The translations under genes were made by a program, and so were the position numbers. DNA of 44,185 nucleotides. Origin: Nitrospira sp. (GTDB taxonomy: Bacteria; Nitrospirota; Nitrospiria; Nitrospirales; Nitrospiraceae). Where the stretch lies: positions 1-44,185 of the forward strand of contig JAMXAU010000006.1 of NCBI GenBank assembly GCA_024281365.1, given 5' to 3'. Positions 1-44,185 of the stretch are shown here, piece by piece; position 1 is the first letter of the stretch, and every line of letters begins with the position of its first letter. The notes under the pieces are model-generated. The model saw only the letters and a list, made by a program, of their open reading frames with translations, did not search any database and was not told the DNA's origin.

Positions 1-1605
1 GTCGATGGTTCGACCTGTATGGGTGGCGATGGCTGCCAATGTGTCGCGAATCACGGCCAGCGACCGGTTGCCCAAGATGTCGATTTTGACGAGCCCCGCG
101 TCTTCGGTCTGATCCTTCTCCCACTGGATGACCGGTAAGCCCTTGACCGTGTATTCAACCGGCACGTAGCGTCGGATTTCGTCCGGTACGATGACGATTC
201 CGCCACAGTGCATGGAGAGATGGCGGAAGTGATTCTGTGCCTTCAACGCTTGAGCCAAGATCTCGGGCCATGGGGCTCTCAATTTCAGTACCCGGGAGAG
301 CCGACCAAGCCACTGCTCATTGGTCGGCGGAGTAGAAAAGCCGAGCAGATCTTTTTGATGCACTACCTGCGAAGACAGCCTGCCGATTTCTTCCGCAGGC
401 ATGCCGTAGACTTTTGCAACTTCACGGATAGCGGCTCGGAAACCGAGACTGTTTTGGTTCGCCACCATCGCGGCTTGGCGCTCGCCGTACTGCTCGAATA
501 CCCATTTCAAAATACCGTCGCGCTCGTCCCAGGGAAAATCGATGTCGATGTCCGGTGGGTCTTTACGGCCTGGATTAAGAAAACGTTCGAAGAAGAGGTT
601 GTGTTTGATCGGATCCACATGGGTGATGTTGAGGCAATAGGAGACGATCGACGCAGCGACCGACCCGCGCCCACAGGTACGGGGTGCCTGACGAACGATT
701 TCCTCCACGACCAGGAAGTAATGCGCAAAACGTTTGTGCCGGATGATCGCCAACTCTTTTTCAATTCGATCGCGAATAGCGTGGGTGATAGCTCCGTATC
801 GATCATGCGCGCCGGCATAGGTCATCTCCTTGAGCGTCAGGAAGCCGTCTTCATCGCTCAGTCGGCGAAACGCTGGAAAGATGGTTTCGCCGAAGCGCCA
901 GTCGCTGTAGCAGATTTCGGCAATGCGGAGGGTATTTTCGATGGCTTCCGGCACGTGAGGAAACTGAGAGGCCATGCGCGCCGGGGGCATCAGCCATTGT
1001 GTGGGTGCACAGCAGGCTTCTTCTGGTAGGCGCGACAGCGTCGTATTAAGAGCAATCGTACGCAAGAGGCGATGTGTGGCGAAGTCGTTCGCATGGGCAA
1101 AGTAGACGCGGTTGGTCGCGACAGGTGGGAGATCGACGAGGCGGCTAAAGAGGAGTGTCTCATGCATCGCTGGTCCTGGGATCAACTCGACATAGAGATC
1201 TTGTCGCGATTCCTTCGCCCATGTGGTGAGTGCGGCTTCGTCGTCTGTGATCACAATCAGGCCGTCACGATAACGGGATACTGACTGGAGGAAATTGAAT
1301 GAAAGGGTACAGTGTCGCTCCGATAGGAGGCGACAGAGATTGGCGTAGCCGTTCGGTGTTTTCGCCAACAAGACGGCGTGGTGGTTGTCAGTCGTCAGTT
1401 CAGCGCCGAGAATCGGTCGGAGACCATGCTGCTTGGCTTGCTCAATGAATCGAATCGCTCCGTACAATCCATTTGTGTCTGTTAAGGCTAGGGCGGATGC
1501 CCCTTGCTGCTGTGTCACCGTGCAGAGTTCTTCCAGTGATGAGACCCCGCTCATCGGCGAATAGGTGGAATGGACATGGAGATGGACGAATTGAGCGGCC
1601 GTCAT
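1..1605 (-). CDS. dnaE2: Error-prone DNA polymerase III alpha subunit (DnaE2-like), 3' part cut by window edge
   Basis: C-family replicative-type polymerase, probably the translesion polymerase of an ImuB/DnaE2 mutasome. Reading the minus strand from the ATG at 1605 gives 535 uninterrupted codons to the window edge. The N-terminal PHP domain starts with FVHLHVHSTYSP and contains ALALTDTNGLYG. The palm shows GRGSVAASIVSYCL, then PDIDIDFPWDERD with two catalytic Asp, then EDAGLVKIDILG with the third. The ATG overlaps the stop of the upstream imuB-like gene (ATGA), so the two are probably translationally coupled. A main replicative DnaE is the alternative; the partner gene and the AAMVANQNSLGFRAAIREV block favour the error-prone branch. 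The C-terminal half is outside the window. Confidence 0.85.
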   Translation of the reverse strand, partial: MTAAQFVHLHVHSTYSPMSGVSSLEELCTVTQQQGASALALTDTNGLYGAIRFIEQAKQHGLRPILGAELTTDNHHAVLLAKTPNGYANLCRLLSERHCTLSFNFLQSVSRYRDGLIVITDDEAALTTWAKESRQDLYVELIPGPAMHETLLFSRLVDLPPVATNRVYFAHANDFATHRLLRTIALNTTLSRLPEEACCAPTQWLMPPARMASQFPHVPEAIENTLRIAEICYSDWRFGETIFPAFRRLSDEDGFLTLKEMTYAGAHDRYGAITHAIRDRIEKELAIIRHKRFAHYFLVVEEIVRQAPRTCGRGSVAASIVSYCLNITHVDPIKHNLFFERFLNPGRKDPPDIDIDFPWDERDGILKWVFEQYGERQAAMVANQNSLGFRAAIREVAKVYGMPAEEIGRLSSQVVHQKDLLGFSTPPTNEQWLGRLSRVLKLRAPWPEILAQALKAQNHFRHLSMHCGGIVIVPDEIRRYVPVEYTVKGLPVIQWEKDQTEDAGLVKIDILGNRSLAVIRDTLAAIATHTGRTID

Positions 1606-2783
1606 CGTAATGTCCGTCCCCAGGCCAAAGCCTGCTCACCGAACTTTGCACGAATCTGATCCAGGGCAAGCGAGAGCCGGTGTGCACGTGGAAGCACGGC
1701 GGATGCTGACTCGTCGAAGAGCAGCAGTTGCTGAATCGGCGGTTCGAGTCGAGTGGCTTGAAGTGTCAGCCGCATGAGCCGCACCCGACGACGGAAACAG
1801 CGGTAGAACAGATCCGTCAACGCCGGCTGGAGATCGACTTCCCAGTACGTGCCCTGAGGCAAGATCTGTTGGGCTGTCTGCTCAACATGATCGCTGTGTC
1901 GAACAGTCAGTATGATAAGCCGGCACACACGCTGTTGTTGCCGAAGCGTGGTGCAAATCTGCTCCAATAATCGGTACAGCCTTCCCAGCATGAGGCGATC
2001 ATCCACTTCGTCTGGATCGAGATACGCGGATCGTTCGATGACTGGCTGGGTGATCAGCGGGTGGACCGGAGATGAATCGATGCCTAAGGCCCATTCATGC
2101 AACAAATTGGCCGGATCGCCCAAAGCGGCATGCAGATGAGGAAATGAGACGGACGCGATTGCGCCAAGTGTACGCAGGTTCAGGTCTTCCAATCGCTGTG
2201 AGAGTCGAGAGATATAGGACCGGTGAAGGCCGGGAAGGAAGAGAGTCGGTAACGGCGCGAGGAATGAGGCTTCAGCTCCTGGAGGGATTGATAAGACTTG
2301 GGGTGGTTTCGCCAGCGTGGTGGCTGCGAGTTGTGAGACCAACTTATTGCCGGCCAATCCGATCAGGCTGGGCCATCCCTGTTGATCGTTCAGCTCGCGA
2401 CTGATGCGGGTTGCGGTATCGATCGGAGGGCCGAAGAGTCTGGTGGTACCGGTGAGGTCCAGGAAGAGTGAGCCTGGCCTGATGGATTCCCATGTTGGTG
2501 CAACGCCTGAGATTCGATGCTGGAGCTCACGATGGGCCGCATGCAGACGTGATGAGTCAGGAGGAATCACTCGCAAGCCAGGGCAGATCAGTTGTCCGAT
2601 GTCTAGAGGGATGCCAGGCTGAAGGCCCTCACGAAGCGCTTCGAGAGACAGTTCTCGAATCAAGGCATGAGGTGTATGGGTTGGTGCGACAGCGACCGGT
2701 CTATTCCGCAGTGCGCTATCAGCAGACCGGGCCACCGCGATCTGAAAAGAAGGAATATGAAGACAGATGATGTGGCGATCCAT
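1602..2783 (-). CDS. imuB: ImuB-like Y-family DNA polymerase homologue
   Basis: 393-residue DinB/UmuC superfamily protein. In ImuB-type mutasomes the protein is a catalytically dead adaptor that links the error-prone DnaE2 to the sliding clamp. The start at 2783 gives MDRHIICLHIPSFQIAVARS, the expected first strand of the fold; longer upstream starts add unrelated sequence. The first catalytic Asp of active Y polymerases is replaced (LHIPSF where Pol IV has a VDMDCFF-like motif), and the SxDE pair is missing before LFLDLTGTTRLFG, both typical of ImuB. A thumb/little-finger-like region follows with a helix-hairpin-helix-like LPGLHRSYISRLSQRLEDLN. The stop overlaps the dnaE start. No imuA/recA-like gene lies directly upstream; the next gene is rpsF on the other strand. 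Confidence 0.82.
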   Translation of the reverse strand: MDRHIICLHIPSFQIAVARSADSALRNRPVAVAPTHTPHALIRELSLEALREGLQPGIPLDIGQLICPGLRVIPPDSSRLHAAHRELQHRISGVAPTWESIRPGSLFLDLTGTTRLFGPPIDTATRISRELNDQQGWPSLIGLAGNKLVSQLAATTLAKPPQVLSIPPGAEASFLAPLPTLFLPGLHRSYISRLSQRLEDLNLRTLGAIASVSFPHLHAALGDPANLLHEWALGIDSSPVHPLITQPVIERSAYLDPDEVDDRLMLGRLYRLLEQICTTLRQQQRVCRLIILTVRHSDHVEQTAQQILPQGTYWEVDLQPALTDLFYRCFRRRVRLMRLTLQATRLEPPIQQLLLFDESASAVLPRAHRLSLALDQIRAKFGEQALAWGRTLR

Positions 2784-2797
2784 GATAAGTCTGTATG

Positions 2798-2812
2798 GTA
2801 ACCAATGGTTAC
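2798..2812. promoter_or_regulatory. Palindromic operator candidate upstream of imuB-dnaE
   Basis: GTAACC-AAT-GGTTAC, a perfect 6-bp inverted repeat around 3 nt, lies 15 nt upstream of the imuB start. Further symmetry is seen outside it (CTGTA at 2791-2795, TACAG at 2810-2814). imuB/dnaE2 cassettes are normally controlled by LexA, but this does not match the E. coli, Bacillus or alphaproteobacterial LexA boxes. Assigning it to an SOS repressor is therefore only an inference from context. Confidence 0.4.
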
Positions 2813-2932
2813 AGTTCGAGACTCTTCTGTCAATGCGGAGAAGCTTGTATGAAAACGGCAATCAGATTGTGTGATCACGTCCCTGCTCTCATTCGAGGGT
2901 TCCTCGATGGAGGAGATGGGGCCTGCGATTCG

Positions 2933-2962
2933 TTGACAGTGTAAGAATGCCTATGGTACCGT
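2933..2962 (+). promoter_or_regulatory. Sigma-70-type promoter for rpsF operon
   Basis: TTGACA (2933-2938), an 18-nt spacer, and TACCGT (2957-2962) preceded by TGG, an extended -10. It lies about 80 nt upstream of rpsF, and the same arrangement (TTGACA, 18 nt, TGN plus -10) appears before the oxidoreductase operon at 18663. The -35 is perfect and the -10 is weak. Confidence 0.5.
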
Positions 2963-2974
2963 CCTCCGTTCATT

Positions 2975-3017
2975 GTGCCAAATAGGCACCCTACACCTCG
3001 CTCCCGACTGGCTCGGG
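2975..3017 (+). promoter_or_regulatory. Structured 5' leader of the rpsF operon
   Basis: Two short hairpins lie between the promoter and the rpsF ribosome binding site (AGGAGG at about 3031): GTGCC-AAATA-GGCAC (2975-2989) and CCCGA-CTGGC-TCGGG (3003-3017). Leaders of rpsF-rpsR operons in many bacteria bind the S6:S18 complex for feedback control. The position fits, but the consensus motif was not verified here. Confidence 0.35.
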
Positions 3018-3042
3018 GGCCTTTGTCCAGGAGGATTGCTGC

Positions 3043-3390
3043 ATGGAGCTCTACGAGTCTCTGTTTATTATTCGTCCGTCCCTGTCCGATGAGGACACCA
3101 AAACGCTCATCGACAAGATGAAAGCGGTCGCCGATAAGACCGGCGCGCAATTCATCAAAGCCGAAAATTTAGGGAAGAAAAAACTCGCCTACGAAGTGCG
3201 TCGTGAGCGAAAGGGCACCTACGGCTATTTCTATTTCAAGGCGCCGAACAACACCGTCGGTGAGCTGGAACGGGCCTATCGTTTGGAAGACGATATCATC
3301 AAGTTTCTGACGGTTCATCACGAGAAGCCGCTCGTGGAGCGGCGTCCGGTGGAAGCTGCATCGCAGGAGTCAGACGGTGGCCGGATTTAA
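3043..3390 (+). CDS. rpsF: 30S ribosomal protein S6
   Basis: 115 residues, the usual bS6 length. It opens with MELYESLFIIRPSLSDED, continues with a conserved KKLAYEVRRERKGTYGYFYF strand pair, and ends with a short acidic tail. S6 sits on the platform of the small subunit as a heterodimer with S18, encoded two genes downstream. ATG start with an AGGAGG site about 7 nt upstream. First gene of an rpsF-ssb-rpsR operon; its last 14 nt overlap ssb. Confidence 0.97.
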   Translation: MELYESLFIIRPSLSDEDTKTLIDKMKAVADKTGAQFIKAENLGKKKLAYEVRRERKGTYGYFYFKAPNNTVGELERAYRLEDDIIKFLTVHHEKPLVERRPVEAASQESDGGRI

Positions 3391-3775
3391 TAAAGTCATC
3401 TTAATGGGAAACCTCACTCGGAATCCCGAGCTCCGCTATACGCCGAGCGGGACGCCGGTGGCTAGTTTTGGTTTGGCGGTCAGTCGCCGGTTTAAGCAAG
3501 GCGACGATTTGAAGGAAGAAGTGTGTTTTGTCGATATTGTGGTTTTTGGTAAACAAGCCGAACATTGCGGGCAATATCTCAGCAAGGGGAACGGCGTGAT
3601 TGTTGAGGGTCGGTTGCAGCAGCGGCGATGGGAAACCGAGGATGGGCAAAAGCGCAGTAAGCACGAAGTAGTCGCCCAGACCGTGACGTTTATGCCCAAG
3701 CGCCAGGATGGTGGCGCAGGCGCCGAACCTCCGATGCACGATGACCCAGGCTATGAGACAGGCGATGAAGGTTAA
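3377..3775 (+). CDS. ssb: Single-stranded DNA-binding protein
   Basis: 132-residue SSB with one OB fold: MAGFNKVILMGNLTRNPELR, then SGTPVASFGLAVSRRF, a VDIVVFGKQAEHCGQYLSKG core strand and GVIVEGRLQQRRWE. It coats single-stranded DNA during replication and repair. The start is GTG at 3377, inside the end of rpsF, suggesting translational coupling. The C-terminal tail is short and acidic (YETGDEG) and does not end in the classical DDDIPF, so the usual partner-binding tip is altered. The rpsF-ssb-rpsR order is standard. Confidence 0.95.
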   Translation: MAGFNKVILMGNLTRNPELRYTPSGTPVASFGLAVSRRFKQGDDLKEEVCFVDIVVFGKQAEHCGQYLSKGNGVIVEGRLQQRRWETEDGQKRSKHEVVAQTVTFMPKRQDGGAGAEPPMHDDPGYETGDEG

Positions 3776-3799
3776 TGGCAGGAGTATGAGGAGGCAGTG

Positions 3800-4057
3800 A
3801 TGGATCGAAGCGAAAATGAACGTGGCGGTGGTGGGGGAGGACGGCTGTTCCAGCGGAGACGTCCCTGCCGATTTTGTCTGGACAAAGCACCGATTGATTT
3901 TAAGGACGCCGGACTTCTTCGAAACTTTTTAACGGAGCGAGGGCGTATCGTTCCACGTCGGATTTCCGGCAACTGCATGCGGCATCAACGTGAACTGACG
4001 GTAGCCGTCAAGCGGGCTCGGCATATCGCCATCATCAGCTTCGCCGAGGAGCGATAG
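3800..4057 (+). CDS. rpsR: 30S ribosomal protein S18
   Basis: 85 residues, typical for bS18. A basic glycine-rich N-terminus is followed by [37 protein letters not shown] and [19 protein letters not shown]. Cysteines C..C and a later C resemble the zinc-type S18. The ATG at 3800 is preferred over the adjoining GTG at 3797 because GAGGAGG (3788-3794) is then correctly spaced. Confidence 0.97.
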
Positions 4058-4119
4058 CGAACGTGATCGGTGAGGTCGGTGCCTCGAAATGGGGCGGTGG
4101 GATATCGTCGAGGGAACGT

Positions 4120-4713
4120 ATGGGTATCTTAACGCCGAAAATCGCGGACATCACGGACGAGGGCCTTTCGCTGTCCGGAGATCTGACGGGCGACGAGCTG
4201 GGACTGACGGACGCGGATGTGTCCATTCGCGGAACGATGTCGATCGGATTGGAGCTTCGGACGATCGAGCGGACGATCTATGTGACCGGTGTGGTGGAAG
4301 GAACCGCAGGTCGGCAATGTGTCCGCTGCCTGAAAGATTTTGACGAGCCGGTGGCGTTTTCTTTACGCGTTGTCTACGAGCGGGAGGTCAAATCCACAGG
4401 GCCTACCGGAAAACGGGACGGAGTGCGGAAGAAAAAAACGGCGACACCTCCTGCAGTTGAGGAGGAAGAGCAGAACGACGATATCTATTACTTTACGGGT
4501 GATCATCTGGATCTGGCGCCGATGTTACGGGAGCAGGTGATCCTGGCATCCCCGATGCACCCGTTGTGTACCAACGACTGTCTTGGTCTCTGTGCCCGCT
4601 GTGGGCACGATTTGAATGTAGGGCCCTGTCGTTGCGGTGACGTACCGGTGGGAGGCCCATTTGATGTGCTGCGCACGATGAAAGAAAAGCTGAGAGACGT
4701 CGGACGGCGCTGA
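4120..4713 (+). CDS. yceD: DUF177 / YceD family protein
   Basis: 197 residues from the ATG at 4120, preceded by GAGGGA. A GTG at 4063 in the same frame would add 19 residues, but the family usually begins close to the KIADITDEGLSLSGDL strand. DUF177 (YceD) proteins act in large-subunit rRNA/ribosome metabolism and almost always sit directly before rpmF, as here. Conserved cysteines CVRCLKDF, then near the C-terminus HPLCTNDCLGLCARCGHDLN and CRCG suggest a zinc site. The lysine-rich insert KKKTATPP with the acidic run EEEEQNDD in the middle is probably a flexible linker. Confidence 0.85.
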   Translation: MGILTPKIADITDEGLSLSGDLTGDELGLTDADVSIRGTMSIGLELRTIERTIYVTGVVEGTAGRQCVRCLKDFDEPVAFSLRVVYEREVKSTGPTGKRDGVRKKKTATPPAVEEEEQNDDIYYFTGDHLDLAPMLREQVILASPMHPLCTNDCLGLCARCGHDLNVGPCRCGDVPVGGPFDVLRTMKEKLRDVGRR

Positions 4714-4748
4714 ATCGCGGTCCGAATCGAGGGGAAGAAGGAGTCACC

Positions 4749-4934
4749 ATGCCGAATCCAAAACATAAACATTCACGGGCAAGACGTGATAAGCGTCGTA
4801 CCCAAAAACTGCGAATGACCCCCCCGGGGATGGCTGTGTGCCCACAGTGCCATGAGTTGAAGCTTCCGCATTACACCTGTTTGAATTGCGGGACCTATAA
4901 GGGCAAAGCCGTCATTCAAGTCGAAGAAGCCTAA
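4749..4934 (+). CDS. rpmF: 50S ribosomal protein L32
   Basis: 61 residues. The basic start MPNPKHKHSRARRDKRRTQK is followed by a zinc ribbon: CPQCHELKLPHYTCLNC (C-x2-C...C-x2-C), the Cys-containing type of bL32. A GAAGGAG site precedes the ATG. It stands between yceD and plsX, the conserved bacterial order linking ribosome and fatty-acid genes. The following 208 nt contain no recognisable gene. Confidence 0.97.
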   Translation: MPNPKHKHSRARRDKRRTQKLRMTPPGMAVCPQCHELKLPHYTCLNCGTYKGKAVIQVEEA

Positions 4935-5142
4935 GCCGACTGTCAATCGATGGTTGACGCCCCACAGCGGCAGCTGTTCAGGCCTCTCTTCGTATCTGAT
5001 GGTGCAGCGTTTCAAGCTGTGTCCGACGTTATACGTGGAGGGCCGTCACATGTTTAAGCTGGTCTGTGGCGAGAAGGGTTCAGTGCGTCAGATCTGATCC
5101 CAGGGGGCGACACGTGGTTAGCCTGTCTTTCCAACACCATCC

Positions 5143-6180
5143 GTGAGTACAGCAAGCCGCACGAAGATCGCGCTCGACGCCGTGGGGGGGGATCATGGCC
5201 CGGCACCTTGTGTGGAGGGTGCGCTCCAGGCTGTGAAGGAGTGTGACGTCGAGGTTATTCTTGTCGGCGACGAAGCCATCCTGAAACAAGAGTGCGAACG
5301 TCAATCCGGTCATGACCCTCGCCTGTCTATCAAGCACGCGTCTCAGGTCGTTGAGATGCATGAGTCGCCTGCTGCCGTGGCTCGAAAGAAGCGGGACTCG
5401 TCGATTTGGGTTGCGACGGAGCTAGTCAAGAGCGGCGAAGCCGGAGCAGTAGTAAGCCCTGGGAACACAGGGGCGAGCATGGTGGCCTCGTTCTTCGTGT
5501 TAGGGCTGATCAAGGGGGTTGAACGACCGGCGATTGCCACGAGTCTTCCGACATTGACCGGCGAGGCGATTATGCTCGATGTCGGAGCCAATGTGGACTG
5601 CACCGCCAACCATCTCGAGCAATTTGCCTTGATGGGGAACGAATATGGCAAGCATCTGCTCGGCAAGCCGAATCCTCGTGTGGGGCTGCTGAGTATTGGT
5701 GAAGAGGACAGTAAGGGGAATGAGGTCACGAAGGAAGCATTTAAGCTGCTCAAGGCAAGCTCGATGAATTTCGTGGGGAATGTCGAAGGGCGCGATGTCT
5801 ATAGCGGGATCGCAGACATTGTCGTCTGCGATGGGTTTATCGGGAATGTCGCGTTGAAGATTTCCGAAGGGGTCGCCGAGATGATCAAGCGGCTGCTCCT
5901 GAAGGAAATCTCAGGACACTTCCTGGGTCGGCTCGCGTATCCCCTGATCGCCGGCCCGCTGGCCAATCTCAAACGAAAAATAGACTATGCTGAATTCGGC
6001 GGAGCTCCCCTGCTGGGAGTCAATGGGGTGACGATGATCTGTCATGGTCGGTCGTCGGCGAAAGCCATCAAAAATGCGATCCGGCGAGCCAAGGGGATGG
6101 CCGAGGGCGGCGTGCGAGAGCTCATTCAGCGGGACATCGAGGAAAGTCATTCCCATTCGGCGATGGGATCAGAGCAATGA
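5143..6180 (+). CDS. plsX: Phosphate acyltransferase PlsX
   Basis: 345 residues. It converts acyl-ACP to acyl-phosphate for phospholipid synthesis. Motifs: KIALDAVGGDHGPAPCVEGA at the N-terminus, SPGNTGASMVASFFVLG, ANVDCTANHLEQFALMG, GLLSIGEEDSKGNEVTKEA, and VCDGFIGNVALKISEGVAE. The start is GTG at 5143; an in-frame TAG lies 8 codons upstream and no ATG comes before the conserved region. There is no clear Shine-Dalgarno sequence, which is odd for this operon. The stop overlaps the fabH start (ATGA). Confidence 0.95.
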   Translation: MSTASRTKIALDAVGGDHGPAPCVEGALQAVKECDVEVILVGDEAILKQECERQSGHDPRLSIKHASQVVEMHESPAAVARKKRDSSIWVATELVKSGEAGAVVSPGNTGASMVASFFVLGLIKGVERPAIATSLPTLTGEAIMLDVGANVDCTANHLEQFALMGNEYGKHLLGKPNPRVGLLSIGEEDSKGNEVTKEAFKLLKASSMNFVGNVEGRDVYSGIADIVVCDGFIGNVALKISEGVAEMIKRLLLKEISGHFLGRLAYPLIAGPLANLKRKIDYAEFGGAPLLGVNGVTMICHGRSSAKAIKNAIRRAKGMAEGGVRELIQRDIEESHSHSAMGSEQ

Positions 6181-7151
6181 AGGCCTGCATTTCTGGAACT
6201 GGCTCGTATGCGCCGGCCAAGATTTTGACGAATGCGGATCTTGAGCAGATGGTTGCCACGTCCGACGAATGGATTCGTGAGCGGACCGGCATCCGTGAGC
6301 GACGTCTTGCAGCGACGGGAGAGGCCTGTTCTGACCTTGCCGTCCAGGCCGGGAAGCGGGCTCTGGCGTCGGCAGGACTGATGGCAGCCGATCTCGACAT
6401 GATTTTGGTGGCCACGTGTACGGGGGATTACCCGCTTCCGGCCACGGCATGTCTCGTCCAGCATCAACTCGGGGCGACGAAGGCAGCGGCGTGCGATCTT
6501 TCGGCTGCGTGCTGCGGGTTTGTCTATGCGCTCTCTATTGCGGATGCCTATGTGAAAAGTGGGATGCGGCACGTTCTGGTGATCGGGGCTGAAGTCATGT
6601 CCGCGATCACGGACTGGACTGACCGTAACACCTGTGTGTTGTTCGGCGATGGAGCCGGGGCGGTTGTCGTCAGCGCGAGTGATGGGGAGCGAGGAATCCT
6701 CTCCACACAGCTTCGGTCTGACGGCACACTGTGCGAGCTGATCATGGTGCCGGGCGGTGGTTCACGTATGCCTCTTTCTGAAAAGGTGGTTGAGGAGCGA
6801 CTCCAGTACATCAAGATGAAAGGGAACGAAACGTTCAAAGTTGCAGTCCGAACGCTGGAAGAGATTGCTCGGACGACGTTGTCTGCCAATAATCTTCGAG
6901 TGGAGGATGTCGATCTCTATGTGCCGCATCAGGCCAATATACGAATTCTCAAGGCGGTGATCGAACGGTTGGGCCTTCCGGTCGAGAAGGTGCTCCTGAA
7001 CGTGAATCGATATGGAAATACGTCGGCAGCTTCCATCCCCATTGCGCTGGATGAAGCGGTTCGTGAGGGGCGTGTGAAGGCCGGTTCATTGGTGATGCTG
7101 GGTGCCTTTGGCGCAGGCCTCACGTGGGCGTCAGCCGTGATCCGGTGGTAG
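6177..7151 (+). CDS. fabH: Beta-ketoacyl-ACP synthase III
   Basis: 324 residues. FabH condenses acetyl-CoA with malonyl-ACP to start type II fatty-acid synthesis. The catalytic triad is visible: Cys in ACDLSAACCGFVYAL (about residue 113), His in VPHQANIRI and Asn in NVNRYGNTSAAS. N-terminal SGTGSYAPAKILTN and DEWIRERTGI are typical. It overlaps plsX by four bases and is followed by a 119-nt gap before fabD. Confidence 0.96.
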   Translation: MKACISGTGSYAPAKILTNADLEQMVATSDEWIRERTGIRERRLAATGEACSDLAVQAGKRALASAGLMAADLDMILVATCTGDYPLPATACLVQHQLGATKAAACDLSAACCGFVYALSIADAYVKSGMRHVLVIGAEVMSAITDWTDRNTCVLFGDGAGAVVVSASDGERGILSTQLRSDGTLCELIMVPGGGSRMPLSEKVVEERLQYIKMKGNETFKVAVRTLEEIARTTLSANNLRVEDVDLYVPHQANIRILKAVIERLGLPVEKVLLNVNRYGNTSAASIPIALDEAVREGRVKAGSLVMLGAFGAGLTWASAVIRW

Positions 7152-7270
7152 GTAGGATCTGTCTGGAGTCAAGAGGAGCGTTGAGTTGATTCCTTCTGGA
7201 TGCAAGCGAGCGGTTTGTGAAAACTTTTCCCGTTGACTTTGCAAGGGATTTCTAAGATATCTAACGCCCC

Positions 7271-8206
7271 ATGATGCAAAAAATCGGTGTGGTATTCCCT
7301 GGACAGGGGTCTCAATCGGTCGGGATGGGGAAGGCACTCTATGATGCCCATCCCTTGTTAAAAGCTGTGTACGATGAGGCGTCCTCTGTTCTGGGGTATG
7401 ACGTGGCTGAGTTATGCTTTGCCGGGCCGGCTGAACGGCTTAATCTGACCGAGTTTACTCAACCGGCCTTGCTTGTCAGCAGCATCGCTGCCTGGAGACT
7501 CCTTGAGCCGGCAGGGATCAGGCCCATCGCAGTCGCAGGCCATAGTCTGGGCGAATACTCTGCGTTGGTTGCGGTCGGTGGGGTTGCCTTTCGTGATGCC
7601 GTTGGCTTGGTTCAGAAACGTGGACGGTACATGTCCGAGGCCGTTGCCCCTGGAACCGGCCTTGTGGCGGCTCTTTTAGGATTGACCGCAGAAGTAGTCA
7701 AAGAAGTCTGTCGCGCTGCCTCATCAAGCGGAGTGGTAGCGGCCGCGAATTTCAACTCACCCGGGCAGGTCGTGATTGCCGGTGAGAAGGCGGCGGTGGA
7801 GCGAGCGATCGCGTTGGCGAAGGAGCAAGGCTGTAAAAAAGCTATTCCGTTGCCCGTCAGTGTACCGGTTCATACGCCATTGATGCAGCAAGCCGCTGAT
7901 CGGTTAGCCAAGGATCTCGCTGCTGTCCGATGGTCGGATCTCAGTGCGCCGCTGGTGAATAACGCAGAGGCAAGGGCCATCAGCCGGGCCGGGGAGATCC
8001 AGGCATCGTTGATTCGCCAGTTGCCTTCTTCCGTCTTGTGGGAAGATACGGTGCAGGCGATGGGGAACATGGGCGTAACGACCTTTGTTGAAGTCGGCCC
8101 TGGCACCGTGTTGACCGGTTTGATCAAGCGAATTTTGCCTAGTGCGACGTTATTGAATCTCAACGACCCAAAATCCTTAGATGCGACACTCAAGGCGGTG
8201 AGCTGA
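7271..8206 (+). CDS. fabD: Malonyl-CoA:ACP transacylase
   Basis: 311 residues. It loads malonyl groups onto ACP. N-terminal VFPGQGSQSVGMGKAL, nucleophile Ser in GHSLGEYSALVA, the Arg region VQKRGRYMSEA, and His in PVSVPVHTPLMQ. Start at ATG 7271 or the adjoining ATG 7274; no strong ribosome binding site. A TTGACT at 7233-7238 in the preceding gap might be a -35 element, but no -10 at acceptable spacing was found. Confidence 0.95.
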   Translation: MMQKIGVVFPGQGSQSVGMGKALYDAHPLLKAVYDEASSVLGYDVAELCFAGPAERLNLTEFTQPALLVSSIAAWRLLEPAGIRPIAVAGHSLGEYSALVAVGGVAFRDAVGLVQKRGRYMSEAVAPGTGLVAALLGLTAEVVKEVCRAASSSGVVAAANFNSPGQVVIAGEKAAVERAIALAKEQGCKKAIPLPVSVPVHTPLMQQAADRLAKDLAAVRWSDLSAPLVNNAEARAISRAGEIQASLIRQLPSSVLWEDTVQAMGNMGVTTFVEVGPGTVLTGLIKRILPSATLLNLNDPKSLDATLKAVS

Positions 8207-8282
8207 CAGGAGATCGTCCTGAGGAAAGACCAAGTCACGAACCGTTTTGTCGTCTGTTAACGCCTTATCCGAAAGGTCTGCG

Positions 8283-9026
8283 ATGTCACTACAAGGGAGA
8301 ACCGCTATTGTGACCGGTGCCGCTCAGGGTATCGGTCGTGCGATTGCCGAAGCGTTGGCTCAAGCAGGGGCGGATATTGCCGTCGCTGATCTCGATCCCA
8401 GCCGTTCCGCGGAAACTGTGGCTGCGGTGGAAAATATTGGGAGAAAGGCGTTGAACCTCAAAGTCAACGTGGCCGATGCCGGTGAAACCAAGTCGATGGT
8501 CGAACAAGTGCTCAAGGCTTGGGGAAAGGTGGATATCCTGGTCAATAATGCCGGGATCACTCGTGACGGCTTATTGTTACGGATGAAAGAAGAGGATTGG
8601 AACCTGGTCCTTCAGATCAATTTGAACGGTACCTTTAACTGTACAAAGGCGGTCTTGCAGCCGATGACCAAGCAGCGGTATGGTCGTATCGTCAACATTG
8701 CCTCGATTGTTGGGGTGATTGGAAATGCAGGGCAGGCGAACTACTCGGCGTCGAAGGCAGCCGTCATCGGGTTTACGAAGACAGTTGGGCGGGAATATGC
8801 CAGCCGTAATGTGACGGTGAATGCGGTGGCGCCGGGTTTCATCGATACGGCAATGACCCATGGTCTTTCCACTGATGTCAAGGATACATTACTCAAGCAG
8901 ATTCCGCTGGGTCGCTTGGGGACGCCGGCCGATATTGCCGCAGCCGTGCGTTTCTTGGTATCCGAGGAGGCCGCTTACATCACGGGTCATGTTTTGCACG
9001 TAAACGGCGGTATGTTGATGGTATAA
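8283..9026 (+). CDS. fabG: 3-oxoacyl-ACP reductase
   Basis: 247 residues, the standard FabG length, from the ATG at 8283 with GAAAGG upstream. A TTG at 8247 would add a non-conserved tail. Short-chain dehydrogenase features: cofactor loop [27 protein letters not shown], Ser-Tyr-Lys catalytic set in [11 protein letters not shown] and [10 protein letters not shown], and C-terminal [15 protein letters not shown]. It reduces 3-oxoacyl-ACP with NADPH in the elongation cycle. Lies between fabD and acpP. Confidence 0.96.
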
Positions 9027-9114
9027 AGACAGCAAGTCTCTTGGGAATGGCCGTCACAGATCCCCGTGTGGCGGTGCAAGTGAGAGTATACCGGGGAAGG
9101 AGGTAGTCAGATCG

Positions 9115-9348
9115 ATGGCCACTGTAGAAGAACGAGTCAAGAAAATTATTGCCGAACAGCTTGGCGTGGAAGAAGACGAGGTCACACCGGAGGCCTCTTT
9201 CGTTGAAGACTTGGGAGCGGATTCGCTCGATACCGTCGAGCTGGTGATGGCACTCGAAGAAGAATTTTCGATCGAAATCCCCGATGAGGATGCCGAGAAG
9301 ATTCTGACCGTCGGGAAAGCGTTGGACTACATTAAAGAAAAGTCTTGA
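9115..9348 (+). CDS. acpP: Acyl carrier protein
   Basis: 77 residues. The phosphopantetheine Ser lies in [18 protein letters not shown], followed by [12 protein letters not shown]. The AAGGAGGT ribosome binding site upstream is the strongest in the cluster, fitting the high expression ACP needs. Carries the growing acyl chain for the fab enzymes and provides acyl-ACP to PlsX. Confidence 0.98.
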
Positions 9349-9350
9349 AC

Positions 9351-10613
9351 ATGGCCGCAGGTGAATCAGATCGGCCGACCCGGCGCGTCGTTGTCACCGG
9401 TCTTGGGCTGGTGACTCCGTTGGGTACCGGCGTCGAGAAGACGTGGAATGCCATTTGTGCCGGTGAGTCCGGTATCGGCAGGATCACGAGATTTGATCCG
9501 GCCGGCTATGATGCTCAAATTGCCGGCGAAGTGAAGGACTTTGATCCGGCCCGGTTCATCGAAAAAAAAGAAATCAAGAAAATGGATACGTTCATCCACT
9601 ACGCTGTCGGTGCAGCGCAGTTGGCCGTGGACGATGCCGCCTTAAAGGTCGCGCCGGAAGAAGCCACGCGGGTCGGGGTGTATATCGGTTCTGGGATCGG
9701 CGGTCTCGGGTCGATCGAACATTATCATGATGTGCTCAGGGCCAAAGGGCCTGGACGGGTCTCACCATTTTTTATTCCGATGACCATTATCAACCTGGCC
9801 TCTGGGCAAGTGGCGATTCGGATCGGAGCCAAAGGGCCCAATTCCTGTGCCGTGACGGCTTGCGCCACGGGCAATCATTGCATTGGTGATGCATACCGCC
9901 TGATTCAGCGAGGTGAGGCCGATGTCATGGTGGCCGGTGGCGCCGAAGCGGCGGTCACTCCACTGGGTGTCGCGGGATTCGCGGCAGCCAAGGCCTTGTC
10001 GTTCAGGAATGATGAACCGACCAAAGCGAGCCGTCCGTTCGACAAGGATCGTGATGGATTTGTGTTGGGAGAAGGGGCAGGGGTTGTCGTGATCGAGGAA
10101 CGTGAACACGCCATCCGGCGTGGGGTTAGAATATATGGGGAGATCATCGGGTACGGGATGAACAGCGACGCGTACCACATTACGGCTCCACCGGAAGAAG
10201 GCGAAGGGGCTGTGCGGTGTATGGAGCTCGCGCTGAAGGATGCGGGGATCTCCCGCGAGCAGATCGGCTATATCAATGCGCATGGGACATCGACGATGGC
10301 CGATGCGATTGAGACCAGAGCAATCAAACAAGTATTCGGTGAGCAGGCCTATCGTATTCCCGTCAGCTCAACCAAGTCCATGACGGGGCACCTACTCGGT
10401 GCGGCTGGTGGAATCGAAGCGGTCTTCAGCATCCTGGCATTGTTTCATGGGATGCTCCCGCCCACGATCAATCTGGATGTCCCCGATCCGGCCTGTGACT
10501 TAGACTATATTCCCAACAAGGCTCGGCCAGCCGCGATTCAGATGGCCTTGTCGAACTCGTTCGGATTCGGTGGAGTGAACGCCTGTTTGATTTTCAAGCG
10601 ACTGGACACGTAA
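9351..10613 (+). CDS. fabF: Beta-ketoacyl-ACP synthase II
   Basis: 420 residues from the ATG at 9351, only two nt after the acpP stop; a TTG at 9345 is less likely. KAS II elongating synthase: catalytic Cys in [18 protein letters not shown], His in NAHGTSTM and His in [14 protein letters not shown]-terminal [15 protein letters not shown] and the glycine-rich [15 protein letters not shown] end are typical. The tight spacing to acpP indicates a common transcript. Confidence 0.97.
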
Positions 10614-10626
10614 CACGCATGCCTCA

Positions 10627-11334
10627 ATGATGCCTGCCTCTTCTACTGACTCCTCACGCGCCTTCTTGAAATATCGATTCAGGGATGACAACCTTTTGGA
10701 AGAGGCGCTCACGCACAAGTCGTACGTGAATGAGCGTCGGGAGCCTGGGCGGACACACAATGAACGCCTTGAGTTTTTGGGAGACGCCGTATTATCGCTG
10801 ATTATCAGTGATTATCTGGCGAGACGCTATCCCGAACTGAGTGAAGGAGCTCTCTCCAAGCTCAAGGCAAAGTTGGTGAGCGAGACGCCGTTGGCGAATG
10901 CCGCTCGGCGGCTGGATCTTGGGCGCTATCTGAGGCTTGGTCGAGGGGAGGAACGATCCAAAGGAAGGGATAAGACGTCACTATTGGCTGACGCCATGGA
11001 AGCCGTCATTGCTGCGGTCTATCTAGACGGAGGTTTTGAGGTCAGCCGTGATTTCACAGTTGATATTCTAGCTGAGGAACTGCACGAACTTGATGCCGTT
11101 CATGAACAGCCCGGAGGTGATGACTACAAAACGCGCTTTCAGGAGTGGTGTCAAAAGCGGTATGAGATATTGCCGCAGTACCTGGTGGTGGGCGAAACCG
11201 GACCGGACCATCAGAAGATCTTTGAAGTGGAAGTGCAAGTAAATCAGAGAGTGGTTGGGGTTGGACGGGGAAATAGTAAGAAGGAAGCGGAACAGGAGGC
11301 AGCGCAGCAAGCGCTGGAGCAGATGGAGCATTGA
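10627..11334 (+). CDS. rnc: Ribonuclease III
   Basis: 235 residues. Endonuclease for double-stranded RNA (rRNA and mRNA processing). The signature NERLEFLGDAVLSLIISDYL carries the catalytic acidic residues; a second acidic motif is in SLLADAMEAVIAAVYLDGG. The C-terminal dsRNA-binding domain runs from about residue 160 (DYKTRFQEWCQKR...) to GNSKKEAEQEAAQQALEQM. Follows fabF by 13 nt, as in many bacteria. Confidence 0.97.
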   Translation: MMPASSTDSSRAFLKYRFRDDNLLEEALTHKSYVNERREPGRTHNERLEFLGDAVLSLIISDYLARRYPELSEGALSKLKAKLVSETPLANAARRLDLGRYLRLGRGEERSKGRDKTSLLADAMEAVIAAVYLDGGFEVSRDFTVDILAEELHELDAVHEQPGGDDYKTRFQEWCQKRYEILPQYLVVGETGPDHQKIFEVEVQVNQRVVGVGRGNSKKEAEQEAAQQALEQMEH

Positions 11335-11409
11335 GGCAGCATTCCGTTGGAACCGGGGAGCTGCTACGATGCTGGATTACTGTGATCGGAAGAGTAGGGG
11401 AGGTCGGTG

Positions 11410-12015
11410 ATGTTCAAGCAAGCAGGATGGCGGATACTGGCGGGGGGACTAATCGGGTTGATGTTGCTGGTCTCAGGAATCGGGTTGCTTCCCGCAGCCG
11501 ACAACACGCCCAATTCAAAGACGGACGCTCCGAAAAGTGCGCGGGCCATCATCAAAACAAAATTCGGTGATATCGAAATCAAATTCTATCCGGATGTGGC
11601 GCCCAAGCATGTCGAGAACTTTGTCAAGTTGGCCAAGGCGGGTTTCTACAACGGAACAATTTTCCATCGTGTGATTCCTGGGTTCATGATCCAGGGCGGA
11701 GATCCGAATACGAAGGATTCTCTCAAAAAGGACACCTACGGGCAGGGTGGTCCTGGTCATACGGTGAAGGCCGAGTTCAGTGACATCCCACACAAGCGCG
11801 GTATCGTCTCGATGGCTCGGGCAGCAGATCCGGATTCTGCGGGGTCTCAGTTTTTCATTGTGGTGGAGGATTCTCGATTCCTGGATCGCAAGTACTCGGT
11901 GTTTGGAGAAGTGACGAAAGGCATTGGCGTAGCTGATAAAATCGTGAATTTGCCACGTGACGAGCGTGATAATCCACGGGATCGCATAGAAATGACCGTG
12001 ACTATCGTGGAATAG
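11410..12015 (+). CDS. Exported cyclophilin-type peptidyl-prolyl isomerase
   Basis: 201 residues. A signal peptide (WRILAGGLIGLMLLVSGIGL then LPAADN) is followed by a cyclophilin domain: AIIKTKFGDIEIKFYPDVAP, FHRVIPGFMIQGGDP with the catalytic Arg, and GSQFFIVVED. Probably folds periplasmic or secreted proteins. The ATG at 11410 has AGGGGAGGT at good spacing; an adjoining GTG at 11407 does not. Domain length and lack of insertions resemble PpiA/PpiB. Confidence 0.93.
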   Translation: MFKQAGWRILAGGLIGLMLLVSGIGLLPAADNTPNSKTDAPKSARAIIKTKFGDIEIKFYPDVAPKHVENFVKLAKAGFYNGTIFHRVIPGFMIQGGDPNTKDSLKKDTYGQGGPGHTVKAEFSDIPHKRGIVSMARAADPDSAGSQFFIVVEDSRFLDRKYSVFGEVTKGIGVADKIVNLPRDERDNPRDRIEMTVTIVE

Positions 12016-12026
12016 GATTGCGTCTG

Positions 12027-12209
12027 TTATGCTTCGATGTCTTCCTCAGAGGGGAAGGTGATGAGGGAGGAGTTTGTTGGTCCGATGCGTTCCCGAGCGA
12101 GCCAAGGCCAAGTCAGGTAGACGGTCGCGAACGCGACCGTCAGCGTGCTGACAACGATACCAGGAGTGTACCCCGAGGCTGTTCCGAAAGGCGGTTGTTT
12201 TTCACCCAC
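12027..12209 (-). CDS. Small single-span membrane protein, hypothetical
   Basis: 60 residues from a GTG at 12209. One hydrophobic segment (GIVVSTLTVAFATVYLTWPW), preceded by a Gly/Pro-rich stretch and followed by a short acidic tail (PSEEDIEA). No family recognised. It lies on the same strand as the two genes at 12.4-14.1 kb and may be the last gene of that group. The frame stays open upstream of the GTG, so the start is uncertain. Confidence 0.4.
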   Translation of the reverse strand: MGEKQPPFGTASGYTPGIVVSTLTVAFATVYLTWPWLARERIGPTNSSLITFPSEEDIEA

Positions 12210-12323
12210 TCGCCCCAGCTTGCCAAGACGCGCTGTACATCGACCAAGGCCGCAGTAAGCGAAGAGGCGAATCGTACTCTCTGCCGCGCGTTGAGCTTCT
12301 GACCCCGCTTCGACAGGGCGGAG

Positions 12324-12342
12324 AACGTCGCTGGCGGACGTT
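12324..12342. repeat. Short inverted repeat
   Basis: AACGTC-GCTGGCG-GACGTT: a 6-bp perfect stem with a 7-nt loop in the gap between the small membrane protein and the Cys/His-rich gene. There is no T-tract, so it is not a convincing terminator. Confidence 0.4.
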
Positions 12343-12354
12343 ACCGACAGCCTC

Positions 12355-13056
12355 TTAGTGATGGTGCCTGCAATCAGGACCGTGGGTGTGTCCTTCTAAA
12401 GGCGGTGGTGAAGGCAGTAAGGATTGTCCGGGAAGAAAGATGTGCCCTGGTTCGTGCTTCCTCTTGAGATGGGCGGCGATTTCTGGATGGTGTGTCTTGA
12501 CATAGCCGATCAGTCCTCCCAGAAACCGGCTGGACTGAAAATCCTTTCCTGAAAACGTAGACACGAACCTGTCGATTTTGTCCAAGACAGCCGGAGCATC
12601 CGTTAGATCTGCGATCTGCGCAGGGTTCTGCTTCTTGAAGCTTTCGTACTCCTTGCGGAGATGTTCGGCAAATACCGGCATGGGAGCGGCCGGTACATGG
12701 AGCGGGCTGAGTGTGCGCCGGAGGGCCTGAAGGGCCGTGATTACCTCGGCATCCTGCCCGTCCCGGCGACCTTCAAAATAACTAAACGTAATGACTTCAA
12801 TCAGATTAAAGAAGGCAACGGCCTTCTGTCCCCCCGACTCGTCTAACTCTCGATAGAAGTCTCGGCGAACGGGTAAGAATTGCTCACTGAGCCGTTTCTG
12901 TTGGTAATCGCTTCCGGTGTCAAGATAGAGGCAATCCGTTGGGCAGGAGATGCGAGTGATTCGATGTTCGCCGCAGCAGAGGCTGCAGATGGATCCTCCT
13001 AGCGCGGGGCATGGGCGTTTCCCTTTGCGGTCATGACAATACGCACAGGCATTCAT
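12355..13056 (-). CDS. Conserved Cys/His-rich protein, unknown function
   Basis: 233 residues. The N-terminus looks like a compact zinc-binding module: CAYCHDRKGKRPCP, then SICSLCCGEHRITRISCPTDC. A helical middle region follows, and the C-terminus is rich in His (HTHGPDCRHHH), possibly a second metal site. No signal peptide. The start codon overlaps the stop of the upstream beta-propeller gene (ATGA), so the two are probably co-translated. The function is not recognised; metal binding is inferred only from the Cys and His spacing. Confidence 0.75.
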   Translation of the reverse strand: MNACAYCHDRKGKRPCPALGGSICSLCCGEHRITRISCPTDCLYLDTGSDYQQKRLSEQFLPVRRDFYRELDESGGQKAVAFFNLIEVITFSYFEGRRDGQDAEVITALQALRRTLSPLHVPAAPMPVFAEHLRKEYESFKKQNPAQIADLTDAPAVLDKIDRFVSTFSGKDFQSSRFLGGLIGYVKTHHPEIAAHLKRKHEPGHIFLPGQSLLPSPPPLEGHTHGPDCRHHH

Positions 13057-14150
13057 TTTTTTGGTCCTTCTGGGGTCGATTTCGGAGGGGGAGGAATGAA
13101 CCCATAGTCGGCGAGGGTGCGCTTCTCGCCTTTGGATTTAGCTGATGACGGAGTTTCAAGCCCGTTCATTTCGGCCGCATGGACATAGTAGTAGGGAACC
13201 AAAATAAGATTATTCGTGCGGTCGATACCGATGTCGGCTGGAGCGAGGAGATACTCGGCGATGACCTGGAAACGATGGTCTCTGGTCATTCGCCAAATTT
13301 TCCCTTTTGTAAGATCAGAGACGTACATGTTCCCCCACTGATCGAAATCGACTCCGCTGAGGTTCTGGAAACGGCTGGTGAAAAATCCATTCGCCTCCAG
13401 TTCGGTCAATTGTCCGTCAGGAGTGATCTCCAGGATTTTCCCTTTGTCCCAGCTGACGGCAATGAGGTGGTCAGTCGTGGGGTGGACGGCGAGCCCTGCA
13501 GGGCCTGCGAGTCGTTCGTCGTGGATCAAGAGGTCAACCCGATAATGATCCGATGGATTGACGCGGTAGATGGAATTGGAGCTCTGATCAGATACGTAGA
13601 GGAGACCGGTTTGCGAGGCTGCAACATCGGTCAAGGAGACCTGCGACCGTGACGGAGGAGAGAAGGAGACCGTGGTCAGCAATTTCCCGGTTGTCTTGTC
13701 GAAGCCCTTCAGTTGATCAAGATCGGCGACATAGAGGATGGCCCCAACTAAGGCCATTCCCTTGGGCGCGTGTAATGAGATCTCTGACGCACCGCCTTGG
13801 ATGAACTTGAGGTTGATAATCTTTCCCTCGGTATTCACTTTCGTGATGAAACCGTTATTATCGCGGGCCTCCGGTTCACCGTTGACGTTGGAGATGAAAT
13901 ATTCTTTCCCGGCGGAATCGCCGATAAAGCTATTGGGTGTCTCCAGCCCGGTAATTTGCGCGGCCTCACTGGGTAAGGAAAGACCAACGATTAATGCTGC
14001 CAAGAGGAAGGGTGACTGATAGGAAGATAGAGGCAACGGAGGGTGTTTCCCAGAATTAGTCTTGGGAGCATCGTATCCAAGGGGTAACTTGACTGTCAAG
14101 AAACGACGATGCGGGGGTATCATCGATGGAAATTGCCCCTGCGTGCCCAC
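13053..14150 (-). CDS. Exported NHL/SMP-30-type beta-propeller protein
   Basis: Up to 365 residues. A hydrophobic export signal (SPFLLAALIVGLSLPSEAAQ) is followed by repeated propeller blades: GPAGLAVHPTTDHLIAVSW, NLSGVDFDQWGNMYVSDLTK and PADIGIDRTNNLILVPYY. The product is probably periplasmic and binds a ligand or has a lyase/lactonase-like fold; the exact role is unknown. The start is uncertain: the ATG at 14150 leaves a long pre-signal tail, while a TTG at 14036 would place the signal peptide properly. A TTGACA-like -35 (minus strand, near 14101) with TACGAT 18 nt downstream would fit the shorter form. Followed by the Cys/His-rich gene with a 4-nt overlap. Confidence 0.72.
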   Translation of the reverse strand: MGTQGQFPSMIPPHRRFLTVKLPLGYDAPKTNSGKHPPLPLSSYQSPFLLAALIVGLSLPSEAAQITGLETPNSFIGDSAGKEYFISNVNGEPEARDNNGFITKVNTEGKIINLKFIQGGASEISLHAPKGMALVGAILYVADLDQLKGFDKTTGKLLTTVSFSPPSRSQVSLTDVAASQTGLLYVSDQSSNSIYRVNPSDHYRVDLLIHDERLAGPAGLAVHPTTDHLIAVSWDKGKILEITPDGQLTELEANGFFTSRFQNLSGVDFDQWGNMYVSDLTKGKIWRMTRDHRFQVIAEYLLAPADIGIDRTNNLILVPYYYVHAAEMNGLETPSSAKSKGEKRTLADYGFIPPPPKSTPEGPKK

Positions 14151-14237
14151 GCATCATCATCCAGCGTTGACTTGCATAAAATTCCCCTGCTAAGTTGCCG
14201 CAAATTTACTGACTTACTTGCGAGAGGGAGGAAGATC

Positions 14238-15098
14238 GTGGCCGCACAATTGATTGATGGCAAAGCATTGGCGCAACAGGTTCGTGATCGGCTGGCACAA
14301 GAATCGGCAGAATTATTGGCGAAAAAGGGGATAGTCCCTGGCCTGGCGACCATCCTGGTCGGCGATGATCCCGCCTCACATGTCTACGTGAAGAACAAAC
14401 AAAAGGCGTGCGAAATGGCCGGCATCTATGTTGACGACCACAAGCTCCCAGCCAGTACGAGTCAGGCCGACTTGCTGGCGCTTATCGAAAAAAAGAATAC
14501 GGATCCCAAGATTCATGGCATCCTGGTTCAACTACCCTTACCCAAGCATATCGATAGCAAGGTGATTCTCGAAGCTGTGTCTCCGTTGAAGGATGCAGAC
14601 GGGTTTCATCCCTATAACTTCGGCCGACTGGTGGAGGGGCACCCCGTGTTTGAAGCCTGTACGCCCAAGGGCGTGATTAAGATGATTGAATCTGCCGGGG
14701 TAACCATCGAGGGTAAACGGGCTGTCGTGGTGGGTCGGAGTAATATTGTAGGGAAACCCTTGGCATTGATGCTCCTTCAACGCAATGCCACCGTCACGAT
14801 TTGCCATTCGAAAACCAAGGATCTTCCCGCGGTCTGCCGTGAAGCCGACTTGTTGCTCGTTGCGATCGGGAAAGCAAAGTTCGTTACGGCGGAGATGGTA
14901 CGCGAAGGGGCGGTTGTGATCGATGTGGGTACGAACAAGACACCGGAGGGGAAGTTGTGCGGCGATGTGGATTTTGAGCCGGTGAAGCAGAAGGCTGGCT
15001 GGATCAGCCCGGTGCCTGGCGGTGTGGGTCCCATGACGATTGCCATGTTGCTCGAGAATACGGTCGAGTCCGCGAAACGGGCAGCAGGAATGAAATGA
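14238..15098 (+). CDS. folD: Bifunctional methylene-THF dehydrogenase/cyclohydrolase
   Basis: 286 residues from the GTG at 14238, with GGGAGGA upstream. Interconverts 5,10-methylene- and 10-formyl-tetrahydrofolate. The catalytic Lys region is YVKNKQKACEMAG; DADGFHPYNFGRL, the dinucleotide site VVVGRSNIVGKPLALML, and the C-terminal PVPGGVGPMTIAMLLENTV are all present. First of a folD-metF-panB run of one-carbon and C1-dependent reactions, 10 nt before metF. Confidence 0.96.
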   Translation: MAAQLIDGKALAQQVRDRLAQESAELLAKKGIVPGLATILVGDDPASHVYVKNKQKACEMAGIYVDDHKLPASTSQADLLALIEKKNTDPKIHGILVQLPLPKHIDSKVILEAVSPLKDADGFHPYNFGRLVEGHPVFEACTPKGVIKMIESAGVTIEGKRAVVVGRSNIVGKPLALMLLQRNATVTICHSKTKDLPAVCREADLLLVAIGKAKFVTAEMVREGAVVIDVGTNKTPEGKLCGDVDFEPVKQKAGWISPVPGGVGPMTIAMLLENTVESAKRAAGMK

Positions 15099-15108
15099 GA
15101 GGCCGGGA

Positions 15109-15996
15109 ATGAGCCGAGAGCCGCAGCGTTTGATCGATGTTCTGAATCGCGGAACATTCGCCGTGACCGTCGAATATAACCCCCCCAAGGGGACGAATAT
15201 CTCCGCGGTGCTGGAGAATGCCAAACAGCTGGTGGGGCGTGTCCATGGCGTGAATATCACCGACAACACCGCCGCAGTAGTTCGGGCAGGATCGCTTCCG
15301 GTCTGCCGCCTGCTCTATGAGCTTGGACATGATCCTGTCATGCAACTGACCTGTCGTGACCGTAATCGGATTGCGATGCAATCGGATTTGATGGGCGCCC
15401 ACATGCTTGGGATCAGGAATATTTTATGTCTCACTGGCGACTATCCCACGGTGGGGGACCACAAAGAAGCCAAGCCGGTCTACGATCTGGACTCGGTCCA
15501 AGTCATGCAGCTAGTGCAGGGCTTGAACAACGGTAAGGACATGATGGGTAACAAGCTCGACGGGTCCACGGCCTTCACGATCGGGGCGGCCGTGACACCG
15601 GAAGCCGATCTCATCGGGCCGGTGTTGGCGAAATTCGAGGTGAAAGTGAAAGCCGGCGCGCAATTCTTCCAGACCCAAGCGGTTTATAATCCTGATGTCT
15701 TTGCCAGCTTCATGAAACAGGTGCGGTCGTTTAACGTGAAGGTATTGGCGGGGATCCTCGTGTTACGGAACTACAAGATGGCCGAATTCATGAACGCCAA
15801 TATTCCCGGGATGTCGGTGCCGAAGGAGATGATCGATGAGCTGAAGGCTGCAGGGGATCGAGCTGAAGATGTCGGCGTTGACATTGCCGTGCGGTCAATC
15901 AAGGCAGTACGACCCCATTGTGACGGGGTTCATCTTATGGCGATCAAGGCCACCCATCGATTGGCTGAGATCATCACCAAGGCAGAATTAGGCTGA
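15109..15996 (+). CDS. metF: Methylenetetrahydrofolate reductase
   Basis: 295 residues, the size of the single-domain bacterial enzyme. Reduces 5,10-methylene-THF to 5-methyl-THF with FAD. Features: VTVEYNPPKGTN at the first strand, QLTCRDRNRIAMQSDL, ILCLTGDYPTVGDH and AGAQFFQTQAVYNPD. Stop and panB start overlap (ATGA). A separate gene for the MTHFR C-terminal domain lies at 18145-18393 on the other strand, so the enzyme may be a two-subunit MetF/MetV-like form. Confidence 0.93.
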   Translation: MSREPQRLIDVLNRGTFAVTVEYNPPKGTNISAVLENAKQLVGRVHGVNITDNTAAVVRAGSLPVCRLLYELGHDPVMQLTCRDRNRIAMQSDLMGAHMLGIRNILCLTGDYPTVGDHKEAKPVYDLDSVQVMQLVQGLNNGKDMMGNKLDGSTAFTIGAAVTPEADLIGPVLAKFEVKVKAGAQFFQTQAVYNPDVFASFMKQVRSFNVKVLAGILVLRNYKMAEFMNANIPGMSVPKEMIDELKAAGDRAEDVGVDIAVRSIKAVRPHCDGVHLMAIKATHRLAEIITKAELG

Positions 15997-16784
15997 TGAC
16001 GATCCTTGACGTTCAGCAGCATAAACGAGAACGTAAGAAGCTCGTCGTCGTCACGGCCTACGATGCATTGTTTGCCGGTATCGTCGAGCAAGCGGGTATC
16101 CGGGTCATCTTGGTCGGAGATTCTCTGGGTGTGGTCGTTCAGGGGAAGGCCAATACCCTCTCTGTGACGATGGAAGACATGCTCTATCACACCAAGCTTG
16201 TGGCGGGTGCGGCCCCACGTGCTCTGGTCATCAGTGACATGCCGTTTATGTCGTATCAGGTCAGCACCGAAGACGCGGTGCGCAACGCAGGTCGATTAAT
16301 CCAGGCCGGCGCTGCTGCGGTCAAGCTCGAAGGCGGCGCCGTCATGGCCGATCGGGTGAAAGCGATGACCAGTCTGGGGATTCCCGTCGTGGGTCATCTG
16401 GGCATGACACCGCAGTCCGTTCATGCGCTCGGTGGGTATAAAGTCCAGGGGAAGGTGGAGGATCAAGTCGCCAAATTGCTGGACGATGCGAGAGCGCTTG
16501 AAGCGGCTGGAGCGTTTGCGCTCGTGTTGGAGGCGATCCCTGCAGAGCTTGCCAGAAGGGTGACCCAGGCGCTGTCAATTTCCACCATTGGGATTGGGGC
16601 AGGGCCTCATTGCGATGGCCAAGTCCTCGTACTCTACGATCTCCTCGGCCTCTTCGATACCTTCGTCCCGAAATTCGTGAAGACCTATGCGCACCTCAAG
16701 ACCGATGCCATCCAAGCCCTGAGTCGATACAAAGACGAAGTCGAGCAGGGGAGATTTCCCAGCGAATCGGAAAGCTATCACTGA
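15996..16784 (+). CDS. panB: 3-methyl-2-oxobutanoate hydroxymethyltransferase
   Basis: 262 residues. Transfers a hydroxymethyl group from 5,10-methylene-THF to 2-oxoisovalerate to give ketopantoate, the first committed step to pantothenate and CoA. Motifs: VVVTAYDALFAGIVEQAG, VILVGDSLGVVVQGK, AAAVKLEGGAVMADRV, GHLGMTPQSVHALGGYKVQG and STIGIGAGPHCDGQVLVLYD. Its methylene-THF substrate links it to folD and metF, with which it forms an overlapping operon. Confidence 0.96.
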   Translation: MTILDVQQHKRERKKLVVVTAYDALFAGIVEQAGIRVILVGDSLGVVVQGKANTLSVTMEDMLYHTKLVAGAAPRALVISDMPFMSYQVSTEDAVRNAGRLIQAGAAAVKLEGGAVMADRVKAMTSLGIPVVGHLGMTPQSVHALGGYKVQGKVEDQVAKLLDDARALEAAGAFALVLEAIPAELARRVTQALSISTIGIGAGPHCDGQVLVLYDLLGLFDTFVPKFVKTYAHLKTDAIQALSRYKDEVEQGRFPSESESYH

Positions 16785-16790
16785 GCGGTT

Positions 16791-17609
16791 TCAGTCTTGG
16801 CCGGTCATCCCGTTGCATGGAACCTGAAAAAGTTTCCGGTCCTCCAGGCATACGGCCGTCAGCTCTCTTCCCCACACGCAACCGCTATCGATGGCGAGAA
16901 GCTGGTCTTCGCAGTGAAGCCCTAGCGCCGCCCAGTGGCCGCAGACAATCGTTGTGTCGCGATGCTTCCGGTTCTTGATTTTAAACCAGGGGAAGTATCC
17001 GGAAGGGATTCGCTCAGGGGGACCATTATATGAAGATTCCATTCGGCCGTCAGATGAACAGGCGCGGAGTCTGGTCAATACTTTGATGATGGTGGCGAGC
17101 CTGGTCGGGCCGGACAGGTCCGAAGACCATTGGAGATGTTTGCTGGGATACAACGCGCGAAGAGTGTCGCGGTAGGAAGGACCTTGCAGATTCACCTCGA
17201 CCTCACGGGCCAGCATTTCCGCCTCGTCGATGGACCATTGCGGGAGTAAGCCAGCATGGACCATGGCAAACGGCCCTTCACGATACAAGAGCCGTTGCTG
17301 CCGGAGCCACGCGAGAAGTTCCTCCCGATCCGGTGCGGCGAGAACCGCTTGCAAAGTATCTTCTGGACGAACCGTCGCGATCTGTTCCACCACGGAAAGA
17401 AGGAAGAGGTCGTGGTTGCCCAAGACGGCGACGGCCCGATTACCAAGCTTCTTGATGTAACGCAGAACGCTCAGTGAATCCGGGCCCCGGTTAACGAGAT
17501 CGCCGACGAACCAGAGGCGATCTCTGGAAGGGTCGAATCGAATATGTTGGATGAGACGTTGCAAAGGTTCGTAACATCCCTGCACATCTCCGATCGCGTA
17601 GGTGGCCAT
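16791..17609 (-). CDS. apaH: Diadenosine tetraphosphatase ApaH
   Basis: 272 residues. Symmetrical hydrolase of Ap4A to two ADP. Metallophosphatase motifs in order: YAIGDVQGCYEPL, FVGDLVNRGPDSL, VLGNHDLFLL, VHAGLLPQWS and CGHWAALG. The ATG at 17609 places the first metal motif directly at the N-terminus; a start at 17621 only adds four residues. Last gene of a minus-strand run after queF, separated from it by a palindromic repeat block. Convergent with panB, with only 6 nt between them. Confidence 0.95.
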   Translation of the reverse strand: MATYAIGDVQGCYEPLQRLIQHIRFDPSRDRLWFVGDLVNRGPDSLSVLRYIKKLGNRAVAVLGNHDLFLLSVVEQIATVRPEDTLQAVLAAPDREELLAWLRQQRLLYREGPFAMVHAGLLPQWSIDEAEMLAREVEVNLQGPSYRDTLRALYPSKHLQWSSDLSGPTRLATIIKVLTRLRACSSDGRMESSYNGPPERIPSGYFPWFKIKNRKHRDTTIVCGHWAALGLHCEDQLLAIDSGCVWGRELTAVCLEDRKLFQVPCNGMTGQD

Positions 17610-17621
17610 AAACAATGTCAA

Positions 17622-17705
17622 CGGTCAATGGTCATGAGTCACTCAAAAAAAGAGAAAAGGCTGATCATTCTTTTCTTAATGACAGATGACCAGTGACTAA
17701 TGACG
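17622..17705. repeat. Imperfect palindrome of GGTCA/GTCAT words between queF and apaH
   Basis: The left arm has GGTCAATGGTCATGAGTCAC; the right arm has ATGACCAGTGACTAATGACG, its approximate reverse complement. The centre is a second dyad (AAGAGAAAAG with CTTTTCTT). The repeated unit is a degenerate 7-8 nt word. Same architecture as the gaps inside the rTCA cluster but with different words. Confidence 0.6.
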
Positions 17706-17708
17706 GGA

Positions 17709-18125
17709 TTATGGATACCGAGCCTCAATCTTGCTCGAGAGCCCGCCTCGTGCCGTAAAAGTACCGGTCACTGTTGCCCACACAGGTCGGCAGGCCCTGA
17801 CGACATCTTGGAGGATGCGGTTTACGGCGTTCTCGTAAAAGATACCGAGATTCCGGTAGGCGTGGATATACATTTTGAGCGCTTTGAGTTCGAGACAGGC
17901 TTTGTCGGGCATGTAGTGCAGCGTGATGGTGCCGAAATCCGGCAAATTTGTTTTGGGGCAAATCGCCGTGTACTCTGGAATTTCGATGGTAATTTCATAT
18001 CCCTTATACTGATTAGGGAAGGTTTCGATCTCGGGCAAGGGGGCTCTGATGCCGCTTCTGGCATGCCGCTCATTGTAGCCCAGTCGTGTTGTCCGGGTTT
18101 TCTTCTCCAGCCGTTTACCGTTCAC
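17709..18125 (-). CDS. queF: NADPH-dependent 7-cyano-7-deazaguanine reductase
   Basis: 138 residues, the short (type I) QueF. Reduces preQ0 to preQ1 in queuosine tRNA modification. The catalytic Cys lies in EYTAICPKTNLPDFGTI, and the family signature is CLELKALKMYIHAYRNLGIF. The lysine/arginine-rich N-terminal 25 residues are unconserved; later starts are possible. Located between the MTHFR_C-domain gene and apaH, apparently one transcript; no preQ1 riboswitch was noticed upstream. Confidence 0.94.
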   Translation of the reverse strand: MNGKRLEKKTRTTRLGYNERHARSGIRAPLPEIETFPNQYKGYEITIEIPEYTAICPKTNLPDFGTITLHYMPDKACLELKALKMYIHAYRNLGIFYENAVNRILQDVVRACRPVWATVTGTFTARGGLSSKIEARYP

Positions 18126-18144
18126 CCCTCACCTCTCACTGTTC

Positions 18145-18393
18145 TTATACTTGTTTCATCCAATCAGTCTGACCGATCTTCTCCAATTCGAGATACAGGG
18201 AGACCCATGGACATTTCATGTCTGGGTATACCTCACACAGTCCACCTTTCCGGACTCCTCCACAGGGGCCATGTGCCATGAATTTTGGGCACTCGGCCTT
18301 GAGTGTGTTATCAGGAATCGGGGGGCGCTTATGCACTCCACCGACATGGGTCCCGGCCTCGTCTTCGCCGGGGATCAGTACTCGCAGCGACAT
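18145..18393 (-). CDS. MTHFR C-terminal-domain protein (MetV-like)
   Basis: 82 residues from the ATG at 18393; an in-frame TTG at 18429 would add 12. The C-terminal part AECPKFMAHGPCGGVRKGGL then CEVYPDMKCPWVS matches my memory of the cysteine-rich MTHFR_C family (the MetV subunit of MetF-type reductases in acetogens and related bacteria). The four Cys could bind a cluster or zinc. In many genomes this domain is fused to, or adjacent to, methylene-THF reductase. Here it is a stand-alone gene 2.1 kb from metF and on the opposite strand. Confidence 0.7.
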   Translation of the reverse strand: MSLRVLIPGEDEAGTHVGGVHKRPPIPDNTLKAECPKFMAHGPCGGVRKGGLCEVYPDMKCPWVSLYLELEKIGQTDWMKQV

Positions 18394-18501
18394 ACCTCGC
18401 AGTGTAAACAGATTGTTGTGGATCGGCAATCTCTAAACATGAATTGCCATGCATAAGCCAAGCAGTCTCCTCAGCAACCAGATCCAGGGCTTAGGGCAAA
18501 T

Positions 18502-18537
18502 GGCCTACGTCTGACCGTCGGACCTAGGCCTTCTTTT
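18502..18537 (+). terminator. Rho-independent terminator without an upstream plus-strand gene
   Basis: Stem GGCCTACGTC (18502-18511) with GACCTAGGCC (18521-18530), one mismatch, 9-nt loop, followed by TTCTTTT. Oriented for plus-strand transcription, but the genes directly upstream are all on the minus strand. Confidence 0.55.
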
Positions 18538-18662
18538 GGAAACCTTGGGCCCTCTTTGAAGTTGCGTTGATTTTCGTGACGTTATACTATCTTCCGGAGA
18601 TTTCGACAGCCTGTAAGTCGGTGGGGGAACCTGATCTGCGCAGAGAAAAGGCCGTACAAACA

Positions 18663-18692
18663 TTGACAGTCTTTTTTCGGCTTTGCTAGGAT
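18663..18692 (+). promoter_or_regulatory. Promoter of the 2-oxoacid oxidoreductase operon
   Basis: TTGACA (18663-18668), 18-nt spacer with a T6 run, TAGGAT (18687-18692) preceded by TGC (extended -10). The leader to the first start codon is about 140 nt. The rest of the 408-nt gap (18430-18837) holds the orphan terminator at 18502 and nothing else recognised. Confidence 0.6.
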
Positions 18693-18837
18693 GCCTGTGT
18701 TCTGGTGGTTCGGTTGGGGCGTACTGAATCGTTCAAACCCTCAAGTCCTCAAGTTTTCTTTCGTGAGTCATGATTCGGTAGAGTGCGAAAATATGAGCAA
18801 CGGCATGCCGTTGCCAACGATATAAGGGAGGTGCCTA

Positions 18838-19731
18838 ATGAGCCTTGATTATGTCAAGTTCTCCAACGGATTTGAAAAGTTTATGCCGAAAGAATATCGA
18901 GATTTGGTCGAGCACGGACCGTTTGGAAAGAAAGTCTCGGTTTCACAGGTTGGAAGTTTCAAGGAAGTGCTTGAAGAGCATCCTATGTGCGCCGGTTGTG
19001 CGATGACGCTCTTCATTCGCTTGGCCATGGTGGCGTTCCCAAATCCAGAAGATACGATTACCGTCGGGACGGCCGGTTGCGGTCGTCTGGCTATTTCGCA
19101 GGCTGCCATCCCCTTTGTTTATGGCAACTACGGAGACCAGAATGGAGTAGCGAGCGGCCTCTCACGTGGCCTTCGGCTTCGTTTCGGTGACAAGCCGAAA
19201 GATGTGGTCGTGATGGCCGGAGACGGTGGGACGGCGGACATCGGCTTCCAGCAGGTGCTGCATTCATGGTTCCGCAAGGAGCGATTTACGACCATTATGT
19301 TGGACAACGAAGTGTACGGGAATACCGGTGGTCAAGAAAGCGGGATGACCAACCGCGGTGCGGTGTTGAAGATGGCTCCCCTCGGGAAGAAGTTCGAGAA
19401 GATGGACATGCTGCAGATGGCGAAGGTCGCAGGTTGTGCCTATGTGGCGACCGTGGTGCCGAATAATCCGCGTCGTGTGGAAAGCGTCATCAAGAAAGCC
19501 GTGTTGATCGCACGCGAAGTCGGGTCGACCTATATCCAAGCCTACACATCCTGCAATATTGAGTACGCCATTCCGACCGATAAGGTCATGGAAGACGCGA
19601 AGACGGTTGAAAATGACCGGTATCAGTTTACGGAGTATGTCAGCGAAGAAGCGAAGCAGTACCTCACTGAGCGCTATGGCTACAAGGAGTTTCTTGCCAA
19701 GCCGGCTGCTGCGATTCCTAACAAGGCCTAA
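18838..19731 (+). CDS. porB: Pyruvate:ferredoxin oxidoreductase, beta (TPP) subunit
   Basis: 297 residues. TPP-binding subunit of a ferredoxin-dependent 2-oxoacid oxidoreductase; in the rTCA cycle it carboxylates acetyl-CoA to pyruvate. N-terminal HPMCAGCAMTLF and TAGCGR supply cluster-ligand Cys, with a later CNIEYA. The TPP motif is GDGGTADIGFQQVLHSWF followed by DNEVYGNTGGQESG. The EVYxNTGGQ form resembles pyruvate rather than 2-oxoglutarate enzymes, hence the pyruvate assignment (inference). Strong GGGAGGT site. First of five co-directional genes. Confidence 0.88.
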   Translation: MSLDYVKFSNGFEKFMPKEYRDLVEHGPFGKKVSVSQVGSFKEVLEEHPMCAGCAMTLFIRLAMVAFPNPEDTITVGTAGCGRLAISQAAIPFVYGNYGDQNGVASGLSRGLRLRFGDKPKDVVVMAGDGGTADIGFQQVLHSWFRKERFTTIMLDNEVYGNTGGQESGMTNRGAVLKMAPLGKKFEKMDMLQMAKVAGCAYVATVVPNNPRRVESVIKKAVLIAREVGSTYIQAYTSCNIEYAIPTDKVMEDAKTVENDRYQFTEYVSEEAKQYLTERYGYKEFLAKPAAAIPNKA

Positions 19732-19752
19732 GCGAACGAAGGAGAGTCCACG

Positions 19753-20469
19753 ATGGCAAAGCGCTTCAATATTCGAATGGCAGGTGTTGGTGGACAGGGC
19801 GTCGTGACTGGGTCGCACATACTGAGTACTGCCGTCATCAATGCCGGCGGTGAAAGCACGATCGTGCCGTTCTATGGGTCAGAAAAGCGAATGGCGCCGG
19901 TCGAAAGCTACGTTCGTGTGTCGGATGAACCGATCTATGAGATCGGCGAAATCACCTTCCCGCACATTATTATCATCTTCCATCCTCAAGTCATTACACA
20001 CGGCAAGTCTTACACGATGCCGTTCTACTTCGGCTTGAAGGAAGATGGGATTGCCTTGATCAACAACGATGGGCCGATGAATCTCCATCGAGATCAGGCA
20101 GCTGAGCTGAAAGAGCGGCGTGCGAAACTGTATTACTTCCCTGCAACGAAGATCTCTCTTGAAGTCGCAGGCATGGATCTGGCTACTAACATGGCGCTGA
20201 TGGGCTGTATCGGTGCAATTACCGGGTTGACGAGCATGGCGGGGCTGGATCAAGCCGTGAAGGACCGGTTCCTCGGGAAGGGCTTCGTGGTATCTGGTGG
20301 TACGGCTGCTCTCGACAGTGTCGTTGAGCGGAAGTTCAAAAAGAAGCAAGAACTGATCGAAAAGAACGTTGCCGTCATGCGGGCCGGGTGGAACTACGCT
20401 GTTGATCATGGTTGGGCTGCGGCTGATGTCAAGCGGGTGGAAGAGCCTGTCGCAGCAGCCACCGCGTAA
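19753..20469 (+). CDS. porG: Pyruvate:ferredoxin oxidoreductase, gamma subunit
   Basis: 238 residues. The gamma domain of POR-type enzymes has a Rossmann-like fold and contacts CoA. GVGGQGVVTGSHILSTAVIN at the start, FYGSEKRMAPVESYVRVSDE and LATNMALMGCIGAITGLTSM are typical. AAGGAGA site 21 nt after porB. Longer than the usual ~190-residue gamma, with a helical C-terminal tail (KRKFKKKQELIEKNVAVMR-like). Confidence 0.87.
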   Translation: MAKRFNIRMAGVGGQGVVTGSHILSTAVINAGGESTIVPFYGSEKRMAPVESYVRVSDEPIYEIGEITFPHIIIIFHPQVITHGKSYTMPFYFGLKEDGIALINNDGPMNLHRDQAAELKERRAKLYYFPATKISLEVAGMDLATNMALMGCIGAITGLTSMAGLDQAVKDRFLGKGFVVSGGTAALDSVVERKFKKKQELIEKNVAVMRAGWNYAVDHGWAAADVKRVEEPVAAATA

Positions 20470-20489
20470 CCGGTTATAAAGGAGTTTCC

Positions 20490-20813
20490 ATGTACCTCGT
20501 AGCCGATATCAGTGTCGAAATTTGTGCCGCGAAGAGTTGTAAGCTCTGCACGCAGTACTGTCCGGAAGCCAACACGATCCTCTACAGCGACGAGATGGGT
20601 AAAGATCAAGGGTTCAAGTACGGATCCGCTTATGTCGCAGTCGACCGGTGTAAAGGATGCGCACAATGTGTGTGGGTCTGCGACAACATGGCAAAGAATA
20701 ATGCCATCAAGATGATCATGATCGACCAACTGCCGAAAGCGGCATTGACGGACAATATTACGTACGGAGAGAAGAGCACCACAGCGGTATTAGCAAGCCC
20801 TGTCGTCGGGTAA
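20490..20813 (+). CDS. porD: Pyruvate:ferredoxin oxidoreductase, delta (2[4Fe-4S] ferredoxin) subunit
   Basis: 107 residues. Two ferredoxin cluster motifs: CAAKSCKLCTQYCP and CKGCAQCVWVCDNMAKN. Relays electrons between external ferredoxin and the TPP site. The order of Cys in the first motif is slightly unusual (C-x4-C-x2-C-x3-C). AAAGGAG ribosome binding site. Part of the B-G-D-E-A operon. Confidence 0.88.
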   Translation: MYLVADISVEICAAKSCKLCTQYCPEANTILYSDEMGKDQGFKYGSAYVAVDRCKGCAQCVWVCDNMAKNNAIKMIMIDQLPKAALTDNITYGEKSTTAVLASPVVG

Positions 20814-20829
20814 GGAAAGGGAATCAGGC

Positions 20830-21594
20830 GTGGCCATCACACAAGATACGAGAGAGCGGATCATCGTGCCGGGTCCGGCGGGGTTTCACCCACCGTCTGC
20901 GGCTCAGTTAGGTGTCGACCTGCCGGATCCTGGGCAGGGGTTGTACTACGGCCTTCTTGAGCCAAATGAGGAAGTTGTTATTGAAGAGATGGCTCGCAAG
21001 ATGCTGACGAGCCCGAATGCGACGATTTTCCCGGGTCCCTTGCTCTTGTGGGCTTGGAACGACCATGCAGTAGAAAAAGCAAAAGCGACATTGGAAATTG
21101 CCGCACAGGTTCCGGAAGTGATGATTATTCCGATGCCGGACTATCGTCCAAAGTATCCGAAGATCGATCCTGAGGAAGTGATCAATCCGAATCATCCGAA
21201 TTTGACGATCTGGGGCAACAAGATCGAAGCCTGTATCTTCATCGGTGTGCATTGCCATTATGCCAATCTCACTCTCAAGATGATCCGGGCGGGAACCAAT
21301 TGCTGTACTATGGCGATCTGCGCGGAGCAAGGCCACGAGGATGCCATGCTCACGATTCGGGACTCCGATACGCTGAAAATCAAGCGCGTCGCGCAGATTT
21401 TTAAGCGTGTCCGTGAAGAACTGGGGATCAAGTTACCGGAAAATGGAGAAAACGTTCGTTTTACCGGTACCCAGTCAAAGGTCCACGGTGGTAAGACTCA
21501 TACCAATCCGATGGCGTTTGCCCCGACTCCTGGTGGAGCGGGCAGCGCCGCGATGTTCGGCCATTCTGCAGAACAGATGAAGCGAGAAGGGTAG
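20830..21594 (+). CDS. porE: Fifth (epsilon-type) subunit of the 2-oxoacid:ferredoxin oxidoreductase
   Basis: 254 residues, start GTG at 20830, 16 nt after porD. No classical domain is recognised. Five-subunit POR/OGOR operons of Hydrogenobacter and Nitrospira include an extra subunit of about this size and unknown function; that is the basis of the call. The middle has conserved-looking segments NLTIWGNKIEACIFIGVHCH and AGTNCCTMAICAEQGHEDAM with several Cys/His, suggesting a metal or cluster site. The DHAVEKAKATLEIAAQVPE region appears helical. The C-terminus is Gly/His-rich and probably flexible. Confidence 0.75.
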   Translation: MAITQDTRERIIVPGPAGFHPPSAAQLGVDLPDPGQGLYYGLLEPNEEVVIEEMARKMLTSPNATIFPGPLLLWAWNDHAVEKAKATLEIAAQVPEVMIIPMPDYRPKYPKIDPEEVINPNHPNLTIWGNKIEACIFIGVHCHYANLTLKMIRAGTNCCTMAICAEQGHEDAMLTIRDSDTLKIKRVAQIFKRVREELGIKLPENGENVRFTGTQSKVHGGKTHTNPMAFAPTPGGAGSAAMFGHSAEQMKREG

Positions 21595-21635
21595 GCTGAG
21601 CGAATAGCTCACCGTCCATATAAAGAGGTGCGATT

Positions 21636-22970
21636 ATGAGCGAGACTGAAGTGAAAACGAATCCCCAAGGCGACCCGATCACCAGTGTGGCAGCTCCAGC
21701 GAGCGCAAAGAAGCAAGATCCTCATGGCGAAGCAAAACGCCAGAAGGTCGTGACTCCTGAATACATGTTTCATGAGGCGCCGCGGACGAAGGAGTTCATC
21801 ACGGGCAGCGAAGCGGCCAAGGAAGCGATCCGTCGCTCAAACGTGGATTTAGCCATCGCCTATCCGATCACACCGCAGAGTGAAACTATGCAGCTCGTCG
21901 GTGTGCTCTACGGTGAGGGCTATGTGAAAGAGTACTATCGTGGCGAAGAAGAAGTCGGTGTGATGGCTGCGATCGCCGGTGGATCTCGTGCAGGCGTTCG
22001 ATGCTATACGGCTACAGCTGGGCCCGGTACGTTGCGTGGATTGGAAGGCATTGCGTCTTGGCCTGGCCACCGTCTTCCGGTGGTTGCGATGTTTACTTGT
22101 CGCGTCGTCAATGCGCCACTTGCCATTCAGCCGGACAATATCGAAGTCGCTTACCTGCTGAACTGCGGTATGATTGTATTCCATGCAGAAAATCAACAGG
22201 ATATGTTCGATTTCACGATGGCTGGCTTCACGATCAGTGAAAAGAACGACGTGACCCTGCCGGTTGGGGTCTGCTGCGATGGGTTCTTTGTGACGCATGC
22301 TCGTGGATACGTGCGGATGCAAGATCGTGGGATCAAGTTGCCACCGCGTGAAGCCTGGCGTGGTGCGGTGCCGGTACTCGATGCCGAGAATCCTCCGGCT
22401 CGTCTGTCCCGTGACGCCCCGGTTCAGAAGTCGAACTTCATGGCCTATAACATTCATGCGGTCTGGCAGCAGGAAGTGTGGGCGGCTGTCGAACGGTCCC
22501 GGAAGTACATCAATAAATATATGGGCGGTTTACTAACCGCGGAAAACGTCGATGATGCGGAAGTAATCATCATTGCCTCCGGCAGCGCAGCGGCACAATC
22601 GCGTGAGGCTGTGCGACTCTGCAAGGAAAAGGGCATGAAGGTCGGATTGATTAAAATCCGCTCCCTCCGCCCATTTCCGACGAAGGAACTCCGTCAGTTA
22701 TGCGCGAAGGCTAAGCTGATTGTGGTTCCGGAATTCAATTACGTCGGGTGGTTGGCGAAGGAAGTGGCGACTGCGATTTATGGCTTTTCCAGCGCAAAGA
22801 TCATCGGCGGGCCACGTGTGTATGGGGGTCAGTCAATGCCGGTGGAGTTGATCGTGGACGAGGTCGAGTCGGGGGTAAGCGGTAAGAAATCGACCAACGT
22901 TGCGATGTCGCAGATTATGGGTGGCGCCGTCAATCAGGACGAGGTCGCCCATTTTATGCGCAGCATTTAG
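21636..22970 (+). CDS. porA: Pyruvate:ferredoxin oxidoreductase, alpha subunit
   Basis: 444 residues. Pairs with the beta subunit to form the active site. A 45-residue Ala/Lys-rich N-terminal extension precedes the core FITGSEAAKEAIRRSNVDLA, AYPITPQSETMQLVGVLYG and YRGEEEVGVMAAIAGGSRAG. The C-terminal half has IIIASGSAAAQSREAVRLCK and VGLIKIRSLRPFPTKELR, the transketolase-C domain. Last gene of the operon, followed by a strong terminator at 22991. Confidence 0.9.
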   Translation: MSETEVKTNPQGDPITSVAAPASAKKQDPHGEAKRQKVVTPEYMFHEAPRTKEFITGSEAAKEAIRRSNVDLAIAYPITPQSETMQLVGVLYGEGYVKEYYRGEEEVGVMAAIAGGSRAGVRCYTATAGPGTLRGLEGIASWPGHRLPVVAMFTCRVVNAPLAIQPDNIEVAYLLNCGMIVFHAENQQDMFDFTMAGFTISEKNDVTLPVGVCCDGFFVTHARGYVRMQDRGIKLPPREAWRGAVPVLDAENPPARLSRDAPVQKSNFMAYNIHAVWQQEVWAAVERSRKYINKYMGGLLTAENVDDAEVIIIASGSAAAQSREAVRLCKEKGMKVGLIKIRSLRPFPTKELRQLCAKAKLIVVPEFNYVGWLAKEVATAIYGFSSAKIIGGPRVYGGQSMPVELIVDEVESGVSGKKSTNVAMSQIMGGAVNQDEVAHFMRSI

Positions 22971-22990
22971 CGGCGCGTCGTCATGAAATG

Positions 22991-23032
22991 AAAAGAGCCT
23001 GTCCGGGAAACCGGGCAGGCTCTTTTGTTTTT
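22991..23032 (+). terminator. Rho-independent terminator after porA
   Basis: AAAAGAGCCTG (22991-23001) pairs perfectly with CAGGCTCTTTT (23016-23026); inner CCGG/CCGG extends the stem. Followed by GTTTTT. It lies 20 nt after the porA stop. Confidence 0.9.
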
Positions 23033-23062
23033 GAGGTGCCGTGTTGCTTGTGAATCGTGAAA

Positions 23063-23132
23063 CGTATTTCGTAAGCATTCAACGAACGACGTTCGCCTCG
23101 CTGAGTGGGCGAAGCGGGCTTCACGAAATACG
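23063..23132. repeat. Inverted repeat downstream of the por terminator
   Basis: CGTATTTCGTAAGC (23063-23076) is the near-perfect reverse complement of GCTTCACGAAATACG (23118-23132). The interior is GC-rich with smaller dyads (AACGACGTT). May be a REP-like or extended palindrome. Confidence 0.55.
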
Positions 23133-23142
23133 AGCGACGTTG

Positions 23143-23391
23143 TCAGCCCTGAATCTCATCCTCCACCATCTCCTCACTGGCCGGCATTCCGTAAGCCACA
23201 TATTTTGCGTAGGAGAGGTAGATCCCTGCACTGTCCGTCATGGCTTTGGACCCGGCCGTCAGCCGAACGACTTTGTCGGAGCCGGGTGGTTCAATGTTTT
23301 GGAGCATGTTGACGTGGTCGTGCAAGAGTCGGATATAGCGTTCTACTGCCGATTCGACGTCTTTATAGGCCTTCAGAATATCATCTGTCAT
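23143..23391 (-). CDS. Small helical protein, hypothetical
   Basis: 82 residues from the ATG at 23391, with GGAGGA at ideal spacing. Starts MTDDILKAYKDVESAVERYI, followed by a charged, probably helical segment and an acidic C-terminus (EEMVEDEIQG). No Cys, signal peptide or recognised domain. Divergent from the broken methyltransferase gene, with a 38-nt spacer. Confidence 0.7.
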   Translation of the reverse strand: MTDDILKAYKDVESAVERYIRLLHDHVNMLQNIEPPGSDKVVRLTAGSKAMTDSAGIYLSYAKYVAYGMPASEEMVEDEIQG

Positions 23392-23429
23392 GGTTGTCCT
23401 CCGTAATACCTTGAGCATACACTACGGCT

Positions 23430-24608
23430 ATGCAACGCCTCAACGTTCCGGTCTCACGAAGGCTTCTTGATGCCATCCACTCCTCCGTTGAGGGAACGAA
23501 CGGTTCGACTAAGCAGCTGACCCAGGCCGTAAGGGAGCTGTCGAGAATCTTCACCAAAGAACGGGATCGCCTCAGTCTTTCGTATCTGGATAGTAGCCAC
23601 TTAGGTGCGGCATATCTTCAGTATTTCCTGCCGGTCAATCTTGCCAAGATACAGCGGTTGCTCAATGAGATGCCCACGCCTGAAGTGGACGAGAGTTTCT
23701 CAGTGCTGGACCTTGGTTCAGGCCCTGGTACCGGGGCGTTGGCCGTCCTCGACTGGTGGCAACAGCAGGCGTTGCCGTATGCCCTGTCCGTGACTGCTGT
23801 CGATAGCTCGAAAGCAGCTCTTAGCCAAGCCCGACAGTTATGGGATCGATACTGCCAGACGGCTACTGTTGGGGCAGGGAGTTTACAGACCTACGAAGGA
23901 GATCTCGAGCGGCGAGTCTGGTTAGAACAAATAAAACAACGTGCGCCTTTTGATCTAATAATCCTTGCTAACTGCTTGAATGAGCTTTTTACTGGTGCAC
24001 AAACCAATCAAGATGCGGACCTGTCTGGTCACAGAAGCGTTATCGCTGTTGGCCCCGCACGGTACGATGCTGATCGTCGAAGCCGGCTCTACGCGAAACG
24101 TCGCGAGCCTTGCTGCAGGTGCGTGACAAACTGCTCCAAGATAAACGCTGCTCCATTTACAGCCCCTGCCTCCCATGAAAATGCATGTCCAGCATTGATG
24201 AAGCCAATGACTGGTGCCACGAAGAGCGAGCGTGGGAACCGCCGATGATCATTCAGCAGATCGCAACAACGAAGTGGGTTTCATTAAAGATGCTCTGAAA
24301 TTTCTCTATCTATTGTTACGCAAAGACGGCAAGACAATCGTCGATCGGCAACCCAATGTGTATCGAACTGGTGAGTGAATTGCGAGTCATGAAGGCGAAA
24401 AACGAGCATGGCTCTGCAATGAGCAAGGTCGACAAGAAGTCGCAGGCAAGATCGCCTCGCATCTCCCGACAATGGGGCATTCGACCAATGGCATCGTGGT
24501 GCAATCGTGCAGATTGAGAAAATTGTGCGAAAAGACAAGAATGGCAAGGTGTCGTCGCTGGCGGCTCGAACAAAGTTCTGGTGTGAAAGACTCGCACGGT
24601 TTAGCTAA
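23430..24608 (+). pseudogene. Rsm22-like rRNA methyltransferase, multiply frameshifted
   Basis: The first about 190 codons read as an intact Rsm22-type class I methyltransferase: SVLDLGSGPGTGALAVLDWW (SAM site) and FDLIILANCLNELFTG. After about 24000 the family sequence continues only by changing frame: MRTCLVTEALSLLAPHGTML, then SRALLQVRDKLLQDKRCSIY, then HENACPALMKP, NDWCHEERAWEPP, NEVGFIKDALKFLYLLLRKD, KRAWLCNEQGR and QWHRGAIVQIEKIVRKD. At least six single-base shifts are needed, several at homopolymers (for example an A missing near 24213). The protein family modifies (mito)ribosomal RNA. Either a decayed gene or a poor consensus; a continuous product of 272 residues is not expected to be functional. 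Confidence 0.8.
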
Positions 24609-24759
24609 GATCACGTGACGAACGGTGCGTGCGTTTGAGTGTGGCAGCGTGAAGACAAGTCGTCTCGGCTGACGATGGGCAGGCAACTTAGGCTCAGCCC
24701 TGATGCGGTGAGTGTTGACGGCTGCCGCACGCGGTACTGTTGACCGGCCGCTTTACAGG

Positions 24760-25305
24760 AATGAAGAACCCCGCCCTTCCAGGCGGGGTCTCCTCACAAT
24801 TCAAGCTGCGCTTGACCCGTCTCCTGCTCGCCTTGGTGCTGGACATCGTGCCGAATCGTCGCCTCGTTGATGCCCACCGTGGAGGCGAAACATCCTCGCG
24901 CCCAAACTCCACCACCATCCCAATACACTTTGCGTACCATGTGCGGGAACTTCTCTTTCAGCTGCCGACTGGTGACACTTTTCCAGGTTTCCACCACCCT
25001 TGAAACCGCGTATTTCGGTGGAATCACCCTGTGCAGATGGACATGGTCCCGGTCCACTCCAATTTCCTCCAGAAACCAAGCAGGGTGAAATTCCCGCACG
25101 CTGCGGAGGACCTTCTTCAGGTATTCAGCTACTCCGGGCACGAGGATTTTTCGCCGGTACCGCGTCACCCACACCAAATGGTACTGGGTCTTGTACACCA
25201 CATGAGCCTGTCGATGGAGTTTCATCGACGGCCAGCATCGCCCCAGGCGAGCAACAGACGGCGCCCTGCTCACACCCCCACCCTCCCAGGTGGGGAACTC
25301 CCGCG
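24760..25305 (-). mobile_element. IS200/IS605-type insertion sequence
   Basis: A TnpA-only element. Sub-terminal hairpins of the kind recognised by HUH transposases flank the gene: ACCCCGCC-CTTCCA-GGCGGGGT (24768-24789) at the gene's 3' end and CCCCACC-CTCCCA-GGTGGGG (25276-25295) at its 5' end, with similar loops. No terminal inverted repeats or target duplication, as expected for this family. The exact cleavage ends were not determined; a TTTAC lies next to the left boundary (24752-24756). Confidence 0.72.
24794..25225 (-). CDS. tnpA: IS200/IS605 family transposase TnpA, catalytic Tyr replaced
   Basis: 143 residues from the ATG at 25225 (normal size). Y1 HUH single-strand transposase: YKTQYHLVWVTRYRRKIL, the HUH motif in GVDRDHVHLHRVIPPKY and the SVTSRQLKEKFPHMVRKVYW region are present. 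The C-terminal helix that should carry the nucleophilic Tyr (pattern IRxYxxxQ) reads IRHDVQHQ, codon GAT (24845-24847 on the plus strand). One T-to-G change from TAT would explain it. The protein is therefore predicted inactive unless this is a sequence error. Confidence 0.8.
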   Translation of the reverse strand: MKLHRQAHVVYKTQYHLVWVTRYRRKILVPGVAEYLKKVLRSVREFHPAWFLEEIGVDRDHVHLHRVIPPKYAVSRVVETWKSVTSRQLKEKFPHMVRKVYWDGGGVWARGCFASTVGINEATIRHDVQHQGEQETGQAQLEL

Positions 25306-25682
25306 CAATTAGAAGAATGGCACCCAGTGTCTTCTGTTTCTCTTGGTATCACATGCTCACCATAGCGAGCCTTCGTGCCCATCCCTTCCAGCCAAGCTGG
25401 AGAGTGAAGGAAATGGGACAAGTAGCTGTAGAGACTGGTCCCGCGTTCGCACTTGGAGGCACGAAAAGTGGATCAGCCTGCTGTTTTCACTTTAAAAATA
25501 CAAAAAGTGGTCTAAACGCGCAATCACCAAAGATGGACAAGACGACGCTCAATCTAGTCTCGATGGTTCTAGGAAGGCAGCAGGACTATCGTGGTTTTGA
25601 CAAAATTCAACGTGCCTGAATTGAACAAAATCCTTCTTCGGAACGAATCCGTTCGCGATAAAAAGACGAAATTGAATCTGTA
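25306..25682. other. Gap between IS element and small membrane gene, nothing recognised
   Basis: About 375 nt, AT-richer than the surroundings. No convincing ORF on either strand, no RNA gene or promoter recognised. The overlapping reading frames here look unconserved. It probably belongs to the accessory stretch around the insertion sequence. Confidence 0.4.
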
Positions 25683-25865
25683 ATGACATGGCTTTTCACG
25701 ACGCTTACGCTTGTTGCGCTTCTTATTCAAGTTGGCGCTTTGATTTTTGATGATCAAATTGAGGAGAGGTTACACACAACATATTTCTATGTACTTGTGT
25801 TTATGGGCTCTCTAGTCGTTGCAGGAATTTTTGTGCTGCTGTTGACAGTCACTGGAAGAAGTTAG
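25683..25865 (+). CDS. Small two-span membrane protein, hypothetical or truncated
   Basis: 60 residues: MTWLFTTLTLVALLIQVGAL is one transmembrane segment, FYVLVFMGSLVVAGIFVLLL the second, joined by a charged loop DDQIEERLHTT. No family recognised. Just after its stop, a different frame stays open (LEEVSTDRWLLKIVESR) and runs into the broken ORF at 25903, so a longer membrane protein with a cytoplasmic helical tail may have been split by a frameshift. Confidence 0.5.
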   Translation: MTWLFTTLTLVALLIQVGALIFDDQIEERLHTTYFYVLVFMGSLVVAGIFVLLLTVTGRS

Positions 25866-25902
25866 CACGGATCGATGGCTTCTCAAGATTGTCGAGAGTA
25901 GG

Positions 25903-26133
25903 ATGGAAATTTATGAAACTGCTAAATTCATTAGCGAGAATAACGGCTGGCGAAAGGAGCAGCTGTTAAGCAAGGACACAATTGCAATTCCCGATTGAGA
26001 TAGATCAGCAAATCGACAGACCGCAGATAAATATTGTGAACAGATCGAAAAACTGCTGGACATCAATCCGAATACCAATGACCTCTCACAAAGGCTGATG
26101 CGGCTCAAGAGCTATTTCGAAGGGATAAGGTAA
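25903..26133 (+). pseudogene. Helical cytoplasmic tail fragment with in-frame stop
   Basis: 77 codons in one frame with a single TGA at 25996-25998. Before it: MEIYETAKFISENNGWRKEQ...; after it: KYCEQIEKLLDINPNTNDLS and LMRLKSYFEGIR, which look like real protein. Probably the C-terminal part of the preceding membrane protein, broken by a frameshift and a stop. Confidence 0.45.
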
Positions 26134-26449
26134 ATGCCCGCATCAATAGCCGTCCGGCGAGGTGCACAAGTTCATAAGCGACCCGTTGTCGGGTAATCTC
26201 TCTTTAAGCAGCTCTGAGCGTTTCTGCGAGCGAATCGCGGGGCTAGGCACCGTCAGGTGGCACGCAGTAGTCGTATGAAGAAGACCGAACTGCACGAAGC
26301 TGGCTTGGCGAAGCGACAAAGCCAGTAGGAGTAACTGCGAAGCGTACTGCGGTCGAGCCAAAGTGTCTAAGAAGAGTAGGGCCACCAGCGCTGATCAATT
26401 GGTTTGATTGGAAATTCTGCTATGAGCTGACTGCAGAAGGCTGGTGCCG
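26134..26449. other. Hairpin-rich non-coding block, unexplained
   Basis: About 316 nt with no convincing gene. Stems seen: ACCCG-TTGT-CGGGT (26181-26194) and CTGGCTT with AAGCCAG (26300-26325, loop about 12 nt). Related strings recur (AACTGCACGAAGC, AACTGCGAAGCG, TACTGCGG). Could be a structured RNA, a recombination site or a repeat family; I do not recognise it. Confidence 0.35.
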
Positions 26450-26629
26450 CTAATCCGCTTCCGGCTCCGAGCTGCCGTGCTGGTGGGAGACCTTATCTTC
26501 CTCGAAGAGGTCCGCCATTTCCTCAGCCATGATGGCATCATCGTCCTGAATGGCGAATACGGGGATTTCTTTTCTCACCTTGGGCTTTTCTTCCGGCGAG
26601 AGCTCCGGCTGTTTTGGCGTGTCACTCAT
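26450..26629 (-). CDS. Small acidic protein, hypothetical
   Basis: 59 residues from the ATG at 26629; an alternative start at 26644 adds five. Strongly charged: PKQPELSPEEKPKVRKEIPV, then acidic DDDAIMAEEMADLFEEDK and an acidic tail. No hydrophobic segment or domain recognised; it is probably largely disordered. On the same strand as the next gene (26669-27028), 40 nt downstream of it. Confidence 0.55.
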   Translation of the reverse strand: MSDTPKQPELSPEEKPKVRKEIPVFAIQDDDAIMAEEMADLFEEDKVSHQHGSSEPEAD

Positions 26630-26668
26630 AATCTCAGTATACACTAGTGCTGGGAAGTAGGAGCGGAT

Positions 26669-27028
26669 TTATTCAAAGGCCTCTAACGAGGATCTCTCGA
26701 CAAATTGTCGCTGACACCCCTGACAGGTGACAAAATAGTAGGCGTCCCGTACGGACAAGGTGGCTCGAAGGTCAAGATTCACACCCCGATGATTGCATGC
26801 GGTGCATGAAATCTCCTTTAAGCGAAACGGGATGTCAGGTTGTGTGCGGAGATAGAATTCCATGTCGGTATAGACGGGGAACGTGTAAAAACACTTCTTA
26901 CAGATGCCTCGCCAGTCGCCGTCAGCCCCCATGAAACGTTCATCGATGGCAAAACTCGATTGTTTGCAGATGGCGCAGGGAACTGTGTTCAGCCGGCGTT
27001 CCACTTCTTGCTGAGTGAGCGTGACCAT
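26669..27028 (-). CDS. Zinc-ribbon-like protein, hypothetical
   Basis: 119 residues from the ATG at 27028 (MVTLTQQEVERRLNTVPCAI). Four CxxC-type pairs (CAICK, CKKC, CTAC, CQGC) give two probable zinc ribbons: residues about 18-50 and 74-107. No catalytic motif was recognised. Divergent from the phosphatase gene at 27129. Confidence 0.65.
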   Translation of the reverse strand: MVTLTQQEVERRLNTVPCAICKQSSFAIDERFMGADGDWRGICKKCFYTFPVYTDMEFYLRTQPDIPFRLKEISCTACNHRGVNLDLRATLSVRDAYYFVTCQGCQRQFVERSSLEAFE

Positions 27029-27128
27029 TGGGAGAGTATAACGGGCGAGGAAAAGGAATCGCAACTGGTGCGGCAGTACCGGTGAGAATGCTTGACGCTT
27101 CTCCGGGGCACGTTATACTCACAATGCC

Positions 27129-27560
27129 ATGCACATGATTACGGACCAGTTGTTGGTCGGGAACATTGACGATGCACAGCAACCACCGGCGGTCGTCGGG
27201 ACTCTGTTGCTGGTGGCCGAAGAGGTGGCCGTCACCCCTGCCCCCTGGATGGATTACCGCCACATTCCCTTTCGAGAGTTTGCTAAGGCCGATCCTGCAA
27301 AGTTGTTGGAAGCGGTGCAATGGCTTGAGTCGCGGGCACCGACCGAGCGAAAACTGGTCTGTTGCCGTGCCGGCATGGGGCGATCGGTTTCCGTCGTCAT
27401 GGCGTACCTCTGTTGTGTGGAAGGGAAATCATACAACGAAGTCCTGAAACTCGTCATGATACGGCATCCAGGTGCCATGCCGCTGCCGAATCTACAGGTC
27501 GCCATCGAGCAGGTTCCTCAACTCCGCCGTTCCAAGGCGTCCTGCCAGGCTGGTTCGTAA
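27129..27560 (+). CDS. Dual-specificity-type protein phosphatase
   Basis: 143 residues. The Cys-x5-Arg phosphatase loop is seen in LVCCRAGMGRSVSVVMAYLC; the residue before the nucleophile is Cys instead of the usual His. The general-acid region may be PWMDYRHIPFREF. Size and layout fit a small DSP/PTP-like enzyme acting on phosphoproteins or other phosphates; the substrate is unknown. ATG at 27129; the ATG at 27124 hits a stop after four codons. Confidence 0.8.
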   Translation: MHMITDQLLVGNIDDAQQPPAVVGTLLLVAEEVAVTPAPWMDYRHIPFREFAKADPAKLLEAVQWLESRAPTERKLVCCRAGMGRSVSVVMAYLCCVEGKSYNEVLKLVMIRHPGAMPLPNLQVAIEQVPQLRRSKASCQAGS

Positions 27561-27650
27561 CGCGATTCTCGATTTCGTCGCCCAGTCTTGCCTTTCCCTC
27601 CCTCTCGTGGCTTAATGCCGCACATTTTCAGCTCAGAACGCGGTTATAGA

Positions 27651-28490
27651 ATGCCTGAACTTCCCGAAGCCGAAGTCGTCGTTCGACAAATCCGCGCGCG
27701 TCTACTCGGCGCACAGGTGACCGATGTGTGGATCGGACGAGCGGATATTGTTCGAGAGGGCTATGACACCGCGTCGTGGTATTGCGGTGCGGCCCTACAG
27801 TCCGTTGAACGGTTCGGAAAAAGTGTTGCCTTGGGATTTGTGAACAGTCGAGCTTGTCGCTATGTCGTGGCCGAGTTGGGGATGACTGGACTCCTCCTGT
27901 TCCAATCGACACCGACAAAACATCCACAGCATGTTCATGTGAGATTGTTGTTCAAAGGAGGTCATGAACCAGAACTACGGTATTGGAATCCCCGCAGATT
28001 CGGACGCCTCTCGCTGTTGGATAAAGCCGGACTGGATCGCTATCGCACTCGCCGATTTGGGATGGACCCATTGGCTACATCTCAGCAGGACTTTGTGCGA
28101 CTCTTACAGGAGCGCCGTGGGCGGCTCAAAACCCTCTTGATGCATCAACAAGTCATTGCCGGTATCGGGAATATCTATGCGAACGAGATTCTCTTTCGGG
28201 CTGGTCTCCACCCGAATCGCCAGGTTAGGCAGGTGTCGGTGCGCAATCTCGTAACGCTCTATGCAATCATGCGGGAGATCCTGGATGATGCCATCAGGCA
28301 TGGAGGATCGAGCGTGCGAGACTTTTTTGCTCCTGACGGGAGCGAGGGGCAATACAAGCGGCGGCATCTGGTCTATGGGAAAGAGGGACAACCCTGCCCG
28401 AATCGATGTGGTGGAGTGATTCAACGGCTTCGGGGCGAACGAAGCTCATATTTTTGCCCCCACTGTCAGGCCATGCGATCGAAACAATAA
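27651..28490 (+). CDS. mutM: Formamidopyrimidine-DNA glycosylase
   Basis: 279 residues from the ATG at 27651, which alone gives the obligatory N-terminus MPELPEAEVVVRQ (Pro2 nucleophile, Glu3). Removes oxidised purines and nicks abasic sites. Other motifs: GNIYANEILFRAGLHP (helix-two-turn-helix), GGSSVRDFFAPDGSEGQY and a C-terminal zinc finger CPNRCGG...CPHCQ. Could also be read as a nei-type enzyme, but MPELPE and the zinc finger favour Fpg. Confidence 0.95.
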   Translation: MPELPEAEVVVRQIRARLLGAQVTDVWIGRADIVREGYDTASWYCGAALQSVERFGKSVALGFVNSRACRYVVAELGMTGLLLFQSTPTKHPQHVHVRLLFKGGHEPELRYWNPRRFGRLSLLDKAGLDRYRTRRFGMDPLATSQQDFVRLLQERRGRLKTLLMHQQVIAGIGNIYANEILFRAGLHPNRQVRQVSVRNLVTLYAIMREILDDAIRHGGSSVRDFFAPDGSEGQYKRRHLVYGKEGQPCPNRCGGVIQRLRGERSSYFCPHCQAMRSKQ

Positions 28491-28668
28491 TCATGGTTCA
28501 TGAAATGTATTATATTTTGGACGTTTAGGAGAATATCTGGCGAAAGGTCTTCTGCTAGGTCTTTTGATCCTCTCTCTATTAGTTCCTCTGGCGTCTTGAG
28601 TCATCCTGTCAGTTTCAGCTAAAATCCCGCTCCCCTATTTGCCTGAGTTACTACGAAGGAGAATTCGC
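28491..28668. other. aclB upstream region with a short signal-peptide-like frame
   Basis: After AGGAG (28527-28531), a CTG-initiated frame (28537-28599) would give LAKGLLLGLLILSLLVPLAS then TGA. It resembles a lipoprotein signal whose lipobox Cys codon (TGC/TGT) has become a stop. A TATATT at 28511-28516 may be a -10 but has no clear -35. GAAGGAG precedes aclB. Confidence 0.3.
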
Positions 28669-29865
28669 ATGGCTAAGGTGTTGGAAGGCCCCGGCATGGG
28701 GCTGATGAAGAAGTGGGGGATTCACGTCCCCAACTATGTCGTCGTCACGTCCGTTGACGAACTGACCAAGCTCGGACAAGCCAATGATTGGATGAAGACC
28801 TCGAAGTTAGTGGCAAAGGCGCACGAGGCGCTCGGCTCACGCTTTAAGCTCGGTCTGGTCAAGGTTGGTTTGGATCTGAACGGCGCAATTGCTGCAACCA
28901 AGGAAATGATCGGTCGTCAAGTCGGCAGCATCACCGTGTCGCAGGTCATTGTGTCGGAGATGGTCCCACATAAAGAGGAATACTATTGTGCGGTGAAGTC
29001 GACCCGCGAAGGCAGCGAGATTCTTGTCGCCAATTGCGGTGGGATCGAGGTCGAGTCGAACTGGGACCGGGTGAAACGCCTCTGCTTGGAAGTCGGGCAG
29101 GCTCCCTCAGCGGGTCAACTCGAAAAACTTTCGAAAGATGCCGGTTTTACGGGCCCACTCGCGAAAAAGATGGCCGACTTCGCCGGCAAGATGTTCACCT
29201 GTTTCGACAGCGAAGATGCGCAGTATCTTGAGGTGAATCCCGTCGTGACACGCGAGAGCGATGGCGAATTGGTCGCGCTCGATGCGGTGACGTTGCTGGA
29301 CGGTGACGCCAAGTTCCGCCATCCGGATTGGAACTTTCAATTCGCCGCGGAGTTCGGCCGTTCCTACAGCAAAGATGAAATGGAAGTCATGGCGGTCGAC
29401 AGCAAGATCAAGGGGTCCGTCAAGTTCATCGAGATTCCGGGTGGTGACACAGCCATGCTGCCGGCAGGCGGCGGCGCAAGTGTCTACTATTCTGATGCGG
29501 TTGTGGCACGAGGCGGCAAGCTGGCGAACTATGCCGAGTATTCCGGTGATCCGCCGGATTGGGCCGTGGAAGTATTGACGGAAAAAGTCTGTTCGTTGCC
29601 CGGTATCAAGAACATCATCGTCGGTGGTGCGATCGCGAATTTTACCGACGTCAAGAAGACCTTCGGCGGCATCATCAACGGATTCCGCAAAGCGAAGGGC
29701 GACGGCAAGTTAAAGGGCGTGAAGATCTGGGTGCGCCGCGGCGGGCCGCGTGAGAAGGAAGGTCTCGATGCGATGCGCGCACTGAAGGACGAGGGCTTCG
29801 ACATCAACGTCTTCGACCGCAACACTCCGCTGACGGACATCGTCGACAAAGCGTTACAGAAGTAA
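28669..29865 (+). CDS. aclB: ATP-citrate lyase, small subunit
   Basis: 398 residues, the same length as remembered for Chlorobium AclB. Homologous to succinyl-CoA synthetase beta/ATP-grasp: MAKVLEGPGMGLMKKWGIHV, YCAVKSTREGSEILVANCGG, AQYLEVNPVVTRESDGELVA and IIVGGAIANFTDVKKTFGGI. With AclA it cleaves citrate with CoA and ATP to acetyl-CoA and oxaloacetate, the hallmark step of the reductive TCA cycle. The ATG at 28669 follows GAAGGAG; an upstream start at 28639 adds unconserved residues. The aclB-aclA order is as in green sulfur bacteria. Confidence 0.93.
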   Translation: MAKVLEGPGMGLMKKWGIHVPNYVVVTSVDELTKLGQANDWMKTSKLVAKAHEALGSRFKLGLVKVGLDLNGAIAATKEMIGRQVGSITVSQVIVSEMVPHKEEYYCAVKSTREGSEILVANCGGIEVESNWDRVKRLCLEVGQAPSAGQLEKLSKDAGFTGPLAKKMADFAGKMFTCFDSEDAQYLEVNPVVTRESDGELVALDAVTLLDGDAKFRHPDWNFQFAAEFGRSYSKDEMEVMAVDSKIKGSVKFIEIPGGDTAMLPAGGGASVYYSDAVVARGGKLANYAEYSGDPPDWAVEVLTEKVCSLPGIKNIIVGGAIANFTDVKKTFGGIINGFRKAKGDGKLKGVKIWVRRGGPREKEGLDAMRALKDEGFDINVFDRNTPLTDIVDKALQK

Positions 29866-29869
29866 CGAG

Positions 29870-29935
29870 CTATCAGCTATTAGCCATCAGCTGTCGGCTG
29901 AATGCTGACCGCTGGAGGCTTCACTGTTGGAGGAC
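29870..29935. repeat. Degenerate AGC(C/T)ATCAGC-type repeats in the aclB-aclA gap
   Basis: AGCTATCAGCTATTAGCCATCAGCTGTCGGCTGAATGCTGA: tandem 7-8 nt words with GCT/AGC dyads, able to fold, ending just before the aclA ribosome binding site (GGAGGA). Confidence 0.55.
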
Positions 29936-29940
29936 TTTCG

Positions 29941-31761
29941 ATGAGTATTCTGGCCAATAAAGACACCCGCGTGGTGATTCAGGGTGGAGCCGCCGGTGTC
30001 AATGCAGCCCGCCGCATGGCGGAGTTCTGTTACCTAATTAAACGCCCCCTCACGGTCGAGGCGTTCGTCTATCCGCCCGATGCCGGCAAGACCAATGAAG
30101 TGCCGTACGGCAGCGGGTTGATTGCGATCCCCATCTACAAGACGATCGCCGAAGCGACGAAGAATCATCCCGCCATCAATACCAGCCTTGTCTACATCGG
30201 TGCCGATCGCGCCATGAAGGGTGGGATGGAAGCGTTGGATGATCCGAACATCAAGGTCGTCTCCATGATCACCGAGGGTGTTCCGGAAAAGGACGCCAAA
30301 CTGCTTGGGGCGCATGCGCGCAAGCTCGGTAAGGTGTTCAACGGGCCATCCTCGATCGGGATCATCTCGGCCGGGGCTTGCCGGTTGGGCGTCATCGGTG
30401 GCGCGTTCGACAACCTCGTGCTCTCGAAGTTGTATCGTGAAGGCTCTTTCGGCGTGATTACAAAGTCAGGCGGCCTCTCGAACGAAATTATCTGGATCTG
30501 CTCACAATTTGCCGATGGCATCACGACGGCCATTGGTATCGGTGGCGATGCCTACCCCGGCACCGACTATGTGAGCTACCTTGAAATGTTTGAAAACGAT
30601 CCGCAGACCAAGGCGGTCGTCATCGTCGGTGAGATGGGTGGAGACCTCGAAGAGCGGGCCGCTGAGTGGTATGGAGCCAAGAAGCGACGCGTCAAGTTGA
30701 TCGGCGTGGTTTCGGGCTTCTGTCAGGAGAGCTTGCCGAAGGGCATGAAGTTCGGTCATGCCGGTGCCAAGGAAGGGATGAAAGGCGAGGGATCGGCACG
30801 ATCCAAGTCGGACGCGCTCAAAAAATCAGGGGCCATCGTCCCGCCGACGTTCGGAGCCTTGGGGCCGGCCATCAAGGAAACCTATCAAGAGCTGCTCAAG
30901 TCCGGTCAGGTGAAGGAGCCGGTGGAGCCTGCGGTACTGCCGAGGTTGCCGAAGTCGGTCGAAGAGGCGATGAAGGCAGACGAAGTGATGGTGGCTCCGT
31001 TGATCCGAACCACGATCAGCGACGACCGTGGCGATGAGCCATGCTATGTCGGGTATCCAGCCTCAGAGCTTATCAACAAGGGATACGAGATACCTCACGT
31101 CATCGGTCTGCTCTGGGACAAGCGCCTCATTTCGAAGCAGGAAGCGGAAATCATCAAGCGCATCATGATGCTTTCGGCGGATCACGGGCCTTGCGTCAGC
31201 GGAGCTTACGCGACGATCCTCGCAGCCTGCGCCGGAATCGGCCTGTCTCAAGCAGTCGCGGCCGGGCTCATCATGATCGGTCCGCGCTTCGGCGGCGCAG
31301 TGACGGACGCCGGGCGTTGGTTCAAGTATGCCGTTGACAATAAAATGAATGTCGATGAGTTTCTGGCCTACATGAAGAAGAACGTAGGGCCAGTGCCGGG
31401 AATCGGCCACCGAGTGAAGAGCTTGCGCAATCCGGACAAGCGGGTCAAGGAACTTGTGGGTTATGTGAAGAGCTTGGATATCAAAACGCCGTGCCTCGAC
31501 TTCGCCTTGGCGGTGGAGCAGGTCACGGCAGTCAAGAAGGATAACTTGATTTTAAACGTGGACGGCACGATGGCAGCGGTTCTGGTCGACATGGGCTTCC
31601 CTGTCGACAGTTTGAACGGCTTCTTTATCTTGTCGCGCACGATCGGATTGATCGGCCACTGGGTCGATCAGAAGCGGCAGGACAGTCGCCTGATCCGACT
31701 GTTCGACTATCTGGTGAACTACGCGGCACCCAAGCGTCGGGAAGTGCCGCCCTTGAAATAG
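29941..31761 (+). CDS. aclA: ATP-citrate lyase, large subunit
   Basis: 606 residues from the ATG at 29941 (upstream in-frame start at 29902 is in the repeat block). N-terminal SucD-like CoA-binding half: TRVVIQGGAAGVNAARRM, PSSIGIISAGACRLGVIGGA and the phospho-His in KFGHAGAKEGMKGEG (about residue 273). C-terminal citrate-synthase-like half: SADHGPCVSGAYATILAACA, GGAVTDAGRWFKYAVDNKM and GIGHRVKSLRNPDKRVKELV. GGAGGA precedes the start. Together with AclB it forms the citrate-cleaving enzyme. Confidence 0.94.
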   Translation: MSILANKDTRVVIQGGAAGVNAARRMAEFCYLIKRPLTVEAFVYPPDAGKTNEVPYGSGLIAIPIYKTIAEATKNHPAINTSLVYIGADRAMKGGMEALDDPNIKVVSMITEGVPEKDAKLLGAHARKLGKVFNGPSSIGIISAGACRLGVIGGAFDNLVLSKLYREGSFGVITKSGGLSNEIIWICSQFADGITTAIGIGGDAYPGTDYVSYLEMFENDPQTKAVVIVGEMGGDLEERAAEWYGAKKRRVKLIGVVSGFCQESLPKGMKFGHAGAKEGMKGEGSARSKSDALKKSGAIVPPTFGALGPAIKETYQELLKSGQVKEPVEPAVLPRLPKSVEEAMKADEVMVAPLIRTTISDDRGDEPCYVGYPASELINKGYEIPHVIGLLWDKRLISKQEAEIIKRIMMLSADHGPCVSGAYATILAACAGIGLSQAVAAGLIMIGPRFGGAVTDAGRWFKYAVDNKMNVDEFLAYMKKNVGPVPGIGHRVKSLRNPDKRVKELVGYVKSLDIKTPCLDFALAVEQVTAVKKDNLILNVDGTMAAVLVDMGFPVDSLNGFFILSRTIGLIGHWVDQKRQDSRLIRLFDYLVNYAAPKRREVPPLK

Positions 31762-31838
31762 TGCTGAGTAACCAGTGCTGAGTTCTGAGTGTAGGGTCTT
31801 CGTCCGGCACTCAGCACCCAGCACTCAGAACTGTAAGG
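31762..31838. repeat. Palindrome of GCTGAGT words in the aclA-acn gap
   Basis: AGTTCTGAGTG pairs perfectly with CACTCAGAACT, with additional GTGCTGAGT/CACTCAGCAC pairs and a centre of TAGGGTCTTCGTCCG. The block ends right before GTAAGGAG, the acn ribosome binding site. Confidence 0.65.
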
Positions 31839-31848
31839 AGCTACTCCC

Positions 31849-34097
31849 ATGTCCATGGATCTCGCGAAAAATCTTTATGCCAAGATGCCGGCAGTCTTCG
31901 AGAAGGCCAGAAAGCAATTCGGCCGACCGCTGACGCTGGCTGATAAAATTCTCGTTTCACACGCCGACAACTTCGATACCCAGAATTGGGAGCGGGGGAA
32001 GGCCATGCTGGCGCTGCGTCCCGATCGCGTGGCGATGCAAGATGCCACGGCCCAGATGGCCGTGCTGCAGTTCATGCAGGCCAACAAGAAGAAGGCCGCG
32101 GTTCCCAGCACGATCCATTGCGACCATCTGATTCGTGCGGAAATGGGGTCCGAGAAGGACCTGACGCGCGCCTTGGATGAGAACAGGGAAGTCTATAACT
32201 TCCTGGCTTCTGCGGCGAAGAAGTACGGCATCGGATTCTGGAAGCCGGGTGCTGGCATCATTCACCAAGTCGTACTGGAAAATTATGCGTTCCCTGGCTG
32301 CTTGATCATCGGGACCGATTCACACACACCGAACGGCGGTGGGTTGGGTGGCTTAGCGATCGGTGTCGGCGGGGCGGATGCCGGCGAAGTGATGGCCGGT
32401 TTGCCGTGGGAAGTGCTCCATCCGAAATTGATCGGGGTGAAGCTGACGGGCAAGTTGAGCGGATGGGCGTCTGCAAAGGATGTGATTCTTTATCTCTGCG
32501 GCCTACTGACGGTGAAGGGTGGAACCAATAAGATCGTTGAATACTTTGGACCTGGCGCTGAAACAATCAGTGCCACCGGCAAAGGTACGATTTGCAACAT
32601 GGGCGCGGAACTGGGTGCGACCACATCAGTGTTCCCATTCGATCAGAAGATGGTCGACTATATGACCATTACGGATCGGGCAGATCTGGCAAAGTTGGCC
32701 CAGGCAAACAAGGCCTTGTTGACGGCTGATCCAGAGGTGATGCAAGCTCCAGAAAAGTATTACGATCAGATCGTTGAAATCGATCTTTCGAAGCTTGAAC
32801 CCCATGTGGTGGGACCTCACACGCCGGACCTTGCCAGGCCGATTTCCAAGCTGAAAGCCGAAGCGCAAGAAAAGGGGTATCCCGTTGAACTGAAGGCAGC
32901 TTTGATCGGGAGCTGTACCAATTCGTCTTACGAAGATATCAGCCGATCTGCCCATGTGGCACAGCAGGCCTTGAAGGCTGGTTTGAAGGCGAAGGCCTCG
33001 TTCCTCATTTCTCCCGGATCAGAGCGTATCTATCACACCATGAAGCGTGATGGGTTCTTGGAGACCTTCGAGAAGCTCGGCGGACAGTACTCGTCGAATT
33101 CTGCGGCCCCGGGCATCGGCCAGTGGAAGCGTGCGGATGGGGTGAAGGGCAAGGCCGACTCGATCGTCAGCTCTTTCAACCGGAACTTCCAGGACGGAAC
33201 GCATGGATCAGCGAAACCCTTTCGGTCCGGCAAGTCCGGAAAGCGGTGGTGACGGCCTACGCGATCACCGGCGATCTTGGTTTCGATCCAGTCAATCAAC
33301 CGGATGAGGTGCCGACGGCAAGGAATTCAAACTCCAGGCCCCTATCGGTGAAGAGTTACCGGCCAAGGGTTCGCGAAGGGTGAAGAGGGTTACGTGGCAC
33401 CGGCTGACAATGGCGAAGGACTCACCGTTGATCTTCCACCGACGAGCGAACGGTTGAACTTGCAGCCATTTCCGAAGTGGGACGGTAAAGTATTCCGAGA
33501 AGCTGCCGCTCAGAATCAAGACCAAGGGCAAGACCACGACCGATCATATTTCACCGGCCGGTCCCTGGCTCAAATTCCGAGGCCACCTGGACAAGATCAG
33601 TGACAACAGGATCCTCGGCGCCAACAGCGCGTTTTTGTCCGAGCCGGGCAAGGGCACGAACGTGTTGACCGGTGAGTCGAACCTGACGCATCGCGCAGAT
33701 TGCCCGCGCCTACAAGGCACAGGGCATCGGGTCAATCGTGGTCGGCGACGAAAACTACGGCGAGGGCAGCAGCCGGGAGCATGCGGCGATGTCGCCTCGC
33801 TTCTTGAACGTGCGCGCGCGGTCATCACGAAGAGCTTCGCGCGCATTCATGAGACCAATTTGAAAAAACAAGGGATCTTGGCGTTGACCTTCGCTGATCC
33901 GAAGGACTACGAGAAGATCGAGCAGCAGGACCGCATCAGTGTGACGGGGCTGAACAGTCTGGCTCCTGGCAAGCCGGTGCAGGTAACGATTCATAAAGCG
34001 GATGGCAACGCGCTCACCATTCAGGCGAACCACAGCATCACGGCGCAGCAGATCGCGTGGTTCAAAGGCGGGTTCGGCGCTCAATGCGTTGAACTAA
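31849..34097 (+). pseudogene. acnA: Aconitate hydratase, frameshifted after about 33090
   Basis: The first 415 or so codons are a clean mitochondrial-type aconitase: [29 protein letters not shown] and [20 protein letters not shown] (first cluster Cys). At 33098-33117 the expected NACGPCIGQW reads [10 protein letters not shown], but TGC GGC CCC is present one base out of frame. From about 33190 the conserved sequence moves through several frames: [89 protein letters not shown] and [20 protein letters not shown] to TAA at 34097. About 750 codons in total, the normal length. Interconverts citrate and isocitrate in the cycle. Confidence 0.85.
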
Positions 34098-36348
<2,251 letters not shown>

Positions 36349-36352
36349 CGAC

Positions 36353-36428
36353 CGTTAGGGGTAAGCCGTTAGGCGTGAGGGGAGCGTTCCTTCACCCCCA
36401 CCTTACGCCTTACGTTTCACGCCTCACG
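36353..36428. repeat. Palindrome of CGTTAGG/CGTGAGG words in the icd-frdB gap
   Basis: GTTAGGCGTGAGGGG on the left, CCCCACCTTACGCCTTACG and CACGCCTCACGG on the right. Degenerate heptamers arranged as a large imperfect hairpin ending in GGAGG before frdB. Confidence 0.6.
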
Positions 36429-36436
36429 GAGGAATC

Positions 36437-37150
36437 ATGGCTCAAGAATTAAACGAAAATGTGATCGATCAGCCCGAGGTGATGAAGCCTCGGATGGTCA
36501 CGATCGAGATCGCCGGCAAGAAAGTGGACGTGCCGGAGGGGATTACTGTCGTCCGTGCCATGTGGTACGCAGGGATCGATGTCGTGCGTGGCGTCGGTTG
36601 TCTGGGGGGATTCTGCGGGGCCTGTGCCACCTACTACCGGACGAAAGATGATCCGAAGGTCCGAACCTGTCTCGCCTGTCAGATGGCGGTACAGGACGGC
36701 ATGTCGTTTACGATGATGCCGCCGTTTCCGGCCCGAAAGGCCACCTACGAAATTCAGAAGCTCCAAGACCCGAAACAAGATCTGTTCAATCTCTATCCGG
36801 AAGCTCCGCTGTGCCGAAATTGCAATGCCTGCACCGAAGCCTGCCCGCAGAAAATCGATGTGCGGGAAGGAGTCTGGAAGGCTGTTTTCGGTGACTTTAA
36901 GAGCGTCTCCGAGATGTTCATGGATTGTGTCATGTGCGGGATGTGTACGCCGGTCTGCATTGCCGACATTGCGCCGAATCTCGTGGCCCTCTATGTCAGC
37001 CGTGCGCAGGGCGCACATTTTACTGACAAGCCGGTCGGGCTCGATACCAGGATCAAAGAGATTCAGGACGACATCTATAAGGACGAATGGGCCAAGATTC
37101 TGAAGATGAATGAGAAAGAACTGGCCGAACATTGTGCGACGGTGAAATAG
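36437..37150 (+). CDS. frdB: Fumarate reductase/succinate dehydrogenase iron-sulfur subunit
   Basis: 237 residues. N-terminal ferredoxin fold with 2Fe-2S Cys in GCLGGFCGACATYYR and VRTCLAC; C-terminal cluster motifs CRNCNACTEACP and CVMCGMCTPVC. Transfers electrons to or from FrdA; in the rTCA cycle it works as fumarate reductase. The second motif is C-x2-C-x2-C-x3-C and lacks the [3Fe-4S] pattern plus quinone-site residues of standard SdhB. No membrane-anchor gene follows. Partner is frdA, 73 nt downstream. Confidence 0.82.
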   Translation: MAQELNENVIDQPEVMKPRMVTIEIAGKKVDVPEGITVVRAMWYAGIDVVRGVGCLGGFCGACATYYRTKDDPKVRTCLACQMAVQDGMSFTMMPPFPARKATYEIQKLQDPKQDLFNLYPEAPLCRNCNACTEACPQKIDVREGVWKAVFGDFKSVSEMFMDCVMCGMCTPVCIADIAPNLVALYVSRAQGAHFTDKPVGLDTRIKEIQDDIYKDEWAKILKMNEKELAEHCATVK

Positions 37151-37215
37151 CCACCAGGCAATCAGCCATCAGCTCTCAGCTTCTGAGAGGCGGTTGCTGA
37201 ACGCTGGTAGCTGAA
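37151..37215. repeat. AGCCATCAGC/GCTGAGAGC-type repeats in the frdB-frdA gap
   Basis: AATCAGCCATCAGCTCTCAGC followed by GCTGAACGCTGGTAGCTGAAAGCT: degenerate words with inverted symmetry around CTTCTGAGAGGCGG, ending a few nt before the frdA start. Confidence 0.55.
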
Positions 37216-37223
37216 AGCTAGGC

Positions 37224-38804
37224 ATGGACATTCACGCGCTCCAACAGATCGTACACAAGACTCGGGATGCCCGGCGTAAGCAGACCATCCCCAAGTTTTC
37301 TCCGGCGGACCGGGACCAACTGATTCACAAGTACCATCCGGATTTTCGGGCCAGCGCCTATCGTCCGATTAAGTTCGGTCCGAACGAAGGCGACAAAACT
37401 GTCGTCGAGTTGGCGACCTTGCTTGAAGGCGACAGTTCCATTCAAGACAATGCCGATCTTACGCCTCAGTATACCTGCGATGTCCTGGTCATCGGTGGTG
37501 GAGGCGCGGGTTGTGCCGCGGCTTTGCACGCCCATGGCGCGGGAGCAAAAACCATTCTGGCCACGAAGCTTCGTTTGGGCGATTCCAACAGTGTGATGGC
37601 GCAGGGCGGGATGCAGATTTCCGTCGCGCCGGAAGATTCGCCGGTCACCCATTTCATCGATACGCTCAAGGGCGGGCACATGGAAAACGACCATGCCCTG
37701 CTCAAAGTCATGGTCGAAGATGGGCCGTCGATTGCGAAGTGGCTCTTGGAGTTGGGTGTGCTGTTCGATCGGCAGGCCGACGGGAATTTGCATGTGAAGA
37801 AGGGCGGGGGGAGTTCTAAGCCGCGCCTGTTGACCTGCTCGGACTACACCGGCCTCGAAATCATGCGTGTCCTCAAAGACGAAGTCATCAATCAAAAGAT
37901 TCAATTATTGGAGTTCGCGGCTGCCGTTGAACTGCTGAGCGACGGCCAAGGGGCCTGCACAGGCGCGATTTTTAAAGATCTCGACAATCAGCGGCATGTG
38001 GTGGTCGCCGCCAAGTCGGTGATTGTGGCGACCGGTGGCATCGGTCGGCTGCACATTCAAGGATTTCCAACAAGTAATCACTATGGGGCGACAGGTGACG
38101 GGCTCTGTCTGGCCTATCGCATGGGTGCCAAACTCGCGCATGTCGATACGTTTCAATATCACCCGTCAGGGGCGGTGTATCCGGAGCAGCTGATCGGTGC
38201 ATTGGTGACCGAGGGCATTCGTTCCGAAGGCGGGCATCTGGTCAATGCCAAGGGCGAACGGTTTGTGAATGAGCTCGATACTCGTGATGTCGTGTCGTCC
38301 TCCATCATTCGGGAATGTGAGGAAGGCCGCGGAATTCGTACCATGTCCGGCCGCGTCGGTGTCTGGCTGGATACTCCGCTCTTGGATGCCGAACATGGAC
38401 CAGGAACCGTCGAGAAGCATTTCCCGGCCATGATGATGCAGTTTGAGCGATTCGGGATCGATATTAGTAAGGATCCGGTCTTGATCTACCCGACGCTCCA
38501 CTATCAGAACGGCGGGGTGAAGATCGATACGAACTCGGAAACCAATGTGAAGAATCTGTTCGTGGCAGGCGAAGCGTCCGGGGGCCTGCATGGGCGAAAT
38601 CGACTCATGGGGAATTCGCTATTGGATCTCATGGTGTTCGGGAAACGCTCCGGCTTGACCGCTGCCGGTCGTGCTCAGTCGATGAAACAGGGCGCGCTGA
38701 CCCTCAAGCATGTGCAACAGTTCCGCGCGGAAGCCAAGAAGCACGGGAACGCCAGTGGTGTCATCTCGCCGATGATTCTGCCAGCGTACACGAGGAAAGC
38801 ATAG
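37224..38804 (+). CDS. frdA: Fumarate reductase/succinate dehydrogenase flavoprotein subunit
   Basis: 526 residues. FAD site CDVLVIGGGGAGCAAALHAH; substrate/active-site regions HYGATGDGLCLAYRMGA, FQYHPSGAVYPEQLIGALVT and EGIRSEGGHLVNAKGERFVN; C-terminal GGLHGRNRLMGNSLLDLMVF. Where SdhA/FrdA carry the His that binds FAD covalently (SHTVxAQGG), this protein has SNSVMAQGG, so FAD is probably bound non-covalently. An N-terminal extension of about 80 residues precedes the FAD domain. Together with frdB and with no cytochrome b gene, a soluble or otherwise coupled enzyme is suggested. Confidence 0.88.
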   Translation: MDIHALQQIVHKTRDARRKQTIPKFSPADRDQLIHKYHPDFRASAYRPIKFGPNEGDKTVVELATLLEGDSSIQDNADLTPQYTCDVLVIGGGGAGCAAALHAHGAGAKTILATKLRLGDSNSVMAQGGMQISVAPEDSPVTHFIDTLKGGHMENDHALLKVMVEDGPSIAKWLLELGVLFDRQADGNLHVKKGGGSSKPRLLTCSDYTGLEIMRVLKDEVINQKIQLLEFAAAVELLSDGQGACTGAIFKDLDNQRHVVVAAKSVIVATGGIGRLHIQGFPTSNHYGATGDGLCLAYRMGAKLAHVDTFQYHPSGAVYPEQLIGALVTEGIRSEGGHLVNAKGERFVNELDTRDVVSSSIIRECEEGRGIRTMSGRVGVWLDTPLLDAEHGPGTVEKHFPAMMMQFERFGIDISKDPVLIYPTLHYQNGGVKIDTNSETNVKNLFVAGEASGGLHGRNRLMGNSLLDLMVFGKRSGLTAAGRAQSMKQGALTLKHVQQFRAEAKKHGNASGVISPMILPAYTRKA

Positions 38805-38812
38805 GGAGCCTC

Positions 38813-38903
38813 TGGTAAATGGCTGATAGCGAATGGCAAAAAAGCCCCTCTGCTCTCAGTCTGTGCCATAAGGCCATTAGCCATCAGCTTTTAGCTCTTC
38901 GAG
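38813..38903. repeat. Palindromic repeat in the frdA-sucC gap
   Basis: AATGGCTGATAGCGAATGGC on the left and GGCCATTAGCCATCAGC on the right are approximate reverse complements; the centre is CCCTCTGCTCTCAGTC. Ends near the sucC ribosome binding site (GAGG). Confidence 0.6.
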
Positions 38904-38910
38904 GTTAAGA

Positions 38911-40089
38911 ATGAACGTTCATGAGTTTCAAGCCAAGTCGTTGTTCGCTCAATTCGGCGTGCCGGTACCGCGTGGAAAGGAAATTACGTCTCCTGAAGCG
39001 GCCACTGCTTGGGCCAATGAGCTGAATACACCCGTATTCGTGGTAAAGGCACAAATCCATGCCGGTGGTCGTGGGAAGGCCGGTGGAGTAAAAATCACGA
39101 AGGATAAGACAGCGGTGGCAGGGTTCGCGAAAGAGCTCATCGGCAAGACGCTGGTGACGCATCAAACAGGCCCCAAAGGGCGTCAGGTCCATCGTTTGTT
39201 GATGGAAGAGGGGGCGAACATCGCCAAGGAGCTGTATCTTTCGATCCTGGTCGATCGCGATACCGGCTGGCCGACGTTCATTGCCAGCACCGAAGGTGGG
39301 ATGGAAATCGAAGAAGTAGCCGCCAAGACCCCGGAAAAGATCATCAAGGAACCGATTGATCCTGCCGTGGGATTTCAGGGGTACAATGGGCGGAACATTG
39401 CCTTCGCGCTCGGGCTTCAGAATATCGAGCCGACGGCGATGAATCCATTCATCAAAATGCTGGGCAATCTGTACCGTCTGTTCATGGAGAAGAACTGTGC
39501 CCTGGTCGAAATTAATCCTCTCATCATCACGAAGGAAAAGACCGTCGTGGCGCTGGACGGCAAAGTCTCGTTCGACGACAACGGCCTTTTCAAGCATGAA
39601 GATGTGCAGAAGATGCGCGATCTGAACGAGGAAGAGCCGCTGGAAATCGAGGCGACCGCGAACAATCTCAACTATGTGAAACTGGACGGCAACATCGGTT
39701 GCATGGTGAACGGGGCTGGTTTGGCGATGGCCACGATGGACGTCATCAAGTTAGCGGGCAGCGAACCGGCGAACTTCTTGGACGTGGGCGGAGGCGCGAC
39801 GAAAGAGACGGTTGCCGCCGGCTTCAGGATTCTGCTGAAAGATCCGAACGTGAAAGGCATCTTTATCAACATTTTTGGTGGAATCGTGCGCTGTGAACGT
39901 ATTGCCCACGGTGTCATCGAAGCGGCCAAGGAAGTGAAGATCAACGTGCCTCTCGTGGTTCGACTGCAAGGGACCAATGCCGAAGAAGGTCGTAAGCTGT
40001 TGGCAGATTCCGGATTGAAGCTCGATGTCGCAAACGATCTGTGGGAAGCCGCCCAAAAAATTGTGAAACTGACAGGAAAAGCAGCGTGA
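38911..40089 (+). CDS. sucC: Succinyl-CoA synthetase beta subunit
   Basis: 392 residues. ATP-grasp subunit: MNVHEFQAKSLFAQFGVPVP, VKAQIHAGGRGKAGGVK, LYRLFMEKNCALVEINPLII and GNIGCMVNGAGLAMATMDVI, FLDVGGGATKETVAAGFRIL, GIFINIFGGIVRCERIAHGV. With SucD it makes succinyl-CoA in the reductive direction. Paralogous to aclB upstream, a relation expected for ATP-citrate lyase evolution. Confidence 0.96.
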   Translation: MNVHEFQAKSLFAQFGVPVPRGKEITSPEAATAWANELNTPVFVVKAQIHAGGRGKAGGVKITKDKTAVAGFAKELIGKTLVTHQTGPKGRQVHRLLMEEGANIAKELYLSILVDRDTGWPTFIASTEGGMEIEEVAAKTPEKIIKEPIDPAVGFQGYNGRNIAFALGLQNIEPTAMNPFIKMLGNLYRLFMEKNCALVEINPLIITKEKTVVALDGKVSFDDNGLFKHEDVQKMRDLNEEEPLEIEATANNLNYVKLDGNIGCMVNGAGLAMATMDVIKLAGSEPANFLDVGGGATKETVAAGFRILLKDPNVKGIFINIFGGIVRCERIAHGVIEAAKEVKINVPLVVRLQGTNAEEGRKLLADSGLKLDVANDLWEAAQKIVKLTGKAA

Positions 40090-40200
40090 GAATTGCGAGG
40101 CAGCCGAGACGCCCTTGTGCTCGCGCAACGCGCACCGGAGCGGTTCTCAGTATCCTTGCAATTGGCGGTGCTCGTTGCATGCGCGCAGTTAAGGGCGTGC
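40090..40200. repeat. Long imperfect palindrome in the sucC-sucD gap
   Basis: AATTGCGAGG (just after the sucC stop) pairs with CCTTGCAATT near 40155; CGCCCTT...GCACCG at about 40110-40136 pairs with CGGTGC...AAGGGCG near 40165-40200. Arms are about 30 nt. The gap also holds AAAAGGAG for sucD. Confidence 0.55.
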
Positions 40201-40246
40201 TCGACCACCTCGCTTGTGTGAGAGAATACGGAAAAGGAGTCGTATC

Positions 40247-41119
<873 letters not shown>

Positions 41120-41939
41120 GTGTCCTAGCGGACGGTATCAAACCTCTCCGTTCAGCTGGTTCCGTGAAGCAGCCTTACACGCCCATTCGCAGTGTGGTCA
41201 TAAACCCTGCACCACCGTCAAAAGGGATCAGTACCTCCGCCAGCTGGCTCAATCTGGATGTCTCGCAGGTTCCTCAGAAAGGCCATCCAGTAAAACCGCG
41301 GGAAGAGAAGACGTGGAGTCTGTCTGAACCCGTACGCAGCCCTAGAGCGACGAGAGATCGACGCCGGCTGGTTTTTTTTAACAGCATACCGGCTGCCTCC
41401 GAAGCAATCGAAGAGCGTATGGTGAACCGGTTTCTTCTCGGAAACATGCCAATCTCAATGTGAATGGCTGATCAAAGGTTGGTTGCAGCACCAACCGAAG
41501 CCGTTGAATCCAAGGTCCTTTATCAGGCGGTCGACTCCTGTGCCTTCCCCGCTCATAAATGATGCGGAAGCCAAGCTGTTAGAGCCCCTGATGAGCTCAA
41601 GAGCGGAGTGAGGAGGGGGAGGTCGGTTCGGAAGTCATCCAGAGACAGTTGGAATCCATCTCGATGATCTCAGGATGGCCAGATTGCCCATATTGGATTT
41701 ATCGATAGCTCCAATCCGTTTTATCTATTTTCAAAAATGAACGCGGGGTTGCTACTGTTGGCGCCGTTCGCCGAATGTATACGAAAGGAGTATCCCCTCC
41801 TGATCGCTCTGAGAGGCGGATGGGTGGACTCTTATGCCAAGAACCGCAACCGCCGAACCGGGGGTCGAGTCGATTCATGCACAGGCGCACTCGTCTCACG
41901 ACACAGACCAACGACGATCGACTGATCGATCTCAGAATG
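41120..41939. other. Long gap after sucD, no supported gene
   Basis: 820 nt. Several short frames exist (for example 41164-41463 plus, and 41737-41925 plus) but none has a recognisable domain, signal peptide or good ribosome binding site. A T8 run at 41371-41378 follows GCCGGCTGG without a convincing stem. GC-rich and low-symmetry; possibly decayed coding DNA or a long leader. Confidence 0.4.
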
Positions 41940-41992
41940 TGCAACCCCAATTAGTCTCAGACCATGGGTGCGTTACCGTAGGAGGACGATGA
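41940..41992 (+). promoter_or_regulatory. Conserved 5' leader of the beta-barrel genes (copy 1)
   Basis: The strings CCCAATTAGT and ACCATGGGTGCGTTACCGTA followed by GGAGGACGATGA recur at 42902-42947 and, diverged, at 43871-43919, each time directly before a barrel gene. Contains the ribosome binding site GGAGG. The strong conservation outside the coding frame suggests a regulatory or recombination role. Confidence 0.55.
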
Positions 41993-42880
41993 ATGAAAGC
42001 GAGAATGTCGGCGATGATTTGTCTCCTCTGTGTCCTCGGCTCAGCGGATCTCACCCGGGCAGAAGATCCGTACAGCCAACGGGTCGCCGATCCCTATGCC
42101 CTCTCAGATGGCCTCCCTAATATGTCCTCCGGGACGCTTGAGCCCTATCTATCATTTTTTGCGGGCGTAGGCATTCCGTTCAGTCAGGACGCCACGTTTA
42201 CGGACGGGACCTCGCCGAGGGTGGTCCAGGATGTCGACTACGTATCGAAATTCTCGCTCGGCGGCAACCTCGGAGTCTGGTTTCCCACCAGAAATAAACT
42301 GTTTGGATTCGATCTTGGCCTGGAACTCACCGGCTTTCTCTGGTATCCGGACGTGCATTGCTGTCAGGACAATTATAATCGGGATCCCGCAACGGGGGCA
42401 GGCACCTCGACGGAGATCTCAGGTCTCTACATCGGTCCCAATTTTCTGATTCGCTACCCCATTGCGATTTCCGAAGCCTATCCCAACGGGCGGTGGTTTC
42501 CGTACGTCGGGATCGGCGTGGGCATGCATCAGATGGCGATGAGGCCGGGTGGAGTCCACGGGGTGACGACATATTTTGCCCTTGATAATACACGTACGAA
42601 CCCTATCACCGAGCAACGGAATACGTCGGTGGGGTTTCAGGGTGTGGGTGGCATCAAGGCGCATCTTTTCAAGTACGTGGCGGGATTTATCGAGGTGAAG
42701 TATCTGCGTGCCCATCACGATGGGCTGGTGACGGATCGGTTCGGGGCATCCCCAATCCAATCGTTTCCCGGACCAAATGATCCAGTAGATGGCTATTTAA
42801 TTGTGAATCCCTATTCGTCCACGATCGATACGATCTTTGTGCATGCGGGCCTGTCGATTCACTTTGACTGGAAGCCTTAG
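41993..42880 (+). CDS. Outer-membrane beta-barrel protein, paralogue 1
   Basis: 295 residues. Signal peptide MKARMSAMICLLCVLGSADL then TRAED. Mature part of alternating aromatic/hydrophobic strands: FGFDLGLELTGFLWYPDV, IGPNFLIRYPIAISEAYPNG, WFPYVGIGVGMHQMAM and AHLFKYVAGFIEVKYLRAHH, ending in Phe-x-Trp-x-Pro (HFDWKP), close to the aromatic C-terminus used for barrel insertion. A Cys pair (HCCQD) may form a loop disulfide. First of three tandem copies, about 955 bp repeat unit. Function unknown; OmpW/OprG-like or OmpA-barrel-like fold is only a guess. Confidence 0.8.
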   Translation: MKARMSAMICLLCVLGSADLTRAEDPYSQRVADPYALSDGLPNMSSGTLEPYLSFFAGVGIPFSQDATFTDGTSPRVVQDVDYVSKFSLGGNLGVWFPTRNKLFGFDLGLELTGFLWYPDVHCCQDNYNRDPATGAGTSTEISGLYIGPNFLIRYPIAISEAYPNGRWFPYVGIGVGMHQMAMRPGGVHGVTTYFALDNTRTNPITEQRNTSVGFQGVGGIKAHLFKYVAGFIEVKYLRAHHDGLVTDRFGASPIQSFPGPNDPVDGYLIVNPYSSTIDTIFVHAGLSIHFDWKP

Positions 42881-42947
42881 AAAAATCTCAGATGTGCAAT
42901 CCCAATTAGTTTCTGACCATGGGTGCGTTACCGTAGGAGGACGATGA

Positions 42948-43823
42948 ATGAAAGCGAGAATGTCGGCGATGATTTATCTCCTCTGTGTCCTCGGCTCAGC
43001 GGATCTCACCCGGGCAGAAGATCCCTACAGCCAACGGGTCGCCGATCCCTATGCCCTCTCAGATGGCCTTCCCAATATGTCTTCCGGGACGTATGAGCTC
43101 TACTTTTCCGCCATGGCGGGCGTGGCGATTCCGTTCAGTCAGGATGCCACGTTTCAGGACGGGACCCAACCGGCGGTGATCCATGATGTCGACTATCAGA
43201 TGAAGCATTCATGGGGAGGCAACGCGGGGATCTGGTTTCCCACCAGAAGTAAGCTGGTGGGCTTCGATCTTGGCGTGGAACTCACTGGTTTTGTGTGGTA
43301 TCCGGACGTCGCCTGCTGTACGGACTTTTATAATAATGACCCCACGGGGAGTTTCCAAAGGGATGGGATTGCCAATCGAGGTACCACGACCGAAATATCA
43401 GCTGCCTATGTGGGCGCCAATTTCCTGCTTCGCTACCCGATGGCCATTTCCGAGGCCTATCCCAACGGGCGATGGTTTCCCTACGTCGGGATCGGGGTGG
43501 GCGCCCATCAGCTGGGGATGAAGCCGGGCGGAGCTCGAGGGCAACGTCTGTTAACTGCCGTCACCACTCAACGGGATACGACCGTTGGGTTTCTGGGGAT
43601 CGGTGGAATTAAGGCCCATCTCTTCAAATATGTGTCGGCGTTTGTGGAAGCGAAGTATGTTCATGCCCAGCACAACGGGTTGTCGACGGATCGGTATGGA
43701 AATTCCCCCGCCGGCGATCTAGCCTTTACCGGTGAGGGTCCGTTTGTGAATCCCTATGAATCGACGATTAATACGATCATGGTGCATGCGGGCTTATCAA
43801 TGCACTTTGACTGGAAGCCGTAG
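42948..43823 (+). CDS. Outer-membrane beta-barrel protein, paralogue 2
   Basis: 291 residues. The signal peptide and the following 25 residues are nearly identical to paralogue 1 (DPYSQRVADPYALSDGLPNM). Later strands diverge: FDLGVELTGFVWYPDVACCT, ISEAYPNGRWFPYVGIGVGA and ends again in MHFDWKP. The loop with the Cys pair (ACCTDFYNNDP) and the insert NRGTTTEIS differ in length. Same conserved leader and GGAGG site upstream. Confidence 0.8.
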   Translation: MKARMSAMIYLLCVLGSADLTRAEDPYSQRVADPYALSDGLPNMSSGTYELYFSAMAGVAIPFSQDATFQDGTQPAVIHDVDYQMKHSWGGNAGIWFPTRSKLVGFDLGVELTGFVWYPDVACCTDFYNNDPTGSFQRDGIANRGTTTEISAAYVGANFLLRYPMAISEAYPNGRWFPYVGIGVGAHQLGMKPGGARGQRLLTAVTTQRDTTVGFLGIGGIKAHLFKYVSAFVEAKYVHAQHNGLSTDRYGNSPAGDLAFTGEGPFVNPYESTINTIMVHAGLSMHFDWKP

Positions 43824-43919
43824 GGTCGTGCCAGATCACGTGATCGGCTGTGGGAGCTTCAGAATGCACAATCCCAATTCGTCGAAGCACATGGTTGCTT
43901 TACCGTAGGAGGAGAATGA

Positions 43920-44185
43920 ATGAAAGCAAGAATGTCGGCGATGATGTGTCTCCTCTGTCTCCTCGGCTCTGCGGATCTCACTCGAGCGGACGATCCCTAC
44001 AGCCAACGGGTCGCCGATCCCTATGCCCTCTCGGATGGTCTCCCGACGATGACTTCCGGGACGCTTGAGCCCTATCTGTCCGTGATGGCGGGTATCGCTC
44101 TGCCGTTCAGTCAGGACGCCACGTTTACGGGCGAGGGCCCAGGGTCTGGACTCCCGACGGTGGTCAAGGATATCGACTATCAGAC
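43920..44185 (+). CDS. Outer-membrane beta-barrel protein, paralogue 3 (cut by window edge)
   Basis: 88 codons visible. MKARMSAMMCLLCLLGSADL then TRADDPYSQRVADPYALSDG, very close to paralogues 1 and 2; after about residue 60 it diverges (FTGEGPGSGLPTVVKDIDYQ). Preceded by a diverged copy of the common leader and GGAGGAG. The rest lies beyond 44185, so the array may continue. Confidence 0.78.
   Translation, partial: MKARMSAMMCLLCLLGSADLTRADDPYSQRVADPYALSDGLPTMTSGTLEPYLSVMAGIALPFSQDATFTGEGPGSGLPTVVKDIDYQ

Follow-up and report, generated by a model that had tools for sequence, protein, structure and literature searches.

A tandem array of three genes for predicted outer-membrane beta-barrel proteins in Nitrospira has in all likelihood been shaped by segmental concerted evolution, in which recurrent gene conversion at the 5' end acts on an ancient A-B-C triplet whose barrels keep their class. 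The array lies at the right-hand end of the window, the whole stretch of 44,185 nt that was analysed, and the evidence comes from the two complete copies it contains, from two close relatives that polarise one exchange, and from the wider genus.

Locus, gene classes and predicted fold

The window is contig G000:C120 of a Nitrospira metagenome-assembled genome (76.5% complete) and ends where the contig ends. The genome encodes an AmoA-type ammonia monooxygenase and the host is therefore probably a comammox Nitrospira; a second AMO (PF02461) match in this genome (G000:C133:2175-2870) contains one in-frame TGA. All features of the array are on the forward strand, behind the conserved neighbours sucC (38911-40089) and sucD (40214-41119; together 38911-41119, NCBIfam matches). 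Copy 1 (class A; 41993-42880) encodes a barrel protein of 295 aa, copy 2 (class B; 42948-43823), the structure of which was predicted, one of 291 aa, and copy 3 (class C; 43920-44185) runs for 88 codons to the contig end, while its orthologues in G005 and G037 are complete at 288 aa. The spacers measure 67 nt (copies 1-2) and 96 nt (copies 2-3). Three copies are present where the earlier note had placed them, though only two are complete. Its suggestion that the array may go on past the window does not agree with the close relatives, which have exactly three copies and then the syntenic flank, so that copy 3 is very probably the last of the array; a search of the window's own assembly returned no further copy beyond the three. 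Elsewhere in the window, a monomeric isocitrate dehydrogenase (34122-35843 and 35767-36348) and an aconitase (31849-33252 and 33635-34165) are each split in two ORFs as if frameshifted, either through assembly errors or as real lesions.

The locus was compared across 78 other Nitrospira species, with one genome per species, most of which are metagenome assemblies with arrays frequently broken at contig ends. A match to the barrel family occurs in 62 of the 79 species; the family at the suc locus was found only in the genus Nitrospira, other matches in the taxonomic family being weak. In a tree of the barrel part, copies 1, 2 and 3 fall into paralogue classes A, B and C, respectively, which co-occur in many species, while species with a single gene mostly form a separate group. 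Copy number differs among species, and the order is A-B-C in every contig carrying two or more classes, with no re-ordered array found. In relatives with contigs that extend to the flanks, the genes are preceded by sucC-sucD and followed by a PilZ-like gene and an opposite-strand secretin gene. Because the classes co-occur across species in constant order, the barrels are old and positionally stable, and the classes ancient. A link of the array to ammonia oxidation gained no clear support: some array-bearing genomes have an AMO match and others lack one, many genomes being incomplete. A search for Nitrospira outer-membrane tandem arrays in the literature collection consulted returned nothing relevant.

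The copies are predicted to encode signal-peptided, eight-stranded meander outer-membrane beta-barrels of the OmpA/OmpW fold, a likeness that in itself assigns no function. The model of copy 2 (AlphaFold2 with 38 relatives in the alignment; pLDDT 77, pTM 0.73) is an eight-stranded barrel with strands spanning residues 49 to 289, while residues 1-43, the signal peptide and linker, have low model confidence. The best-aligned solved structures are all eight-stranded outer-membrane barrels (VIA-align; a Legionella porin, Z 18.5; OmpA, 18.0; NspA, 17.8; OmpW, 17.3), and alignments to OmpA/OmpW/NspA-type barrels extend over 154-196 residues with Z of 15-18.5. With the predicted fold in common, the Nitrospira proteins differ from these barrels in having longer loops and an invariant CC pair in outer loop 2, and in having no OmpA periplasmic domain. 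Membership of the OmpA or OmpW profiles was not found, with no Pfam match at E<=1 and no NCBIfam match near the cut-off, and there was no PDB sequence match for the barrel proteins. The Cys-Cys pair (WYPDVACC; residues 123-124 of the 42948-43823 product), located in predicted outer loop 2 and invariant in 38 of 38 aligned members, is possibly a vicinal disulfide or a metal site.

The 5' module

Between copies 1 and 2, codons 1-40 contain one synonymous and one nonsynonymous difference, beyond which divergence rises sharply, and the leader (-56 to -1) contains three. Silent divergence (pS) is 0.117 in codons 1-47 versus 0.493 in the rest (Fisher P=4e-5). The best low-divergence tract runs from -33 to +121 with two differences in 155 nt (permutation P<0.001), and comparison with relatives places the tract at -56 to +143. 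The near-identity described in the earlier note, silent sites included, holds for the leader, but the coding part comes to about 121-143 nt instead of about 170 nt; the diverged bodies behind these 5' ends are confirmed by the silent divergence of copies 1 and 2. The likeness is one of copies 1 and 2, with copy 3 clearly less similar. The homogenised module of copy 1 (leader, signal peptide and linker; 41937-42136), delimited by counts of class-diagnostic sites and by the low-divergence tract, is the putative acceptor and the matching module of copy 2 (42892-43091) the putative donor, while the module of copy 3 (43864-44063) is related (80% identical to copy 1 along 300 nt). The diverged barrel parts follow at 42137-42877 in copy 1 (codons 49-295), where class-diagnostic sites resume at +144, and at 43092-43820 in copy 2 (codons 49-291), as delimited by model strands and class-diagnostic sites.

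One exchange could be polarised by comparing the window with G037 and G005, a comparison that is free of the non-independence of pairs described below for the genus-wide statistics. Copies 1 and 2 of G005 differ along their whole length (5' pS 0.383). Copy 1 of both the window and G037 is like G005 copy 1 outside -56 to +143 and like G005 copy 2 inside it. Among the sites that split the two G005 copies, class identity is kept in all three genomes at 0 of 28 inside the tract versus 170 of 249 outside (Fisher P=2e-13), and the 201-nt gap in class-diagnostic sites is the only gap >30 nt. The tract has sharp ends and an identifiable donor, copy 2. A 221-nt tree test with the nine sequences of the three closest genomes gave an AU P of 0.072, and since this misses the 5% level, the case from the trio rests on the site pattern. 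The simplest reading of these alignments is that the copy 2 module overwrote that of copy 1 before G037 and the window species diverged; alternatively, an older conversion may have taken place in all three genomes, followed by replacement in G005, the copy 1 of which has many private changes. Beyond a first transfer from copy 2 to copy 1, further exchange is pointed to because copies 1 and 2 of G037 have in common a two-base change (TT at +49/50) that is not in the window copies (both CA). The tract ends at codon 48 and strand 1 of the model begins at residue 49, placing the tract boundary at the predicted start of the barrel.

Homogenisation of the 5' module recurs across the genus. In a tree built from the first 47 codons, copies cluster by genome or species group, copy 3 included, and forcing A, B and C clades costs the 5' data 315 log units (AU P=1e-71) and the body data nothing. 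In sliding windows over the leader and the first ~100 nt, 31-38% of sequences have their nearest neighbour in their own genome (chance 4%); in body windows ~5% do, and 70-90% are nearest to a member of their own class. For pairs matched for body divergence, 5' silent divergence is 0.298 within genomes versus 0.416 between genomes (P<1e-4), where the genus-wide P values treat pairs as independent, though they are not, and are indicative only. This within-genome silent deficit extends over the first 47 codons only; barrel blocks equally conserved in protein do not show it. Paralogues are closer than orthologues in the segment, including at silent sites, and the rest follows orthology with a tree conflict that is genus-wide (in the trio alone, P=0.07), the pattern expected of segmental concerted evolution.

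The 5' tracts of other genomes have other ends (G075, -12 to 143; G077, -56 to 107; G031, -70 to 61; G021, -58 to 28), and the events are therefore independent. The restriction to the 5' end is strong and not absolute, since the pair in G032 has no 5' tract and tracts are found within the body in G008 (439-499) and G064 (465-567). In G077 (L036:606-2586), two class B copies are identical over -140 to +554 and diverged beyond it; this is the sole long tract seen and represents either a recent duplication or a long conversion. With these exceptions, the earlier proposal that gene conversion acts at the 5' end alone has strong support from the tree conflict, the nearest-neighbour windows, the tracts and the loss of class identity at the 28 sites.

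Purifying selection acting alone on the leader, signal peptide, codon choice and mRNA structure of the start region, with no recombination, is a very unlikely explanation of the same pattern. It would account for the low pN in the 5' part and for the conservation of the leader and the upstream element throughout the genus, single-copy genomes included. The likeness is, however, a property of the genome and not of the gene, as matched between-genome pairs are more diverged, and class identity is lost at all 28 informative sites of the tract. Silent-site constraint is not the cause of the 5' likeness because orthologues diverge at silent sites about equally in the 5' part (0.22) and the body (about 0.24). 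The earlier note had named selection on the leader as the alternative to conversion; such selection is partly borne out by the genus-wide retention of the leader and the 305-nt element, including in single-copy genomes, but fails for the within-genome silent identity.

The array is best explained as an ancient tandem triplet of eight-stranded barrel genes, of classes A, B and C, in Nitrospira, in which short recombination tracts (about 80-200 nt) between neighbouring copies repeatedly homogenise a 5' module made up of a leader with a ribosome-binding site, a signal peptide and a disordered linker. The enzyme pathway would most simply be RecA-type gene conversion. The transfer of the copy 2 module to copy 1 before G037 and the window species separated is one instance. 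The barrels are hardly exchanged and keep their class identity; the boundary would be set in part because contiguous homology is lost in the barrel and in part because chimeric barrels are selected against. The three barrels may serve different functions in the outer membrane while sharing control of their expression.

Barrel conservation and the upstream element

The earlier note had suggested that the array could allow surface variation, and it is highly unlikely that recombination here supplies surface variants, by barrel mixing or changes in copy number, against phage or grazers. Variability peaks in loops L3 and L4 (pN/pS about 0.9 and at most 0.95 among deeper orthologues), copy number differs among species, and deletion remnants exist, all of which such a role would lead one to expect. 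Against it, conversion avoids the barrel, the barrels are class-true in constant A-B-C order, and the closest orthologues have pN/pS values of <=0.35 for the outer loops and close to 0.1 for most strands, indicating purifying selection on barrels and loops at short distance. Diversifying selection on exposed loops (pN/pS >1) was found neither in the trio nor in deeper pairs, and no exchange or switching of exposed parts of the Hop or Opa type was found across species. The earlier note had also held that a fixed set of three copies common to all strains would speak against its reading, and across triplet-bearing species this is largely what the barrels show. No mixed barrel was found across species except for deleted remnants: G016 and G018 have truncated second copies, and the remnants, that of G013 included, are partly near assembly gaps. 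In the remnant in G013 (L044:3879-4178, reverse strand), the first 17 signal-sequence residues are fused in frame to the last third of the barrel, through either a recombination deletion or misassembly.

That the copies arose by a recent, lineage-specific tandem duplication, with the barrels then diverging very fast, is extremely unlikely. Copies 2 and 3 of G077 look that way, but the window barrels predate the species, belonging to orthologous classes in the body tree, which refutes this origin for the window, and rapid protein evolution would leave silent divergence unraised, contrary to the 0.49 of the barrels. An assembly artefact, with a repeat collapsed or misjoined in a metagenome assembly, is likewise extremely unlikely. 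The window contig and those of several relatives do break inside the array, but the two 5' modules are not identical, the independently assembled G037 has a like structure with its own common variants, and 5' tracts also occur in G075 (on a 332-kb contig) and G064 (an assembly of 2 contigs).

Ahead of copy 1 lies a conserved, genus-specific element of ~305 nt (41690-41992, forward strand; 79% mean column identity in an alignment of 37 sequences), with a nearly invariant 40-bp core, ATTGGATTTATCGATAGCTCCAATCCGTTTTATCTATTTT, at 41692-41731, ~300 nt before the ATG of copy 1. The core contains ATTGGA...TCCAAT arms and looks like the site of a regulator. The element is also found ahead of single-copy genes, its distance to the ATG is constant in nearly all genomes, and the full core occurs only at the barrel locus in the 8 genomes searched; as a signal of a wider regulon, a shorter core yielded only scattered 2-mismatch matches elsewhere. 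Where the spacers of an array are wide, additional copies are preceded by elements of their own. The element stands only before copy 1 in the window, where copies 2 and 3 carry just the ~56-nt leader, an arrangement that may point to a single operon. Two other candidates within the element were rejected: a structured RNA (just 9 of 43 RNAalifold pairs with any double change, a fold z-score of -0.84 and nothing in Rfam) and a small ORF (41737-41925) in which the ATG and frame are lost in the alignment. Predicted sigma-70 promoters in 41100-44185 showed no excess over shuffled sequence. It is conceivable, if on balance doubtful, that the homogenised leader, export signal and linker form a functional module keeping the three barrels co-expressed and co-exported, that the boundary at strand 1 is held by selection and not by homology alone, and that the 305-nt element is a control region with a putative regulator at the 40-bp core.

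Relation to known systems and significance

Segment-limited homogenisation has been described for outer-membrane paralogues of Helicobacter pylori. In babA/babB and homA/homB, the 3' segment is homogenised and the 5' and middle parts follow the gene, a pattern attributed to intragenomic recombination (PMC3960876) and described as segmental concerted evolution of bab and hom by Pride and Blaser 2002, as cited in PMC3960876. Both systems consist of outer-membrane paralogues in which one segment is homogenised within the genome and the rest remains distinct, but in Nitrospira it is the opposite end, a 5' module including the leader. Further, the bab loci are dispersed and switch places with varying expression, whereas the Nitrospira genes are tandem in a fixed A-B-C order with no sign of switching. 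Gene conversion among sabA, sabB and hopQ of H. pylori alters the amount and identity of adhesins (PMC3960876); near-identical 5' ends and conversion are common to both systems, while sab and hopQ also have near-identical 3' ends and no adhesin-type effect is indicated in Nitrospira. In a survey of prokaryotic concerted evolution, outer-membrane genes are typical short-term cases (PMC6053082). The long-lasting cases of that survey have in common with the Nitrospira array the recurrent conversion of paralogues in many lineages, but concern whole genes, mostly of complexes, where in Nitrospira only a segment is involved. The Nitrospira triplet is a case of a known process, with its polarity reversed, in tandem and in fixed order.

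The array provides a well-resolved, polarised example of segment-limited conversion in a free-living nitrifier, outside the usual pathogen families, with its boundary at the join of export module and barrel. Near-identical 5' ends in front of diverged bodies need not mean surface variation, because the bodies here are old, stable and under purifying selection. These genes form an outer-membrane family restricted to the genus, and their strongly conserved control region makes them a target for expression studies in comammox Nitrospira.
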